From: Phreatobacter aquaticus | Lineage (GTDB): Bacteria > Pseudomonadota > Alphaproteobacteria > Rhizobiales > Phreatobacteraceae | DNA: 64,000 bases | Direction: 5' to 3' | NCBI RefSeq assembly: GCF_005160265.1 | Contig: NZ_CP039865.1 | Coordinates: forward strand, 4,054,828-4,118,827 | Part shown: one piece after another, positions 1 through 64,000 of the stretch | How positions within the stretch are numbered: position 1 is the first letter of the stretch | Layout of the letters: each line of letters opens with the position of its first letter | Program-made: the position numbers and the translations under genes | The notes under the pieces: model-generated | What the model saw: only the letters and a program-made list of their open reading frames with translations | What the model was told of the DNA's origin: nothing | The model's database searches: none

Positions 1-179
1 CCCAGGAGGCCGAGGTTGCCGAATTTCTGCCAGAGATCCATCGGGAATTGATCGGTCTTGTCGATCTCGGCAGCGCGCGGAGCGATCTCGGCCTGCGCGA
101 AGGCGAACACCGTGTCGCGCAGCATGTCGGCGGTCTCGCCAAGGTCGAAATCGAACGGGCGCGGCGCGTTGGGCAGCAT
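1..179 (-). CDS. ivd: isovaleryl-CoA dehydrogenase, N-terminal part (cut by window edge)
   Basis: Only the first 59 codons are present; the gene runs off the left edge. The reading begins MLPNAPRPFDFDLGETADML and continues with an FAFAQAEIAPRAAEID helix and a DLWQKFGNLGLLG turn, which I recognise as the N-terminus of isovaleryl-CoA dehydrogenase, the FAD enzyme of leucine breakdown that makes 3-methylcrotonyl-CoA. The start ATG follows a GGGAGA ribosome site about five bases upstream. The catalytic Glu lies outside the window, so the assignment rests on the N-terminal signature alone. A second isovaleryl-type dehydrogenase lies at 61531-62733. Confidence 0.8.
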   Translation of the reverse strand, partial: MLPNAPRPFDFDLGETADMLRDTVFAFAQAEIAPRAAEIDKTDQFPMDLWQKFGNLGLL

Positions 180-277
180 GATGATCTCCCGGATCAGCGG
201 TTTGACGCTGTTATAGAAGCGAGGCCATCCTCTGTCATGATCAGCCAAGCGGCCAGCACCGCCTGCAGGAACCAGCC

Positions 278-769
278 ATGGCCGCCTCACCCGAACCACA
301 CGATCCCTATTTCGACCGTCCGAACCGGCTGCCGCTGCCGCCGATCATCTTCGTCACCTGCCTCCTGGCGGCCTATGGCCTGAGCGTGCTCTGGCCGCTG
401 CCGGCCTATCTGCCGCCCGATCTCATGCGCCTGAAGGGTGCCCTGATGCTCGGCGCAGGGCTCGCGCTGGTCTCGGCCTCCGCCATGGCGCTCTTGCGCG
501 GGCGAACCACCCTCCTGCCGAACCGGGCCACCACCCATCTCGTCACCGATGGGCCCTTCGCGTTCTCGCGCAACCCGATCTATCTCGCCAATGCGCTGAT
601 CATGGCGGGCTTCGGCGGAATGTCCTCCTCGCCCTGGTACGACCTTGCCGCCATCGTCTGCCTGATCCTGGACGATCGCCTGGCCGTGCGGCGCGAGGAA
701 GCCCATCTCGCCGCACGCTTCGGTGAGCAATGGCAGGCCTATGCAGCGCGCGTGCGCCGCTGGCTCTAA
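278..769 (+). CDS. isoprenylcysteine carboxyl methyltransferase-like membrane protein
   Basis: 163 residues with two hydrophobic segments in the first half (about 23-45 and 50-70) and a third around 105-128. The C-terminal half holds the SAM-binding pattern of the ICMT/phospholipid methyltransferase superfamily: TDGPFAFSRNPIYLAN near residue 90, then a helix with EEAHLAARFGEQWQAY near 145. Bacterial members are small integral membrane methyltransferases; their substrates are mostly unknown and prenylated proteins are not expected in bacteria. An AGGA ribosome site precedes the ATG. It is convergent with the GH25 gene, with only four bases between the stops. Confidence 0.75.
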   Translation: MAASPEPHDPYFDRPNRLPLPPIIFVTCLLAAYGLSVLWPLPAYLPPDLMRLKGALMLGAGLALVSASAMALLRGRTTLLPNRATTHLVTDGPFAFSRNPIYLANALIMAGFGGMSSSPWYDLAAIVCLILDDRLAVRREEAHLAARFGEQWQAYAARVRRWL

Positions 770-773
770 ACGA

Positions 774-1760
774 TCAGAGACGCGGCCGCGACACCGGCAG
801 CGGCGCGATCATGGTCGGCGTATCGCCCGCCGGCACGGGCACGGTGGGCGGCACAGTCCCGGCAGTCGGCACGGATTGCGGAGCGGCCGCGGGTTCCTGG
901 GTGGCCGAGGCGAGGACAGGCTGAGGTGCCGCCGCGGGCTCAGGCACAGGCGATGGAGCGGCCGCAACTGCTGTCGGCGCGCCATGGCGGAAACTGGACT
1001 GGGCCAGTCGCTGCCACTGGGTTCGGGTGCCCGCGAACAGGTTGCGGTCAACGTTGCCGTTGATACCCGCGACGCGGCCCGTGGCGGTCGTCTGCCAGAA
1101 CGCCCAGCGGCGGCCCGGATAGCGCACATGCGGCAGCGCCGCGACCGACCGCACCCAGAACGGATATTGCGCGAACTCGTTGTTCGCGAGGACCTCGCGG
1201 TGGAACATGATGTCGGCATAGATGATCGGCTTCTTGCCGTAATGCCGCTCCATCGCGTGGAGAAACTCGCGCATCTTGGCCTGCGCCAAAGCGATCGGGA
1301 TGCGGCGGGCGCAGGTCGGCGATTCGAAGTTCCACTCGACATCGAGCACGGGTGGCAGCGCATCCGGCTCGTTCGGCACGTGGCGCTTGAACCATTCGAT
1401 CTGATCGGCCATCGGCCGGCACCAATAGGTGAAGTGATAGGCGCCGCGCGCAATTCCCGCACGGCGCGCACCCTCCCAGTTCTCGCGGAACCGGTCGTCC
1501 ACCCTGTCACCGCCTTCGGTCGCCTTGATGAAGGCGAACGACACGCCAGCCGCCCTCACCTGTTCCCAGTCGATCGTCCCCTGATATTTGGAGACGTCGA
1601 TGCCGTGGATCTCGTGGGCCGAATGGCCGGTGGTCTGGGTCAGTGTCGGGAACGGATGGTCGCTCGACGGCGCGGCCGTTTCCATGGGAACGCTGCCGCA
1701 GGAGGCCAAAGCCAGCGCGGCAGCGGAGATCAGGGCGAAGCGGACGGCTGAGCGGACCAT
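774..1760 (-). CDS. GH25 family muramidase, predicted lipoprotein
   Basis: 328 residues. The N-terminus MVRSAVRFALISAAALALASC is a lipoprotein signal with lipobox LASC, so Cys21 should be acylated. The GH25 (lysozyme M1) barrel spans about 50-255: GIDVSKYQGTIDW at the first strand, FAFIKATEGG, ARGAYHFTYW, and the DVEW strand with the catalytic Asp/Glu. The family cleaves beta-1,4 bonds between MurNAc and GlcNAc. After residue 260 the protein becomes a Pro/Ala/Val-rich low-complexity tail with no fold signature, perhaps a spacer into the cell wall. GH25 proteins in Proteobacteria are often phage-derived, but no phage genes are nearby. Confidence 0.85.
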   Translation of the reverse strand: MVRSAVRFALISAAALALASCGSVPMETAAPSSDHPFPTLTQTTGHSAHEIHGIDVSKYQGTIDWEQVRAAGVSFAFIKATEGGDRVDDRFRENWEGARRAGIARGAYHFTYWCRPMADQIEWFKRHVPNEPDALPPVLDVEWNFESPTCARRIPIALAQAKMREFLHAMERHYGKKPIIYADIMFHREVLANNEFAQYPFWVRSVAALPHVRYPGRRWAFWQTTATGRVAGINGNVDRNLFAGTRTQWQRLAQSSFRHGAPTAVAAAPSPVPEPAAAPQPVLASATQEPAAAPQSVPTAGTVPPTVPVPAGDTPTMIAPLPVSRPRL

Positions 1761-1817
1761 GGATCGAGCGCTTTGACCAGAAATGATGGCCGGGGGATGG
1801 CCGGGAGCAAGCGCCCC

Positions 1818-2537
1818 TTATGCTTTACGACCCGTTTCCTTTTCGTAACGGGCTTTCGCTTCCGCATTCGGCGGATAGAGGCCCGGCAGCGGCACGCCCT
1901 TCTCGACCTCGCCCATCAGCCAGCCCTCGAGGTGCTCCTGCGCCTCGGCCGCCTCAAGCACCGCGTCGACCATGTCCTGCGGGATCAGAACGGCGCCGTC
2001 GCCGTCGCAGACCACGATGTCGTTCGGGAACACCGCGACGCCGCCGCAGCCGATCGGCTCCTGCCAGTTGATGAAGGTCAGCGCAGCGACAGAGGCAGGC
2101 GCAGCCGCGCCCGAGCACCAGACCGGCAGTTTGGTGCCGCGCACGCCCTCGGCGTCGCGCACCACGCCGTCGGTGACGAGGGCGGCGACGCCGCGCTTGG
2201 CCATGCGGGCGCACAGGATGTCGCCGAAAATGCCGGCATCCTTCGAGCCCATGGCGTCGACGACGGCGATCACGCCCTCCGGCATCGCCTCGATGGCGCC
2301 GCGCGTCGAGATCGGGTGCGACCAGCTGGCGGGCGTGGCGAGATCCTCGCGCGCCGGCACGAAGCGCAGCGTGAACGCCCGCCCGACGGTGCGCTTGCCG
2401 GCATGGGAGAAGGGCTGCGTACCCGCCATCCAGATCTTCCGAAGCCCCTTCTTGAGCAGCACCGTCGTGAGAGTCGCGGTGGTGATGGTCTCAAGCTTGG
2501 CCTTGATGGCGGGATCGAGGGGCAGGACGTCGGTCAT
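1818..2537 (-). CDS. RraA-family protein, probable metal-dependent aldolase/decarboxylase
   Basis: 239 residues covering the whole RraA/DlpA fold. It contains the Asp-x20-Arg-Asp arrangement (Asp in IFGDILC, Arg-Asp in DGVVRDAEG) that is associated with members acting as 4-hydroxy-4-methyl-2-oxoglutarate aldolase or oxaloacetate decarboxylase, rather than the RNase E inhibitor role for which RraA was named. The glycine-rich GCGGVAVFPNDIVVCDGDG segment near 165-190 is typical. It stands alone, with no adjacent protocatechuate or gallate pathway genes, so the substrate is open. Confidence 0.7.
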   Translation of the reverse strand: MTDVLPLDPAIKAKLETITTATLTTVLLKKGLRKIWMAGTQPFSHAGKRTVGRAFTLRFVPAREDLATPASWSHPISTRGAIEAMPEGVIAVVDAMGSKDAGIFGDILCARMAKRGVAALVTDGVVRDAEGVRGTKLPVWCSGAAAPASVAALTFINWQEPIGCGGVAVFPNDIVVCDGDGAVLIPQDMVDAVLEAAEAQEHLEGWLMGEVEKGVPLPGLYPPNAEAKARYEKETGRKA

Positions 2538-2645
2538 GACTGAGGACTCATTTGGGTCAGGAAGGTGGATCAGAGGTTGCGGAAACTGCCCGACCTCGGC
2601 GCCCGTGTCGAGCGCGCTTCCTGGGAGCCTGGTGAGAGCTGGCCC

Positions 2646-4217
2646 TCAGGCGGCCTCCACATGCACCGTCCGGCCACGCCGGATGGCTCTTCCCGCCTCT
2701 CCGATCTCCATCGGTCTCCCGAAGAGAAAGCCCTGCATCTGGTCGCAGCCGGCGTTGCGCAGGAACGTGGCCTGTTCCTCCGTCTCCACGCCCTCGGCGA
2801 TCACCTCCAGGCCGAGGGCCCGCCCCACATTGATGACGCAGAGCAGGATCGCGCCGGCCTCGGCGCCCATGTCGAGGTCGCGGACAAAGGACCGGTCGAC
2901 CTTCAGCTTGTCGATCGGGAACTTGCGCAGATAGGACAGCGATGAAAAGCCGGTGCCGAAATCATCAAGCGCGATCTTGACCCCGAGGCTGCGCACCGCC
3001 CGGATCGCAACGAGCGCCTTCTCCGGGTCGTCGATCATGATGCCTTCAGTGATTTCCAGCACCAGTCGCCCCGGCGAAAGCCCTGTCTCGTTCAGAACCG
3101 ACTGGACAAGGGCCGGGAAATCGCCGCGGCGCATCTGCAGCGGCGAGACATTCACCGTCACGAACAGGTCAGGCCAGGCGACGGCCGCCTGGCAGGCTCG
3201 CTTGAGCACTGTCGCTCCCAGTTGATGGATGAGGCCGGTATCCTCGGCGACGGGAATGAACTCGCCCGGCATGATCAGCCCGCGATAGCTGTGGTTCCAG
3301 CGGGCCAGCGCCTCGACGCCCACCACCCGCCTGCCATCGGCCGCCATGATCGGCTGCAGATGCACATCGATCTCGCCGGTGAGCACCGCCCCGCGCAATT
3401 CGCGCTCGAAGAACCGGCGCTGGCTGACATCCTTGTCCATATTGCCGTCATAGGCGACGGCATGCCCGCGGCCGCGATCCTTGGCGGTATAGAGCGCCTT
3501 GTCGGCGCGCCGCATCAGGTCGTCGCGGCCTGCGTCCGGCTGATTGACCTCAAGATAGCCAATGGAGACTCCGACAAGCAGATTGTCGCTGTCGAAGGGA
3601 ATCGGCTTGCTGATCTCGTCGATGATCAGTTGGCAGGCGCGCGCGACATGGTTGCCACTGGCCACGGTCTGAATGATCACGGCGAACTCGTCGCCGCCCA
3701 GCCGCGCGATCTCGGCTTCTCCCCCGCAGACATTGCGCAAGCGGGATGCGACACGCGCCAGCACCGCATCGCCGGCATGATGACCGAACGTGTCGTTGAC
3801 GTCCTTGAAGTGGTCGAGGTCCAGCAGCAGCAGCGTGAACGGCTGGCCGCGATCGGCTGCCTCCAGAACCCGGTCGAAGGCCCGGTAGAAGGCTGCACGG
3901 TTCAGCAATCCCGTGAGGTCGTCCGTGCCCACGGGCAGCAGGAACCGGGCATGCCGGATCACCCGCGCATGGGCGATCCGCAGCCTGATCAGCAATCCCC
4001 CGGCCGCCATGCACGAGACCAGGGCCAGGATGGTGATATTGCGGAAGCCCGTCTCGTCAGCGCCGAAGACCTGCCGGACCGCGTGATCGGACACCACACC
4101 GAGCACGCAGATCAATCCGATGGTCAGGACGATGGCAGCAGCGACCGCCAGAACATGGCCGCTGAGCGCCGCATCGGCATGATGCTTTGTCGACACTGTC
4201 ATTGCGACATCTCGCAT
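2646..4217 (-). CDS. membrane-anchored GGDEF-EAL protein (cyclic-di-GMP turnover)
   Basis: 523 residues. Two N-terminal membrane segments (about 20-43 and 60-78) with a short loop between them are followed by a GGDEF domain (about 95-255) and an EAL domain (about 270-515). GGDEF at 174-178 is intact. The RxxD inhibitory I-site expected just upstream is absent (GGEA instead). The EAL domain carries EAL at 302-304, an NVSPLQ segment, the DDFGTGFSS loop and IAEGVET, so phosphodiesterase activity looks possible. There is no periplasmic sensor domain. An in-frame ATG at 4202 is an alternative start. The upstream 180 bases are AT-rich and probably hold its promoter. Confidence 0.9.
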
Positions 4218-4396
4218 GCGTGACCGAAAACACGGTCGTTGCGAGGAACCTAGCGGGGCAGAAATGAATAATTCTTTTCGTAATATTATTAACAGAAGTA
4301 AGGACTTGGCCTGCCGTGTATGATAGCCGGCAACATGTCGTTGTCACACGGTCGTCACAATAGAAACAACCCAAACATTACCTATAGTCATCTATC

Positions 4397-5794
4397 TTAT
4401 ATCTTGAACCACCAGGTCGCGATTCCAAGAAACGCAAGGAATCCGGTGACATCGGTGACCGTAGTCACGAAGGGCCCCGATGATACCGCTGGATCGGCAT
4501 TCAGCCGGTCGAGAGCGAGCGGAATGAGGATGCCACCCATCGCGCCCGCGACAAGGTTGCAGATCATGGCGAGGCCAATGACCAGGCCGAGATCCGCGAT
4601 GCCGAACCAGAATCCGGCGATCAGGCCGGTGATCACCGCAAAGGCCAGGCCGTTGATGAATCCCGCCATCACCTCGCGGATGATGATGCGCAGCGCGTTG
4701 TGAGGCCCGAGTTCGTGGGTCGCCAATGCCCGCACCGCCACCGTCATGGTCTGGGTCGCGGCATTGCCGCCCTGGCTCGCAACGATCGGCGCCAGCACCG
4801 CCAGAGCCACCATCTTCTCCAGTTCGACCTCGAAGGATTTCAGGACCGTCGAGGCGACAAAGGCGGTGATCAGATTGATGAACAGCCAGCCGAACCGGCC
4901 CTTGGCCGTGGTCCACACGCTGTCGGAGATCTCTTCGTCCGCCTTGACGCCGCCGAGCGCTTTGATCTCGGCGTCCGCCTCCTCCTCGATGACATCGACG
5001 ATATCATCGACAGTCAGCACGCCGACCAGCCTGCCCGCATCGTCGACAACGGCTGCCGAGAGCAGGTTGTAGCGCTCGAACATCAGGGCCACGTCGTGCT
5101 GGTCCTCGCCCGCCTCGACGGTGCGGACATCCTCCTCCATCACCTCGGTCACCGGCACGCCGCGCTTGGTGCGCAGGATGCGATCGAGGCGGATATGGCC
5201 CTGCAGGTGATAGCCCGGATCGACCACGAAGATTTCGGTGAAATCCTCGGGCAGGTCATCGGCCTCGCGCAGATGGTCGATCACCTGACCGACTGTCCAG
5301 AACGGCGGCACCGCGATGAAGTCGTCCTTCATCCGCCGGCCGGCCGAATCGTCGGGATAGTCGAAGGCCCGCTTCAGCGCGACGCGGTCGATCGGCGTCA
5401 ACTTGTCGAGGATCTCGGTGCGATCCTCCTCGGTCAGATCCTCAAGCAGGGCGACCGCATCGTCGCTGTCGAGATCGGCGACGCCTTCCGCGACCTGCTC
5501 CGGCGACAGGTCCTCGAGGATCTCGACGCGGATCGCATCATCGACCTCGATCAGCGCATTGAAGTCGAAATCGGCGCCGAGCAGTTCGACGAGCCGGGTC
5601 CGCTCGTCGCTGGACAGCTGGGCGATCAGGTCGCCCATATCGGCTTCATGCGCCTCGCCGACGAGGTCCTTCAGCCGGACGGCATCGCCCGCCTCGACCG
5701 CGTCGGAGACTGCCCGGACAAGCTCTGTCTTGAGTTCGCCCTCATCATCGCGCCAATCTTCGACATGGGGAATCGGCGCGCTGGTTTCGGCCAT
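4397..5794 (-). CDS. mgtE: magnesium transporter MgtE
   Basis: 465 residues from the chosen start. Order: acidic MgtE N domain (about 20-150), a pair of CBS domains (about 165-285; VEEDQHD-like and VDDIVDVIEEEADAE segments), then five membrane helices from about 305 to the C-terminus. The N and CBS domains of this channel family sense cytoplasmic Mg2+ and close the pore. The frame stays open for 33 codons upstream, but that would run into the divergent gene starting at 5887. The ATG at 5794 has a GAGAGG ribosome site, so it is preferred. The facing start codons are 92 bases apart and must share a promoter region. Confidence 0.92.
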   Translation of the reverse strand: MAETSAPIPHVEDWRDDEGELKTELVRAVSDAVEAGDAVRLKDLVGEAHEADMGDLIAQLSSDERTRLVELLGADFDFNALIEVDDAIRVEILEDLSPEQVAEGVADLDSDDAVALLEDLTEEDRTEILDKLTPIDRVALKRAFDYPDDSAGRRMKDDFIAVPPFWTVGQVIDHLREADDLPEDFTEIFVVDPGYHLQGHIRLDRILRTKRGVPVTEVMEEDVRTVEAGEDQHDVALMFERYNLLSAAVVDDAGRLVGVLTVDDIVDVIEEEADAEIKALGGVKADEEISDSVWTTAKGRFGWLFINLITAFVASTVLKSFEVELEKMVALAVLAPIVASQGGNAATQTMTVAVRALATHELGPHNALRIIIREVMAGFINGLAFAVITGLIAGFWFGIADLGLVIGLAMICNLVAGAMGGILIPLALDRLNADPAVSSGPFVTTVTDVTGFLAFLGIATWWFKI

Positions 5795-5886
5795 GGACGC
5801 CTCTCGGAGACTGCTGGAATGATGGCTGAGGTCTGCGCCTTCTTGAAGCGCACGGATGCTTTTGGCAAGCCGGGAACGACGGCGCG

Positions 5887-6672
5887 ATGACATTGCAGAA
5901 CCGCGTCTCCAAACGGGCGCTGATCGGCGCTGTCAGCCTGCTAGCGACGCCGGCTCTGGCGCTCGGCCGCACCGCTTGCCTGTCGGATGCGCTTGGCACC
6001 CACCGCGTCATGAAGATCGATCTGTCGGGCGGCTTGCGCGTCGGCCGGAAGAGCTTTGCGCAGACGCTCGACCTTGCTCCGCGGGAAGTGGTGCTGACCT
6101 TCGATGACGGTCCCCATCCAGGCCCCACCGACCATGTGCTCGACGCTCTCGCCCGTGAATGCGTGCGCGCCACCTTCTTCCTGATCGGGCGCATGGCCCA
6201 GGGCGCGCCGGCCCTGGCGCGGCGCACGCTGGCCGAGGGTCACACGGTCGCCCATCACTCGATGACCCATCCGATGACGTTGGCGGACCTGCCCCTGCCC
6301 CGCGCGCTCGCCGATATCGAGGCGGGATTCTCGGCCGTCGACCATGCGCTCTATGGCCAGTATGCAGGCGCGCCGCGCACGCCCTTCTTCCGCTTTCCAG
6401 GATTTGGCTCATCCGTGCCGCTGCTTGACCACCTCGCCGGCCGCGGCATCGGCGTGTTCGGCTGCGACTTCTGGGTCTCCGACTGGAATGACATGACGCC
6501 GGAACACCAGCTGGCGCTGACCTTGCGCCGACTGGAGCAAACCGGCGGCGGCATCATCCTGTTCCACGACCCCCGCCCCCAGACGGCGGCGATGATCCCG
6601 GCCTTCCTGCGTGAACTGAAGCGCCGCGCATACAAGGTCGTGCACATGGAACCGGCCCGCGGTGCCGCCTGA
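5887..6672 (+). CDS. polysaccharide deacetylase (NodB homology domain)
   Basis: 261 residues. A probable signal peptide ends around the TPALALG segment (residues 20-27). The NodB domain begins with TFDDGPHPGPTDHVL (near 75), giving the first catalytic Asp and the metal-binding Asp, followed by ATFFLIG and the HTVAHHSMTHP motif with the two metal-binding histidines. FFRFPGFG and the C-terminal GGGIILFHDPRP strand complete the fold. Carbohydrate esterase family 4 enzymes remove N-acetyl groups from peptidoglycan, chitin oligomers or exopolysaccharide. The secreted form fits an envelope substrate. It is divergent from mgtE and not in an obvious operon. Confidence 0.85.
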   Translation: MTLQNRVSKRALIGAVSLLATPALALGRTACLSDALGTHRVMKIDLSGGLRVGRKSFAQTLDLAPREVVLTFDDGPHPGPTDHVLDALARECVRATFFLIGRMAQGAPALARRTLAEGHTVAHHSMTHPMTLADLPLPRALADIEAGFSAVDHALYGQYAGAPRTPFFRFPGFGSSVPLLDHLAGRGIGVFGCDFWVSDWNDMTPEHQLALTLRRLEQTGGGIILFHDPRPQTAAMIPAFLRELKRRAYKVVHMEPARGAA

Positions 6673-6830
6673 CCTGGCACGCTCTGCGTGCTTTTGTCGC
6701 GCGTCGTTGTTTGCTTTTGCAGACAGGCCAGCCTAATTTCCGTCGGGTTACCTGACACGGCAATGCACGCACACGACTTGGCCGATCAGGCCGGCGGTCT
6801 TGTCGCCTCCCAGCCATTCCGGAGCATGCA

Positions 6831-7277
6831 ATGACGGCGAAGCTTGTCCATAGCGGGCTCAGCATTCGTGAGAAGCTGAGGCAGGTCTATAACGACCTCC
6901 GCAACGGTCGAACCGACTACGTCACCTCCTTCTGCACCGAGGATTGCGTGTTCACCATCCTCGGCAACCCCTTGCTCAATCCCTATGCGGGGACATGGAA
7001 GGGACGGCACAACATCGTCCGCGCGCACCAGGCCTATTTCGCCGAGCTCAAGCCCATCGACATGCTGGTCGAGGACATGCTGACCAACGACGACAAGGCG
7101 ATGGTGCACCTGCACGTGACGTCGGAACATGTGCGCAGCGGCATGCTCATCGAGAGCGAACGCTGCGATATCATCTCGGTCCGCGACGGGCTGGCCTATA
7201 ACATCAAGTGCTTCTTCAATTCCGAAGCCACCGCCATCCAGATGGCGACCGCCCCGGTCAACCCGCAGAAGCACTGA
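6831..7277 (+). CDS. NTF2/SnoaL-like fold protein
   Basis: 148 residues matching the cone-shaped NTF2-like fold: an N-terminal helix with LRNGRTDYVTSFCTEDCVF, the NPYAGTWKGRHNIVRAHQAYF segment, and C-terminal strands MVHLHVTSEHVRSG and CDIISVRDGLAYNIKCFF. The fold covers small isomerases, dehydratases and non-enzymatic binding proteins, so no reaction can be named. The start ATG lies 158 bases after the deacetylase stop, which suggests its own promoter. No partner gene points to a pathway. Confidence 0.65.
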   Translation: MTAKLVHSGLSIREKLRQVYNDLRNGRTDYVTSFCTEDCVFTILGNPLLNPYAGTWKGRHNIVRAHQAYFAELKPIDMLVEDMLTNDDKAMVHLHVTSEHVRSGMLIESERCDIISVRDGLAYNIKCFFNSEATAIQMATAPVNPQKH

Positions 7278-7320
7278 GCCGGACACCGGCCATGCGGCCC
7301 GGCCGCGCCCTGGCCGCGGC

Positions 7321-7716
7321 TCACGCCAGGTTGAGCTGCCAGGACACGCCGAAACGGTCGGTGACCCAGGCGAACTTGCGACTGACACCATAATCGTCGA
7401 GCGGCATCAGTTTCTTGCCACCTTCGGTGAGGCCCTCATAGACATGCTCGAGCACGGCCTCGGACGGGCATTCGACATAGAGCGACGAGGCCGGCGTGAA
7501 GGTGAAGGCGTGCTTGACCGGGCTGTCGATGCACATGATGGCGAGATCGCCGATCTCCAGCACCGCGCGCATCACCGATCCCTCGGCCCCCAGCTGACCC
7601 GCGCCATAGCGGACGATCTCGGTGATCGCCGCGTCATCGAACAGGTCGACATAGAACTCCATCGCCTCTTCGGCGCGACCCTGGAACATCAGGAACGGAC
7701 GCACAGTCGTCTGCAT
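7321..7716 (-). CDS. VOC-family (PhnB-like) protein
   Basis: 131 residues from the ATG at 7716. It opens TTVRPFLMFQGRAEEAMEFY and ends KFAWVTDRFGVSWQLNLA, the pattern of PhnB/YjdN-like glyoxalase-fold proteins once annotated as 3-demethylubiquinone methyltransferase. These are metal-binding beta-alpha-beta-beta-beta dimers of mostly unknown function. The frame stays open upstream through the terminator hairpin and the tRNA gene, but that stretch is non-coding. The start chosen is the first codon of the conserved domain. Confidence 0.75.
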   Translation of the reverse strand: MQTTVRPFLMFQGRAEEAMEFYVDLFDDAAITEIVRYGAGQLGAEGSVMRAVLEIGDLAIMCIDSPVKHAFTFTPASSLYVECPSEAVLEHVYEGLTEGGKKLMPLDDYGVSRKFAWVTDRFGVSWQLNLA

Positions 7717-7750
7717 GAGGACCTCGTCGGGGCGCACGCCCGTCTGAAAC

Positions 7751-7778
7751 ACAAAAGGCGAGCCTGAGGCTCGCCTTT
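7751..7778 (-). terminator. rho-independent terminator downstream of tRNA-Leu
   Basis: An 11-base-pair stem (AAAGGCGAGCC and its complement) with a 3-base loop at 7754-7778. On the minus strand it is followed by TTTTGTGTTT. It sits 68 bases beyond the tRNA 3' end and before the VOC gene, so it separates the two. Confidence 0.7.
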
Positions 7779-7845
7779 GGGTGGAAAACCGGCGAACCGG
7801 AGCTCCCGTCTGGACCCTGCCGGGGAATGACTCCCGGAAGAGAAT

Positions 7846-7930
7846 TGGTGCGGTCGAGAGGACTCGAACCTCCACTCGGTTAAGAACTACCACCTCAAGG
7901 TAGCGCGTCTACCAGTTCCGCCACGACCGC
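7846..7930 (-). tRNA. tRNA-Leu (GAG anticodon)
   Basis: Read on the minus strand, the gene starts GCGGTCGTGGCGGAACTGG and ends with an encoded CCA. The acceptor stem GCGGTCG pairs with CGACCGC. The anticodon stem CTACC/GGTAG encloses loop TTGAGGT with anticodon GAG, reading CUC and CUU. The extra arm between anticodon and T stems is long, as expected for a class II leucine tRNA, and the T loop GTTCGAGTCC is standard. Length is 85 bases including CCA. Confidence 0.97.
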
Positions 7931-8017
7931 GTTATCGCCGGGGGCGGCCCGGCGAGAGCGGCTGTCTAGCAGAGCGGTTTGGCCGCCGCAAGCCGTGACT
8001 GCCGCATTCTCTGGGGG

Positions 8018-10039
<2,022 letters not shown>

Positions 10040-10190
10040 GCGGAAAACTCTCGGAATACGCGCGGAGCCAGCGGTCTGCCGGCTATTAGAGCCAGGTCGG
10101 CCCGCCCGTCCACTCAGCTAATCGGACGACGGCCCCGACGAAAGTCGCAACCGCCGTGCCAATTCGCATCACATCCGAGAGATTTGCCGA

Positions 10191-10760
10191 TCAGGCCGCG
10201 CGCATCGGCTTCAGCGCAGTCGTCCACTTGTGCAATTCGTCGAGCACCAGGTTGGCGCCCTGCGCCATCGGCTCGGTGCCGCGGAACACCTTGTCCTCAC
10301 CGATCAGGGTCGAGAACAAAGGCACCGGCACGCCTTCCGGAATGGCCACCATCTTGAGCGTGGTCACCAGCGAGCGGGCCACCTGCGCCGCCCGCAGACC
10401 GCCGGAAATACCGGCATAAGTCACGAAGGCCACCGGCTTGTGGTTCCACTCGGACGCCAGATAGGTCAGCGCATTGATGAACGAGGACGGCGGGAAATAA
10501 TTGTATTCCGGCATGACGAAGGCGAATGCATCCGCCTGCGCAACGCTGGCCGCCCACTTCTTCGTGTGCTCGAACTCGTACTGGCCCATGCGAGGATGCT
10601 TCGGCTCGTCGAAGACCGGCAGGTTGAAGCTGGCAAGATCGACGAGGCTCGCATCGAACTTGCCGTGCTTGAGGGCGAGATCGTGGAACCAGTTGGCGAC
10701 GGGCACGCCCGCCCGGCTCGGACGCGTCGAGGTGATGATGGTCTGGAGCTTGAAGCTCAT
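10191..10760 (-). CDS. NADPH-dependent FMN reductase-family flavoprotein
   Basis: 189 residues from the ATG at 10760, which has GGAGA eight bases upstream. It has a flavodoxin-like fold: ITSTRPSRAGVPVANWF forms the FMN phosphate loop, FVMPEYNYFPPSSFINALTYL is the signature flavin-binding segment, and VAFVTYAGISGGLRA follows. Such proteins reduce FMN, quinones or azo dyes with NAD(P)H. It is divergent from the HxlR regulator at 10900 with operator-like repeats in between, a common pairing in which the regulator responds to a quinone or aldehyde and controls the reductase. Confidence 0.82.
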   Translation of the reverse strand: MSFKLQTIITSTRPSRAGVPVANWFHDLALKHGKFDASLVDLASFNLPVFDEPKHPRMGQYEFEHTKKWAASVAQADAFAFVMPEYNYFPPSSFINALTYLASEWNHKPVAFVTYAGISGGLRAAQVARSLVTTLKMVAIPEGVPVPLFSTLIGEDKVFRGTEPMAQGANLVLDELHKWTTALKPMRAA

Positions 10761-10818
10761 GGGAATCTCCGTAAACGCTGCCGACGGTCCGACGCTTGAC
10801 CTAGCGTGGCGCGGCAAC

Positions 10819-10873
10819 CAAGTTACTCTTTGTAACCGAGGCTATTTAGGTAACTTGTGCCGCGTCGCACAAG
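10819..10873. promoter_or_regulatory. operator-like repeats between the FMN reductase and HxlR genes
   Basis: CAAGTTAC at 10819-10826 and its exact complement GTAACTTG at 10850-10857 form an 8-base inverted repeat. Within it, GTTAC at 10822-10826 and GTAAC at 10832-10836 form a tighter pair. Overlapping these, CTTGTGC at 10854-10860 and GCACAAG at 10867-10873 form a further perfect 7-base inverted repeat. The cluster lies in the 139-base divergent region, where an HxlR-type regulator would bind. Function is inferred. Confidence 0.5.
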
Positions 10874-10899
10874 AAGGCACTTCGAGGGAAGTCAGGCAC

Positions 10900-11325
10900 A
10901 TGGATGTGACCGAGGATTGCGCAACGGTGAAGCCGGTGCTCGCTCGCATCGGCGACAAGTGGGTCGTACTCGTTGTCCGGCTCCTCGGCAGGAAGGGTCC
11001 ACGCCGGTTCAACGAGCTGCGGCGCGAGATCGGCGCCATTTCACAGCGCATGCTGACCCTCACCCTGCGCGGGCTGGAGCGCGATGGCCTTGTCACGCGC
11101 ACGGCCTATCCAACCATTCCACCCAAGGTCGAATATGCGCTGACGCCACTTGGCAATTCCCTGATGGGGCCGATCCAGGCGCTTGGGGACTGGGCATTCG
11201 CCCATCGTGAAGAGATGGATGCAGCCCGCGCCCGCTTCGACAGGATGAACGGCAAGCCCCACGACGACCGCGCGATGCCGGCCGCCGCCCCCGCTCACGA
11301 CCGCGCCGCAACCTTCACGGAATGA
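10900..11325 (+). CDS. HxlR-family transcriptional regulator
   Basis: 141 residues from the ATG at 10900, preceded by GAGGG. The winged helix is complete: CATVKPVLARIGDKWVVLVV, RRFNELRREIGAISQRMLTLTL as the recognition region, and a wing at RTAYPTIPPKVEYALTPLG. Cys6 near the N-terminus matches the redox or aldehyde-sensing cysteine of HypR/YodB-type members. A Pro/Ala-rich tail follows residue 115. The frame is open far upstream, but that part overlaps the reductase gene and is not homologous. The last 11 bases overlap the convergent ppx gene. Confidence 0.88.
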   Translation: MDVTEDCATVKPVLARIGDKWVVLVVRLLGRKGPRRFNELRREIGAISQRMLTLTLRGLERDGLVTRTAYPTIPPKVEYALTPLGNSLMGPIQALGDWAFAHREEMDAARARFDRMNGKPHDDRAMPAAAPAHDRAATFTE

Positions 11326-12895
11326 CGCGCAACTCGCTGTCGCGCCCGACAACCCGGGCAAGGGTGCGCAGCCGGCTTGCCAGACGGTCGCCGGCAAGCC
11401 CGCTGAGCGGGCCGGCGAGCGTCAAGACCAGGCGCCGCCCCTCGATGCTCAGTGGCGCATTCGGCAGCACGCCCGGCATGGCCGCCGAGATCAGATAGGC
11501 AACCCGCATGACCGCGCCGAGAATGCGCGCGCGATCGAGCAGGCGGACGCTGACCAGTTCGCGAATGCGCGGCGACATGAACTCGTCGAGCAGGCCCTCG
11601 TGTCGATAGAAGGCGGCAAGCGCCAGGAAGGCCCGCCCGGGATGGTCGACGCCGAGGAAATTGGCGTTGGCGATGATGTTGAGGCTCTGTTCGCCGCGGT
11701 AGTCGGGATGGGCGCGCCAGCCGATATCGGCGAGCAGGCAGGCGGCGCGGCGCAGGCGGCACTCCTCGGCCGTCTCGTCGAGATGCGCGACCTCCATGAA
11801 CCTGTCGGTCCAGGCGACCAGTTCGTCACCGTGGCGCGGCGAGCGGGAGCGCAAGAGGCAGAGCTCGCGCGCCGCCTCGATCAGCGGGTCGCTCTGCTTG
11901 TCCGCGTCGCTCAAGAGCGAGTAGAGCAGGCCTTCGCGCACGCCGGTGACCGACAGGACCACCTTGTCGACCTTGGAGGCGCGCACCACCGCCTCGAGCA
12001 CCAGCGCACCATAGGCAAGCAGCGGGCGACGGCTTTCCGCCACCACGTCGATCCTGGAGATCGTATCGGTCGGCTGGCGCGTGACGAGGTAGCAGAAATC
12101 GGCGACTTCCCGCCCTGACAGGGCATAGCCATGCATGACGTTCAGCGGATAGCCGCGCTGCGCCATGTGCAGCTTTGCAAGCGACCGCCAGGTGCCGCCA
12201 ACCGCGTAGAAGGTCTGGCCCTTGCCCTTCTTCAGAATGTCCACCTTGCCGATCAGCTTGGCGGCGATCCGCTCGGCCTTCTTGACCGAATGTCCCGATG
12301 TGTCCTGCAGGGCGAGGCCGCCGAGCGGCAGGGTGATGCCGCCGCTGATGATCTGGCCCTGGACATCGACCAGTTCCAGCGAGCCGCCGCCGAGATCGCC
12401 GACGATGCCGGATGGATTGTGAATGCCCGACATGACGCCGAGGGCGGCGAACATTGCCTCCTCGCGACCGGTCAGCACGCGCATCGGTACGCCGAAGATC
12501 TGTTCGCATTCGGCGGTGAACCAGGCACCGTTCTGGGCGTCGCGCACGGCGGCTGTCGCCAGCACATGCAGGGCGCCGACGCGCAATTGTGTGCACAGGG
12601 CCCGGAACCGGCGCATGGCGGCCAGCGCCTTGGCCACCGCCTCGTCGGCGAGCCGACCGGTGGTCAGCACATTGCGGCCGAGGCCGCACAGAACCTTCTC
12701 ATTGAAGATCGGCGTCGGCGAGCGGCTCAACGCCTCGTAGACAACCAGTCGAACCGAGTTCGACCCGATATCGACAACGGCAATGGTCGCGCCGGTCTGC
12801 AACCGCCCCGGCGCAACCTCGAAAACGTCAGCCGCCCGCACGCTCGTTCCGTCGGGCGAGGCGGCGGGGAGAGGATTCCTTGAGCGACTTTCCAC
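11315..12895 (-). CDS. ppx: exopolyphosphatase (Ppx/GppA family)
   Basis: 526 residues. The actin-like ATPase fold begins with [16 protein letters not shown] (near 40). The second phosphate loop is [15 protein letters not shown] (near 163), and [10 protein letters not shown] follows. The C-terminal half is the helical HD-like region of long Ppx proteins. The enzyme removes terminal phosphates from polyphosphate or acts on pppGpp. The start lies 68 bases inside the end of ppk, so translation is probably coupled, and kinase and phosphatase are made together. A GTG at 12841 is another possible start, still within the overlap. Confidence 0.9.
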
Positions 12896-15101
12896 GTCCG
12901 GACAGGCTCGGGTTTGTCATGAAATATTTGTGGGCGTTGAAGGCCTCTTCACCCTCGGCCGGCTTGATACGCTCCGAGGTCCCATCCGACAAGAGCCGCC
13001 AGCTCTGCTGGTTGTCCTTGAGGTTAGCCATCATGATCTGATCGAGCGCCTGCTCGTGCACGGTCGGATTGGCGAGCGGGCACAGCGATTCGACGCGGCG
13101 GTCCAGATTGCGCGGCATGGCATCGGCCGACGAGATGTAGACATGCGCCTTGGGGCTCGGCAGGCCGTGACCGCCGCCGAAGGCATAGATGCGGCTGTGC
13201 TCCAGGAACCGCCCGACGATCGACTTGGCGCGGATATTGTCGGACAGACCGGGCACGCCCGGACGCAGACAGCAGATGCCGCGCACCACGAGATCGATGG
13301 CAACGCCTGCCTGGCTCGCGTCATAGAGCGCGTCGATGATGACGGGATCGACCAGCGAGTTCATCTTCATCCAGATCGCCGCCGGCTTGCCAACCTTGGC
13401 GAACTCGGCCTCCTGCGCGATGTGATCGAGCAGGCGCTTCTTCAGATTGACCGGCGACACCGCCATGGCCTCGAGCTCCTGCGGCTCGGCATAGCCGGTG
13501 ATGTAGTTGAAGATGCGCCCGACATCGCGGGCGATCACCTTGTCATCGGTGAAATAGGACAGGTCGGTGTAAACCCTGGCGGTGATCGGGTGATAATTGC
13601 CCGTCCCGACATGGCAATAGGTCACCAGCGCCTCGCCTTCGCGGCGGATGACCATCGACAGCTTGGCGTGGGTCTTCAGGTCAACGAAGCCGAAGACCAC
13701 CTGCACGCCGGCGCGTTCGAGGTCGCGTGCCCAGCGGATATTGGCCTCTTCGTCGAACCGCGCCTTGAGCTCCACCAGCGCCGTCACCGACTTGCCGGCC
13801 TCGGCCGCTTCGGCGAGCGCGCGCACGATCGGCGAATCCGACGAGGTCCGGTACAGCGTCTGCTTGATCGCCACCACATTGGGGTCGCGGGCCGCCTGGT
13901 TGAGGAACTGGACCACCACGTCGAAGCTCTCATAGGGGTGGTGGACGACCAGATCCTTCTGGCGGATCGCAGCAAAACAATCGCCGCCCTGCTCGCGGAT
14001 GCGCTCGGGGTAGCGCGGGGCATAGGGCACGAACTTCAGATCGGGCCTGTCGAGCGAGACCAGCTGCGACAGCTCGTTGAGCGCCAGCACCCCATCGACG
14101 CGGAACACTTCGTCATCGGCCACCGCCAGCGCGCGGGCGATGAACAGCCTGAGGTCCTCGGGCATCGAGGCCTCGACCTCCAGCCGGATCACCGTGCCGC
14201 GCCGGCGCTGCTTCAGGGCCGATTCGAAATGGCGGACCAGATCCTCGGCCTCTTCCTCGATTTCGAGATCGCTGTCGCGGATGACGCGGAAGGCGCCCTG
14301 CCCGATCACATTGTAGCCGGGGAACAGCCGCCCGATGAACAGGCCCACCGCCTGTTCCAGGGTGACAAAGCGCCGGGCGCCGGTTTCGGCAAAGTCCGGC
14401 AGCTTGATGAAGCGGTCGATCTTGGCCGGCACGCGAATGAGCGCTCGCATGGCGCGGCCGTCGACCGCGCGCTTCAGCGCCAGCGCAACCGTGAAGCCAA
14501 GATTGGGAATGAACGGGAACGGATGGGCCGGGTCGATCGCAAGCGGCGTCAGGACCGGGAAAATGTAGCCGAGAAAATGGTCCTCGAGCCAGGCGCGCTC
14601 GGCCTTGGTGATCTCGGGCGCATCCACCAGGACGATCGCTTCATGGAGCAGCTCGTCGCGCAACTCCTTCCAGCGGGTCTGCTGGTCGGAGGCAAGGCTC
14701 GCAACAGCCTCGCCGATCTTCACCAATTGCTCGGCAGGCGTCAGGCCGTCGGGCGAAATGGTGCCGACGCCCTCCTTCACCTGGCCGATCAGGCCGGCGA
14801 CACGCACCATGAAGAACTCATCGAGATTGTTCGCAGAGATCGACAGGAAGCGCAGCTGTTCGAGCAGGGGATGGTTGCGGTTGGAGGCCTCCTCCATCAC
14901 GCGCCGGTTGAACTGCAGCCAGGAGAGTTCGCGGTTGATGAAGCGACCAGGTTCGTGGCGCACCGGGTTTGGCGCGCCGACATGGACCACGCCCCGCCCC
15001 TCGGCCGCATGACCGGAACCATGCAGCGAGCCATGCTCGCCGTTCGCGTCCTGCGTGGCGGCACGGCGCTGGCCCTCGTCACTCGTCTCGACCGTCGACA
15101 T
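12828..15101 (-). CDS. ppk: polyphosphate kinase 1
   Basis: 757 residues from ATG 15101, which has GAGAGGG eight bases upstream; an ATG five codons earlier lacks a ribosome site. Domains in order: N-terminal helical domain with [19 protein letters not shown], head domain, then two phospholipase-D-like catalytic domains with the motifs [35 protein letters not shown] and [11 protein letters not shown]. The histidine of HAKLS is the family's autophosphorylated residue. It makes polyphosphate from ATP. It is followed by the overlapping ppx gene and preceded by hdaA. Confidence 0.95.
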
Positions 15102-15179
15102 CGTTGACCCTCTCATATGAACGGACCACCCTTCCGTCGCTAACGTGACGGTACTATGACGGCTGTCACAGGGCGGGCG

Positions 15180-15884
15180 TCAAATCAGGGTCGGCTGCAT
15201 CACCCGTTCGAGCACCTGCGCCGCCAGCGGCCGGGTGAGCCTGCGACCGGTCTCCAGCGTCTCGCGATCGAGCGCGGCCACCAGCCTACGCGCGGCATCC
15301 AGCGATCGTTCCATGCGCCGGGCGAGATATTCCACCACTTCGACGTCGCAGAGCATCTGCCTGTCGGCGAAGAGCTTGACCAGGACCGCCCTGAGGAGCC
15401 CGTCCTCCGGTTCGGCGAGCCGGGCGACCGGCAGGGCGCGCAGCCGCGACCCAAGGTCGCGCAGGCTCGTCCCCCATGAGACCGGCGCCTCGCGCGCCGT
15501 CATCAGCACGAAGGCCCCCTCCTCCTTCGCGGCATTGATCAGGTGGAACAGCGGCACCTCGGAGGTGCGCGGGCCGGCATCCTCCAGGAGCAGCGCACCG
15601 GTCGCCAGCGCATCGGAGGGCTGGACACCGGCGAGATCGCGGGCCGCCAGGCGGCGCGCACCGGAGAGATCTGCCCAGATGGAGCCGAGATGGCTCTTGC
15701 CGGCGCCCGGAGGTCCAACGAGCGCCACCACCGGTGCCGGCCATTGCGGCCAGGCCTCCACCAGGGCCAGCGCCTCGGCATTGCAATCGGCCTCAAGAAA
15801 GTCGTCGCGCGCCAGGCTTTCCGGCAAAGCCAGATCGAGCGCCATCTGGCGCGGCCCGGCACGGAACGCTTCGGAACTCATCAT
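15180..15884 (-). CDS. hdaA: DnaA-related regulatory inactivation protein (HdaA)
   Basis: 234 residues, a short AAA+ protein without the DnaA DNA-binding domain. The N-terminal QMALDLAL segment matches the clamp-binding motif by which Hda attaches to the DNA polymerase beta clamp. Walker A is GPPGAGKS (near 58), Walker B is ALLLEDAG, and a TAREAP sensor segment follows. In Alphaproteobacteria HdaA promotes hydrolysis of DnaA-bound ATP after initiation. Its start overlaps the stop of the AI-2E gene by one base (TGATG), indicating translational coupling. Confidence 0.88.
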   Translation of the reverse strand: MMSSEAFRAGPRQMALDLALPESLARDDFLEADCNAEALALVEAWPQWPAPVVALVGPPGAGKSHLGSIWADLSGARRLAARDLAGVQPSDALATGALLLEDAGPRTSEVPLFHLINAAKEEGAFVLMTAREAPVSWGTSLRDLGSRLRALPVARLAEPEDGLLRAVLVKLFADRQMLCDVEVVEYLARRMERSLDAARRLVAALDRETLETGRRLTRPLAAQVLERVMQPTLI

Positions 15885-16975
15885 CAGTCTCTCGTCGACG
15901 CCGCGACCTCGGCTCGCGGCACGCCCGTATAGAGCGGGCTCGCGAGATATTTCCGGATGGCGAACCGCGTCAAGACACCGATGGCAGCCGCCATCGGAAC
16001 CGCGAGCAGCAGGCCGACAAAACCGAACAGAGCGGCGAAGGCAAACAGCGCGAACAACAGCCAGACAGGATGCAATCCGACCGATTCACCCACCAGATTG
16101 GGATAAAGCACATAGGCTTCGAAGAATTGGCCGATGACGAAAATGCCGAGCACGATGAACACCATCGTCCAGTTCGGCCAGAACTGCACGATGGCCACGC
16201 CAACCGCCAGGATCATGCCGGTCAGCGAGCCGACATAGGGCACGAAGGACAGAGCTCCGGTCGACAGGCCGATCAGCAGGCCGAAATTGAGCCCGGCTCC
16301 CGTCAGTGCCACCGAATAGAAGATCATCAGCGCGAGGCAGACCGAGGCTTGCCCCCGCACGAAGGCGGCCAGCGCGACATCGATCTCGCGCATCAGCTCC
16401 AGGATGGTCTCGCGCTGGCGCAGCGGCAGCCAGGAATCGATCTTGTTCATCAGGCGCGGCCAGTCGCGCAGCAGATAGAAGGCGACGACCGGCGTCACCA
16501 CGAACAGCGAGAACAGCGAGATGAAGGCGGCCCCGCCGGACCACAGCCCCTGCAGGAAACCGCCGATCCAGCCGATCGACTGGGTGACCAGTTCGCTGAC
16601 CGACCGCGAGACATCCGGCAGCCGCTCGCCGAACACCGCCTGCAGCCATTCGCGGTTGCGGTCTGTCGCCAGCGCCTGCAACTGGACGACATAGCCCGGC
16701 AGCCGCGCAACGAAGGCCGTCAGCTGGTTGCCGAGAAGCGGGATGATCAGGATCGTCAGCAGAATGAAGATGACGATGAACGTTCCGATGACCAGCATCG
16801 TGCCGATCACCCGCGGCAGGCCGACACGGCCGAGATGGGTCACCAGCGGGTTGAGGAAATAGGCGAGCGCCAGGCCGGCGACGAACGGCAGCAGCATCCC
16901 GCGCAGCACGTAGAGCGTGAGCACGAGGACCAGGAGCCCACCGATCCAGAAGCCGACCTGTTTCTGCAGGGTCAA
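15884..16975 (-). CDS. AI-2E family (PerM-like) membrane transporter
   Basis: 363 residues with about eight hydrophobic segments. The family pattern is clear: GMLLPFVAGLALAYFLNPLV near the N-terminus, a large loop with the SVSELVTQSIGW region, and the C-terminal core with GALSFVPYVGSLTGMILAV and ESVGLHPVWLLFALFAF. Members export small signals or act as Na+(Li+)/H+ antiporters; the substrate cannot be read from sequence. It is placed between the phosphatidyltransferase and hdaA, an order I recall from other rhizobial chromosomes. Confidence 0.88.
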   Translation of the reverse strand: MTLQKQVGFWIGGLLVLVLTLYVLRGMLLPFVAGLALAYFLNPLVTHLGRVGLPRVIGTMLVIGTFIVIFILLTILIIPLLGNQLTAFVARLPGYVVQLQALATDRNREWLQAVFGERLPDVSRSVSELVTQSIGWIGGFLQGLWSGGAAFISLFSLFVVTPVVAFYLLRDWPRLMNKIDSWLPLRQRETILELMREIDVALAAFVRGQASVCLALMIFYSVALTGAGLNFGLLIGLSTGALSFVPYVGSLTGMILAVGVAIVQFWPNWTMVFIVLGIFVIGQFFEAYVLYPNLVGESVGLHPVWLLFALFAFAALFGFVGLLLAVPMAAAIGVLTRFAIRKYLASPLYTGVPRAEVAASTRD

Positions 16976-17053
16976 GGACAGCCCTTTCGCTGACGACTTA
17001 TCACCGTGGCAAGACCTGACGCGGCTTTCAAGGCCTTGATATGGCGCGAGGCG

Positions 17054-17599
17054 TCAAGACCCGCCGCCGGGCGCCGACATATGGCGCGTCCAGGCCACCA
17101 GATAGGCCGCGGCCGACGACAAAGTCAGCGCGGCGACCGACCACATCACGACCGTGATCGGCCATGCCAGGTCGAGCTTCAGGCCGAGAGAGGCGAGAAC
17201 CAGGGTCGCGAACAGGATCTGGGCGGCCGTGTTCGCCTTCGAGATATAGAGCGGCTGGATGACCAGCGGATTGCCCATCAGGGTCGACAGAAGCACCGCC
17301 CCGACAATCATGAAGTCCCGGGACACGACCAGGATCGCCACCCAGGGCGGGATGAAGCCGAAGATCGCCAGCGACACATAGATCGAGACGATCAGCGTCT
17401 TGTCGGCCAGCGGATCGAGATAGGCACCAAGCTCGGTGCGCTGGTCGAACCGCTTGGCGATATAGCCGTCGATACCGTCGGTGACCCCCGCAATGACGAA
17501 GCCGGCCAGCGCCAGGCTCATCTGCCCCTGGGAGATCGCCCAGACGACCACCGGCACGAGCAGGATGCGCAGGATCGTCAGGAGATTCGGAATATTCAC
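17054..17599 (-). CDS. CDP-alcohol phosphatidyltransferase (phosphatidylglycerophosphate synthase-like)
   Basis: 181 residues, an integral membrane enzyme with about five helices. It opens MNIPNLLTILRILLVPVVVW and carries the CDP-alcohol motif TDGIDGYIAKRFDQRTELG followed by AYLDPLADK, with the four metal-binding aspartates present. The usual DGxxAR has Lys before the Arg here (AKR), a tolerated variant. The reaction would be transfer of phosphatidyl from CDP-diacylglycerol, most likely to glycerol-3-phosphate. A cardiolipin-type acceptor is possible. It appears to lead the AI-2E, hdaA, ppk and ppx genes. Confidence 0.85.
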   Translation of the reverse strand: MNIPNLLTILRILLVPVVVWAISQGQMSLALAGFVIAGVTDGIDGYIAKRFDQRTELGAYLDPLADKTLIVSIYVSLAIFGFIPPWVAILVVSRDFMIVGAVLLSTLMGNPLVIQPLYISKANTAAQILFATLVLASLGLKLDLAWPITVVMWSVAALTLSSAAAYLVAWTRHMSAPGGGS

Positions 17600-17690
17600 G
17601 GTGAGCCGGACCGACTAAGCCAGAGGGAGGGAGAGCCTAGGGGTCGCCCCCCGCCTTGCCAAGGCAGCCGAACAGGTGAATGCCCAGGTT

Positions 17691-18584
17691 TCAGGCAGAT
17701 TTTGCGCTATCACAAGTCGCAACGAAGCTGGCGATCCGCTCAATCGACGGTTGATCCACCAGCATGGGCGCGTGGCCCTGCCCCGGCACGATGAACGTCT
17801 CCAGGCCCTTGTGCCGCTCAGCCATCGCGTCCAGCGTCTCCGGCGCGATGATGTCGGAATTCTCGCCCCGGATGGCGAGAACGGGAACATCGGCCAGTCC
17901 GTCGAATTGCGGCCAGAGCGTCGGCATGGGCTGGTCGAAATTGACCGCTTCCAGCGGCTTGGTCAGTGCCGGATCGAAGGATTGCACGAGGCGCCCCTCG
18001 GTCTCGTTCCACATCGAGCGCGCCTGGCGCATCCAGTCCTCGTCGGAAATGGCCGGAAAGCGCGCGGCGCCAATGCTCTTGATGAAGGCGACAGCCTCAT
18101 CGAAGCTCTTCGGCTGGGGCATCTTGCCGAGATAGGACTTGATCCGGGCAAGCCCGGTGCCATCCACCACCGGGCCGATATCGTTGAGAACAGCGCCCGC
18201 GATCAGCGTGGGGCGGACCGCGCTCATCACCATGGTGATGAGGCCGCCGCGCGACGTGCCGAGGAACACGGCCTTCTCGATGCCAAGCACGGTGGTCACC
18301 GCCAGCACATCGCCAACTTCCACCGGCACTGCGTAGTTCTGCCAGTTGGGATCCCAGTCCGACTGGCCGCGCCCCCGATAATCCGGGCAGATCACCTGCC
18401 GGGTCGCCGCGAGCGACCGCGCCAGCACGTCGAAATCGCCGGCATTGCGCGACAGGCCCGCAAGACAGAGCAGCGGCAGCCGGCCGGCGACCGGCTGGCC
18501 ATAGACCCGCACATGCAGCTTCAGCCCGTCGGACGACGTGATGAAGCGGCTCTCATAGCCCTGCCCGGCCGCGCTCTCGCTCAC
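17691..18584 (-). CDS. alpha/beta hydrolase
   Basis: 297 residues with the alpha/beta hydrolase fold. Key segments: [16 protein letters not shown] (oxyanion loop), [12 protein letters not shown], the nucleophile elbow FLGTSRGG with Ser, [14 protein letters not shown] for the acid residue, and GQGHAPML for the catalytic His. It resembles lactonase/esterase-type bacterial hydrolases and no substrate can be assigned. Its start overlaps the aspS stop by four bases (ATGA), so it is probably expressed with aspS. Confidence 0.85.
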
Positions 18585-20365
18585 GGGGTCGGCTTCTTCG
18601 GATCGATCGCGATGCGGATCGACAATTCGCGCAGCTGCTTCGGCGTCGCTTCCGCCGGACCGCCCATGAGCAGGTCCTCGGCGCGCTGGTTCATCGGGAA
18701 CAGCGAGATCTCGCGGAGATTCTGCGTGCCGCAGATCAGCATGACGATGCGGTCGACGCCCGCCGCCATGCCGCCATGGGGCGGCGCGCCATACTGGAAG
18801 GCGCGATACATGCCGCCAAAGCGCTCGATCACCGTCTCCTCGCTGTAGCCGGCAATCTCGAACGCCTTGACCATGGCCTTGGGGCGATGGTTGCGGATGC
18901 CGCCGGACGCGATCTCATAGCCGTTGCAGGTGATGTCGTACTGGAACGCCTTGATGGTCAGCGGATCCTGCGTCTCCAGCGCCTCCAGGCCACCCTGCGG
19001 CATGGAGAAGGGATTGTGCGAGAAGTCGACCTTCTTCTCTTCCTCGTCATATTCGTACATCGGGAAGTCGACGATCCAGGCGAGCTCGAACCGGTCCTTG
19101 TCGATGAGGTTCAGCTCTTCGCCCACCTTGGTGCGCGCCATGCCGGCGAACTTGACGAATTTCGCCGGGTCACCGGCGACGAAGAAGGCGGCATCGCCTT
19201 CCTTCGTGCCGAGCTGCTCGCGGATCGCGGCGGTGCGCTCAGGTCCGATATTGTTGGCGAGCGGGCCGGCACCCTCGCCGCCCTCGCGCCACATGATGTA
19301 GCCGAGACCCGGCTGGCCCTCGCCTTGAGCCCACGAGTTCATCCGGTCGCAAAAGGCGCGCGAACCGCCGGTCGGACCGGGGATTGCCCAGACCTGGTTC
19401 TTGGAATCTTCCAGCATGCGCGCGAAGACCTTGAAGCCCGAACCGCGGAAATGCTCGGACACGTCCTGCATGACCAGCGGATTGCGCAGGTCCGGCTTGT
19501 CGGTGCCGTATTTGCGCATCGAGTCCGCATAGGGAATGCGCGGCCAGTTGTGGGTGACCGGCTTGCCCTCGGCGAAATCCTCGAACACGCCCGTGATCAC
19601 CGGCTCGACAGCGGCAAACACGTCGTTCTGCTCGACGAAGCTCATTTCGAGATCGAGCTGGTAGAACTCGCCCGGCAAGCGGTCGGCGCGCGGGTCCTCG
19701 TCGCGGAAGCAGGGCGCGATCTGGAAATAGCGGTCGAAGCCCGACATCATCAGGAGCTGCTTGTACTGCTGGGGCGCCTGCGGCAGCGCATAGAACTTCC
19801 CGGGATGGATGCGGCTCGGCACCAGGAAGTCGCGCGCGCCTTCCGGCGAGGAGGCCGTCAGGATCGGCGTCTGAAACTCGAAGAAGCCGGCGCCCTTCAT
19901 GCGGTTGCGGATCGAATCGACCACCTGGCCGCGCGTCATGATGTTCTTGTGCAGCTTCTCGCGGCGCAGATCGAGGAAGCGGTACTTGAGCCGCGTCTCT
20001 TCCGGATAGTCCTGGTCACCGAACACCTGCAGCGGCAGTTCGGCCGCCGGACCCAGCACCTCGAGATCGGTGATGAACACCTCGATGTCGCCGGTCGGGA
20101 TCTTGCCGTTCTTCAGGCCCTCGTCGCGGGCCTTCACCTTGCCATCGATGCGGATGACCCATTCGGCGCGGCATTCCTCGAGCGCCTTGAACGCCGGGCT
20201 GTCGGGATCGGCGAGACACTGGGTAATGCCGTAATGGTCGCGCAGGTCGACGAACAGGATGCCCCCATGGTCGCGGATGCGGTGGCACCAGCCGGACAGG
20301 CGAACAGTGTCGCCGACATGGGCGGAGCGCAGTTCGCCGCAGGTGTGGGAGCGGTAGCGGTGCAT
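18581..20365 (-). CDS. aspS: aspartyl-tRNA synthetase
   Basis: 594 residues, full length for the bacterial-type enzyme. The N-terminal OB-fold anticodon domain begins [13 protein letters not shown] and includes [13 protein letters not shown]. Class II motif 2 is [19 protein letters not shown]. The bacterial GAD insertion domain lies in the middle (ADLAKFVKF-like region). Motif 3 appears near the end as [18 protein letters not shown]. Bacteria with AspRS of this type plus GatCAB can be non-discriminating, but this cannot be settled here. An alpha/beta hydrolase gene overlaps the 3' end. Confidence 0.96.
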
Positions 20366-20492
20366 GGGAGGCCTCGGCAGAGCGATGAAGGCGATGCGCC
20401 GGAGCGCAGGCCTGACTTTTGATTGTGCGTCCGTTTAGCGGAAGGAAGCGCCCGCTTCAAACGGAACTGTCAGAGGCGGCCGATCATCGCGC

Positions 20493-21077
20493 TCAGGCCT
20501 TCGGCTTGCGCCGCTTAGCCGCTGACGCCGGGGCCGCAGGCTCTGCCGGTTGAGGCGCCTTGCGGGCCGCTGCCGGTTTGGCCTTTGCCGGCTTGGCCTC
20601 GGCGGGCTCCTGCTTCGCGGCCTTGGCCTTCGTGGACTTGGCCCTTGCCGGCTTGGCATCGGCGACAGGGCTCTCTGCCGATACGGCGGCCTCGCCCGAT
20701 GCCGCGACCGGCTGAACGGCATCCGGCAGCGGGTCGGTTGGCGCGGCTGCCATGGCAACCCCGGGTACCGGCGGCGCTTCGGCATGTATCGGTCCCGGGG
20801 CGCGATTGGCGAGCCTGACGACCACGAGGCCAATGAGCGCGCCGAGCCCATAGGCCCCGAGCATCAACAGCCCGACGTCGAGCCAGAGCGCGTCCCGTCC
20901 CTCGGCAACACCGCTGAACCACAACGCCAGGGCAAACCCGCCGATCGCGATGGCCGCAACAAGCACGGGGCGCAGCCCCCGTGCGTCGCTGCTCCCGGCG
21001 CTCAGCCCGCCGGTCACGGCGCCCATTGCGACGGCCGCCGCCAGCCACAACGCCAACATCTCGATCAGCAGCACCAT
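20493..21077 (-). CDS. small membrane protein with Lys/Ala/Pro-rich tail
   Basis: 194 residues from the ATG at 21077, which has GAGG six bases upstream and follows the stop of the OmpA/BON gene by seven bases. Three hydrophobic segments lie in the first 90 residues. The last 80 residues consist almost only of Ala, Lys, Pro and Glu in repeated KAKPAKA-like units, resembling histone H1-like tails. I do not recognise a family. The tight spacing suggests it works with the upstream envelope protein, perhaps anchoring or extending into the cytoplasm, but this is inference. Confidence 0.65.
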   Translation of the reverse strand: MVLLIEMLALWLAAAVAMGAVTGGLSAGSSDARGLRPVLVAAIAIGGFALALWFSGVAEGRDALWLDVGLLMLGAYGLGALIGLVVVRLANRAPGPIHAEAPPVPGVAMAAAPTDPLPDAVQPVAASGEAAVSAESPVADAKPARAKSTKAKAAKQEPAEAKPAKAKPAAARKAPQPAEPAAPASAAKRRKPKA

Positions 21078-21084
21078 GGCATCC

Positions 21085-23988
21085 TCACGGGCGGGCAACG
21101 AAGGCGATCCGCCGATTGCGGATCTTGTTCGCCAGGCTGTCGTTCGGCACGAGGGGGCGGCTCGCGCCGAACCCCTGGGGGCTCAACCGCGCCGCCGCTA
21201 TGCCCTGCTGGATCAGCAGGCTGACCACGGCCTGCGCACGGCGCTCGGACAGATCGAGATTCTGCGCGCTGGGGCCATCGGAATCCGTGTGCCCCTCGAC
21301 CGTGAAGGCGGTTGCCGGGCACTCCTTCATGACCAGGGCGATACGGTTGACCAGGGCGACGGCCTCGGGACGAAGCTGGTCCCGGCCAAGCTGGAACGTG
21401 ATCGTGCCCTGCCCCACCGCCTCGCGCACCTTCGCCTGGCATTGTTCGGCATTGTCCGGTGTGGCGGGTGGAACTGTTGCGCGCACCGGCTGCGATGTGG
21501 GCACCAGTACGGGTGCCGGAACCCGGATCTGATCGCGGCTCTGCCACCCCGTGGGCAAACCGTCACGAAGACTGTTCCGCACAGCCTCGATCTCGGCGCC
21601 GGTCACCGCCTGCCCGGCAAGGCCCAGGCTGCGGTCGGCAATATCGGCCCGTCCGCGCTCAAGCCGCGCCACGAGTTCGATGGCAAGCCGGGCCGCTGCC
21701 GCGAAGCCCTCGGGCGCGCCTTCCGCGAGTTCCTGCGCATCGCGGACCGCCAGCGGCTGAAAGGCCCGCATCGCGTTGTCGCGGTTGCTCGCCCGCACAG
21801 CGTCCGATGGCGCATAGCCCTGGAGCAGCACACCGGAGGCCGTCTTTTCGACAAACCAGCCATAGGGAGAGACGATGGGTGGACGGATCGACGCCGCATG
21901 GAGGCGCCCACCGCCCGGAAGCGCTGCCTGCCGGATCGCCAGATTGACCGCGACAAAGCCCGCTCGATCCCGCGCCTGGCCCTCGATCCGGAACGCGCCA
22001 TCCTCCAGGCGCACGGCCCCCGTGCTGAGCCGCGCCAGCTGGGCGAGAGCGAAGCGATTGGCGGCCACCCAGTCGATCGCATCGGGCTGGCCGGTTGCGA
22101 TCCGGATCCGGTCGTCCACCGCACGGCCCGGCAATGCCAGCCGCGCCGCCTCCAGGATCGCGGTCTTCTCGGCCTCCGACATGGCGACACCATCAAGCGC
22201 GATGCGGCCGTCACTGAGTGCCAGAGTCATGATGTAGGGCCGCGATACCGGCAGGGCCGCCACCACGTCTGTCGCGGCCAGCGAGAATCCCGCCGGCAGG
22301 CCGTCGGTGCGCGCGCCCGCAGCCGCCAGCGCCGCATTGTCGATTCCGGCCTGTCCCTTGCCGGTGACAGTCACACGGCCGTCGAGGATCGCCACCCTGC
22401 CCTCGCTCATGCGCGCCAGCTGGCCAAGCCCGAAACCGGCGGCTGCGCCGAAGCCGGACAAGGCACCATCCGCGATCCGTGTCTGGTCGCTGATCGTGCG
22501 GCCCTCGAACACGGCCCGTGCCTGGGTCAGCAAAGCGTCGCGCACGCTGACCGAGGGGACATGCCCCTTCAACGTGACCTCGCCGCCAGCGAGCTCGGCA
22601 GTCCACGAAAACGGCGCGATTCGCGGCGGCGAAAGGCTGAGCGACCCCGCCGTGAAGCCTTCCGGCAACCGCGCTGCCTCCGCTTTCAGCGCTTCATCGT
22701 CGTCAAACGACGCCGCGCGACCCGCGACCGCCAGACGTGTGTCGGAGAGCCCGACCTCGCCCGAAACCATGCGGACGGCGAGCCGCCCCGCCTGAACGGC
22801 CGCCTCGGCAAAGCGGGCCGGCGCCCCAAGCCCAAGCTGAATCCGGTCATCGATCGAGCGGCTGGGACCGCCGGCCCGGAGCGCCGCCAGCAGGGCATCG
22901 CGCGCCGGCTCGTCCGGGAGATGACCCGACAGCCGGACAACATCCGCTTCAACCGCGATCCCGAGGCGATAGGGCGTAATCAGCGGCGCCGTCACCGACA
23001 CTGCCCCAGCCGTGAAGCCGGCCGGCATCCGATTACGCCAGGCGGCGACCACTCCCCGGTAGGCCCCGGCATCGGGCGCGGTGCCTTCAACCGCCAGGAC
23101 CCTGTCGCGCACCGACGCGCGAGCCGAATTGAGCCGGGCCGTCTGCTCGATAAGAAACAAGGCGGCGGCCTCGAAACCGGCCGGCTCGCCACTGGCATCC
23201 TGAAGCCGGTCGACGACCGCCTGCTGGCCAAAGGCAGCATGGAGCGCCGCGATCAGCCGGCCCCGCGCCGCGCCGCCCGGGACATGGCCCGATGCGGCGA
23301 CACCCTGCGCGTCGCGCTCCAGCTCGAACAGATAGGGCGCGGCGCGCGGCAGTGCGAGTTGCAGGTCGGCCAGCCGGTAGGTGCCGGACAAGGCTGCCAT
23401 CGCGCGGCGGACGATTCCAGCCGTTTCTTCATTTTCAACAATAGCTTGCAGAGACACGTTAACGTTGTTGATGACCGCCGTACCGGAGACTGCCGAGCCC
23501 AGACTGGCCGCCAGAAGAGCAGCAGTTCCGGCGAAACCGTCCGGCGCGCCGCGACCGAATTGCAGGCGGTCGACAACGTCGCGGCCCGGCATGGCGGCAC
23601 CGATGGCGCGCAGGATGTCGCTGCGGACAGCGTCGCTCGGCACATAGCCCGTCACGACAGCACGCGTGGCACTTGTCTCGAGCGACCACAGATAGGGCTT
23701 CTGCTCGGCCATCAGGCGGGTGGTGTCAGTCACCTGCCGCACGCCTGGAACCCGCGCAACCGAAGGCGCAGCCAAGGCGCGAGCCGCCAGTTCCAGCGCT
23801 TCGCCGGCCAATACGACGTCGCGTCCGGAGACCTCCACCCTCGCCCAGGTCAGGCTCTCGGCCTTCAATTGCGCCGAGGCGCGATCGGCAATCACCTCGG
23901 ACACCAAGGGTTCCACGTCGCGCACCGCCAAAAGGCCCAGAACAGCCAGCGGGATCAGGCCGGCAATGACAGCCCAGCGCGGAAACAT
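21085..23988 (-). CDS. large envelope protein: BON-like repeats plus C-terminal OmpA domain
   Basis: 967 residues from ATG 23988, which has GGAGGAG six bases upstream; the longer frame adds 44 unconvincing residues. An N-terminal membrane segment (about 6-22) leads into a first BON-like unit. Six tandem modules of about 120-125 residues follow, each starting with a Pro-Tyr or Pro-Phe turn at about 98, 218, 339, 459, 584 and 708, then G-x-V/L-P-S and a DR..G.GAP-F segment. The OmpA/MotB peptidoglycan-binding domain (about 850-967) has TFQLGRDQLRPEA, VEGHTDSDG, LSERRAQAV and a final NRRIAFVAR. A role linking inner membrane and cell wall is inferred. Confidence 0.8.
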   Translation of the reverse strand: MFPRWAVIAGLIPLAVLGLLAVRDVEPLVSEVIADRASAQLKAESLTWARVEVSGRDVVLAGEALELAARALAAPSVARVPGVRQVTDTTRLMAEQKPYLWSLETSATRAVVTGYVPSDAVRSDILRAIGAAMPGRDVVDRLQFGRGAPDGFAGTAALLAASLGSAVSGTAVINNVNVSLQAIVENEETAGIVRRAMAALSGTYRLADLQLALPRAAPYLFELERDAQGVAASGHVPGGAARGRLIAALHAAFGQQAVVDRLQDASGEPAGFEAAALFLIEQTARLNSARASVRDRVLAVEGTAPDAGAYRGVVAAWRNRMPAGFTAGAVSVTAPLITPYRLGIAVEADVVRLSGHLPDEPARDALLAALRAGGPSRSIDDRIQLGLGAPARFAEAAVQAGRLAVRMVSGEVGLSDTRLAVAGRAASFDDDEALKAEAARLPEGFTAGSLSLSPPRIAPFSWTAELAGGEVTLKGHVPSVSVRDALLTQARAVFEGRTISDQTRIADGALSGFGAAAGFGLGQLARMSEGRVAILDGRVTVTGKGQAGIDNAALAAAGARTDGLPAGFSLAATDVVAALPVSRPYIMTLALSDGRIALDGVAMSEAEKTAILEAARLALPGRAVDDRIRIATGQPDAIDWVAANRFALAQLARLSTGAVRLEDGAFRIEGQARDRAGFVAVNLAIRQAALPGGGRLHAASIRPPIVSPYGWFVEKTASGVLLQGYAPSDAVRASNRDNAMRAFQPLAVRDAQELAEGAPEGFAAAARLAIELVARLERGRADIADRSLGLAGQAVTGAEIEAVRNSLRDGLPTGWQSRDQIRVPAPVLVPTSQPVRATVPPATPDNAEQCQAKVREAVGQGTITFQLGRDQLRPEAVALVNRIALVMKECPATAFTVEGHTDSDGPSAQNLDLSERRAQAVVSLLIQQGIAAARLSPQGFGASRPLVPNDSLANKIRNRRIAFVARP

Positions 23989-24125
23989 GCCCATCTCCTC
24001 CCCGGCAGCCACAATCGGGCACAGACCGCGTCGAACATGGCCGAGATTCTGTGGAGTCGATAGGAGCTGATCACTTTGGGCGGGGGCTATCCCCAACAAG
24101 CCCGCACACCACGGCGCCACCCGAC

Positions 24126-24154
24126 GAAAAAACCCCGGCGATTGTTCGCCGGGG
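24126..24154 (-). terminator. rho-independent terminator of the left porin gene
   Basis: Minus-strand hairpin: CCCCGGCGA paired with TCGCCGGGG (24133-24141 and 24146-24154) around a 4-base loop, followed by TTTTTTC. It lies about 30 bases after the porin stop and is nearly identical to the terminator of the right porin. Confidence 0.9.
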
Positions 24155-24159
24155 CTTCT

Positions 24160-24175
24160 TCAGATCGAGATCTGA
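24160..24175. repeat. 16-base palindrome in the 3' UTR of the left porin
   Basis: TCAGATC and GATCTGA flank a two-base centre reading GA on the plus strand. The same element, with centre TC, occurs at 31085-31100 after the right porin, so the two copies are in inverted orientation. It lies between stop codon and terminator in both cases. It could be an mRNA stem or simply part of the duplicated unit. Confidence 0.6.
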
Positions 24176-24182
24176 GACGGGA

Positions 24183-25688
24183 TCAGAAGTTCCGCTGAAC
24201 GCGGAGGGTGGTGTAGAGGTTCTGATCCGAGGTCTTGCACGCGAGGGTGCTCGCGACAACGGCAGAACCGTTGGAGTTGCAAGTGGCGTTGGCAGCCTGA
24301 GTGGCGGTGCCGGAGTTCACGCCCGAGCGGCTGATCGAGCCGTAGACAACCTCGAGGCCGAGGTCGAGGTTACGAACCGGCGACCAGACGATGTTCGCGC
24401 CAACCGTCCAGAGCTTGAAGTCCGGGAGGGTGGTCGAAGCGAGCGGAGCGTCGACGCTGGCATAGGTACCGAACAGCGACGAGCGCAGGTTCGGGGTCCA
24501 GAAGTGACGGAAGCCGGCGGCAACGCCCCAAGCCTTCGTCGTCTGGATGACATTGCCAGCAGCGGTGTTCACGATCGCATCGCGATAGTTCATCACGAGA
24601 CCGCCGCCCTGCGAGAAGTTGAACGGGCCGGAGGTGTTGTTGCGGTTGGACGTGACGCCGTCGCCGTTGCTGTTGTTGATCAGGTAGCCGAGAGCGCCGT
24701 CCGTGTAGGTCGCCTGCAACCAGAACTGATCGCCACGGGTGATCATGTCGAGGTTGAGACGCAGACCAGCGCCGATCGCGAAGCCCCACTTGTCGCCAGC
24801 GGCGGCGGTCGGCGAAATCGCGCCGTTCGTTGCCGAGGTCGTGCCAGCGTAGCCGTAGTCCTTGATCTGGCGGAACGCACCCATCAACTGGGCCGAACCC
24901 CAACCCTGATCGACGCGCAGGTTGGCGACGATGTCCGGAACGTCCTGGCGGCCATAGGTCAGGCCGTTGACCGTCGAAAGCGGACGGCTTCCGAGCGAGA
25001 TCGTCTGACCGGCAGCCGTCGTGAACGTGTCGAGGTTGCCGACTTCGGCGATACGACGATCTTCGATCGAGAGGGTGGCCGAGAAGCCCGAACCGAACGA
25101 GGCGGTGTAGGCCAGGAGGTTGGTGGATGTGGCGCGAGCCGTGGTGGGGTTGCCCAGCAGGTTCACATCGCCCTGGTAGAAGTTGAAGAACGAGGCCGAG
25201 TAGCCGAACGTGAAGCCAGCGAACTGGATGAACGCGCGGTCCATGATGGCCAGCGTCGAGCGCGGGTTGTTGTTACCGGCGTTGAGGCCCGAACCCATGT
25301 AACCCGACGACTCACCGCGACGGATGGTGAACTGGGCGAACGAGCGCAGCAGACCATATTCCGTGTTGGAGCGGGCGTCGAAGTTGATGCCGAAGCGCGA
25401 CTGGAAGGCCGAGGTGTTGTCGAAAGCGCCGTTCGAGATGTTCACGGCGCCGTTCGAGAGCGTGTTGCTCGTGTGGTTCAGATAGACCGTGTAGTCGGCG
25501 CGCACATAGCCGCCGATACGAAGGCAGGTGTCAGTGCCCGGGATGAAGAAGAAGCCAGCGCCGTACGTGTCGCAGATGCGGACGTATTCAGCGGGGGCAG
25601 CCTTGCCCGGAAGATCGGCAGCCTGAGCGCCGGCAATGGCAGCGAAGCCAGCGGCGGTGCCGAGAAGAAGGCTCTTGACCGTCTTCAT
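24183..25688 (-). CDS. outer-membrane porin (rhizobial type), intact copy
   Basis: 501 residues from ATG 25688, which has GGAGG eight bases upstream. The signal peptide MKTVKSLLLGTAAGFAAIAG ends at AQA, and the mature protein begins ADLPGKAAPAEYVRICDTYG. CLRIGGYVRADY and the terminal TTLRVQRNF (last residue Phe, needed for outer-membrane assembly) identify the porin family common in Hyphomicrobiales. It should form a 16-strand trimeric barrel for small solutes. Codon use is strongly biased to a few codons, as in highly expressed genes. The right porin (29467-31077) is closely similar, with differences gathered in presumed surface loops. Confidence 0.93.
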   Translation of the reverse strand: MKTVKSLLLGTAAGFAAIAGAQAADLPGKAAPAEYVRICDTYGAGFFFIPGTDTCLRIGGYVRADYTVYLNHTSNTLSNGAVNISNGAFDNTSAFQSRFGINFDARSNTEYGLLRSFAQFTIRRGESSGYMGSGLNAGNNNPRSTLAIMDRAFIQFAGFTFGYSASFFNFYQGDVNLLGNPTTARATSTNLLAYTASFGSGFSATLSIEDRRIAEVGNLDTFTTAAGQTISLGSRPLSTVNGLTYGRQDVPDIVANLRVDQGWGSAQLMGAFRQIKDYGYAGTTSATNGAISPTAAAGDKWGFAIGAGLRLNLDMITRGDQFWLQATYTDGALGYLINNSNGDGVTSNRNNTSGPFNFSQGGGLVMNYRDAIVNTAAGNVIQTTKAWGVAAGFRHFWTPNLRSSLFGTYASVDAPLASTTLPDFKLWTVGANIVWSPVRNLDLGLEVVYGSISRSGVNSGTATQAANATCNSNGSAVVASTLACKTSDQNLYTTLRVQRNF

Positions 25689-26194
25689 GTTGTAGACCTC
25701 CAAAGTTTCTCCTGAAAGGGAGCGTGGGTTCCTTTAACTTGCCGGTTTCCCGGCGAGGCTTAGGAGCCCTTTATTCCCCGCGAGCCGCCTTTTTTGTCTC
25801 CGGGGTGCGAAACCGTGCGAACCCAAAAGAGGCGGTGCGACCGGGGTGCCCCCCTTCGTCGCAAGGTCACCATTACCGATGGCATCCAGCCGATCAATCG
25901 AAAGAACGCCGTTCACGTCCTCCCGGCGAGGCTTTGCCCCCAAGTGTTGCAGGAAGGTCACGCAGGCCTTAACCGCCGAGCGCCTCCGCCAAGCCACTCT
26001 AAGCTCTTGGAATAGTTCTGACAATTTTCGGAATTGGTGATCACGAAACCGTTAGGTGACGTTAACCGTTACGGCGCACCGGGTTGTGCCCGTGGCCGGC
26101 ACCAACCGCCTGGACCGGATGCCGCCGAGCGCGAATCCCCGTCCCCCGAGCGCTCGGGAACAGGCGACTCGGTACCTTTTGGCGGGTGCGCGGC
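25689..26194. other. non-coding region upstream of the left porin
   Basis: About 500 bases without a convincing gene. The first 40 bases upstream of the porin start carry its ribosome site and leader. Further out lies CCGGTTTCCCGG at 25742-25753, which can form a small hairpin in the leader. Short frames here (for example 25734-26024) have no family resemblance. A GGTGATCACG element near 26036 is palindromic over eight bases. The porin promoter must lie in this stretch, but I could not place its -10 and -35 boxes with confidence. Confidence 0.5.
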
Positions 26195-26962
26195 CTAGAT
26201 GGCGGCGCCGTCGCTCACCAGTTCGCCCTCGAGCGCGCCCCTGACGGCAAGGCCGGCGGCTCTGAGGTCTGCGTGCGCGCGGTGGCGCGGGTGCTGGAGT
26301 TCGACGCTATGTAGCCCGGTAATGCGCCCGGGCGAGCCCGACAGCACGATGATCCGGTCGGCGAGATAGGTCGCCTCGTCGATATCGTGGGTGACGAACA
26401 GCACTGTCTTGCCCGTTGCCTGGCGGATTCGGGTCAGTTCGTCCTGCAGTGCCTCGCGGGTGATGGCGTCGAGCGCGGAAAACGGCTCGTCCATCAACAG
26501 GACATCCGGCTCAACCGCCAGGGCGCGCGCCAGCGCCACGCGCTGCCGCTGGCCGCCGGAGAGCTGGTGGGGGAATCGCGTGGCGAGATCGGCCAGGCCG
26601 ACAAGGGCCAGCGAGGCCAGCGCGCGGCGGTGGCGCTCGGCCCGGGTGAGGCGAAGCTTTTCGAGCCCCAGACCCACATTGTCGATCACACGCCGCCAGG
26701 GCAGAAGCCGGGCATCCTGGAAGACGAGCGCCAGGGCCGGACCGTCGGAGGAGGCGGGCGCGACGGCGACCGTTCCGCCGCTTGGCTTGGCAAGGCCGAT
26801 CAGCACGCGCAGCAATGTCGACTTGCCGACGCCGGAGGGCCCGACGATGGCCAGGAACTCGCCGCGCCGGACCGTCAGGTCCAGATTGTCGAGCACGCGG
26901 GTCTTCTGGCCATCGCGCTCGAAGGTGAGCGACAGGCCGCGGATATCGATCACGCCTTCCAT
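26195..26962 (-). CDS. ABC importer ATPase (nitrate/sulfonate/taurine type)
   Basis: 255 residues. Walker A is GPSGVGKS, the Q-loop VFQDARLLPWRRV is typical of SsuB/TauB-like ATPases, the signature is LSGGQRQRVALARAL, Walker B is VLLMDEPFSALD, and FVTHDIDEA gives the switch His. The start ATG 26962 overlaps the permease stop by 13 bases. The open frame continues upstream through the permease in another phase, but this is not homologous. Together with the permease and binding protein it forms a complete importer. The substrate is probably an organosulfur or aromatic/nitrogenous anion. Confidence 0.88.
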   Translation of the reverse strand: MEGVIDIRGLSLTFERDGQKTRVLDNLDLTVRRGEFLAIVGPSGVGKSTLLRVLIGLAKPSGGTVAVAPASSDGPALALVFQDARLLPWRRVIDNVGLGLEKLRLTRAERHRRALASLALVGLADLATRFPHQLSGGQRQRVALARALAVEPDVLLMDEPFSALDAITREALQDELTRIRQATGKTVLFVTHDIDEATYLADRIIVLSGSPGRITGLHSVELQHPRHRAHADLRAAGLAVRGALEGELVSDGAAI

Positions 26963-27687
26963 TGCAACAGCCGTCCCTGCAGAGCCACGAAGACCGTATC
27001 GAGCAGGCCGTAGAGCCCGGCCATGGTCAGCATGTAGACAACCACGATATCGGTCGCGAGCAGGCTGGAGGCCTGCATCATCCGCTGGCCGAGCCCCGCG
27101 ACGCCGAAGATCTCGGCGGCCACCACCGCCATCCAGGCCTGACCGATGGCGGTGCGGACACCAACCAGAAGGCCAGGTGTCGCCGCCGGCAGCAGAACCT
27201 TGATCAGGCGCTCGGGCCCCGAGCGGAAGCCGAAGGCATCGGCCACCTCGATCAGATCGCGATCGACCGAGCTGATGGCGCCATGGGCGGCGAAATAGAC
27301 GATCCAGAACACACCAATGGCGATGATGAAGACAGCGGCCGAGGGCGCGACGCCGAACCAGATGATGGCAAACGGCACCCAGGCGAGCCCCGGCACCGGC
27401 CTCAGCACGCGCACCACCCAGGAGGTCAGGCGCTCCATCGGCCGGTACATGCCGGTGACAATGCCGAGTGCGATGCCCAGCAGCGTGCCGGTCGCCAGGC
27501 CCAATGTGTAATGGCCGAGCGAATTCCAGATCGCGGCCAGCCATTCGCCGGAGGTGAATTCGCGCAGGAAGGCGGCCGGCAGCACGCTCGGCGGCGGCAG
27601 GAAGGCCGGGTTGACCAGACCAAGCCGCGGAACGGCTTCCCATACCGCCAGGAAGATCAGCAGGCCGAGCGGCGGCAGAAGGCGCAT
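26950..27687 (-). CDS. ABC importer permease (nitrate/sulfonate/taurine type)
   Basis: 245 residues from ATG 27687. About six membrane helices; the cytoplasmic EAA loop is seen around EVADAFGFRSGPERLIKVLLPAATPGLL, with the conserved Gly. FAIIWFGVAPSAAVFIIAIGVFWIVYF is a typical SsuC/TauC stretch. No strong ribosome site precedes the ATG. A GTG at 27705, just behind the stop of the binding-protein gene, is an alternative start. Translational coupling with both neighbours is likely. Confidence 0.85.
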   Translation of the reverse strand: MRLLPPLGLLIFLAVWEAVPRLGLVNPAFLPPPSVLPAAFLREFTSGEWLAAIWNSLGHYTLGLATGTLLGIALGIVTGMYRPMERLTSWVVRVLRPVPGLAWVPFAIIWFGVAPSAAVFIIAIGVFWIVYFAAHGAISSVDRDLIEVADAFGFRSGPERLIKVLLPAATPGLLVGVRTAIGQAWMAVVAAEIFGVAGLGQRMMQASSLLATDIVVVYMLTMAGLYGLLDTVFVALQGRLLQWKA

Positions 27688-27706
27688 GAGCGGTGTGGTT
27701 GCCACG

Positions 27707-28723
27707 TCAGGACGCCGTGGCGCGCAGGAAGAAGCTGGTGTCGAACAGGCCGTCGAGCGGCGCCTCGCGGTCGAGCGCGCCGATCTTGACCTGATAGCGC
27801 TGGAGGGCAGCGGTTGCCTCGATGATGCGGCGCGGATCGGCGGTGAACTTCGACGAGGGCGACACCAGCGCCTTGCCGATGGTCGCGCCGTCAACAATGC
27901 CCTTGCCGAGTGCCTGCTCGACATGGACCGCGGCGCGCGCGGGATCCGTGCCGATCAGCCGGACGGCCCTGACCGCGCCATTGACGATGGCCTGCACCTT
28001 GTCGCTGTGGTCGCGCAGGAAGGCCGCTGTCACGGCGATGACGGTGCCGGGCTGGTCCGGGAACATCACGCCGCCCAGAGCCACCACCTTGATGCCGGGA
28101 TCGCGCTGCGTGACGATGGTCACCGCCGGCTCGCGCACGGTGCCGCCCTCGACGGCGCCGACCAGAATGGCCTGCTGGGTGGCATCAATGCCCATGGCGA
28201 TGATCGCGGCATCGGCGCGGTCGGTCTTGGTCACCTCCCACAGCCAGTGCTGCAGCGTGGCATTCGGCACCGAGCCGGCGGGCTGGGTGGCCAGCCGCGC
28301 CGGCGATCCGGTTGCGGCCCGATAGCGCTTGAAGGCTTCCGCCGGCGCGACGCCCGGCTCGAAGAAGCGAGCGAGCTTCGGGGTGACGACGACTGTCATC
28401 TCCTCCACAGCGGTCGAGGCGACCACCTTGATGTCGATGCCGCGCGTGCGGGCGACCGCCAGCGGCGCAACGCCGGCCACATAGACGTCGATCGTGCCGG
28501 AGGCCAGCGCCTGGATCATGTTCGGCCCGGACTCGAATGTCGTGTAGCGGGTGGCGAGCCCACTGTCCTTCAGCCAGCCCTCGCGGTCCGCGATGAAGAC
28601 TGGGGCCGCCGCCAGAATCGGGATGACGCCGATCCGCGCGGTGACGGGCGCCTGGGCGAGCGCCAGGCGTCCGGAGGCGGCGACAAGGGGAGCGGCGAGA
28701 GCGGCACGGCGGGAGAGCAACAT
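27707..28723 (-). CDS. ABC importer substrate-binding protein (SsuA/TauA-like)
   Basis: 338 residues. The N-terminus MLLSRRAALAAPLVAASG has a twin-arginine-like SRRA start and cleavage near LALAQA. The mature part follows the NMT1/SsuA periplasmic-binding fold: ARIGVIPILAAAPVFIADREGWLKDSGL, then SGPNMIQALASGTIDVYVAGVAPL. This family binds alkanesulfonates, taurine, nitrate or pyrimidine precursors; the pocket residues do not settle which. It leads the three-gene importer operon. The 155 bases upstream are comparatively AT-rich and separate it from the Lrp gene. Confidence 0.85.
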   Translation of the reverse strand: MLLSRRAALAAPLVAASGRLALAQAPVTARIGVIPILAAAPVFIADREGWLKDSGLATRYTTFESGPNMIQALASGTIDVYVAGVAPLAVARTRGIDIKVVASTAVEEMTVVVTPKLARFFEPGVAPAEAFKRYRAATGSPARLATQPAGSVPNATLQHWLWEVTKTDRADAAIIAMGIDATQQAILVGAVEGGTVREPAVTIVTQRDPGIKVVALGGVMFPDQPGTVIAVTAAFLRDHSDKVQAIVNGAVRAVRLIGTDPARAAVHVEQALGKGIVDGATIGKALVSPSSKFTADPRRIIEATAALQRYQVKIGALDREAPLDGLFDTSFFLRATAS

Positions 28724-28878
28724 GGGGGAACTCCTGAATTTGCCCGTTACATAGAAAATTTATGCCAATTTCCGCAACGGGTCGCCTGAAATAATGACCG
28801 GCATTGCTGTGACTGCGGCAATCGCAATAAGAATATTCTGTTTTGCGAGATCCGATAGAATGGCGCCCTATGCGCGTC

Positions 28879-29349
28879 TCACTTGGCTGCTGGCATCGGG
28901 GGGACCTGATAGGCGGTGGTCGACTTGATCCGCTCCATCGCGAAGCGCGATGTGACGTTCTTCAGCGGGATGGTCTCGATCAGCTTCTTGTAGAACGTGT
29001 CATAGGCCGCCATGTCGGTGACCACGACGCGCAGCATGTAGTCGACATCGCCGGCTATCCGGTAGAATTCCATCACCTCCGGCAAGGCGGCCACCGTCTC
29101 GGCGAAGCGGCCAAGCCATTCGCGCGAATGGTCGTTGGTTTCGATCGACACGAAGACGGTGAGGCCGAGGCCGAGCTTTTCCGGCGACACCAGCGCCACG
29201 CGCTTCACCAGATAGCCGTTGGCTTCCAGCTTCTGGATGCGCTTCCAGCAGGGCGTCTGCGACAGGTGCACGCGCTCCGCCAGCTCGGCGATGGAGAGGG
29301 TGGCGTCCTCCTGCAGGATGGTCAGAATCTTCCGGTCGATGGCATCCAC
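28879..29349 (-). CDS. Lrp/AsnC-family transcriptional regulator
   Basis: 156 residues. The helix-turn-helix is at LSIAELAERVHLSQTPCWKRIQKLEANG (about 18-46), followed by the RAM/ligand domain with VFVSIETNDHS, EVMEFYRIAGDVDYMLRVVV and the final strand. Members form dimers and octamers and answer to amino acids. It is upstream of, and co-oriented with, the importer genes. A long palindrome at 29374-29414 lies just before its start and could be its own operator. It sits between the two porin copies. Confidence 0.88.
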   Translation of the reverse strand: MDAIDRKILTILQEDATLSIAELAERVHLSQTPCWKRIQKLEANGYLVKRVALVSPEKLGLGLTVFVSIETNDHSREWLGRFAETVAALPEVMEFYRIAGDVDYMLRVVVTDMAAYDTFYKKLIETIPLKNVTSRFAMERIKSTTAYQVPPMPAAK

Positions 29350-29373
29350 GTCAAAAATCCTCGGTTCTCAGAA

Positions 29374-29414
29374 AAATAATCCTCTTTATCCCACTTTGTG
29401 GGATAAGATTATTT
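29374..29414. promoter_or_regulatory. long compound palindrome upstream of the lrp-like gene
   Basis: The outer arms AAATAATC (29374-29381) and GATTATTT (29407-29414) and inner arms TTATCCCAC (29386-29394) and GTGGGATAA (29398-29406) are exact inverted repeats around a TTT centre. It begins 25 bases upstream of the regulator start and is the most AT-rich spot nearby. Lrp-type proteins bind AT-rich palindromes in their own promoters, so autoregulation is the simplest reading. It also lies upstream of the right porin. Confidence 0.6.
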
Positions 29415-29466
29415 CAGAAGCCCAATTTGTGGCTCTACTAGAGAATATTTTTGCGATTTTGGCAAG

Positions 29467-31077
29467 ATGGCCGGTTTGGTGCGGGTCTTTTGTGCTTGCC
29501 GATCATGCTGGCGGGAGGGCGGTGCCGGCGCTCCCGCAGACCGGTGGCGAGTCGGGGTGGCGAGTCCGGCCGAAGAAACGAGCCTTCTTCTCGGCACCGC
29601 CGCTGGCTTCGCTGCTATCGCAGGCGCCCAGGCTGCCGATCTTCCGGGCAAGGCTGCCCCCGCTGAGTACGTCCGCATCTGCGACACGTACGGCGCTGGC
29701 TTCTTCTTCATCCCGGGCACCGACACCTGCCTTCGTATCGGCGGCTTCGTTCGCGCCGACTACTCGGTCTATCTGAACCACACCAGCAACATCCTGGCCG
29801 CTGGCAACAACGGCACCGCTGGCAACATCTCGAACGCCGCCTTCGACAACTCGTCGGCTTTCCAGTCGCGCTTCGCGATCAACTTCGACGCCCGCTCCAA
29901 CACGGAATATGGTCTGCTGCGCTCGTTCGCTCAGTTCACCATCCGTCGCGGTGAGTCGTCGGGTTACGTTGGTTCGGGCCTCAACTCGTACAACAACAAC
30001 CCGCGCTCGACGCTGGCTGTCATGGACCGCGCGTTCATCCAGTTCGCTGGCTTCACGTTCGGCTACTCGGCCTCGTTCTTCAACTTCTACCAGGGCGACG
30101 TGAACCTGCTGGGTAACCCCACCACGGCTCGCGCCACCGGCACCAACCTGCTGGCCTACACCGCCTCGTTCGGTTCGGGCTTCTCGGCGACCGTGTCGCT
30201 CGAAGATCGCCGCATCACCGAAATCGGCAACCTCGACGCTGCCGTTCTGGGCACCAACGGTTCGTCCGTTTCGCTCGGCAACCGTCCGCTCTCGGGTCTC
30301 GGTGGCCTCACCTACGGCCGCAACGACGTCCCGGATATCGTCGCCAACCTGCGCGTCGATCAGGGTTGGGGTTCGGCCCAGTTGATGGGTGCGTTCCGCC
30401 AGATCAAGGACTACGGCTTCGCTGGTTCGACCAACACCGCTACCGGTGGCACGATCCCGACCGCCGCTGCTGGCGACAAGTGGGGCTACGCCATCGGCGC
30501 CGGCCTCCGTCTCAACCTCGACATGATCGCTCGTGGCGATCAGTTCTGGTTGCAGGCGACCTATGCTGACGGCGCTCTGGGTTACGTGATCCTGAACGGC
30601 AACGGCGACGGCATCACTGCCAACCGCAACAACACCTCTGGCCCGTTCAACTTCTCGCAGGCTGGCGGCGTTGTGTACAACTATCGCGATGCGATCGTGA
30701 ACACCGGTCTGGTGAACCCGGCGATCCAGACGTCGAAGGCCTGGGGCGTTGCCGCCGGCTTCCGTCACTTCTGGACCCCGAACCTGCGCTCGTCGCTGTT
30801 TGGTACCTATGCTCGCGTCGACGCACCGCTCGCTTCGACCCTGCCGGACTTCAGCCTCTGGACCGTTGGTGCAAACCTCGTCTGGTCGCCGGTTCGTAAC
30901 CTCGACCTCGGCCTCGAGGTTGTTTACGGCTCGATCAACCGTACCGGCGTGAACGCCGGCGGCGCTGCCACCGCGACTTCGTGCGGCGTCGGCTCGGCCA
31001 TCGTCGCCGCCACCGGCGCGTGCAAGACCTCGGATCAGAACCTCTACACCACCCTCCGCGTTCAGCGGAACTTCTGA
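29467..31077 (+). CDS. outer-membrane porin, second copy with replaced 5' end (possibly silent)
   Basis: From base 29581 onward the frame encodes the same porin as 24183-25688: SLLLGTAAGFAAIAGAQA, ADLPGKAAPAEYVRICDTYG, and the same Phe end. The normal beginning MKTVK and its GGAGG ribosome site are missing. Unrelated sequence precedes, with an in-frame ATG at 29467 and a GTG at 29557, neither with a good ribosome site. The ATG start would give a 56-residue export signal of odd composition; the GTG start would put two Glu in the n-region. Body, 3' UTR and terminator are intact, without frameshifts. Either it is unexpressed or it is read from an unrecognised start. Confidence 0.8.
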   Translation: MAGLVRVFCACRSCWREGGAGAPADRWRVGVASPAEETSLLLGTAAGFAAIAGAQAADLPGKAAPAEYVRICDTYGAGFFFIPGTDTCLRIGGFVRADYSVYLNHTSNILAAGNNGTAGNISNAAFDNSSAFQSRFAINFDARSNTEYGLLRSFAQFTIRRGESSGYVGSGLNSYNNNPRSTLAVMDRAFIQFAGFTFGYSASFFNFYQGDVNLLGNPTTARATGTNLLAYTASFGSGFSATVSLEDRRITEIGNLDAAVLGTNGSSVSLGNRPLSGLGGLTYGRNDVPDIVANLRVDQGWGSAQLMGAFRQIKDYGFAGSTNTATGGTIPTAAAGDKWGYAIGAGLRLNLDMIARGDQFWLQATYADGALGYVILNGNGDGITANRNNTSGPFNFSQAGGVVYNYRDAIVNTGLVNPAIQTSKAWGVAAGFRHFWTPNLRSSLFGTYARVDAPLASTLPDFSLWTVGANLVWSPVRNLDLGLEVVYGSINRTGVNAGGAATATSCGVGSAIVAATGACKTSDQNLYTTLRVQRNF

Positions 31078-31084
31078 TCCCGTC

Positions 31085-31100
31085 TCAGATCTCGATCTGA
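31085..31100. repeat. 16-base palindrome in the 3' UTR of the right porin
   Basis: TCAGATC and GATCTGA around a TC centre, directly after the stop codon. It matches the element at 24160-24175 in inverted orientation. It may act as an RNA stem or may be duplicated along with the porin. Confidence 0.6.
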
Positions 31101-31105
31101 AGAAA

Positions 31106-31133
31106 CCCCGGCGAGCAATCGCCGGGGTTTTTT
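31106..31133 (+). terminator. rho-independent terminator of the right porin gene
   Basis: CCCCGGCGA pairs with TCGCCGGGG around a GCAA loop, followed by six T. The stem is identical to that of the left porin terminator; only the loop differs. Confidence 0.9.
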
Positions 31134-31206
31134 CGTTGATGATGGTGTGAGATCCGGCAATTCCGGCGCACTTGGCCCCGAGTGAAAAGCCCCCTGCCCC
31201 AAACCC

Positions 31207-32688
31207 TCAAGCTGCGTTGCGCTGATCGGTCCGGTCGGGCGAGGGTAGCGGCATCTGGCAAAGCGCCTCGTGCATCTGCCGCAACGTCACATTGCCATAG
31301 CGCCTGGCCGCGCTGATCTGCGCATGGCCAACGATGGCATCGGTGATTTTCTCGGGGATTCCGACCGAAAAGGCCTTTTCCTTGAACCAGTGCCGCCAAG
31401 CATGGTTCGGATCCTTGCCGGCGGAACGGCCGATCTCCAATCCAAGCGAATGGATCCACTCGGTCATCCGGTTATAGGTGGTTCGGCCGGGATAATAGGG
31501 ATCGGCACCCGCATCGCCGACAACAGCCGCGTCGACCTTGCGATAGGATCGGATGAACAGCCGTTCCGACGTTCCCGATTGCACGAAAGCGATGAATCCG
31601 CGCTCGATCAGCGCCGGATGAAGCGGAACCAGCCGTTCGGAAGCCGCGGTTTTCACCGGGCCAGCCTTGCGCGACACCTTCACGCACCAGATTCCGTCGA
31701 CGCACACCACGTCTTCCCGACGCAGATTGACCATGGTCGCAACGCGGCTTCCGGTCAGCGCGGTCAGCCATGGAATCCAGCGGCGGCTGGCAATACGCTC
31801 GCAATCCGCCGCCTTGAGGATAATCGCCGCTTCCTCATCCGAAAAAGCCAGCATTTTACGCGATGTCACCAGCCGGCCGCTGCGCACGCGGACCCCGGAT
31901 GTCGGGTCATTGGGAACGAGATCGTTCTCAACGCCGAACCGGAACAGCGATCGCAGCGCGGCGAGATCGGAATCCCGCGCGGTGCGCACATGCCGTCCCG
32001 TCTGGATCAGATGATCTCGATAGGCCCGCACATCATGCGCGGTTACCCGTGCCGGATCGGCATGTCCCAGAAAATGCTCGAAGCGACCGACCAGCGTGCG
32101 CCAATAGGGTGGCGTGGTCGGCGCGCCTCCGACCGCCAGATGATGGCGGCTCCAGAGGTCGAAAAGCTCGGTGAAGGTGAGGCTTGCCGAAACGGGTTCG
32201 GCCGCCGGCACCGGTGCGGGTTCCGCCTTCGCGGCCGGCAAGGCGGCCCTGGAATCACTGGAATCCGTTGAAACCAGCGCCAGGCGCGCCGAAATCGGCC
32301 GATCGTCCCGGGCATTGCCGCTGTCGTGCAGGGTTGCGAGCACCTGAAACGAGATCGCGGCCGCAAAATATTTCGCTTCCTGCAGCGTGAGAGCCGAAGT
32401 CGGAATGGCAACGACTTCGTCGACCGTCACATCGAAGGCCAATCCGTCGACCCGCACCGCCACCGAGGAGCCGCGGAACCGGTCGATCAGCTCACCCGCC
32501 AGCGGCAGCGCGAAGTGAAAATCACCCGCCGCCCCCAGTCGCAATTCGGGTTCTCGCGCGATCAAGCCCACGACCGATCCATGCTCCTCACCTAGCGTCG
32601 AAGCGCAGATGCACTCCGACTTATGACGATTGCGCAAGACCGACATCCAACAACGGATTGAAGTCGGGCCATCGATCGCCCGCGCCAA
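31207..32688 (-). CDS. tyrosine recombinase/integrase
   Basis: 493 residues from a TTG start at 32688 that has AGGAG eight bases upstream; no better ATG was found. The N-terminal 165 residues are of unrecognised type, then a core-binding SAM-like domain (about 168-265) and the catalytic domain (about 275-475). All catalytic residues are present: Arg315 (TGSR), Lys346, His429 and Arg432 (HAWRHWF), His455 (GHAQ), Tyr464 (RRYGN). No excisionase, phage genes or tRNA-linked attachment site are adjacent. It is convergent with the right porin, 73 bases beyond the terminator. Confidence 0.88.
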   Translation of the reverse strand: MARAIDGPTSIRCWMSVLRNRHKSECICASTLGEEHGSVVGLIAREPELRLGAAGDFHFALPLAGELIDRFRGSSVAVRVDGLAFDVTVDEVVAIPTSALTLQEAKYFAAAISFQVLATLHDSGNARDDRPISARLALVSTDSSDSRAALPAAKAEPAPVPAAEPVSASLTFTELFDLWSRHHLAVGGAPTTPPYWRTLVGRFEHFLGHADPARVTAHDVRAYRDHLIQTGRHVRTARDSDLAALRSLFRFGVENDLVPNDPTSGVRVRSGRLVTSRKMLAFSDEEAAIILKAADCERIASRRWIPWLTALTGSRVATMVNLRREDVVCVDGIWCVKVSRKAGPVKTAASERLVPLHPALIERGFIAFVQSGTSERLFIRSYRKVDAAVVGDAGADPYYPGRTTYNRMTEWIHSLGLEIGRSAGKDPNHAWRHWFKEKAFSVGIPEKITDAIVGHAQISAARRYGNVTLRQMHEALCQMPLPSPDRTDQRNAA

Positions 32689-33249
32689 TGACTATTCTCC
32701 TAGCAGACACCTCCGCTTTCCACAATTTCGCGACGCACATAGGCAAGCAAATGCGCACCCAAATGCGCACACAATTGTGATAATCGGCATGCCATTCGAT
32801 AGAATGCGGCCTCAAAATGCCGCCCCTATACTTCCATTTCCGTGATTTTGGCGCAATTATGGCGAGACAAGGACATGGCCTTGGGGACACCAACATGCGC
32901 ATGCGCCCGGATGACGCTGCCATTGCGCTCACAATTTCGTGAAATGCGGCAAGACCACTTGCGTCACAGCAGATCGCGAATTGTTTCTGATGTGTACATT
33001 GAATGAGCCGCCGGCAAAGAAAATACAAACTAGCTTTCTTTTCCTATTTCGCAGAGGCAGGCTCCAAGTCCACTAGGTAGTGGCGATGTTGCGGATTTAC
33101 ATCATACAATTAATATAACAGATCGGCGGATGGCCGGTATGCCACTTTGCGTCGACTCGACCGCGCCCGCCCGTCGCGCAATGCTAAGCTGCATTTCGAC
33201 CGTAACAGCCTGTCTGGCGCGGTCGTCGCCTCTCTGGAAAGACCGCGTC
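32689..33249. other. AT-rich intergenic region between recombinase and aminotransferase genes
   Basis: About 560 bases without a supported gene and clearly richer in A and T than the surroundings. It contains a 12-base-period tandem pair CAAATGCGCAC at 32748-32758 and 32760-32770. A candidate promoter for the aminotransferase operon is TTGCGG at 33089-33094 with TAATAT at 33111-33116 (16-base spacing). Small frames here have no family resemblance. The composition suggests acquired DNA linked with the recombinase. Confidence 0.5.
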
Positions 33250-34488
33250 ATGACAACGCCCTTCTCGCTCGCCTCGCTCCTGCGGACCGGCCTCCCCGCC
33301 CCCGCCGCGCGCTATGCCGGCTTCCCCGCCTTCAACTTTGTCGGCGGCCATAACGACCCGGGCTCGACACCAGTCGACGGCCTCTTGGAGGCGATCACCA
33401 CCGTCATGCGCCGCGAGGGGCGCACGCTTGCGACCTATGGCCTGGAAAGCGGCCCGCAGGGCTATCTGCCCTTGCGCGATTTCCTTGTGAGCAAGCTGAA
33501 GCGCGACGCGGACGTATCCTGCACCAGCGACGAGATCCTGATCACGTCCGGCTCGCTCCAGGGCATCGATCTGGTCAATGCCTTGCTGGTCGGGCCCGGC
33601 GACACCGTCATCATCGAGCAGGATTGCTATGGCGGCTCGATCACCCGGCTGCAGCGGCTGGGCGCGAAGATCATCGGCATCCCGCTCGATGGCGACGGCA
33701 TGCGCATGGACGCGCTCGCCGAGACGCTAGACGACCTCAAGTCCCGTGGCATCACGCCCAAATATATCTACGCGATCCCCACCATCCAGAACCCGACGGC
33801 GACCATCATGCCGCTGGAGCGCCGCAGGCAGTTGCTCGCGCTCGCCATGACCCACGGTGTGCCGATCTTCGAGGACGAATGCTATTCCGACCTGATCTTC
33901 GAGGGCGGCCGGCCGCCTGCCCTCATGGCGCTCGCCCGCACCGAGGGCTGGGGCGGCGTCATCCATATCGGCTCGTTCTCCAAGTCGATCGCGCCGGCCT
34001 TGCGCGTCGGCTACCTGGTGGCCGACTGGGACATTCTTGCGCGCATCCTGCCCTTGAAGACCGATGCCGGCTCGGGCGCGCTCGAACAGATGGTGCTGGC
34101 CGAATATTGCAATCGCCACTTCGAAAGCCATGTCGCCAGTCTGAATGCGACTCTGAGGGCTAAGCGCGACGCGCTGGTCGATGCCCTGCACGAGCATTTC
34201 GGCACGGCTGCCGAGTTCGAGGTGCCGCCCGGCGGCATCTTCCTCTGGATGACGCTGCCTGCATCGGTCGACACGTCGCGGCTCTACACCGTCGCGGCGG
34301 CCGCTGGCATCGCCATCAACCCCGGCGTGGAATGGTCAGTGGATGCCGGGCATGGCCGCCGGCGTCTGCGGCTCTGCTTCGCCAATCCGCCGATCGATGT
34401 CATCCGCGCGGGCGTCGCGGCGCTCGCCGAGGTCTGTCACCGCGAGATGGGCGTGCCGGAGCGCATCGGCAACGTCCAGCAGCGCTGA
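33250..34488 (+). CDS. PLP-dependent aminotransferase (class I, 2-aminoadipate/MocR-like group)
   Basis: 412 residues from ATG 33250 with GGAAAG upstream. Fold type I: NFVGGHNDPGSTP and ATYGLESGPQGYLPLRDFL near the N-terminus, ILITSGSLQGIDLV, EQDCYGG, PTIQNPTATIM, EDECYSDLIF, and the Schiff-base Lys245 in GSFSKSIAPALRVGYL with Arg252. This pattern is shared with LysN-type 2-aminoadipate aminotransferases and with the aminotransferase domain of MocR regulators; no winged helix is attached. In front of a hydroxylysine-kinase-like and a phospho-lyase-like gene, a 2-aminoadipate role would make sense. Confidence 0.8.
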   Translation: MTTPFSLASLLRTGLPAPAARYAGFPAFNFVGGHNDPGSTPVDGLLEAITTVMRREGRTLATYGLESGPQGYLPLRDFLVSKLKRDADVSCTSDEILITSGSLQGIDLVNALLVGPGDTVIIEQDCYGGSITRLQRLGAKIIGIPLDGDGMRMDALAETLDDLKSRGITPKYIYAIPTIQNPTATIMPLERRRQLLALAMTHGVPIFEDECYSDLIFEGGRPPALMALARTEGWGGVIHIGSFSKSIAPALRVGYLVADWDILARILPLKTDAGSGALEQMVLAEYCNRHFESHVASLNATLRAKRDALVDALHEHFGTAAEFEVPPGGIFLWMTLPASVDTSRLYTVAAAAGIAINPGVEWSVDAGHGRRRLRLCFANPPIDVIRAGVAALAEVCHREMGVPERIGNVQQR

Positions 34489-34645
34489 CGAACAGCAATC
34501 GCGGTCGTCCGGGTGGTGACAAGCCCGTGCGAAACAGCATGGCTCCGGCCGTTGCGCCGGGGCTTGCTGCGCTGCACTATCCGCCGCCTTCGGACGCGGC
34601 GTGACCGCTCGCGCGCGCCGGCGCGTAGGATGGGATGGAACGCCG

Positions 34646-35692
34646 ATGGCCTTGACGGTCGAACTGGGCGACCTTTTGGACACGGCAGCGCCTCCCGCAA
34701 CGCTCGCAGAGGCCGCGGAACTGGCCCGCGACCGCTTCGGCCTGTCGGGCACGATCCGCGCATTGACCGGCGAGCGCGACCGCAATTTTCATATCGCTGA
34801 GACCAGCGGCGGCGAATATGTCCTGAAGATCGTCCATCCCGCCGAGGACCCTGCGGTCACGGATTTCCAGACCCAGGCGCTGCGCCATGTCGCGATGCGG
34901 AACGGGACCCTAGCTACCCCGCGCGCCGTGGCGCCGCTGACAGGCACCGACGATGTCGTCTGGCGGGTTCCAGGCCAGGCCGACAGGCGGCTGCGTTGCT
35001 ATACCTATCTGCCCGGCGAGCCGCTCCACCTCACGGTCGCCACCCCATCCCAGCGACAGGCCCTCGGCCAGTTCCTGGCGCGGCTTGACCAGGCCCTCGC
35101 CGATTTCCGGCACCCCGCCGACAACCATGATCTGCTCTGGGACCTGAAGCGAGCGGCCCGCGCCCGTGACCTGCTCGCCGATATTCCCGATCCCGAGCGC
35201 CGCGCCCTGCCCGCCCGCGCCTTCGACCGGTTCGAGACGACCATCCTGCCGGCGCTGGCCGGACTGCGAACCCAGGTCGTCCACAACGATTTCAACCCGC
35301 ACAACATCCTCGCTGACCCAACTGCAGGCGACAGGATCGCCGGCGTCATCGACTTCGGCGACATGGTCCGCGCGCCACTGGTCCAGGATCTGGCGACCGC
35401 ATGCGCCTATCAGATCCAGCCCGACGGCCACCCCTTGGCGGGCCCTGCGGATCTTGTTGGCGGATTTCATGCGGTCCTGCCGCTGGAGCCTGCCGAGATG
35501 GCGGTCCTGCCCGGCCTGATCGCGACCCGCATGGCGCTGTCCATTGCCATCAGTTCGTGGCGCGCCGCCCGCCACCCGGACAACGCCCCCTATATCCTGC
35601 GCAACCAGCAGGCCGCCTGGACCGGCCTTGCCCGGCTCGACCTGCTCACGCCCGGCGAGGCCCAGACCTATCTTGCCGAGCGGATCGGCTGA
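34646..35692 (+). CDS. APH-fold small-molecule kinase (hydroxylysine kinase-like)
   Basis: 348 residues from ATG 34646. The aminoglycoside phosphotransferase/choline kinase fold is clear: GERDRNFHIAETSGGEYVLKI as the nucleotide loop and Lys, HNDFNPHNIL as the catalytic loop (His213, Asp215, Asn220), and GVIDFGDM with the metal-binding Asp236. The ERDRNF start of the domain matches the branch containing hydroxylysine kinase (AGPHD1/HYKK) and bacterial kinase-transaminase fusions, not antibiotic-resistance kinases. The stop is ten bases before the class III enzyme, whose family acts on phosphorylated amino alcohols, so it probably makes that substrate. Confidence 0.75.
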   Translation: MALTVELGDLLDTAAPPATLAEAAELARDRFGLSGTIRALTGERDRNFHIAETSGGEYVLKIVHPAEDPAVTDFQTQALRHVAMRNGTLATPRAVAPLTGTDDVVWRVPGQADRRLRCYTYLPGEPLHLTVATPSQRQALGQFLARLDQALADFRHPADNHDLLWDLKRAARARDLLADIPDPERRALPARAFDRFETTILPALAGLRTQVVHNDFNPHNILADPTAGDRIAGVIDFGDMVRAPLVQDLATACAYQIQPDGHPLAGPADLVGGFHAVLPLEPAEMAVLPGLIATRMALSIAISSWRAARHPDNAPYILRNQQAAWTGLARLDLLTPGEAQTYLAERIG

Positions 35693-35701
35693 GGTGATCC
35701 C

Positions 35702-37030
35702 ATGACCATGATCAATGCCTTCAACGCGGCCGCCGCCGATCAGGTCTCCGAGACCGACCGCGCGTTGATCGCCCGGCGCGAACGGCTCCTCGGCCCCGCC
35801 TACCGGCTGTTCTACGCCAACCCCGTCCACTTCGTACGTGGCGAAGGCGTCTGGCTCTACGACCCTGACGGCAACGCCTATCTCGACGTCTACAACAACG
35901 TCGCATCCGTCGGTCACTGTCATCCGCACGTGGTGGCGGCGCTCGCCCGCCAGTCGGCTATCCTCAACACGCACACCCGCTACATCACCGACGGCATTCT
36001 CGATTATGCCGAGCGCCTGCTGGCGACATTTCCCGCGGCGATCGGCAATGTCATGTTCACCTGCACCGGCAGCGAGGCCAATGACCTCGCCTACCGGGCG
36101 GCGCGCGCCTTCACCGGCGGCACCGGCTTCATTGTCACCAGTCTCGCCTACCACGGCGTGACGGTCGCGATTTCGGAGATGTCGCCGTCGCTCGGCAGCG
36201 GCATCACGCTTGGGCCCAACATCCGCACCGTCCCGGCACCGGACCTTTACCGCTCCGGCGGCGCCGACGTGGGCGAGACCCTGGCGGCCCATGTCCGCGG
36301 AGCAATCGCGGACATGGCGCTCCACGGCATCAAGCCAGCGGCGCTGCTCGTCGACACGATCTTCTCGAGCGACGGCGTGTTCGCCGATCCCGCAGGATTT
36401 CTCAAACCGGCGGCCGCGGCCATCCGCGAAGCCGGCGGGCTGTTCATCGCCGATGAGGTCCAGCCTGGATTCGGTCGCACCGGCGAGGGCATGTGGGGGT
36501 TCGCCCGCCACGGCCTGGTGCCGGACATGGTCACCATGGGCAAGCCGATGGGCAATGGACACCCCGTGGCCGGCATGGCGGCCCGGCCGGATATCCTCGA
36601 ATCATTCGGCAGAACGACCAGGTATTTCAATACCTTCGGCGGTAATCCGGTATCCTGCGCCGTCGGAATGGCGGTTTTGGACGTGATTGAAAGCGAAAAT
36701 TTGATCGCCAATGCCAAGGCCGTTGGCCGTCACATGCTGGAGGGTCTCCGCATGCTCGCTGAACGCCATGAGCTCATCGGCGACGTTCGCGGAACCGGTC
36801 TGTTCATCGGCGTCGAACTGGTAACTGACCGGTTAACTCGCGCACCTGCAACCGATGCAACCTCCAATCTCGTCAATGGGTTGCGGGAAAAGCGCATTCT
36901 GATCAGTGCCGCCGGACCGCATGCCAATGTTCTGAAGATCCGGCCACCATTGGTCTTTTCGCGCGACAATGCCGATCTTTTCTTGACCGCGATGGACGAC
37001 GTCCTCGGCGCCATTGCACACCGTCGATAA
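35702..37030 (+). CDS. class III PLP enzyme, phospho-lyase (AGXT2L)-like
   Basis: 442 residues. PLP residues: CTGSEANDLAYRAAR phosphate loop, SLAYHG aromatic stacker, Asp251 in DEVQPGFGRTG, Lys281 in MGKPMGNGHPVAG. The N-terminal YNNVASVGHCHPHVVAALA and LNTHTRYITDGILDYAERL stretches resemble ethanolamine-phosphate and 5-phosphohydroxylysine phospho-lyases (AGXT2L1/2), which release phosphate and ammonia instead of transferring an amino group. The adjacent kinase supports this. A general aminotransferase is the alternative. Confidence 0.78.
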   Translation: MTMINAFNAAAADQVSETDRALIARRERLLGPAYRLFYANPVHFVRGEGVWLYDPDGNAYLDVYNNVASVGHCHPHVVAALARQSAILNTHTRYITDGILDYAERLLATFPAAIGNVMFTCTGSEANDLAYRAARAFTGGTGFIVTSLAYHGVTVAISEMSPSLGSGITLGPNIRTVPAPDLYRSGGADVGETLAAHVRGAIADMALHGIKPAALLVDTIFSSDGVFADPAGFLKPAAAAIREAGGLFIADEVQPGFGRTGEGMWGFARHGLVPDMVTMGKPMGNGHPVAGMAARPDILESFGRTTRYFNTFGGNPVSCAVGMAVLDVIESENLIANAKAVGRHMLEGLRMLAERHELIGDVRGTGLFIGVELVTDRLTRAPATDATSNLVNGLREKRILISAAGPHANVLKIRPPLVFSRDNADLFLTAMDDVLGAIAHRR

Positions 37031-37199
37031 ACCATGCAACGCCGGCTTTTGCTATTTAGCCGGCAGCAATCCTTGATCCGTGCTAGACTTTCCTTAATGT
37101 GCAAGTCGCACAAGGCCAATCACGAAGCCTGACGGCACAACATTTGCCCGACTTGAGTCGACACAGTGCACTCACAATCCTGATGACTGGGAAACCGAC

Positions 37200-37670
37200 A
37201 TGAACGACCAGACGCAACTCGATGCGGACGACCTGCTGGAACTGACAGCTCACATCGTTTCAGCCTATGTGAGCAACAACAAGGTTGCACCGGAAAGTCT
37301 GGCGAGCCTGATCGGCAGCGTCGATGCTGCGCTCAAGGGTCTGTCGGGCGCGGCCCCTGCGCCGGCCCCGGTCGAACTGGTCCCGGCGGTGTCGATCAAG
37401 AAGTCGATCAGCCCCGACTACATCATCTGCCTCGAGGACGGAAAGAAGTTCAAGTCGCTGAAGCGGCACTTGCGCACCGTCTACAATCTGAGCCCCGACG
37501 AATACCGGGCGAAGTGGGGCCTGCCGCCGACCTATCCGATGGTTTCGCCGAACTACGCCAGCGCCCGCTCGGCCCTCGCCAAGGCATCCGGTCTTGGTCA
37601 GCAGCGCCGCGGCCCGGCCCCGGTGAAGGGCAAGGCAGCAGCCAAGGGCGGACGCAAGGCCAAGGCCTGA
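37200..37670 (+). CDS. mucR: MucR/Ros-family transcriptional regulator
   Basis: 156 residues. N-terminal oligomerisation region (about 8-50), Ala/Pro linker, then the single zinc-finger-like DNA-binding domain ICLEDGKKFKSLKRHLRTVY (about 75-110), and a basic Lys/Gly/Ala tail. Of the four finger ligands, Cys77, Asp80 and His90 are present but the last position is Val94, as in Ros-like proteins that fold without zinc. MucR proteins act as H-NS-like silencers of exopolysaccharide, motility and virulence genes. A TGTGC/GCACA inverted repeat lies upstream at 37098-37112. Confidence 0.92.
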   Translation: MNDQTQLDADDLLELTAHIVSAYVSNNKVAPESLASLIGSVDAALKGLSGAAPAPAPVELVPAVSIKKSISPDYIICLEDGKKFKSLKRHLRTVYNLSPDEYRAKWGLPPTYPMVSPNYASARSALAKASGLGQQRRGPAPVKGKAAAKGGRKAKA

Positions 37671-37708
37671 CCTTGATCTGACGCGCCCCGAGCGTCCTGA
37701 CATGACAG

Positions 37709-37740
37709 GGCCACCTTGCTGACCGGCAAGGTGGCCTTTT
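37709..37740 (+). terminator. rho-independent terminator of mucR
   Basis: An 11-base-pair stem, GGCCACCTTGC with its complement at 37726-37736, around a 6-base loop, followed by TTTTCTTG. It begins 39 bases after the mucR stop. Confidence 0.9.
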
Positions 37741-37900
37741 CTTGTGTTCGATCCGGCGCGCCTGTCTTGAGGATCAGCCGGATGACGGATGGCGCGGCAG
37801 GTCGTGCCCGGCGGCAAGCTGCGGCAGGATGCACCGGCCAGGCGATCCCGCTACGATCCAAGGCCGCCCACCCGAACGCTCCCCTGCAAGGATATCCGCC

Positions 37901-38515
37901 GTGAAACTGTTCTATTCCCCAGCCTCGCCTTTCGTTCGCAAGGTCATGGTCTGCGCCATCGAGCGCGGCCTCGACGGCCGGATCGAGAAACTGTCGGCTG
38001 CGGCCCATCCGATCAACCAGGACGGCAACATCAAGCAGCACAATCCGACCGGCAAGGTCCCGACCCTGATCGCCGATGACGGCATGGCCATCTACGACAG
38101 CCGGGTGATCTGCGAATATCTCGACGCACAGGGCACGGCACCGCGCCTGATCCCGGCCGAGGGTTCGACCCGCTGGCAGGCGCTTGTGCTGCAATCGGCC
38201 GCCGACGAGATGCTCGATGCCGCGCTGCTCGCCCGCTACGAGGCGATCGCACGTCCGGAGAACCTGCGCTGGTCCGACTGGAGCGACGGTCAGAAGACCA
38301 AGATCCGGACGACAGTCGAGGACTTTTCCAACGCCTCGATCGCCTATCTGGAAGCCAATGTCGACATCGGCACCATCGCGGTTGCCTGTTCGCTCGGCTA
38401 TCTCGACTTCCGCTTCCCCGAGATCGACTGGCGCAAGGGCCATGATCGGCTGGCCAAGTGGTTCGCCAGCTTCTCCGAGCGGCCGTCCATGAAGGCGACC
38501 TTCCCGACGGCCTGA
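37901..38515 (+). CDS. glutathione S-transferase family protein
   Basis: 204 residues from a GTG start at 37901 with AAGGA about eight bases upstream. The thioredoxin-like N domain starts KLFYSPASPFVRKVMVCAIE, with NPTGKVPTLI (cis-Pro) and YDSRVICEYLD (gamma-glutamyl-binding Ser). The all-helical C domain begins near residue 85. The longer open frame upstream runs through the mucR terminator and is not coding. Such single GSTs conjugate or reduce a wide range of compounds; substrate unknown. Convergent with dadA. Confidence 0.87.
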   Translation: MKLFYSPASPFVRKVMVCAIERGLDGRIEKLSAAAHPINQDGNIKQHNPTGKVPTLIADDGMAIYDSRVICEYLDAQGTAPRLIPAEGSTRWQALVLQSAADEMLDAALLARYEAIARPENLRWSDWSDGQKTKIRTTVEDFSNASIAYLEANVDIGTIAVACSLGYLDFRFPEIDWRKGHDRLAKWFASFSERPSMKATFPTA

Positions 38516-38539
38516 TCGCCGCGGCAAGATCGGTCGCGG

Positions 38540-39793
38540 TCAGTGACCGCGACCGATGCCATAGGGCGCGGGATCGATGTCGGGCGCCCTGCCCGACAGG
38601 AGGTCGGCCATCAGCCGTCCCGATCCACAGGCCATCGTCCAGCCAAGCGTCCCATGTCCCGTGTTCAGGTGGAGATTGCGGTAGCGCGTGGCGCCGATCA
38701 GCGGCGTGCCGTCCGGCGTCATCGGCCGGAGCCCCGCCCAGAAGCTCGCGGCGGAGAGGTCGCCGCCCCGCGGAAACAGATCGCCGACCGAATGTTCCAG
38801 CGCCCGGCGCCGGCCATCCCTCAGCGACAGATTGTAGCCATCGAGTTCCGCCGTCCCGCCGACGCGGATCCGGTCGCCGAGCCGGGTGATGGCGATCTTG
38901 TAGGTCTCGTCCATCACCGTTGAGACAGGCGCCGCCGTCTCGTCGGTGATCGGCAGCGTCAGTGAATAGCCCTTGACCGGATAGACAGGGACCCGGATGC
39001 CGACCGTCTTCATGAGCAGCGGCGAATAGCTGCCGAGGGCGACGACATAGCGGTCGCCTGTCACCTTGCCTTCGCTCGTCTCGACGGCCGCAATGCGGTC
39101 ACCCTCATTGACCAGACGGTGGATGGCCAGGCTTTGCATGAAGCGGACACCCCGCTCCCTGGCGAGTTCCGCCAGCCGCTGTGTGAACATGTGGCAGTCG
39201 CCGGTCTCGTCATTGGGCAGCCGCAACCCGCCGGTGATCTTGTCGCTGACCAGCCCCAGCGCCGGTTCAGCGGCGACAACGCCCGCGCGATCAAGCACCT
39301 CGAAGGGAACCCCGGACTCCTTCAGCACGGCAATGTCCTTGGCGCTGCCATCGAGGTCCTTCTGGGTCCGGAACATCTGCAGCGTGCCGCGCGCCCGTTC
39401 GTCATAGGCGATGCCGGTCTCCGCACGCAGGGCGATCAGGCAGTCGCGGCTATATTCGGCAAGGGCCACCATCCGGGCCTTGTTGATCCGATAGCGGGCC
39501 TCGGTGCAGTTCATCAGCATCTCGGCCATCCAGCGCCATTGGGCGGGATCGGCATGGGGGCGAACGACCAGCGGGCCGTGTTTCATGGCCAGCCATTTCA
39601 GCGCTTTCACGGGCACGCCCGGCGCCGCCCAGGGCGCGGAATAGCCGGGAGACACCTCGCCGGCATTGGCAAAGCTCGTCTCAAGGCCGGTCGCCGGCTG
39701 GCGCTCGATGACAACCACCTCGTGACCGGCACCGGCCAGATAATGGGCGGTGGTCACGCCGATCACGCCGCCGCCAAGAATGACCGTCTTCAT
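38540..39793 (-). CDS. dadA: D-amino acid dehydrogenase small subunit
   Basis: 417 residues. FAD Rossmann loop [20 protein letters not shown] at the N-terminus, VVVIERQ for the ribose acid, [20 protein letters not shown] characteristic of DadA, and the C-terminal FAD segment [20 protein letters not shown]. The enzyme deaminates D-alanine and other D-amino acids to 2-oxo acids, passing electrons to the respiratory chain at the membrane. The divergent Lrp-type gene at 39939 is the expected local regulator. No alanine racemase gene is adjacent. Confidence 0.92.
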
Positions 39794-39877
39794 TGCCCCA
39801 TCCGCCTGCTTCTCGCACGCCTAGCGGGAATGCCCGGCGCAGAGATATCGGCGGAAACGTCGAATGTGCTTGAATTT

Positions 39878-39914
39878 TTGCGCAGGATATTCTGTCTGAT
39901 GGCATATTGCGCAA
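39878..39914. promoter_or_regulatory. inverted repeat between dadA and the divergent lrp-like gene
   Basis: TTGCGCA at 39878-39884 and TGCGCAA at 39908-39914 are exact inverted arms with centres 30 bases apart, about three helical turns. This spacing suits two dimers of an Lrp-type protein on one face of the DNA. The region is the 145-base divergent promoter of dadA and its probable regulator. Confidence 0.45.
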
Positions 39915-39938
39915 CGAACCGGCACGAATTGGAATCTT

Positions 39939-40382
39939 ATGCGTCTCACCCTCGACGCCATCGACCACCGCATCATCCAGCACCTGCGCGCGGATGGCCG
40001 CATGTCCAATGCGGACCTCGCGGCTGCCGTCGGGCTCTCGCCGTCAGCCTGTCTGCGGCGCGTCCGCCTGCTGGAGGAAAGCGGCACGATACGCGGCTAT
40101 ACCGCTCTCATCGACGAGAACCGCACCGGCAATCAGGCGGTGGTCATTGCCCAGATCACGCTGGAGCGGCAGACCGAGGACTATCTGAACCGTTTCGAGG
40201 CAGCGATCCGCAAATGCCCCGAGGTCCGCAAATGCGATCTGATGACCGGCATGTCCGACTATCTCGTGCGGGTCGAAATTCCGAGTGCCGCCGACTATGA
40301 GCGGGTCCACAAGGACATTCTCTCGCGTCTGCCGGGCGTTTCCCGCATCCATTCCAGCTTCGCGATCCGCAGCGTTCTCTAG
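39939..40382 (+). CDS. Lrp/AsnC-family regulator, probably of dadA
   Basis: 147 residues. Helix-turn-helix at MSNADLAAAVGLSPSACLRRVRLLEESG (about 22-49), then the ligand domain with AVVIAQITLERQ, EVRKCDLMTGMSDYLVRVEI and the ending SRIHSSFAIRSVL. Divergent from dadA, matching the DadR/BkdR pattern in which an Lrp-type protein activates amino-acid catabolism. A Rossmann-fold gene follows after 30 bases and may be co-transcribed. Confidence 0.9.
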   Translation: MRLTLDAIDHRIIQHLRADGRMSNADLAAAVGLSPSACLRRVRLLEESGTIRGYTALIDENRTGNQAVVIAQITLERQTEDYLNRFEAAIRKCPEVRKCDLMTGMSDYLVRVEIPSAADYERVHKDILSRLPGVSRIHSSFAIRSVL

Positions 40383-40412
40383 GCGCCGACCAACTGAAAG
40401 GTGACCCTGTCC

Positions 40413-41075
40413 ATGAACGTTCTCATCTTCGGCGCCTCCGGCATGGTCGGTCAGGGCGCGCTGCGCGAATGTTTGGGCGACCCGTCGGTCACGGCCGTCA
40501 CCATCGTCGTGCGCAGCCCCACGGGACAGAGCCACGCGAAGCTCCGCGAGGTCATCCTCCAGGACCTCAATGCCATCGGCACGATCGCGGCCGACCTCAC
40601 AGGCTTCGATGCGTGCTTCTTCACGGTGGGCGTGACATCGGTCGGCCTGTCGGAGGCCGACTATACCCGCCTCACCTACGACCTCACCCTGACGGTTGCC
40701 GGCGCCCTTGCGCCGCTCAATCCCCAGATGACCTTTCTCTATGTGACCGGCCAGGGCGCGGATTCGAGCGAAAAAGGCCGGATCATGTGGGCGAGGGTCA
40801 AGGGACGGACGGAGAATGCCCTGCGGCGCCTGCCGTTCAAGGCAGCCTATGCGTTCCGGCCGGCAGCCATCCAGCCACTTCACGGCATCCGGTCCAAGAC
40901 CGGCTGGTACCAGGCGCTCTACTCCGCCACCATGCCGCTCTATCCGCTGCTGTTGCGCCTTTTTCCCGGCTACGTCACCACGACGGAGCAACTCGGCAAG
41001 GCGATGATCGCGGTGGCCCGCAATGGCTACGCCAAACCGGTGCTCGAAAGCTCCGACATCAACACGGTGGTCTGA
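40413..41075 (+). CDS. NAD(P)H-binding Rossmann-fold protein
   Basis: 220 residues from ATG 40413, with AAGG upstream. The dinucleotide loop is VLIFGASGMVGQGALREC. Further landmarks are TIVVRSPTG, FFTVGVTSVG, FLYVTGQGADSSEKGR and YAFRPAAIQP, as in short atypical SDRs of the HTATIP2/oxidoreductase type. The usual Tyr-x-x-x-Lys pair is not in the standard place (WARVKGRTE instead), so catalytic activity is uncertain. Ends seven bases before the stop of the convergent NTF2-like gene. Confidence 0.75.
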   Translation: MNVLIFGASGMVGQGALRECLGDPSVTAVTIVVRSPTGQSHAKLREVILQDLNAIGTIAADLTGFDACFFTVGVTSVGLSEADYTRLTYDLTLTVAGALAPLNPQMTFLYVTGQGADSSEKGRIMWARVKGRTENALRRLPFKAAYAFRPAAIQPLHGIRSKTGWYQALYSATMPLYPLLLRLFPGYVTTTEQLGKAMIAVARNGYAKPVLESSDINTVV

Positions 41076-41081
41076 ACGGCC

Positions 41082-41603
41082 TCAGCCGTGCGTCTGCAGG
41101 TGGAACGGCAGGTTCTTCACCTGCGTCCACGGCACGTCGAAGCGGGTCATGAACTTCAGCGTGAAGGTCATCCGGCTCATCAGCCAGCCTTCCGGCGTGC
41201 GCCGGTACTCGTCATCCTCGATCGCCGCCATCCAGCACGGCGTGTCGCCGGCGGTCAGCGTGCAGGCCTGCCAGAGCATCCAGTGGCCCGTTGCCGTGTC
41301 GCCGTGGATGTCGATCTGCGGATTGAGGAAATAGTGCATGGCAAACGACCATGCGCCCTTTCGGACGAAGGCATGGATCTCGTCGCGGCCGTTGCACACG
41401 CCGAAATGCTCGCCGGCATCCCAGATCGCATCCTCGGTGAACAGCCCGGCCTGGAGATCGGCCAGGCGGTCCAGTTCCGCCTGGGGTTTCCTCTGATGGT
41501 CGTCCGTGTACTTCTCGTCGGCATAGCGGGCATAGCGCGCCTTGAGGTGCCGGATCGCCTCGATATCTTCCAGGCGCTGGATGCGCTCCTCAAGTGTCGG
41601 CAT
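41082..41603 (-). CDS. NTF2/SnoaL-like protein, last gene of the P450-HAAT-SDR cluster
   Basis: 173 residues from ATG 41603 with GAGGAGG upstream. The N-terminal helix carries EERIQRLEDIEAIRHLKARYARYAD, the usual start of SnoaL_4-type dehydratases and hydroxylase-component-like proteins, followed by LFTEDAIWDAGEHFGVCNGRDEIHAF and FAMHYFLNPQIDI. Possible catalytic acids are Asp and His in these segments. The gene is 26 bases downstream of the deacetylase-like gene in the same direction. A dehydration or isomerisation step on the cluster's substrate is plausible. Confidence 0.75.
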   Translation of the reverse strand: MPTLEERIQRLEDIEAIRHLKARYARYADEKYTDDHQRKPQAELDRLADLQAGLFTEDAIWDAGEHFGVCNGRDEIHAFVRKGAWSFAMHYFLNPQIDIHGDTATGHWMLWQACTLTAGDTPCWMAAIEDDEYRRTPEGWLMSRMTFTLKFMTRFDVPWTQVKNLPFHLQTHG

Positions 41604-41629
41604 GTCGGCCTCCTCGGGCAGGCAATGGG

Positions 41630-42457
41630 TCAGGCCTTCTCGTATTCCTTCGACCATGCCTCGGCGACTTCAGTGCCGGTGGCGAACCAGACGCCCGGGA
41701 ACGTCCGGATGAAGGCGATGAGTTCGCGGATCAGCGCGATGCGGCTCGGCCTGCCGCCGAACTGCGGGTGGAAGATCATGTCGAACAGACCACCCCACTT
41801 GTAGATCTCGCGGAACTCTTCCTTGTAGACCGACAGCATGTGCTCGTTGGTGAAGATCGGGCGCGGCGTCTTGGCCGAGAACAGCGTGAACGGCGCGTCG
41901 TCCAGGCTCCAGTGCCAGGGCAGTTCGATCGGCCCTTTTGACCCGTCCGGCAGGGTGTGCCGATAGGGATTGATGTCATCCATCAGCGAGGAATCGTAGA
42001 GAAAATTGTGCTTCTGCAGGAGCTTGAACAGCCCGACCGAGACTTCGCCGGCCGGCGAGCGATAGCCTTTCGGCACCACGCCGACGGTGCGCTTCAGGGC
42101 CTCGAGCCCCTTCTCCATCTCCTCGATCTCGGCGGCCGGATCGCCCGAGACCCATTTGTGGGAATAGGAATGGTGGGCGACCTCGTGGCCGTCCTTCAGG
42201 ATCATCTCGACCCGGTCGGTGTGGTTCTCGGCGGTCCAGCCCGGCACGAAGAACGTGCTCCTGATGCCTTCGTCGCGCAGCGTGTCGAGGATCTTCGGCA
42301 CGCCGACCTTGGCGCCGTAGCGGCCCTGGCTCAGCACACCGGGTCGATGGACATTGTCCGGGTCGCGCGCGGTCCACAGCGTCTCGGCGTCGAAGTCGAA
42401 GGTCAGCATGACGGCGCAGCGGGCGCCGTTCGGCCAGCGGATGCTCATGTCATGCAT
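41630..42457 (-). CDS. polysaccharide deacetylase-fold hydrolase (PuuE/imidase-like)
   Basis: 275 residues from ATG 42457, with GAAGGAG eight bases upstream. There is no signal peptide, so it is cytoplasmic. Motif 1 is LTFDFDAETLW, the metal-binding motif is HEVAHHSYSHKW, and motif 3 is KGYRSPAGEVSVG. MIFHPQFGGRPSRI near the end carries the later His. Cytoplasmic members include allantoinase PuuE and cyclic imide hydrolase, which open ring amides, rather than sugar deacetylases. Flanked by two SDR genes and an NTF2-like gene, it probably opens or deacylates a catabolic intermediate. Confidence 0.8.
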   Translation of the reverse strand: MHDMSIRWPNGARCAVMLTFDFDAETLWTARDPDNVHRPGVLSQGRYGAKVGVPKILDTLRDEGIRSTFFVPGWTAENHTDRVEMILKDGHEVAHHSYSHKWVSGDPAAEIEEMEKGLEALKRTVGVVPKGYRSPAGEVSVGLFKLLQKHNFLYDSSLMDDINPYRHTLPDGSKGPIELPWHWSLDDAPFTLFSAKTPRPIFTNEHMLSVYKEEFREIYKWGGLFDMIFHPQFGGRPSRIALIRELIAFIRTFPGVWFATGTEVAEAWSKEYEKA

Positions 42458-42476
42458 GGTCTCGACTCCTTCAGGC

Positions 42477-43244
42477 TCAGATGCGGCCGTGGCGTGCGGC
42501 AAGGAACCCGCCATCGACGGGCATGACGACGCCGGTGACGAAGGCGGCATCGTCGGAACAGAAGAAGGCGATGGGGCCGGCAATGTCGGCTGGCTGTCCC
42601 AGCCGCTCGACTGGCGTCCCCTCGACCATGAGGCGGGTATAGAGCGCGTTCTGGAGGTGGCCTGAGGTCATCGGCGTCTCGATCAGCCCCGGTGCCACCG
42701 CGTTGACGAGAATGCCGTCTGGCGCGAGCTCACCGGCCAGCTGGCGGGTGAACTGCGCAACGCCGGCCTTGGCGACCGCATAGGCCGTGGTGCCGGGATA
42801 GCCGGTGATGCCGAAGATCGACGACAGGTTGACGATCCGCCCGCCCGGCTTCGGCAAATGCGGCACGATCGACCGGGTGATCCTGAGCATGGATCCAAGA
42901 TTGGTGTCGAGGAACCGGTCGATCAGCGCATCGTCGGAATCAAGTAGCCGCTTGGACCCGCCGATCCCTGCATTGTTGATCAGAAAGTCGATGCGGCCGA
43001 AGGCCTTGAGGGCCGCCTGAGCAATGGTCTCGCCGGCATCGCGGTCGGTGACGCTCTTCACGAGACCGACCTGGCCGAGGCGGGCCGCGGTCTCCAGCAC
43101 TTCGGGCAGCAGATCGACCAGCAGCACCTTGGCGCCATCGGCGGCGAAGCGTTCGGCCACCCCCGCCCCGATACCGCGGGCGGCTCCGGTGACGATGGCA
43201 ACCTTGCCGGCAAACCGTGTCGGATCAGGCAAGACGGCCTCCAT
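42477..43244 (-). CDS. short-chain dehydrogenase/reductase (second of two)
   Basis: 255 residues. NAD(P) loop VTGAARGIGAGVAE, LVDLLPE, NNAGIGG, catalytic Ser in NLSSIFG and the YAVAK pair (Tyr-x-x-x-Lys), PGLIETPM and the C-terminal GVVMPVDGG. ATG 43244 lies 20 bases inside the preceding SDR gene and lacks a clear ribosome site. A TTG at 43232 has GGAGG five bases upstream and may be the true start. The Asp after LLV favours NAD. Substrate is presumably a hydroxy or keto intermediate of the cluster's pathway. Confidence 0.85.
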   Translation of the reverse strand: MEAVLPDPTRFAGKVAIVTGAARGIGAGVAERFAADGAKVLLVDLLPEVLETAARLGQVGLVKSVTDRDAGETIAQAALKAFGRIDFLINNAGIGGSKRLLDSDDALIDRFLDTNLGSMLRITRSIVPHLPKPGGRIVNLSSIFGITGYPGTTAYAVAKAGVAQFTRQLAGELAPDGILVNAVAPGLIETPMTSGHLQNALYTRLMVEGTPVERLGQPADIAGPIAFFCSDDAAFVTGVVMPVDGGFLAARHGRI

Positions 43245-44004
43245 CGACGGGCAAGGCCACGCCAGTTGTATAGGTCGCGGCATCGCTCAGCAGGAACAGC
43301 ACGGAATTGGCCACTTCCTGCGGCTTGCCGAACCTGTTCATCGGGTGCTTCGACATCTGGAACCGCGCGCGCGCCGCCTGGGCCGCCGCATCGCCCGCCT
43401 GGGCGATGGCGCGGTCGTTCATGGGGCTGTCGATCGTGCCGGGGCAGACGCAGTTCACCCGGATGTTCTCGGTCGCGTGGTTGAGCGCCAGGCTCTTGGT
43501 GAGCAGCGTCACCGCGCCCTTGCTCGCCGAATAGATCGAGAGCACCGGCGAGCCCTCCATGCCGGCGGTCGAGGAAAACAGCACCACCGAGCCGCGCCCG
43601 ATCTCGCGCATCTGCGGGATGAAGTATTTGGCGGCGAGCCAGGAGCCCTTGACGTTGACCGCGAAGACCTCGTCGAACTCGGCCTCGGTCACGTCGACGG
43701 CGTTGCGCGCCGGTCCGACCATTCCGGCGGCGACGACCAGCAGCTCCACCGGACCCAGCCGGTCGCGGGCAACCTTCGACGCCCGCTCGACATCGGCGGC
43801 GGAGGCCGAATTGCCAATGACAATGATCGATCCCGGGCAATGCTCGGCTGTCGCCTTCAGCCCCGCCTCGTCGCGGTCGAACAGCAGGACCCTGGCGCCC
43901 TCTGCCGCCAGCGAGATGGCGGTCGCCCGGCCAAGCGCGCCGGCAGCCCCCGTGACGGCTGCAACCTTGCCGGTGAAACGGTCACTCATGGTCCGGTCAC
44001 TCAT
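43225..44004 (-). CDS. short-chain dehydrogenase/reductase (first of two)
   Basis: 259 residues. VTGAAGALGRATAI cofactor loop, LFDRDEAG, the VAAGMVG segment in place of NNAG, catalytic FSSTAGMEG and YSASK, PGTIDSPM, and VALPVDGG at the end. The ATG at 44004 has GGAGG upstream and overlaps the LivF stop by eight bases. The start region is duplicated: ATGAGTGACCGGACC is followed at once by ATGAGTGACCG, so ATG 43989 is a second possible start. Only about 25-30 percent similar to the neighbouring SDR by eye, so a recent duplication is unlikely. Confidence 0.87.
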   Translation of the reverse strand: MSDRTMSDRFTGKVAAVTGAAGALGRATAISLAAEGARVLLFDRDEAGLKATAEHCPGSIIVIGNSASAADVERASKVARDRLGPVELLVVAAGMVGPARNAVDVTEAEFDEVFAVNVKGSWLAAKYFIPQMREIGRGSVVLFSSTAGMEGSPVLSIYSASKGAVTLLTKSLALNHATENIRVNCVCPGTIDSPMNDRAIAQAGDAAAQAARARFQMSKHPMNRFGKPQEVANSVLFLLSDAATYTTGVALPVDGGRLA

Positions 44005-44716
44005 GGTCCTTGCCTCCCAGATAGAATTCCTGGAGCTCTTCCATGGCGATGCCATCGCCGACGGTGCGCTCGTAGGCGATGCGCCCACCGCGGATCACGT
44101 AGATGTAGTCCGCGATATCGAGCGCCATGCCGACATTCTGCTCGACCAGCAGCAGCGTGAGCCCGAGCTCGCGGAGGCCGAGGATCGCCTCGGCGATCTC
44201 CTCGACAATGCGCGGCGCCAGCGCCGCCGAGGGCTCGTCGAGCAGCAGCATGGTGGGCCTCGCCATCAGCGACCGCCCGATCGACAGCATCTGGCGCTCG
44301 CCACCGGAGAGCATGCCGGCATTGACCTTTCGCCGCTCGCGCAGGCGCTTGAACCGCCCATAGACGCTCTCCAGATCGGCGGCGATCCCGGCCCGGTCCT
44401 TGCGGCGGTGATAGGCGCCCATGAGCAGGTTCTCCTCGACGCTCATCGCGGCGAAGACCTCCTTGCCCTGCGGCACCATCGAGAGGCCCATGGCGGCCCG
44501 CTTCTCGGCCGGAATGGCATCGATCGGCTGACCGTCGAGCAGCACCTGCCCTTCCTCGGGTTTCACAAGGCCGACGATCGCCTTGAGCGTGGTCGACTTG
44601 CCGGTGCCATTGCCGCCGAGCAGGGCCACGAGCCCGCCCTTCGGCACATGCAGGTTGACGCCATGCAGGATGCGGGTGCGGCCATAGCCGGCGACGAGGT
44701 TGTCAACCTTGAGCAC
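43997..44716 (-). CDS. livF: HAAT transporter ATPase LivF, first set
   Basis: 239 residues, the short ATPase of branched-chain amino acid-type importers. Walker A GGNGTGKST, Q-loop VPQGKEVFAAMSV, signature LSGGERQMLSIGRSL, Walker B MLLLDEPSAAL and LLLVEQNV. The end FYLGG is typical of LivF. Overlaps livG by 14 bases and the SDR gene by eight. Together with 44703-48471 it forms a full transporter for a hydrophobic amino acid, amide or aromatic acid. Confidence 0.9.
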   Translation of the reverse strand: MLKVDNLVAGYGRTRILHGVNLHVPKGGLVALLGGNGTGKSTTLKAIVGLVKPEEGQVLLDGQPIDAIPAEKRAAMGLSMVPQGKEVFAAMSVEENLLMGAYHRRKDRAGIAADLESVYGRFKRLRERRKVNAGMLSGGERQMLSIGRSLMARPTMLLLDEPSAALAPRIVEEIAEAILGLRELGLTLLLVEQNVGMALDIADYIYVIRGGRIAYERTVGDGIAMEELQEFYLGGKDHE

Positions 44717-45491
44717 GGCGTTTCCATCCCGAACCGATATAGGCCTCCACGACGACCGGATCCTTCACCACCGCGTCGGGCTTGCCCTCGGCGATCTTGA
44801 CGCCGGAATCGAGCACCACGACGTGGTCGCAGAGATCGCGCACCACGCGCATCACATGTTCGACCAGCAGGATGCTCATGCCGAATTCGTCGCGCAGGCG
44901 CCGGATCAGCAGGATCAGCTTGTCGACATTGGGCGGCGACAGGCCGGCGGCCGGCTCGTCGAGCACGAACAGGGTCGGCTCGCTCATCATGCCGCGGGCA
45001 AGCTCCACCATGCGTTGCTGGCCGATCGACAGCTCGGAGGCCGGCTTGTCGGCGAAGGCCTCCAGGTCGAACCAGGCGAGCAGTTCGCGGGCCCTGCGGC
45101 GCGCGGCCTGTTCTTCGGCGAGCCCCGACGCCCGCCCCAGGATCGAATCCACGATCCCCGTCTTCATGCGCATGTGGTGGGCGAGCAGGAGATTGTCCTC
45201 CACACTCAGCGACGTGAACAGGCGGAGCAACTGGAACGACCGCGCCATGCCGGCGCGCGCCCGCCGATAGGTCGGCAGGCCCGTGATGTCCTGGCCCTCG
45301 AACAGGAACTGGCCCTCGTCCGGATTGAGCTCCCCGGTGACCAGATTGACCATGGTCGACTTGCCCGAGCCGTTCGGCCCGATCAGCCCGACGATCTGGC
45401 CCTTGCCGACCACGAGGTTCACGTCGTTGACGGCGACGACGCCGCCGAAGCGCCTGGTGATGCCGCGGGCCTCGAGGATGGGGGTGCTCAT
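44703..45491 (-). CDS. livG: HAAT transporter ATPase LivG, first set
   Basis: 262 residues from ATG 45491, overlapping the livM stop by four bases (ATGA). Walker A GPNGSGKST, the LivG-specific MARSFQLLRLFTSLSVEDN stretch, signature LSIGQQRMVELARGM, Walker B LFVLDEPAAGLSP, and the C-terminal VVVEAYIGSGW. The frame remains open far upstream, inside livM on the same strand, but that part is a phase-shifted reading. Confidence 0.9.
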   Translation of the reverse strand: MSTPILEARGITRRFGGVVAVNDVNLVVGKGQIVGLIGPNGSGKSTMVNLVTGELNPDEGQFLFEGQDITGLPTYRRARAGMARSFQLLRLFTSLSVEDNLLLAHHMRMKTGIVDSILGRASGLAEEQAARRRARELLAWFDLEAFADKPASELSIGQQRMVELARGMMSEPTLFVLDEPAAGLSPPNVDKLILLIRRLRDEFGMSILLVEHVMRVVRDLCDHVVVLDSGVKIAEGKPDAVVKDPVVVEAYIGSGWKRRAQG

Positions 45492-46423
45492 CGGGCGCTC
45501 CGCTGCCGGAGCCGGCCGATGACGCCCTCGGGCATGATGGTGATCGCGACCACCAGCAGGATCCCGTAGATCAGCATCTTGTACTCGGCGAAGCGGCCGA
45601 GGAATTCCGGCATCAGCACCAGGAAGATCGCGCCGATGATCGGCCCGATGAAGGTGCCGCGCCCGCCGATCACCATCATCGCGACGACGGTCGCCGAGAT
45701 CCAGATAGTGAAATCGTCCGGCGTCACGCCGCGCAGCGCATGGGCGGTGAGCACGCCGGCAATCCCGGCCAGCGCTGCCGAAGCCACGAAGGCGGTGAGC
45801 TTGCCGCGTGTCGTGTCGATGCCGACGGCAGCCGCCAATGTCTCGTCGTCGCGGATCGCGATCCACTCCCGCCCAAGCCTGGAATTGGCGAGCCGCCAGG
45901 CGGCGAAGACGCAGATGACCGTCATGACCAGCGTCAGCCAGTAATAGGCCTTGAGGCTGGCAATCTCGAACAGCGTCACGCCGAACATTGTGACCGGGCC
46001 GACATTCGCCATGGAGAGGCCGACCTGGCCGCCGGTGAACGAGGTCCATTGCGAGATGACGAGATAGACGATGGTCTGGAAGGCGATGGTGACGATCGCC
46101 AGGAAGTGGCCCTTCAGCCGCAGTGCGGGAATGCCGAGGAGGAGCCCGAACAGGCCGGCGACCAGCGCACCCGCTGGCAGGTTGACGAAGATCGACGTGC
46201 CGAGGTCACGGCTCATGATCGCCGCCGTATAGGCGCCGAGCCCATAGAACGCGCCGGTAGCGAAGGAGAACTGGCCGCAATAGCCCGCCACCAGATCCAG
46301 GCCGACGGCCAGGATCACATAGAACAGGATGACCATCGCCACATTGACCTCGTAGCCGCCGACACCGAATGGCAGCAGGGCGAGGAGAACGATGACGGCA
46401 AGTGACAGGCTGATATTCCTCAT
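45488..46423 (-). CDS. livM: HAAT transporter permease LivM, first set
   Basis: 311 residues with about nine hydrophobic helices. LDLVAGYCGQFSFATGAFYGLGAYTAAI is the LivM signature near residue 40, and the cytoplasmic loop LGREWIAIRDDETLAAAVGIDTTRGKLTAF docks the ATPase. GGRGTFIGPIIGAIFLVL lies near the end. Start and stop overlap the neighbouring livH and livG by four bases each. Confidence 0.9.
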   Translation of the reverse strand: MRNISLSLAVIVLLALLPFGVGGYEVNVAMVILFYVILAVGLDLVAGYCGQFSFATGAFYGLGAYTAAIMSRDLGTSIFVNLPAGALVAGLFGLLLGIPALRLKGHFLAIVTIAFQTIVYLVISQWTSFTGGQVGLSMANVGPVTMFGVTLFEIASLKAYYWLTLVMTVICVFAAWRLANSRLGREWIAIRDDETLAAAVGIDTTRGKLTAFVASAALAGIAGVLTAHALRGVTPDDFTIWISATVVAMMVIGGRGTFIGPIIGAIFLVLMPEFLGRFAEYKMLIYGILLVVAITIMPEGVIGRLRQRSAR

Positions 46424-47301
46424 GACCGGTCGACCGCCTTGCCGAACAGGCCCTGGGGACGGAACAGCAACACCAGGATCACGACGATGAAGCCGACCAC
46501 GTCGCGCATGGAATTGGCGATATAGGCCGACGTCAGCGATTCAACGATGCCGAGCACCAGGCCGGCCACCGCGGCGCCGGCGACATTGCCCATGCCGCCC
46601 AGGATCACCACCGTGAAGGCCTTGAGCGCGATCATGTTGCCGACGATCGGATAGACCAGGAAGACCGACGACATCAGCATGCCGGCAACACCGGCGAGGC
46701 CCGCACCCACCATGAAGGTGACGACGGCGACGCGCTCGACCTGGACGCCGCAGAGGCGGGCAACCGTCTGGTGCTGGGCCATGGCGCGCAGGCTCCGGCC
46801 CGTCCAAGTGTAGCGCAGGACGAGATAGAGCACGGCAATCAGGACGACCATCGTGATCGGGATCATCAGCCGCTGCAGCGGCAGAAAGATCGGGCCGATC
46901 TCGACGGGAATGGTGGAAAGCGAGGTCTGCAGCCGCTGGGGCTGCGGACCGAAGGTGATCAGCGCCGCGTTCTGCAACACGACCGCCAGGCCGAACGACG
47001 AGATGATCGAACTGGTGGCATCCCGGTTCTTCATCGGCTTGTGGAGGATCGCCTCCGCTGCGATCCCGATAATGGCCGAGGTGGCCAGCACGAAGCCGAT
47101 GGCCGGGAGGACCGGCAGGCCGAGAACGGTGACCGCCATGATCCCGGCATAGCCGCCGAGCATGTAGAACTCGCCATGGGCGAAGTTCACCACACCCAGA
47201 ATGCCGAAGATGAGCGTCAGACCGACAGCAACCAGCACATAGGTGCTGCCGATCACGACGCCATTGGCGATATATTGCAGGAACAGATCAAAATCGAACA
47301 C
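46420..47301 (-). CDS. livH: HAAT transporter permease LivH, first set
   Basis: 293 residues, about eight helices. ANGVVIGSTYVLVAVGLTLIFG followed by GVVNFAHGEFYMLGGY is the LivH N-terminal signature. The coupling loop is TGRSLRAMAQHQTVARLCGVQVERV, and VILGGMGNVAGA is conserved near the end. Twelve bases separate it from the binding-protein gene upstream. Confidence 0.9.
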   Translation of the reverse strand: MFDFDLFLQYIANGVVIGSTYVLVAVGLTLIFGILGVVNFAHGEFYMLGGYAGIMAVTVLGLPVLPAIGFVLATSAIIGIAAEAILHKPMKNRDATSSIISSFGLAVVLQNAALITFGPQPQRLQTSLSTIPVEIGPIFLPLQRLMIPITMVVLIAVLYLVLRYTWTGRSLRAMAQHQTVARLCGVQVERVAVVTFMVGAGLAGVAGMLMSSVFLVYPIVGNMIALKAFTVVILGGMGNVAGAAVAGLVLGIVESLTSAYIANSMRDVVGFIVVILVLLFRPQGLFGKAVDRS

Positions 47302-47313
47302 CAGGGGCCCCGA

Positions 47314-48471
47314 TCAGCCCGCGGCGTTCAGCATGCGCTTGCCGTTTCGGATGACCGCAATGAACATCGGGAAATTGACGCTGCCCTTCGCGTCGAAGGC
47401 CGCTGTCGTGCCCGCCGGGCCCTGGACAATCTGCCAGTCCTTCATGCCGCTCTTCAGCATCTTCTGGATTTCCAGCCCGTCCGGCTTGCCGACGCGGCGC
47501 ATGGCCTCCAGCGCAATGGTGGTCGAGTCATAGCCGAGCGAGGAGAACGTGTTGGCGTCCTGGTTGAAGCGCGGGCGGAAGCGCTCGGCAAAGGCCTTGC
47601 CCACCGGATTGGGCGTCGAGGCCTCGAACAGGGTCGCCACCGCGAAGCCCTCGCAGGCAGGGCCCGCCAGCTTGATGAAATCGTCCGAGATCATCGAGCC
47701 GGAGCCAACGAACTGGGTGCGAAGGCCGACCTCAGCCGCCTGGCGCACGATATTGGCGCCGTCGCCCGCCCAGCCGCCGATATAGACCGCTTCGGGGCGA
47801 ATGGTGCGCAGCTTGGTCAGCATGGACGAGAAGTCCTGCTCGCCGGCATTGTAGCTGTCTTTGGAGACGATCGAGCCGCCGACACCCGTCACCACCTTGG
47901 TCACCTGCTCGGCGAGCGTCAGGCCGTAATTGGTGTTGTCGTGGATGATCGCGACCTTGGTCTTCTTGAACAGCTGGACGATCGCCTTGGCGGTATCCTC
48001 GCCCTGCCCGTTGCTGTCCGGCCAGGAGCGGAAGAACCACGGATCGCCCGGCGTGTTCTGGTCGGTGACCAGCGCGCCGGTCGACCCACCCGAAAGCATC
48101 GGCACCTTGTATTCGGCCGAGACCTTGGACGCCGCGGCGGCAACCGCCGATGCGTAGGTGCCGATGATGAAGGGCACCTTGTCGCGCTCGATCAGGCGGC
48201 GCACGGCCGTCACGCCCTTGGTGGAATTGCTCTCGTCATCTTCCATGACGAGTTCGATCTTGCGGCCGAGCACGCCACCCTTGGCGTTCCATTCCTCGAC
48301 GGCGAACTGCAGCCCCTGGATGATCTGGCGGCCTTCGATGCTGGCGCCTCCCGACAGCGGCAGCATGCCGCCGATCTTGATCGGGCCGGTATCCTGCGCC
48401 CGGACGATGGCCGGTGCGGCGACGCTCGCACCGAGGATGCTCAGCATGTGACGGCGGGAGAAATGCGTCAT
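47314..48471 (-). CDS. HAAT transporter periplasmic binding protein, first set
   Basis: 385 residues. The N-terminus MTHFSRRHMLSILGASVAAP is a twin-arginine signal, with cleavage near VRA-QD. The mature part has the type I periplasmic-binding fold of LivK/UrtA/aromatic-acid binders: IKIGGMLPLSGGASIEGRQI, GKIELVMEDDESN-like strand, VPFIIGTYASAVAAAASKV, and AVYIGGWAGDGANIV. The ligand cannot be read directly. The upstream P450 suggests an aromatic or other hydrophobic acid rather than leucine. First gene of the transporter/SDR unit. Confidence 0.88.
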   Translation of the reverse strand: MTHFSRRHMLSILGASVAAPAIVRAQDTGPIKIGGMLPLSGGASIEGRQIIQGLQFAVEEWNAKGGVLGRKIELVMEDDESNSTKGVTAVRRLIERDKVPFIIGTYASAVAAAASKVSAEYKVPMLSGGSTGALVTDQNTPGDPWFFRSWPDSNGQGEDTAKAIVQLFKKTKVAIIHDNTNYGLTLAEQVTKVVTGVGGSIVSKDSYNAGEQDFSSMLTKLRTIRPEAVYIGGWAGDGANIVRQAAEVGLRTQFVGSGSMISDDFIKLAGPACEGFAVATLFEASTPNPVGKAFAERFRPRFNQDANTFSSLGYDSTTIALEAMRRVGKPDGLEIQKMLKSGMKDWQIVQGPAGTTAAFDAKGSVNFPMFIAVIRNGKRMLNAAG

Positions 48472-48644
48472 GGTCAGATCCTCTCGGGTGGCAGGAACGT
48501 ATCGTCTAACAATACGATCATATTGAATTATGCTCTTCTGGCATTCAGAGTGTCAAACATCATTCGACACCCCGCCTTTTCGAAAACGTCATGGCTTCCA
48601 TGCAACCGGTGACCGGCTGCGTCAGGTTGCCGAGTGCCGCGCCA

Positions 48645-49868
48645 TCAGGCAGCCGTGACCCGCAACGGCAATGTCGCCAGGCTGCGCAGATTGTTGTTGA
48701 GACGCCGCGTCGTGTCTCCCGCCATCTCGAGCGTCGCGGCCCGGCGCGCCAGCGCCTTCAGCACCGCCTCGCCCTCGAGCCGGGCGACCATCTGTCCGAC
48801 GCACATGTGCACGCCATGGCCGAGTGCCACATGGCCGAGCAATTGCCGGTTGAGGTCGAACTCGTCCGGCCGCTCCCAGCGATCGGGATCGCGGTTGGCC
48901 GAGCCGAGCAGCATCAGGATCTTGCTGTCATAGGGCACCGTCACGCCCTCGATCTCGACATCCCGCATGGTCTGGCGGCAGACGTTCTGGATCGGCGTCT
49001 CCAGCCGCATCGCCTCTTCCAATGCACCGCGCGCCCGGTTCGGGTCCTCGCGCAGCAGGGCAAACTGGGCGGGATCGCGGGCGAGATACCAGAGTGCCGC
49101 GGAAATGGCGCTGGAGGTTGAATCGAGCCCGCCGCGCAGGAATGAGCGCACCAACAGCGGCGCCACCTCCTGTTCGATTTCCCCGGCATCGGCCGCCTGG
49201 AAGATCTTCTCGCCAAAGCCGCCCGGCACCATGGCCTCGCGGCGCATCATGGCCTGGTACCAGTCCTGGATGCCGTCGGCGCGCCGCTGGGTGTCCTCGT
49301 AGCGGGCGTTCCTCGGGCCCTGTCCGTCGAAGTTCAGCGCGCCGAGCAGGAACAGGTTGTCGCGCCGCTCCGGCGAGTTCTCGAGGCCCAGCGCATCGGG
49401 GAACGTGGTGGCGACATAGGCCTCGGCGAGATCGTGGACGCCGCAGAATGTCCCCTGCTCCACCAGCGCCGCGACCTGGCGATCGGCCTCCCGCTCGAAG
49501 TCCTCCCGCCAGGCTCGGATCAGCGCCGGCGACAGGATGCGTTGCAGGGCGGAGCGAACCTTGGTGTGTACCGGCGGATCGACTTCGACGATCGGGCTTG
49601 CCGGTCGCCAGGCGCCTGGCTTGCGGATATCGCCGAGGCCCGAGCCACCGGTCGAGGAGAACGTCTCCCAGTCCTTCAGGGCCGGATGGATGCTCGCATG
49701 CCGGCCCATGACATAGACATTGTAGGTGCTGAGATAGGCGACGTGGCCTGCCGCCCGGACCGCATCGAAGGTCGCAAAGGGCGAGTTCAGCGAGGCGTCG
49801 CTATAGGGATCGACGTCGAGGATCGGTGCCGTGATCTCATTCAGGCTTGTGGCAGCTGCTTGGACCAT
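48645..49868 (-). CDS. cytochrome P450, CYP199-like
   Basis: 407 residues, soluble class I bacterial type. ExxR is Glu285-Arg288 (EAMR), and the haem loop is LGHGVHMCVG with Cys356. The last 80 residues closely follow CYP199A enzymes, which demethylate or hydroxylate para-substituted benzoates and cinnamates (SANRDPDRWERPDEFD and NNNLRSLATLPL). Two deviations: the haem-loop Phe is Leu349, and the I-helix acid-alcohol pair is Asp249-Ser250 instead of Asp-Thr. No ferredoxin or reductase gene is in the window. Same strand as, and 173 bases before, the transporter/SDR genes. Confidence 0.9.
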   Translation of the reverse strand: MVQAAATSLNEITAPILDVDPYSDASLNSPFATFDAVRAAGHVAYLSTYNVYVMGRHASIHPALKDWETFSSTGGSGLGDIRKPGAWRPASPIVEVDPPVHTKVRSALQRILSPALIRAWREDFEREADRQVAALVEQGTFCGVHDLAEAYVATTFPDALGLENSPERRDNLFLLGALNFDGQGPRNARYEDTQRRADGIQDWYQAMMRREAMVPGGFGEKIFQAADAGEIEQEVAPLLVRSFLRGGLDSTSSAISAALWYLARDPAQFALLREDPNRARGALEEAMRLETPIQNVCRQTMRDVEIEGVTVPYDSKILMLLGSANRDPDRWERPDEFDLNRQLLGHVALGHGVHMCVGQMVARLEGEAVLKALARRAATLEMAGDTTRRLNNNLRSLATLPLRVTAA

Positions 49869-50236
49869 GGTGATTTCCCTTCAAGCCCCCCTGCACTGGC
49901 CGATCGGAGCAAGTGCCAGGCCATATTGGCATCGTATCGGCTGCAAATACGGTGGTATCGGGCGATGATTGAACGGCGACCCTGATTCAATGTCAATTCT
50001 GCCAGCGCGCTGCGGAGCAGCAATATCCCCGTTGCATGGCACGATCGGTCATGCCTCCATGGGGGCATGCCTGCCGCAGATCGTCGCTGCGGCGCGGGCC
50101 GCCGGGCGCAAGCAAGGGTCTCCGGCTTGTTCCAGGAAACCTCCGGCTGTGAACCGGGGCGGCAAGCATTTCAGGCGGAGCGAGGTCTCCGTCCTGTTCC
50201 ACGAAACCTCCGCCTGTGGCCAACGCCGGAGAGCGC
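49869..50236. other. intergenic region between P450 and second LivF gene
   Basis: About 370 bases without a convincing gene. The part next to the P450 start is relatively AT-rich and should hold its promoter. CATGCCTCCATGGGGGCATG at 50050-50069 is a 20-base palindrome with one mismatched pair. The part next to the LivF stop holds a 35-base imperfect direct repeat, listed separately. Confidence 0.5.
50117..50218. repeat. two 35-base imperfect direct repeats
   Basis: Copies at 50117-50151 and 50184-50218 agree at 31 of 35 positions. Each starts GGTCTCCG, contains TGTTCCA(G/C)GAAACCTCCG and ends CTGTG. The period is 67 bases. They lie downstream of the LivF gene of the second operon and upstream of the P450 gene. 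Function unknown. Confidence 0.75.
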
Positions 50237-51028
50237 TCAGGCCAGCCAGCGCTTGCGCCGCCGATAGTGCTTCACGGCGTGGTAGTCGACGCGCTGATGG
50301 CCACCGAGATAGGCCTCGGCGACGTCGGGATTGGAGCCCAGCACTTCGGCCGTGCCGCTCATCAGGATGCGGCCGTTCTCGATCAGATAGCCGGAATGGG
50401 CGATCTCGAGCGCCGCGATGGCGTTCTGCTCGACCAGCAGAACGGCCACACCGCTGGTCTCGTTGATGCCGCGCACGATGTCGAAGATCTCGTCGACCAG
50501 GAACGGCGCAAGCCCCAGGCTCGGCTCGTCGAGCATGAGGAGCTTCGGCTCGGTCATCAGCGCGCGGGCGATGGCCAGCATCTGCTGCTCGCCGCCGGAG
50601 AGATAGCCGGCCTTCGCCTTGGCGCGCTGGGCAAGCCGCGGAAATGTCTCGAACATTCTATCGACCAGCGCCGAGACATGGCCGCGGTCGCGATGCATGG
50701 TGGAGGCAGCCAGCAGGTTCTCCTGCGGCGTCAGATGGCCGAAGACCCGCCGGCCTTCCAGCACATGGGCAATGCCGAGCCGCACGCGATCCGGGGGATC
50801 GAGCGCCAGGATATCCTGGCCGGCAAAGGTCACCTCGCCGCGCGAGACCTCGCCGCGTTCCGGCTTCAGGAGGCCCGAGATCGACTTCAGCACCGTGCTC
50901 TTACCGGCGCCATTGGCGCCGAGCAGCGCCACGAGGCCCCGTTCCGGCACCTCGATCGACACGCCCTTGACCGCGAGGAACACGCGGTCATAGGCGACTT
51001 CGACATTGTTGAGCGTCAGAAGGGACAT
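50237..51028 (-). CDS. livF: HAAT transporter ATPase LivF, second set
   Basis: 263 residues from ATG 51028. Walker A GANGAGKST, Q-loop VLEGRRVFGHLTPQEN, signature LSGGEQQMLAIARAL, Walker B LLMLDEPSLGLAP, LLVEQNA. A basic extension of about 20 residues (AVKHYRRRKRWLA) follows the usual LivF end AYLGG. Last gene of the ten-gene minus-strand operon that begins with the TetR gene at 61360. Confidence 0.9.
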   Translation of the reverse strand: MSLLTLNNVEVAYDRVFLAVKGVSIEVPERGLVALLGANGAGKSTVLKSISGLLKPERGEVSRGEVTFAGQDILALDPPDRVRLGIAHVLEGRRVFGHLTPQENLLAASTMHRDRGHVSALVDRMFETFPRLAQRAKAKAGYLSGGEQQMLAIARALMTEPKLLMLDEPSLGLAPFLVDEIFDIVRGINETSGVAVLLVEQNAIAALEIAHSGYLIENGRILMSGTAEVLGSNPDVAEAYLGGHQRVDYHAVKHYRRRKRWLA

Positions 51029-51105
51029 GGCGCGAGGGCTCCGCGGGCGGGTGTCCGGGCCGCACGGATGCGGCCCGGCCGTCATTGGCTATGGGCTTTT
51101 GGGGC

Positions 51106-52371
51106 TCACTTGCCCGTGCGGCGGAACTCTTCCGAGTACTTGCGGATCTCGGTCCAGACGATGTCCTGGTTGGCCGTGAACCAGTCGGTGATCGGCACGA
51201 ACTTCGCGCCATCCCAGCGGGCGACGCGGCCCATGCCGCCGCCCTGATGATCTTCCTTGGTCACCGTCGTCGGCGGCAGCATGCCCTCGGCGGTGAAATT
51301 GGAGATCGAGCGCAGGCCCTCGTTGAGCCAGGGACCGGTGACGGGCCCGTTCGGCGCCTTCTCGGCGGCCTTGCGGACGCCTTCGACCATCAGGGACGCC
51401 ATCTGCACCCCGTAGTTGTAGTAGCCGGTGCCGACCTTGGCCTCGGGGCCTGCGCCCTTCCCCTTGGCAACCACCTCGGCGAGGATGTCCTTGATGATCT
51501 TCGGTTCGCGGCCACCGACGCAGGGCTCGATCTTCATCACGCCCTTGGCGGCTTCACGGCCGACCACGTCCATGTCCGATTCCGAGATCCAGACGCTCGA
51601 CGACACGCGATCCATGCGCAGGCCGTTGCGGACCGCCTCCGTCAGCGCAACCGTCTGGCCGACGCCGGCGCCCCAGAAGATGACGAAGTCCGGACGGGCG
51701 CGCCGCACCTGCGGCCAGATCGCAGCCTGGTCGTTGCCCGGCGGCGTATAGGGGAAGGCGACGAGCTCGAAGCCCATCTTCTGGCTCAGCACCTGCAGGA
51801 TCGGCAGCGGCTCCTTGCCGAAGGGGGTGTCGATATGAACGAACACCACCTTCTTGCCGCGTACATTGCCGTTCTCGAGCTTGGCAAAGTGGTCGATGAT
51901 CAGACCGGCCTGGGTCCAGTAATTGATCGACAGCGGCAGCACATAGGGGAAGGCCGTGCCGTCGGCCGCGTCCGAGCGGCCGGAATAGGCCGTGATCATG
52001 TTGATCTTGTCTTCGAGTGCGCGTGGCACCAGCGCACGGGCCACCGGCGTCGACAGCGGATCGATCAGAACCGAGCCCTCGCGCTTGCCGCGCTCATAGG
52101 CTTCGATCGCGCGCGGCAGGTCGTTCGCATGGTCCGACACATCGGCGACGATCTTGTAGCCGCCGACGCCACCGCGCTCGTTGATCAGCGTGAAGTAGTC
52201 GCGCTGACCCTGGCTGTATTCCGAGGTCACGAACGTGTAGATGCGCGTGAAATCCTGCGCGAGGGTGAAGCGCACCACCTTTTCCTGGGCAAAGGCGCCC
52301 GTGGTGCTGATGGCCGGAACCGCCAGTGCGGCGGCCGTGCCTGAGACGAAAATGCGACGGTTGACTGCCAT
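51106..52371 (-). CDS. HAAT transporter periplasmic binding protein, second set
   Basis: 421 residues from ATG 52371, with GGAGGA nine bases upstream. Twin-arginine signal MAVNRRIFVSGTAAALAVPA ending near AFA-QE. Type I periplasmic-binding fold: VVRFTLAQDFTRIYTFVTSE, GGVGGYKIVADVSDHAND, SGRSDAADGTAFPYVLPL, VVFVHIDTPFGKEPL, FVIFWGAGVGQTVAL. This sequence type is typical of transporters linked to acyl-CoA ligases and differs clearly from the first set's binder. The neighbouring ligase suggests a carboxylic acid ligand. Confidence 0.88.
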   Translation of the reverse strand: MAVNRRIFVSGTAAALAVPAISTTGAFAQEKVVRFTLAQDFTRIYTFVTSEYSQGQRDYFTLINERGGVGGYKIVADVSDHANDLPRAIEAYERGKREGSVLIDPLSTPVARALVPRALEDKINMITAYSGRSDAADGTAFPYVLPLSINYWTQAGLIIDHFAKLENGNVRGKKVVFVHIDTPFGKEPLPILQVLSQKMGFELVAFPYTPPGNDQAAIWPQVRRARPDFVIFWGAGVGQTVALTEAVRNGLRMDRVSSSVWISESDMDVVGREAAKGVMKIEPCVGGREPKIIKDILAEVVAKGKGAGPEAKVGTGYYNYGVQMASLMVEGVRKAAEKAPNGPVTGPWLNEGLRSISNFTAEGMLPPTTVTKEDHQGGGMGRVARWDGAKFVPITDWFTANQDIVWTEIRKYSEEFRRTGK

Positions 52372-52405
52372 GGTGTGTTTCCTCCGCCCTTGGTTTTTTG
52401 TGCCG

Positions 52406-53479
52406 TCACCGCTGGGCATGGCGGAACGGCCAGACAAGCAGATAATTGCGGACATTGCCGTAGACCTTGGCAAGCCCGAGAGGCTCGTAGAGCAGGAAGC
52501 CTATCACCAGCGCGCCATAGGCCATCAGCGGCAGATGGGCGCGCAGGTCGATCGGGATGTTCATGCCAAACGAGGTCGCGGCAAAGCCGAGCATGTTGTT
52601 CAGCACGATCGGCGCGAACAGGATGAGGGCTGCGCCCAGGAACGGCCCGAGCACGCTGCCAAGCCCGCCGACAATGATCATGGCGAGCAGCTGGATCGAC
52701 AGTTCGATGTGAAACTGGTCGGGCGACACCGCGCGCAGATAGCAGACCGCCAGGACTGAACCGGCCACGCCGCCGATGAACGACGACACCCAGAAGGCAA
52801 GAAGCTTGTACTTGAAGGTGGAGACGCCAAGGATCTGCGCCGCATAATCCTTTTCGCGCACTGCCGCGAGCGCCCGGCCGAAGCTGGTGCGCCCGACATT
52901 CAGCATGAACAGCGCGATGACAAAGCAGACGCCGAGCGCGAAGTAATAGGTCTCGACCTCGCCCCTCAGGCTGACGCCGAGAAAGCGCACCGGCGGCACC
53001 TGCAGCGTCGCCAGTGACCCGCCCGAGATGGCCGGTGTCTGAGAGATGACGAAATCGACGATATACTGCATGGCGAGCGTCGCCATGGCGAGATAGATGC
53101 CCTTCACGCGCAGCGCCGCTGCGCCGAAGATGATCCCGATCGAGGCCGACAGGAGCCCGCCACCGATCATCGCGATTTCCAGCGGCACGCCGAAGCGCAC
53201 CATGTGCACCGAGCCATAGGCCCCGATCGCCATCACCGCGCCATAGCCGAGATGGATCTGCCCTGCCCCGCCCATCAAGAGGTTCAAGCCCAGCGCCGCC
53301 GACGACCAGATCAGCCAGGGCAGCAGATAGCCGGCGAGATAGAGCCGGTCGATGGTGAAGGGCGCTGTGACCAGGAAGGCCAGGATGACGAGGATCAGCA
53401 GGCGGTCGAAGCCCAGCGGAAACAGCTGGCGCTCGTCCTGGTAGCGGGTGTGGCGGATGCCGGCGCGACGATAGAACAT
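52406..53479 (-). CDS. livM: HAAT transporter permease LivM, second set
   Basis: 357 residues, longer than the first-set LivM, with an N-terminal extension of about 30 residues. GLNLLMGGAGQIHLGYGAVMAIGAYGSV is the signature stretch. The coupling loop is FGRALAAVREKDYAAQILGVSTFKYKLLAF, and GGLGSVLGPFLGAALILF follows. Three bases separate it from livH. Confidence 0.9.
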   Translation of the reverse strand: MFYRRAGIRHTRYQDERQLFPLGFDRLLILVILAFLVTAPFTIDRLYLAGYLLPWLIWSSAALGLNLLMGGAGQIHLGYGAVMAIGAYGSVHMVRFGVPLEIAMIGGGLLSASIGIIFGAAALRVKGIYLAMATLAMQYIVDFVISQTPAISGGSLATLQVPPVRFLGVSLRGEVETYYFALGVCFVIALFMLNVGRTSFGRALAAVREKDYAAQILGVSTFKYKLLAFWVSSFIGGVAGSVLAVCYLRAVSPDQFHIELSIQLLAMIIVGGLGSVLGPFLGAALILFAPIVLNNMLGFAATSFGMNIPIDLRAHLPLMAYGALVIGFLLYEPLGLAKVYGNVRNYLLVWPFRHAQR

Positions 53480-53482
53480 GGC

Positions 53483-54370
53483 TCACACCCTCTCGATGTG
53501 CTCGCGGCCAAACAGGCCGTGCGGCTTCAGGAGCAGGGTCAGAAGGATGATGACGGAGGCAACGATGTCGCGGGTGCCGCCGCCGACCAGCGGGTCGAGC
53601 ACGCCGGTCGCAAGACTTTCGGCAACGCCGACGATCAGACCCGCAAGCAGCACACCGGGAATGGAGTCCAGGCCACCGAGGATGGCAATCGCTAGCGCCT
53701 TGATCAGCAGGAGTGACAGCGACCAGTCGACCCCCTGGGTTGCGCCCCAGAGAATGCCGGCGCCGGTCGCTGTGACCGCGCCAAGTCCCCAGGCAACCGC
53801 GATGGCGCGTTCCACCCGGATACCGACCGACCAGGAGGCTGTCTGGTCGTCCGCCACAGCCCGCATGACGATGCCGTAGCGCGAGTTGAAGAACACCAGC
53901 GACAGAATGATGAGCGCGAGCGAAATGCCGCCGCCGATCATGGTGGCGCGGTTGATGAGCAGTTCGCCGACAAAGATCGGCGCCTGCGGAATACCGACGT
54001 CGAGCCGCTTGACCGCTGCCCCGAACACGCCGGGCATGACGCCGCGCAGCAGGATCTCGATGCCGAGCGTCAGCATGATCGTCATGATCACCGGCTGGCC
54101 GATCATGCGCCTCAGCGCCAGGCGCTCGACCATCACGCCACCGAAGAACATCACGACGAGCGCAGCCATGATGGCGAGCCACATGGGAGCGCCGAGGCCT
54201 GCCGAGATCGCCCAGGTAATATAGGCGCCCGTCATGGCGATGGCGCCCTGCGCCAGATTGGCGAGGCCCGACGTCTTGTAGATCAGCACGATGCCGAGCG
54301 AAACGAGCGCATACATGAGCCCGACAAAGACGCCACTGAGGGCAAGTTCCGCGACCAGGATATAGTCCAT
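53483..54370 (-). CDS. livH: HAAT transporter permease LivH, second set
   Basis: 295 residues, about eight helices. GVFVGLMYALVSLGIVLIYK and GLANLAQGAIAMTGAYI match the LivH start. The coupling loop is YGIVMRAVADDQTASWSVGIRVERAIAVAW, with GGLDSIPGVLLAGLIVG near the end. Its start overlaps the ligase stop by one base (TGATG), so uptake and activation genes are translationally coupled. Confidence 0.9.
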   Translation of the reverse strand: MDYILVAELALSGVFVGLMYALVSLGIVLIYKTSGLANLAQGAIAMTGAYITWAISAGLGAPMWLAIMAALVVMFFGGVMVERLALRRMIGQPVIMTIMLTLGIEILLRGVMPGVFGAAVKRLDVGIPQAPIFVGELLINRATMIGGGISLALIILSLVFFNSRYGIVMRAVADDQTASWSVGIRVERAIAVAWGLGAVTATGAGILWGATQGVDWSLSLLLIKALAIAILGGLDSIPGVLLAGLIVGVAESLATGVLDPLVGGGTRDIVASVIILLTLLLKPHGLFGREHIERV

Positions 54371-56322
54371 CAGAGGGGAACCTCGCTGATCGTGAGGGTT
54401 CGGCGGATGATGCCGCGCTCGCCGCTCTCATAGGTGATCGCGGCGTCGAAGACGGTCTCGCGCTCGCCGCTATAGAGGGCGGAAATCAGCGGCGCGTAGG
54501 TCGTTTCGATCGTGTTGCGGCGAAGCTTGCGGGTGCGCGTGATCTCGCCGTCGTCGGCGTCGAAATCCTTGTGCAGATTGACGAAGCGCCGGATGCGAAG
54601 CCCCTCAGGCTGCAGCTTGTTGACATGGACCATCACGCCCGCGATCAGCGTCGCGACCTCCGGCTTCTGCGACAGATCGGCATAGGATGTGTAGGAGATG
54701 CGGTGCTCCTCCGCCCAATGGCCGACGGCGTCGAAGTCGATGCAGACGATGGCGGTCAGCTGGTCGCGGCCAGCCCCCATGACGGCAACATTCCGGACAT
54801 AGGCGCTGAATTTCAGCCGGTTCTCGATGAAATTCGGGATGTAGCGCTCGCCCGATGCCGTGCGCACCACCTCGCTGACACGCCCCAGCACGACCAGATC
54901 GCCGTCCGCGTCGATCAGGCCAGCGTCACCCGTGTGCAGCCAGCCGTCGATGATCGCCTTGGCCGACCCCTCGGGATCGTCGAAATAGCCGTCGATGACC
55001 GAAGGCGAGCGCACGAGGATCTCGCCGCTGTCGTCGATCTTGAGTTCCACACCCGCCATCGGCCGGCCAACCGTGTGCAGCTTCACATGGCCTTCGCTCT
55101 GCGCCGCCGTCAGCGCGCAGGTCTCCGTCTGGCCGTAGAACTGCTTGAGCTTGATACCAAGCGCACGGAAGAACAGGAACGTGTCCTCACCCAACGCCTC
55201 GCCGCCGGTAAAGGCACGCTCGGCGCGGGTCAGGCCCAGATAGTCGCGGAGCGGCGCATAGACCATCAGATCGCCGATCCGGTCGATGATCGCCTCGGCA
55301 AGCGTCGGCGTGCCGCCGGCCAGGCGCTTGCGCTCCAGCTCCACCGCACGAGGCATGAACAGGTCGAACAGCCAACGCTTCAAAGGCGTCGAGTTCTTCA
55401 TGCCGACCTGGATGCGGGTGAGCATCTGGTCCCAGGCCCGCGGTGCCGCAAGATAGAAGGTCGGTGAGACCTCGCGCAGGTCGTGCATCACGGTTTCCTG
55501 GCGCTCGGGGATGTTGATGGTGGCCACCATCATCAGCCCGGCACCCAGCGTGAACACGAAATCGCCGACCCAAGCTGTCGGCAGATAGGCGAAAAGCTCT
55601 TCGTTCTTGCGGAAATAGCCGCTTTGGGCGGCGTTCAGCACACCGCGCGTCACGTTCTTGTGGCGGAGTGGAATGCCCTTGGGCAGGCCCGTCGTGCCCG
55701 ACGAATGCAGAAGGACCGTCACGTCATCCGGCCCGGCCTTGCCGATCAGCTCGGCCATCAGACCGGGATCGCGGGCCAGCCGCTCGCGGCCCTCGGCGAT
55801 GATCTGATCGAACGACACGATGCCGGCATCGTCGTAACTGTCGAGGCCGCGCTTGTCGTCATAGACGATGGTGGTCGGCCGCCCGATCTTGGCCCGCAGT
55901 TCCAGGAGCTTGTCGACCTGTTCCTGATCCTCGCCGACCGCGACGGTGGGCGCGCCGTGGCGGGTCGCGGCGATCAGTTCGTCCAGCGGAATGTCAGGAT
56001 AGGCCGGCGACGGAAAGGCCCTGACCATGTTGGCGGCCAGCATCGCATAATAGAGCCTTGGCCGGTTGTCGCCGATGATGGTCAGCGCCGAACCGGGCGT
56101 CAGCCCGCGGGCCTCGAAGCCTGCCGCGATCGCCGCGACTTCCTCCAGCACCTCGCGCCAGTTCTGCTCCTGCCAGACGCCATATTTCCGCTCGCGGAAG
56201 GCCACCCGGTCGGAATGGTCAGCGGCATTGCGGGCAAGCGCTGCGACCAGCGTCGCCGGCTCGCCATCGGCATGTTTCGGCCAGGTCGTCGGAAGGGGGT
56301 GGCTGCGGAGGGGCGCGTTCAT
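54370..56322 (-). CDS. AMP-dependent acyl-CoA ligase (long-chain type)
   Basis: 650 residues from ATG 56322. Adenylation motifs: LLHSSGTTGLPKGIPLRHKN (P-loop), FYGQTETCAL, WLHTGDAGLIDADGDL and the hinge GRVSEVVRTASGERYIP. The length and FAA1-type N-terminal region match long-chain or bulky acyl-CoA synthetases. The reaction is acid + ATP + CoA to acyl-CoA. Four-base overlap with livG upstream and one-base overlap with livH downstream. In this operon the imported acid would be activated before dehydrogenation and carboxylation. Confidence 0.9.
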   Translation of the reverse strand: MNAPLRSHPLPTTWPKHADGEPATLVAALARNAADHSDRVAFRERKYGVWQEQNWREVLEEVAAIAAGFEARGLTPGSALTIIGDNRPRLYYAMLAANMVRAFPSPAYPDIPLDELIAATRHGAPTVAVGEDQEQVDKLLELRAKIGRPTTIVYDDKRGLDSYDDAGIVSFDQIIAEGRERLARDPGLMAELIGKAGPDDVTVLLHSSGTTGLPKGIPLRHKNVTRGVLNAAQSGYFRKNEELFAYLPTAWVGDFVFTLGAGLMMVATINIPERQETVMHDLREVSPTFYLAAPRAWDQMLTRIQVGMKNSTPLKRWLFDLFMPRAVELERKRLAGGTPTLAEAIIDRIGDLMVYAPLRDYLGLTRAERAFTGGEALGEDTFLFFRALGIKLKQFYGQTETCALTAAQSEGHVKLHTVGRPMAGVELKIDDSGEILVRSPSVIDGYFDDPEGSAKAIIDGWLHTGDAGLIDADGDLVVLGRVSEVVRTASGERYIPNFIENRLKFSAYVRNVAVMGAGRDQLTAIVCIDFDAVGHWAEEHRISYTSYADLSQKPEVATLIAGVMVHVNKLQPEGLRIRRFVNLHKDFDADDGEITRTRKLRRNTIETTYAPLISALYSGERETVFDAAITYESGERGIIRRTLTISEVPL

Positions 56323-57155
56323 GACGCGACCCCCGCATTGTGGCGCTTGGCTCCCCGCTCGCCGAGATAGGCGGAGACGACCTTGGGATGCGCAATCGCC
56401 TCCTGCGGGCGGCCCTGCGAGATGATCTCGCCATAGCTCAGCACCACCACGCGGTCGCAGATCGCCGTCACCACATCCATGTGGTGCTCGATGATCAGGA
56501 TGGTGACGCCGCGCGATTCCCGGGCATCCAGGATGAAGCGGGCGATATATTCCTTCTCCTCCTGGTTCATGCCGGCCATGGGCTCGTCCAGAATGAGGAA
56601 GCGCGGTTCGGCGACCAGGGCGCGGGCAAGCTCGACGCGCTTCTGCAAGCCCAGCGGGATGGTCTCCACCGGCTCGTCGCGGATATCCTGGAGCTGCATG
56701 AACTCGATGATTTCCTCGACGAAGCGGCGGTGCGCCAGCTCCTCCTTCTCGGCCCACCACCAGTAGAACAGCGTGCCGAGCGCGCTGGGATGCATGTGGG
56801 TGTGACGGCCGATCAGGATGTTGTCGAGAACGCTCATGCCCTTGAAGAGCGCGAGGTTCTGGAAGGTGCGGGCGACGCCCTTCCGCGCGATCTGATGCGG
56901 CGCGACATGGGTGATGTTCTCGCCGAACAGCGTCACCGTGCCGGCATTGGGCGGATAGAAGCCGGTAACGACATTGACCAGCGTCGTCTTGCCCGAACCA
57001 TTCGGCCCGACGAGGCCGAAGATCTCGCCCTCGCGGACGTCGAGCGAGGTCCCCTTCAGCGCCTTGAGGCCGCCGAACGACCGCTCGATGCCGTCGCAGG
57101 CCAGCACGATCGGCCGGTCGGACAGGATTTGCATGCTGGAGTTCGTGGGGTTCAT
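56319..57155 (-). CDS. livG: HAAT transporter ATPase LivG, second set
   Basis: 278 residues from ATG 57155, with GAGGCGG upstream. Walker A GPNGSGKTT, VARTFQNLALFKGMSVLDN, an insertion with a Trp-rich FYWWWAEKEEL helix, and Walker B FLILDEPMAGMN. The signature reads IPLGLQKRVELARAL in place of LSGGQ, a variant seen in this LivG branch. Seven bases follow the carboxyltransferase stop, so carboxylase and transporter genes are one transcript. Confidence 0.9.
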   Translation of the reverse strand: MNPTNSSMQILSDRPIVLACDGIERSFGGLKALKGTSLDVREGEIFGLVGPNGSGKTTLVNVVTGFYPPNAGTVTLFGENITHVAPHQIARKGVARTFQNLALFKGMSVLDNILIGRHTHMHPSALGTLFYWWWAEKEELAHRRFVEEIIEFMQLQDIRDEPVETIPLGLQKRVELARALVAEPRFLILDEPMAGMNQEEKEYIARFILDARESRGVTILIIEHHMDVVTAICDRVVVLSYGEIISQGRPQEAIAHPKVVSAYLGERGAKRHNAGVAS

Positions 57156-57162
57156 CACCGCC

Positions 57163-58770
57163 TCACATCCTGAACACGCCGTAATGGGGATCGCCGCCGG
57201 GCGCATTGAGCGCCGCCGACAGCGCGATGGCCAGCGCATTGCGCGTATCGACCGGATCGAGGATGCCGTCGTCCCAGATCTCCGACGTCGAGTAATAGGC
57301 GCTCGACTGGCGGCGGTACTCCTCCAGGATCGGATCGCGGATGGCGGCAATGCCCGCGGCATCCAGCGTCTCGCCGTGGCGCGCGAGCTGGCGCACCTTG
57401 ATGTCGGCGAGCACGTTGGAGGCCTGTTCAGCCCCCATCACCGAGATCTGGCTCTGCGGCCACATGAACAGGAAGCGCGGATCGAAGGCCCGGCCCGACA
57501 TGCCGTAATTGCCGGCGCCGAACGAGCCATTGACCACCACTGTGATCTTCGGGACCTCGAGGCCCGCCACGGCCATGATCATCTTGGCGCCGTCCTTGGT
57601 GATGCCGCGATGCTCGTATTCCCGGCCGATCATGTAGCCGGTGATGTTCTGCAGGAAGAGAACCGGCGTGCGGTTCTGGTCGCAGAGCTGCATGAAATGG
57701 GCACCCTTGAGGGTGGAATCGTTGAACAGCACGCCATTGTTGGCGAGGATCCCGACCGGGCAGCCCCAGACATTGGCAAAGCCGCAGATCAGGCTCGTGC
57801 CATAGGCCGGCTGGTACTCGTGGAAGCGCGAGCCATCGACCACGCGCGCGATCACCTCGCGCATGTCGAACTGCACCTTGATGTCGCGCGGAATGACGCC
57901 GTAGAGCTCGGAGGGATCATAGGCCGGCGGCTCGGGATCGGCCCATTGCACCTGAGCCTTCGGCCGCTTCGGGAAGGTGCCGACGATCTCGCGGGCAATC
58001 GCGATGGCGTGCCGCTCGTTGGTCGCGGGATAGTCCGCCGTGCCGGAGATGCGGGTATGGACATCGGCGCCGCCGAGATCGTCCACCGTCACCTCTTCGC
58101 CTGTTGCCGCCTTCACCAGCGGCGGACCGCCGAGGAAGATCGCCCCCGTGCCGTTGACGATGACATTATACTCGGAGAGCGCCGGCACATAGGCACCGCC
58201 GGCCGTGCAATGGCCGAGAACGATGGCCACCTGCGGAATGCCCATCTTCGACAGCGTCGCCTGGTTGCGGAAGATCCGGCCAGCCAGATAGCGGTCGCCG
58301 AACAGTTCCGCCTGCAGCGGCAGGAAGCCGCCGGCGCTGTCGCAGAGATGGACCACCGGCAGCCGGTTCTCGATGGCGATGTCGAGGACGCGGACGATCT
58401 TCTTGACCGAGAGCGGATACCAGGCGCCGCCCTTCACGCTAGCATCGTCGGCGTGGATGATGACTTCCCGGCCCGACACGATGCCGATGCCGGACACGAT
58501 GCCGGCGCCCGGCACGTCGCCGTCATAGGCCTGGTTGGCAGCGAGTGTCGACAGTTCGAGGAAGGGCGTGCCGGGGTCGAGCAGTGCCTCGATCCGGTCG
58601 CGCACGAACATCTTGCCCTGGCGGGCCAGCCGGTCGAGATCGCGCTGAGGCCGGATCAGCCGGGCCTGTTGCTGGCGTTCCTTGAGGGCTGCCGCCAGCG
58701 CCTGGTTATGCGCCCGGTTGGCGGCGAACTCGGATGATCGGGTGTCGAGGGCTGAGATGATCTTGCGCAT
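57163..58770 (-). CDS. acyl-CoA carboxylase carboxyltransferase subunit (MCC/GCC beta-like)
   Basis: 535 residues from ATG 58770, with GGGAGCG upstream. Crotonase-fold N and C halves: DSAGGFLPLQ and GHCTAGGAYVPALSEYN form the acyl-CoA oxyanion site. The C half has NNGVLFNDSTLKGAHFMQLC, LQNITGYMIGREYEHRGI and NGSFGAGNYGMSGRAFDPRF, a run typical of methylcrotonyl-CoA and geranoyl-CoA carboxylase beta subunits rather than propionyl-CoA carboxylase. Length equals LiuB/AtuC. It would carboxylate a branched 2-enoyl-CoA at the gamma position. Confidence 0.87.
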   Translation of the reverse strand: MRKIISALDTRSSEFAANRAHNQALAAALKERQQQARLIRPQRDLDRLARQGKMFVRDRIEALLDPGTPFLELSTLAANQAYDGDVPGAGIVSGIGIVSGREVIIHADDASVKGGAWYPLSVKKIVRVLDIAIENRLPVVHLCDSAGGFLPLQAELFGDRYLAGRIFRNQATLSKMGIPQVAIVLGHCTAGGAYVPALSEYNVIVNGTGAIFLGGPPLVKAATGEEVTVDDLGGADVHTRISGTADYPATNERHAIAIAREIVGTFPKRPKAQVQWADPEPPAYDPSELYGVIPRDIKVQFDMREVIARVVDGSRFHEYQPAYGTSLICGFANVWGCPVGILANNGVLFNDSTLKGAHFMQLCDQNRTPVLFLQNITGYMIGREYEHRGITKDGAKMIMAVAGLEVPKITVVVNGSFGAGNYGMSGRAFDPRFLFMWPQSQISVMGAEQASNVLADIKVRQLARHGETLDAAGIAAIRDPILEEYRRQSSAYYSTSEIWDDGILDPVDTRNALAIALSAALNAPGGDPHYGVFRM

Positions 58771-58771
58771 G

Positions 58772-59269
58772 TCAGACCGCTCCCGAACCGAGGGTGACCA
58801 GCGGCGCATCGCGGTCGAAGCTTTGGCCGGCCGCCACATGCAGTTCGGCGATAACCCCGTCGTGCCAGGCGCGGATCGTCGTCTCGAGCTTCATGCTCTC
58901 GATCACCACGAGCGGATCACCAGTCGTCACTGCATCGCCGACAGCCACATCGACGCGCACAACGGTGCCGGGCATCGGCGCGCGCGCGACATCGCCACCG
59001 GCGCTGTCGTCGGCATCGGCGAAGCGCCGGGCGGGATCGAGATGGCGGACCTGATAGGTGCGGCCGCCGAGATGCAGGTGGATCACTTCGCCCTCGATCA
59101 CCATCAGCACCGGCTCGCGCCGGCTGTCGACGCTGAGTTCGCGGTCAAGGCCCTGGCCGTCGAGCGAGACACGGGCACGGCCCGCGTCGCCCTCCAGGCG
59201 ATAGGCCTGACCATCGCGGGCGAGCCAGACCTCGGTTTCCGTGCCGTCGATGTCGAAAGCGTGCCGCAT
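58772..59269 (-). CDS. biotin carrier subunit of acyl-CoA carboxylase, separate from its carboxylase
   Basis: 165 residues from the ATG at 59269. The first 90 residues, starting RHAFDIDGTETEV, resemble the BT linker domain of MCC/PCC alpha subunits. The last 75 form the biotinyl domain, with Lys127 in VIESMKLETT (ESMKL instead of the usual AMKM) preceded by APMPGTVVRVDVAVGDAV. It lies one base after the biotin carboxylase stop. Carboxylase plus carrier add up to 658 residues, the length of a normal single-chain alpha subunit, so this appears to be a natural gene fission. Confidence 0.85.
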   Translation of the reverse strand: MRHAFDIDGTETEVWLARDGQAYRLEGDAGRARVSLDGQGLDRELSVDSRREPVLMVIEGEVIHLHLGGRTYQVRHLDPARRFADADDSAGGDVARAPMPGTVVRVDVAVGDAVTTGDPLVVIESMKLETTIRAWHDGVIAELHVAAGQSFDRDAPLVTLGSGAV

Positions 59270-59270
59270 G

Positions 59271-60752
59271 TCAGTTCCGCCAGCCCCCGATGGCCGCATG
59301 AAGCGGCGGCACGGCATCCGCGCCATCGCGCACCGCGCGGGTCGCAAGGGCCGCAACCGCTGCGATCCGGCGCAAGAGATCGGCCGAGAGCGTAGGCTCG
59401 GCGGCAAGATCCGGGTTCTCGTCGATCCAGCCGGTATGGACAGCGCCCGCCGCGAAGTCGGGATGGGCCATCAGCCGATCCAGAAAGCCGCCATTGGTCT
59501 CGCAGCCGAGCAGCGCGAAGCCGGCCAGCGCCTTGCGTGCCCGCGCAATCGCGGTCGCTCGGTCGGGGCCATGCACGATCACCTTGGCAAGCATCGGATC
59601 GAACGCCGTCGTCACCCGCTGCCCCTCGGCAATGCCGATATCGACGCGGATCCCCTCGCCTGTCGGCAACCTCAGCGCCAGCACGGAGCCGGTGGTCGGC
59701 GTGAAGCCGCGCGCCGCCGATTCCGCATAGATCCTGAGCTCGATCGCATGGCCGGTGGAGCGGATATCGCCCTGTCCGAAGGCCAGCCGCTCGCCGGCGG
59801 CCACCCGCAGCTGCGTCTCAACCAGATCGATGCCGGTGACCTCTTCGGTCACGGGATGCTCGACCTGCAGGCGGGTGTTCATCTCGAGGAAGTAGAACTC
59901 GCCGCCGCCGAAGATGAACTCCACTGTGCCGGCATTGCGATAGCCCGCGGCCCGCGCGATGCCCGCCGCGGTCTCGCAGATGCGGCTTCGAAGCTCGGGC
60001 GTCAGCGCCGGCGACGGCGTCTCCTCGACGATCTTCTGGAAGCGCCGCTGCACCGAGCATTCCCGCTCGCCGAGATGGACGACCGTGCCGTGGCCATCGC
60101 CCATGACCTGCACCTCGATATGGCGGGGCCGCTCGACGAAGCGCTCGACATAGAGTCGGCCGTCGCCGAAGTAGCGCTCGCCCTCGCTGCGGGCCTGGGC
60201 GATCTCCTGATCGAGCAAGGCCATGTCGCGGACGATCCGCATGCCCTTGCCGCCGCCGCCAGCTGACGGCTTGACCAGCAGCGGAGCGCCGAGCGCCCTC
60301 GCCCGCTCGACGAAGCTTGCCGGATCCTCGTCCTCGATCGCCGAGGGCGCGACCGGGAAACCCCGCTCGGCGACGAAGGCGCGCGCGCGGATCTTGTCGC
60401 CCATCAGGTCGATCGCCTCGGGCGTCGGGCCGACGAAGGTCAGGCCTGCAGCCGCTACAGCGCGGGCGAAGCCAGCATTCTCCGACAGGAAGCCATAGCC
60501 CGGATGGATCGCGCCTGCGCCGGTGCGCCGCGCAGCCTCGATGATCTGCGCCCCATCGAGATAGGCGGCAACGCCGGTACGGCCCTCGATCGCCACCACC
60601 TCGTCGGCGCCAAGCGTTGCCGGCGAGCCCGCATCGGCGGCGTGGGCGACAACGACGGTCCTCAGCCCCAGTCGCTTGGCGGTCCGGATGATCCTGAGTG
60701 CGATCTCGCCGCGATTGGCGACCAGCAGCGTGTCGAAGGGAAAGCCGCTCAT
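59271..60752 (-). CDS. acyl-CoA carboxylase biotin carboxylase subunit
   Basis: 493 residues. LLVANRGEIALRIIRTAKRLG at the N-terminus, HPGYGFLSENAGFARA, ATP-loop SAGGGGKGMRIV, GERECSVQRRFQKIVEE, FYFLEMNTRLQVEHPVTEEVTG, and a C-terminal domain ending near 450. The linker and carrier domains are on the next gene. A four-base overlap (ATGA) with the TetR gene couples it to its regulator. Confidence 0.9.
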   Translation of the reverse strand: MSGFPFDTLLVANRGEIALRIIRTAKRLGLRTVVVAHAADAGSPATLGADEVVAIEGRTGVAAYLDGAQIIEAARRTGAGAIHPGYGFLSENAGFARAVAAAGLTFVGPTPEAIDLMGDKIRARAFVAERGFPVAPSAIEDEDPASFVERARALGAPLLVKPSAGGGGKGMRIVRDMALLDQEIAQARSEGERYFGDGRLYVERFVERPRHIEVQVMGDGHGTVVHLGERECSVQRRFQKIVEETPSPALTPELRSRICETAAGIARAAGYRNAGTVEFIFGGGEFYFLEMNTRLQVEHPVTEEVTGIDLVETQLRVAAGERLAFGQGDIRSTGHAIELRIYAESAARGFTPTTGSVLALRLPTGEGIRVDIGIAEGQRVTTAFDPMLAKVIVHGPDRATAIARARKALAGFALLGCETNGGFLDRLMAHPDFAAGAVHTGWIDENPDLAAEPTLSADLLRRIAAVAALATRAVRDGADAVPPLHAAIGGWRN

Positions 60753-61360
60753 GCCTCACCCTCCGGCCGGGCCATCAGGCCGAAGCGCAGCAGCTGGACC
60801 AGGCCCGCCGCCGTCGCGTCGATGTCGAGAGGCCGGCCATTCACCGCGGCCCAGGTCCGGTGTTCGATCGCGCCGAAGATGACGTCGCGGACCAGCCGGA
60901 TATCGATGTCGCTGCGCACCACGCCCTTGGCGATCCCGCTCTCGATGATGCGCACGAGAATGGACGTATAGCGGCGGTTCAGCTGCTGCACCGCCGAGCC
61001 CTGATAATCGGCCGCCGTGCGCACTTCCGAGATGAACAGGCGGCAGGCATCGGCCTCCAGCACGAAGGCTTCGATGTGGCGGTGGATGATGCCGTGGAGC
61101 CGGACCTCGAACGGCGCCTCGCGGGCGGCGATCGCCTCGAGGTCGACCATGGTCCGCTCGTAGAACTCGGTCAGGACCGCGTTCAGCAGGTCGCGCTTGT
61201 TCTGGAAGTAGCGATAGACTAGGCCGTCCGAGACGCCTGCGGCGCGCGCGATGTCGGCAATCGAGGTGCCCTCGAAGCCACGCTGCGCAAAGGCCTCACG
61301 CGCCGCGCCGAGGATCGAATCGTGCCGATCCTGCATCCGTTTCGCTGAGATCACGGGCAT
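60749..61360 (-). CDS. TetR-family regulator, first gene of the carboxylase-transporter operon
   Basis: 203 residues from ATG 61360, with GAGGGC upstream. Helix-turn-helix: SILGAAREAFAQRGFEGTSIADIARAAGVSDGLVYRYFQNKRDLLNAV (about 14-60). The helical ligand domain follows, of the FadR/LiuR-like TetR_C type, for which acyl-CoA esters are frequent ligands. It overlaps the biotin carboxylase start. A TGAAT/ATTCA palindrome at 61466-61478, between this gene and the divergent acyl-CoA dehydrogenase gene, is a candidate operator controlling both directions. Confidence 0.88.
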   Translation of the reverse strand: MPVISAKRMQDRHDSILGAAREAFAQRGFEGTSIADIARAAGVSDGLVYRYFQNKRDLLNAVLTEFYERTMVDLEAIAAREAPFEVRLHGIIHRHIEAFVLEADACRLFISEVRTAADYQGSAVQQLNRRYTSILVRIIESGIAKGVVRSDIDIRLVRDVIFGAIEHRTWAAVNGRPLDIDATAAGLVQLLRFGLMARPEGEA

Positions 61361-61465
61361 GGAAATGCCCTCGCCGCGGCGGTGCCGCTGCCGACCTGGA
61401 CCATCGTTTCCTCCTTGGATTGCGCCTCTGTGAATTGAAGCGGGCGCTTGCCAAGTGCGCAATAC

Positions 61466-61478
61466 TGAATATCATTCA
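61466..61478. promoter_or_regulatory. candidate TetR operator TGAAT-N3-ATTCA
   Basis: A 13-base perfect palindrome in the 170-base divergent promoter region between the TetR gene and the acyl-CoA dehydrogenase gene. It lies 53 bases before the dehydrogenase start. Acyl-CoA-responsive TetR regulators bind similar TGAAT/ATTCA sites; binding here is inferred. Confidence 0.45.
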
Positions 61479-61530
61479 CTGAAACCTGTCAACACGCGAC
61501 AAGCGGCGACAACGTCCTGGGGAGGACACC

Positions 61531-62733
61531 ATGACCACCACCCTGACAGCTGGGCGGAACAGCCCCTATTCGGCCTTCGATCTCTCGCCGGACCAGCTGG
61601 AAATCCTTGATCTCGCATCGAAATTCTCGCGCGATGAATTGCTGCCGCTGCAGCCGAAGATGGACAACGAGGAATGGTGGCCGCCTCAGGCTATGCCGGC
61701 GCTGGCCGGCATGGGGTTCCTGGGGGTGACCGTTCCGGAGGAGCTTGGCGGCTCGGGCTCGGACTTCTTCACCTCCGGCCTGATCACGCAAGGGTTGGCC
61801 CGCTACAACCCGTCGGTCGCGCTCTCCTATGTGGCGCACGAGAACCTCTGCCTCAACAACATCGCCCGGAACGGCGGCGACGATGTGAAGAAGCGCTTCG
61901 TGCCCGGGCTCTGCGACGGCACCAAGATCGGCGCCCTCGCCCTGACCGAGCCCGGCGCAGGCTCCGACGCTCTCGGCTCGATGGCCACCACCGCCCGCCT
62001 CGACGGCGACCATTACGTGCTGAATGGCCGCAAGCTCTACATCACCAACGGTCCCGTCGCCGATGTCGTGCTGGTCTATGCCAAGACCGACAAGTCGAAG
62101 GGCGCCAAGGGCATTTCCGCCTTCGTCGTCGAGAAGGGCACGCCCGGCTTCGCGGTCGCCCAGAAGCTCGACAAGATGGGCTTTCGCGGCTCCACTACAG
62201 CCGAACTGACCTTCGACGATTGCCGCGTTCCCGCCGCCAACATGGTCGGCCCGGAGAATCGCGGCGTCGCCGTCGTCATGAGCGGCCTCGACCTGGAACG
62301 CGCCATCGTCGCCATGATCAATGTCGGTATGGCCGAGCGCGCGCTCGATCTCGCCATCGACTATGCCAAGACCCGCCAGCAATTCGGCAAGGCGATCGGC
62401 GAGTTCCAGCTGGTCCAGGGCAAGCTCGCGGAGATGTATGTCACCGTCGAGGCCATGAAGGCGCTCTGCTATCGCACGCTCGCTCAGTGCAACGACCTCG
62501 CCGAGGGCGATGGCGGGCGCGGCGAGGTGCACAAGGTGACGGCCGCCGCCATCATGTTCGCGGCCGAGGGCTGCACCCGCGTCATTTCGGATGCGGTGCA
62601 GATCTTCGGCGGCGCCGGCTACATGCGCGAAACCGAGGTCAATCGGCTCTATCGCGCCTCCAAGCTGCTGGAAATCGGCGCCGGCACCACCGAGATCCGC
62701 AAGCTGATCATTGCCGGCGAACTGCTGCGCTGA
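61531..62733 (+). CDS. acyl-CoA dehydrogenase, isovaleryl-CoA type
   Basis: 400 residues. FAD and substrate motifs ALTEPGAGSDALGSMATTA, LYITNGPVADVVLVYAKT and GFRGSTTAELTFDDCRVP. The catalytic base is at the isovaleryl-CoA dehydrogenase position, Glu256 in SGLDLER, while the usual medium-chain position reads LEIGAGTTEIRKL with no Glu. This marks enzymes for short branched acyl-CoAs. It is divergent from the TetR operon and likely feeds its carboxylase with a branched 2-enoyl-CoA. It differs from the ivd gene at the left window edge. Confidence 0.88.
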   Translation: MTTTLTAGRNSPYSAFDLSPDQLEILDLASKFSRDELLPLQPKMDNEEWWPPQAMPALAGMGFLGVTVPEELGGSGSDFFTSGLITQGLARYNPSVALSYVAHENLCLNNIARNGGDDVKKRFVPGLCDGTKIGALALTEPGAGSDALGSMATTARLDGDHYVLNGRKLYITNGPVADVVLVYAKTDKSKGAKGISAFVVEKGTPGFAVAQKLDKMGFRGSTTAELTFDDCRVPAANMVGPENRGVAVVMSGLDLERAIVAMINVGMAERALDLAIDYAKTRQQFGKAIGEFQLVQGKLAEMYVTVEAMKALCYRTLAQCNDLAEGDGGRGEVHKVTAAAIMFAAEGCTRVISDAVQIFGGAGYMRETEVNRLYRASKLLEIGAGTTEIRKLIIAGELLR

Positions 62734-62750
62734 GCCCGGCAATGGCTGCC

Positions 62751-63536
62751 CTATGGCTCGAAACGCGCCGGCCGGCGCTCGATGAAGGCCGAAATGCCTT
62801 CGCGGAAATCGGCGCTGCCGGCCCGCTCGATGAACGAGGCCTTCTCGGCGGCCAGCTGGTCGGCGAGCGTGCCCGTGGTGGCCAGGCCCACCAGCCGCTT
62901 CACCGCGGCATTGGCGCCATTGGCACCGCCCGCGATGCGCGCAGCCAGCGCCAGGGCTTCAGCCTCGAGCTGGTCGGGCGCAACCACCTTGTTGACGAGA
63001 CCGAGGCGGAGCGCGGTCGCGGCATCCATGGGATCGTTGGTGAGCATCATTTCCATGGCGACGCGCGGTCCGAGCAGCCTCGTCAGCGACCAGGTCGTGC
63101 CACCATCCGGGCTCGTGCCGATCTTGGTATAGGCCGACAGGAAGGTGGCGTTGTCGGCGGCAATGGCCAGATCGCAGGCCATGGCGAGACCAAGCCCGCC
63201 ACCGGCGACCGGCCCCTGCAACGCCGCGATGATCGGCTGCGGCATCGCCCGCATCGCGCCAATGGCCTTGTGGAACAGGTCGATCAGCCGGGTCGCGGCC
63301 GCCGGTGCATTCATCAGGTCCTGATGGAACAGGGTGAGATCGCCGCCCGCCATGAACGACCGGCCGGCGCCGGCCAGAACGACAACCCGCACTTTTTTAT
63401 TGGCGGAAAGATCGCTCATCGCGGCGACCAGTCCCTCGCCCATCGCGACATCCAGCACGTTCAATTGCTTGGGGCGATTGAGCCGAACGGTCGCGACCGG
63501 TCCCTCCACGCTGACGACAACCACGTCCTCCGACAT
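62751..63536 (-). CDS. enoyl-CoA hydratase/isomerase family protein
   Basis: 261 residues from ATG 63536, with GGGAGGA five bases upstream. Crotonase fold: VATVRLNRPKQLNVLD, oxyanion loops AGAGRSFMAGGDL and GPVAGGGLGLAMACDLAIAA, and SYTKIGTSPDGGTTWSL-like segment with Asp-Gly at the place of the second catalytic Glu. The first Glu position is not conserved, so isomerase or other crotonase chemistry is possible. It is convergent with the dehydrogenase (17 bases between stops) and divergent from the next hydratase gene. Confidence 0.85.
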   Translation of the reverse strand: MSEDVVVVSVEGPVATVRLNRPKQLNVLDVAMGEGLVAAMSDLSANKKVRVVVLAGAGRSFMAGGDLTLFHQDLMNAPAAATRLIDLFHKAIGAMRAMPQPIIAALQGPVAGGGLGLAMACDLAIAADNATFLSAYTKIGTSPDGGTTWSLTRLLGPRVAMEMMLTNDPMDAATALRLGLVNKVVAPDQLEAEALALAARIAGGANGANAAVKRLVGLATTGTLADQLAAEKASFIERAGSADFREGISAFIERRPARFEP

Positions 63537-63621
63537 CGCATCCTCCCTGATCGCCCTGTGCGTCCGGGCGGTTGCCGCGAGGGTCACCCAAAAATGAATG
63601 AACTTCAACGGGGAGAAACCG

Positions 63622-64000
63622 ATGAGTGACGTGCGCGTCGACCAGCGCGGCCAGGCACTGTGGCTCACCATCGATCGCGAGGACAAGCGCAATGCGATGG
63701 ACGATGGCGTCCTTCAGGCGCTCCGCGAGGGCGTCGAGGAGGCCGGCCGCCGCCCCGGCATCCGTGCCGTCGTCATCACCGGCGCCGGAACCAAGGTGTT
63801 CTGCGCCGGCGGCAACCTCAAGCCGGACGCCGATGGCGATCCCTTCCGCGTCGATCCGAACCGGCTCGACAATCCGGTCGCCCTGCTCTTCAAGGCCCTC
63901 GACGAATGTCCGGTGGCGACCATCGCCCGCGTCAACGGCCATGCGCTCGGCGGCGGTTTCGGCCTCGTCTGCGCCTGCGACATGGCGATTGCGGCTGATC
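63622..64000 (+). CDS. enoyl-CoA hydratase-like protein, N-terminal part (cut by window edge)
   Basis: 126 codons are visible and the frame runs off the right edge. ATG 63622 follows GGGAGAAACCG. The reading has ALWLTIDREDKRNAMDD, ITGAGTKVFCAGGNL (oxyanion loop) and RVNGHALGGGFGLVCACDMA, a standard crotonase N-terminal half. By position it could be the methylglutaconyl- or isohexenylglutaconyl-CoA hydratase that acts after the carboxylase, but the catalytic half is missing. Confidence 0.82.
   Translation, partial: MSDVRVDQRGQALWLTIDREDKRNAMDDGVLQALREGVEEAGRRPGIRAVVITGAGTKVFCAGGNLKPDADGDPFRVDPNRLDNPVALLFKALDECPVATIARVNGHALGGGFGLVCACDMAIAAD

Follow-up and report, generated by a model that had tools for sequence, protein, structure and literature searches.

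A pair of divergent porin genes in Phreatobacter aquaticus very likely forms a DNA-inversion switch, whatever the catalyst may be. The pair lies in the window, the whole 64,000-nucleotide stretch of DNA analysed here. The segment between two short inverted cores would carry a single promoter, leader, ribosome binding site and codons 1-4 at one of its ends. The porin bodies have inverted 5' ends, and recombination there would flip this segment and so decide which of the two bodies receives the start, leaving one porin expressed and the other silent; presumably only the headed copy is expressed. Comparisons among Phreatobacter genomes indicate that the porin bodies stay in place and the start travels on the segment.

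The porin pair

An earlier note, made from the sequence alone, had described two porins back to back on opposite strands. The description holds: the genes diverge, with 3.9 kb between them (Table 1), and both exceed the curated cut-off of Porin_2 (PF02530; 22 bits). A search of the 4.97-Mb genome (G000), a single contig, gave no other match to this porin at E <= 0.001. The Foldseek neighbours of the porin are DcaP, OmpF and PorB, with a best TM by query of 0.54. The left porin (501 aa) begins MKTVKSLLLG. The reading frame of the right body is open through to ...LRVQRNF, the C-terminal end common to both porins; its homology to the left copy begins at 29580 (GAGCCTTCTTCTCGGC), where it joins the sequence of its twin at codon 5-6. 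The OmpA/BON neighbour that marks the left flank is syntenic across Phreatobacter and outside the genus.

Table 1. Features of the porin locus, in window coordinates
Feature	Position	Strand	Basis
OmpA/BON protein, marker of left flank, start uncertain	21085..24120	-	PF00691, PF04972
Left porin 3' palindrome and terminator	24124..24182	-	sequence; arm of repeat I4
Left (OmpA-side) porin, Porin_2, intact, presumed ON	24183..25688	-	translation; PF02530 208 bits; conserved leader and GGAGG upstream
Left switch core GAGCCTTCTTCTCGGC, signal-peptide codons 5-10, at inversion edge	25659..25674	-	sequence comparison
Predicted invertible segment, about 3.9 kb	25675..29579	.	homologous segment present in both orientations in G008
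ON end of segment: conserved ~280-nt leader/presumed promoter, ribosome site, codons 1-4	25677..25975	-	12-genome alignment; blastn between segments
Ribosome binding site GGAGG, left porin	25697..25701	-	sequence
ABC ATPase, segment cargo, start approximate	26195..26962	-	PF00005 109 bits
ABC permease, segment cargo, start approximate	26950..27705	-	PF00528
NMT1/SsuA-like substrate-binding protein	27707..28723	-	PF13379; TIGR01728 below its cut-off
Lrp/AsnC-family regulator	28879..29349	-	PF01037, PF13404
Right (recombinase-side) porin body, no native start, presumed silent	29578..31077	+	PF02530 203 bits; sequence
Right switch core, same 16 bases inverted	29580..29595	+	sequence comparison
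Right porin 3' palindrome and terminator	31078..31136	+	sequence; arm of repeat I4
Tyrosine recombinase, candidate catalyst of inversion	31207..32688	-	conserved catalytic residues; phrog_1 integrase 2e-31

Counted from codon 5 on, the two proteins are 85% identical. A repeat comparison of the two porin regions gave inverted arms of 421 nt (92% identity), 250 nt (88%), 212 nt (95%), 173 nt (88%), 175 nt (86%), 128 nt (88%) and 117 nt (95%), which together span nearly the whole porin genes and the 3' hairpin and terminator and lie far above chance. The common signal core, strands and 3' palindrome with terminator that had been noticed at first reading are thus borne out. Divergence had been placed mainly in presumed surface loops, and the counts agree: after the signal peptide, the copies in G000 differ at 66 of 255 loop columns versus 16 of 226 strand columns (Fisher p = 2e-8), and at 0 of the 22 residues of the presumed constriction loop (166-187). 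The copies thus vary mainly within their long loops.

Intact and beheaded 5' ends

What distinguishes the two 5' ends? A leader of ~280 nt is strongly conserved at the intact end in all 12 aligned Phreatobacter genomes, and it is this conservation that suggests a promoter within it. A consensus scan gave one weak sigma-70-like site, and an Rfam search with the leader found no match at E <= 1. The 130 bases upstream of the two porins show no similarity above that of shuffled sequence, since 253 of 500 shuffles reached the observed score. The earlier note had granted promoter, ribosome site and MKTVK start to the left copy only; leader, GGAGG and ATG are indeed present there, while the promoter is presumed. 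In-frame start codons do occur ahead of the right copy. The nearest, a GTG seven codons away, is not preceded by a GGAGG and gives an N-terminus that, judged by eye, is acidic and not basic.

The OFF ends of G001 and G007 have kept a GTG directly before codon 5, in G007 with a GGAGG upstream as well, so weak translation of the OFF copy may be possible in these genomes. The idea that the OFF end is a decayed leader was rejected. In eight pairs compared (G003 left out), it resembles the ON leader beyond shuffles in G007 only (score reached by 0 of 500); the other seven fall within shuffles, with 24 of 500 in G006 and 143-493 of 500 in the rest. The OFF end of G007 retains a possible GTG start and a leader relic.

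One start per genome and two orientations

The genus-wide pattern fits a promoter-inversion switch, in which one start serves two or more bodies. Exactly one start with the conserved leader occurs in each of 12 Phreatobacter genomes. In each of the nine that possess two porin 5' ends, one end is intact and the other is beheaded, always inside the same codon. The layout of an expression site and a silent cassette, as first proposed, therefore seems well supported. The start is intact in the single-porin genomes G004, G005 and G010. The opposite orientation that an inversion predicts is present in relatives, mostly draft assemblies and including several MAGs: the OmpA-side ON copy of G002 is 93% identical to the OmpA-side OFF copy of G009, their segments being 84% alike and yet their ON copies opposite, and the ON body of G005 is 92% identical to the OFF body of G011. 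G000 itself is known in one orientation only.

The most telling case is the assembly of G008, a single contig of 7.35 Mb that contains both orientations. Its bases 1-28968 recur at 7325767-7354671 as an untrimmed circular overlap. The locus is present at both of these overlapping ends, but the segment between the porins has opposite orientations there, and the start has moved with it. Collinear outer flanks (19.7 kb at 99.6% and 4.1 kb at 98.5%) enclose the reversed inner segment. An A/C marker at codon 5 travels with the segment and all 132 downstream diagnostic sites of the left body stay, 112 of them ahead of the stop codon; this places the crossover at an offset of 1 to 175 from codon 5. 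Could the inverted copy be an assembly error at the inverted repeats? The contig end is of low quality, with frameshifts, and the right porin is a blend in which, of 133 diagnostic sites, 79 match the right body, 35 the left and 19 neither. However, an error would need two false joins that restored the correct 4.1-kb outer flank, and the orientation differences between species hold without G008. Even given the frameshifts and the blended porin, we consider an artefact unlikely.

The segment and its core

In some species an ABC importer and an Lrp regulator lie inside the segment, and their orientation would therefore change together with the porin. In four species the segment is just 0.6 kb and has no ABC/Lrp cargo; such segments, and the arrangement across the genus, were beyond the reach of a first reading that had a single sequence.

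The 16-base core has just two exact copies in the P. aquaticus genome, the left and right switch cores, and offsets 2-19 are identical between the two porin copies in 9 of 9 genomes. The core was considered as a recombinase-specific site and rejected as such. Across the order, 29 of 397 genomes carry the 16-mer, 12 of them Phreatobacter and 17 others, and the seven sites inspected in three of those 17 (two in G143, three in G071, two of six in G395) are all preceded by an intact start. The core therefore partly reflects old signal-peptide codon usage, and its presence is no proof of a recombinase site. The second core copy of G004 falls outside any porin. An imperfect dyad around TTCTTCTC, considered by eye only, is not claimed.

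A neighbouring tyrosine recombinase

Which protein might catalyse the inversion? The tyrosine recombinase gene beside the right porin had been overlooked in the first reading; its real start is probably near 32570, judging from orthologs. R315, K346, H429, R432, H455 and Y464 are invariant in six aligned sequences (window included, G001 left out), and we take R315, K346, H429/R432, H455 and Y464 to fill the R-K-H-xx-R-H-Y roles of the tyrosine recombinase family. The protein matches phrog_1 integrase at 2.1e-31, and falls below cut-off with the XerD model (2.9e-9) and PF00589 (24.3 bits; curated cut-off 27.1). Its AlphaFold model (pTM 0.33) is too poor for a structure search.

In 7 of 12 Phreatobacter genomes the recombinase gene lies next to the distal porin. 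It was not found beside the porin in the three single-porin genomes, nor in G003 and G006, where contigs break inside the porins. Matches outside the genus are weaker (best 40% identity in 61 genomes). Eight outside genomes have both a porin and a recombinase match (porin list from 41 genomes, recombinase list from 61), on different contigs in seven and about 0.58 Mb apart on the same contig in G038. No recombinase match at E <= 1e-6 occurs in 76 loci scanned, 74 of them outside the genus and many short or cut at contig ends.

The earlier note had proposed a homologous inversion of about 3.9 kb that hands the 5' end to the other body. The inversion is supported by the relatives and by G008. 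Because the recombinase is conserved beside the distal porin, a site-specific event appears more likely than a purely homologous one. It is fairly probable that the adjacent recombinase catalyses the flip, with RecA recombination as the alternative.

Alternative explanations

That alternative leaves the switch in place and has general (RecA) homologous recombination act between the porin 5' ends or bodies, the recombinase being unrelated. The arms are long enough to invite it (1.56 kb at 92.5% in G008; 86-95% in G000), the crossover interval in G008 is 175 bp wide, and the sharp boundary at codon 5 could be the mere end of homology. In G009, about 540 nt at the 5' ends of the two copies are nearly identical, and homologous exchange therefore also happens. 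We nevertheless regard the RecA route as rather doubtful. A recombinase with intact catalytic residues is kept at the distal porin in seven genomes and was not found at three single porins, the G008 crossover falls within about the first 12% of the homology, and the stretch at offsets 2-19 is invariably identical. Beyond the shared 5' part, the two bodies in each of G002, G007, G009 and G011 are strongly diverged, at 47-93% identity per 90-nt bin, and therefore few body crossovers persist.

Two further readings dispense with the switch altogether. The Brucella genes omp2a and omp2b, which we take to belong to Porin_2, suggest an archive, in which a beheaded copy only donates segments by gene conversion. 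In the part of the omp2 report considered here, the genes run in opposite directions about 830 bp apart, are 82-100% identical with variation concentrated in loops, and only omp2b has been shown to be expressed; the variation is ascribed to gene conversion and no inversion switch is reported (PMC7050475). The Phreatobacter locus is likewise a divergent porin pair with one conversion-like tract (G009), but here the start also changes sides, both between orthologous bodies (G002/G009, G005/G011) and within G008, and body conversion cannot reverse a 5.2-kb segment; an archive is thus very unlikely. Decay of the right copy, as a duplicate truncated by a deletion, is hardly credible. This copy does lack leader, ribosome site and native start, but all seven beheaded bodies seen whole (G000, G001, G002, G007, G008, G009, G011) are open to their native end, and in the one OFF/OFF ortholog pair tested (G001-G007) dN is 0.018 and dS 0.173, a dN/dS of about 0.10.

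Comparison with known switches

On our best reading, the closest working parallel to the inversion switch would be Mycoplasma vpma. Xer1 is a tyrosine recombinase. According to two reports, vpma of M. agalactiae and vsa of M. pulmonis have a single promoter that inversion passes on to promoterless silent surface-protein genes; vsa inversion also transfers an N-terminal coding part, and in vpma recombination at shared sequence also produces hybrid genes when Xer1 is absent (PMC5634654, PMC4534519). The porin locus is similar, by description and not by sequence, in that one promoter would be given by inversion to an otherwise silent gene. In contrast to these lipoprotein families with several cassettes in wall-less bacteria, it involves two outer-membrane porins in a member of Hyphomicrobiales.

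In Campylobacter fetus sap, sapA homologs with common 5' ends stand in opposite orientations on either side of a ~6-kb segment that carries a promoter and transporter genes. The porin locus resembles this arrangement, although its product is a porin and not an S-layer protein. The title of a cited reference describes sap inversion without RecA. In Clostridioides difficile, the tyrosine recombinase RecV flips segments beside surface genes (cwpV, flagella), and in most characterised switches of this type the recombinase is near its switch, as stated in the part of the survey consulted (PMC5903667). Those are typically short segments in intergenic or untranslated regions that affect one gene, whereas here the choice would be between two coding bodies.

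Implications

The benefit of the switch may be surface variation, in a phage receptor or antigen, since the copies differ mainly in long loops. We lean slightly towards a dedicated genus-wide module, in which the neighbouring recombinase would cut within the signal-peptide sequence around GAGCCTTCTTCTCGGC and thereby pass promoter, leader and first codons from one complete body to the other; in some species the ABC importer and Lrp gene would be on the segment too. Its driver would be phage or predator pressure on the loops of free-living bacteria, and not host immunity; the habitat of Phreatobacter is presumably environmental.

General porins are usually viewed as channels that are either constitutive or regulated, and exchange of their genes by DNA inversion is not part of that picture. 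No alphaproteobacterial report of such a porin switch was found in the open-access literature, and the part of an invertible-DNA survey considered here gives 0 of 4 alphaproteobacterial samples as positive (PMC5903667). If the switch is real, phage-driven surface variation could be tested directly in an environmental bacterium that has a switchable porin. The locus would also be a warning that 'headless', pseudogene-like genes can be the alternative allele of a switch.

The porin locus

Two porins of the Porin_2 family lie in opposite orientation in the window, and a whole-genome search of G000, the window's genome (a single contig of 4,974,952 bp), found them to be the sole matches to this porin. 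In a structure search with the porin model, porins were the best matches. The right porin joins the sequence of its left twin at GAGCCTTCTTCTCGGC. The DNA between them encodes an ABC importer and an Lrp-type regulator, every gene being on the minus strand. In several other genera, a relative of the adjacent OmpA/BON protein comes after porins that stand alone (Bosea, Methylobacterium, and Enterovirga loci), which suggests that the ancestral member of the pair is the OmpA-side porin.

Features of the porin locus (window positions)
Feature	Position	Strand	Remark
Long OmpA/BON-repeat protein	21085-24120		Immediately 3' of left porin
Left porin	24183-25688	-	Intact start
Leader of the intact end	25676-25975		Conserved blocks
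Right porin	29578-31077	+	Body as in left copy; lacks ATG, ribosome site, and leader
Tyrosine recombinase-like gene	31207-32688		Tail to tail with distal (right) porin

The earlier note held that only the left window copy has a start. This is confirmed, and the layout is, by sequence, the rule in the genus. Among 12 genomes, the window's own included, nine have two porin 5' ends at the locus (G000, G001, G002, G003, G006, G007, G008, G009, and G011). In 9/9, one end is intact and the other beheaded, with identity starting within codon 5; the ends sit on separate contigs in G006 and G011, and a contig end truncates at least one porin body in G001, G003, and G006. The beheaded end in G006 (L110, contig C8) adjoins an apparent short-chain dehydrogenase gene, identified by eye, and the contig breaks within the porin. 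The other three genomes, G004, G005, and G010, carry only one porin each, and its start is intact. The lone porin of G010 (L116) faces away from the OmpA/BON gene over ~1.1 kb, unlike in other genomes, an arrangement that would fit loss of the OmpA-side body. A third porin in G008 (L114, C1:3939343-3940755) is without the switch core, the 16-base signal-peptide sequence at both inversion edges, and has no partner in the 18 kb read.

The leader of ~280 nt is strongly conserved at the intact ends of all 12 genomes. Blocks such as GGGGGGCACCCCGGTCGCACCGCC are kept in nearly all of them, which suggests a structured or regulated 5' leader; an Rfam search of the leader gave no match. Eight beheaded ends were each compared with the intact end of their genome; a leader relic was present in G007 alone, where a GTG and GGAGG are also retained. 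The inter-porin segment measures 577-633 bp in G001, G002, G007, and G009 but 3.9 kb in G000, 5.2 kb in G008, and 5.6 kb in G003; the ABC and Lrp genes are thus optional cargo.

Inversion of the segment

Does the segment invert? G008 is one contig of 7,354,671 bp whose terminal 28.9 kb duplicates its initial 29 kb, a repeat that is, from its sequence, an untrimmed circular overlap. The outer flanks are collinear between the contig ends (19.7 kb at 99.6% and 4.1 kb at 98.5%). The segment between the porins runs in opposite directions at the two ends. At one end the OmpA-side porin has the intact start; at the other, the recombinase-side porin has it. In the left body, the first base of codon 5 travels with the segment, while the remaining 132 of 133 diagnostic sites in the body and 3' end (112 precede the stop codon) stay put, which places the crossover within the first 175 bp from the start of codon 5. 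At the contig end the right porin is mixed (of its sites, 79 resemble the right body and 35 the left, with 19 resembling neither), and frameshifts occur there; weight is therefore given to the flanks and the left body.

The earlier note had proposed looking for the opposite orientation in relatives, where it was indeed found: both ways in G008, and between G002 and G009 and between G005 and G011. The OmpA-side copy is intact in G000, G002, G007, and G008 (contig start), and by inference in G001, since its recombinase lies on the opposite side. The recombinase-side copy is intact in G009, G011, and G008 (contig end). The OmpA-side porins of G002 (intact) and G009 (beheaded) are 93% identical; the porin of G005 (intact) and the beheaded one of G011 are 92% identical, G011 being a MAG with its two porins on separate contigs. 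Porin bodies hold their position, and species differ in orientation. The beheaded end in G011 (loci L117, L118, and L132) lies beside FAD oxidoreductase- and QueC-like genes, identified by eye; a very large inversion or, alternatively, a problem with the MAG would account for the split. The inversion switch is well supported.

Which activity flips the segment?

The catalyst is less certain than the switch itself. The adjacent tyrosine recombinase is a candidate. Its gene is convergent with the distal porin in G000, G001, G002, G007, G008, G009, and G011. Searches of the single-porin genomes G004 and G010 gave no match, and G005 has only distant matches, at most 35% identical and located on other contigs. 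Directly upstream of the porin, and on its contig, G004 and G005 carry the Lrp gene. The recombinase was not detected in G003 and G006, whose contigs both break in porins. The recombinase belongs to the porin locus. Catalytic residues are invariant in 6/6 aligned sequences; because the PF00589 score is under the cut-off, the family call rests on these residues and phrog_1. The only internal stop in the G001 match falls early in it, probably before the real start codon.

Homologous exchange may act instead of the recombinase, or along with it. The core also turns up in porins from other families, and in all three genomes inspected those porins have intact starts. In G009 (L115), a 5' tract of ~540 nt is common to both porins with one difference, and the G002 and G004 orthologs differ there. 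Such a tract is more easily explained by homologous exchange, and could represent a recent conversion or a deep crossover. However, the recombinase is favoured by its linkage to two-porin loci, its absence beside single porins, the invariance of its catalytic residues, and 18 bp at the edge of the crossover that are identical between the two copies in 9/9 genomes. Both processes may operate; both kinds are reported for vpma (PMC5634654).

Comparison with known systems and the silent copies

The porin switch works in the manner of the vpma/vsa promoter inversions and of the C. fetus sap locus. Brucella omp2a/omp2b are likewise two similar porins in opposite orientation, but variation there is attributed to gene conversion (PMC7050475). 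The open-access papers searched gave no account of a porin pair that inverts. In G071, from another family of the order, three contigs (L138, L139, and L140) are interrupted close to the 5' end of porins whose starts are nearly identical, possibly a multi-copy porin family.

The complete beheaded bodies are open through their native end in 7/7 cases, and the beheaded orthologs of G001 and G007, a single pair, have dN 0.018 and dS 0.173. Left and right porins differ by dN 0.097 and dS 0.270 in G000 and by dN 0.057 and dS 0.149 in G008. That the copies differ mainly in presumed surface loops, as had been noted earlier, holds for G000: after the signal peptide, differences fall in 66/255 loop columns vs 16/226 strand columns (p = 2e-8), counted on an AlphaFold model with mean pLDDT 71 and poorly resolved long loops. 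No differences (0/22) fall in residues 166-187, presumably the constriction loop. Long porin loops face outward. The silent porin copies are evidently kept.
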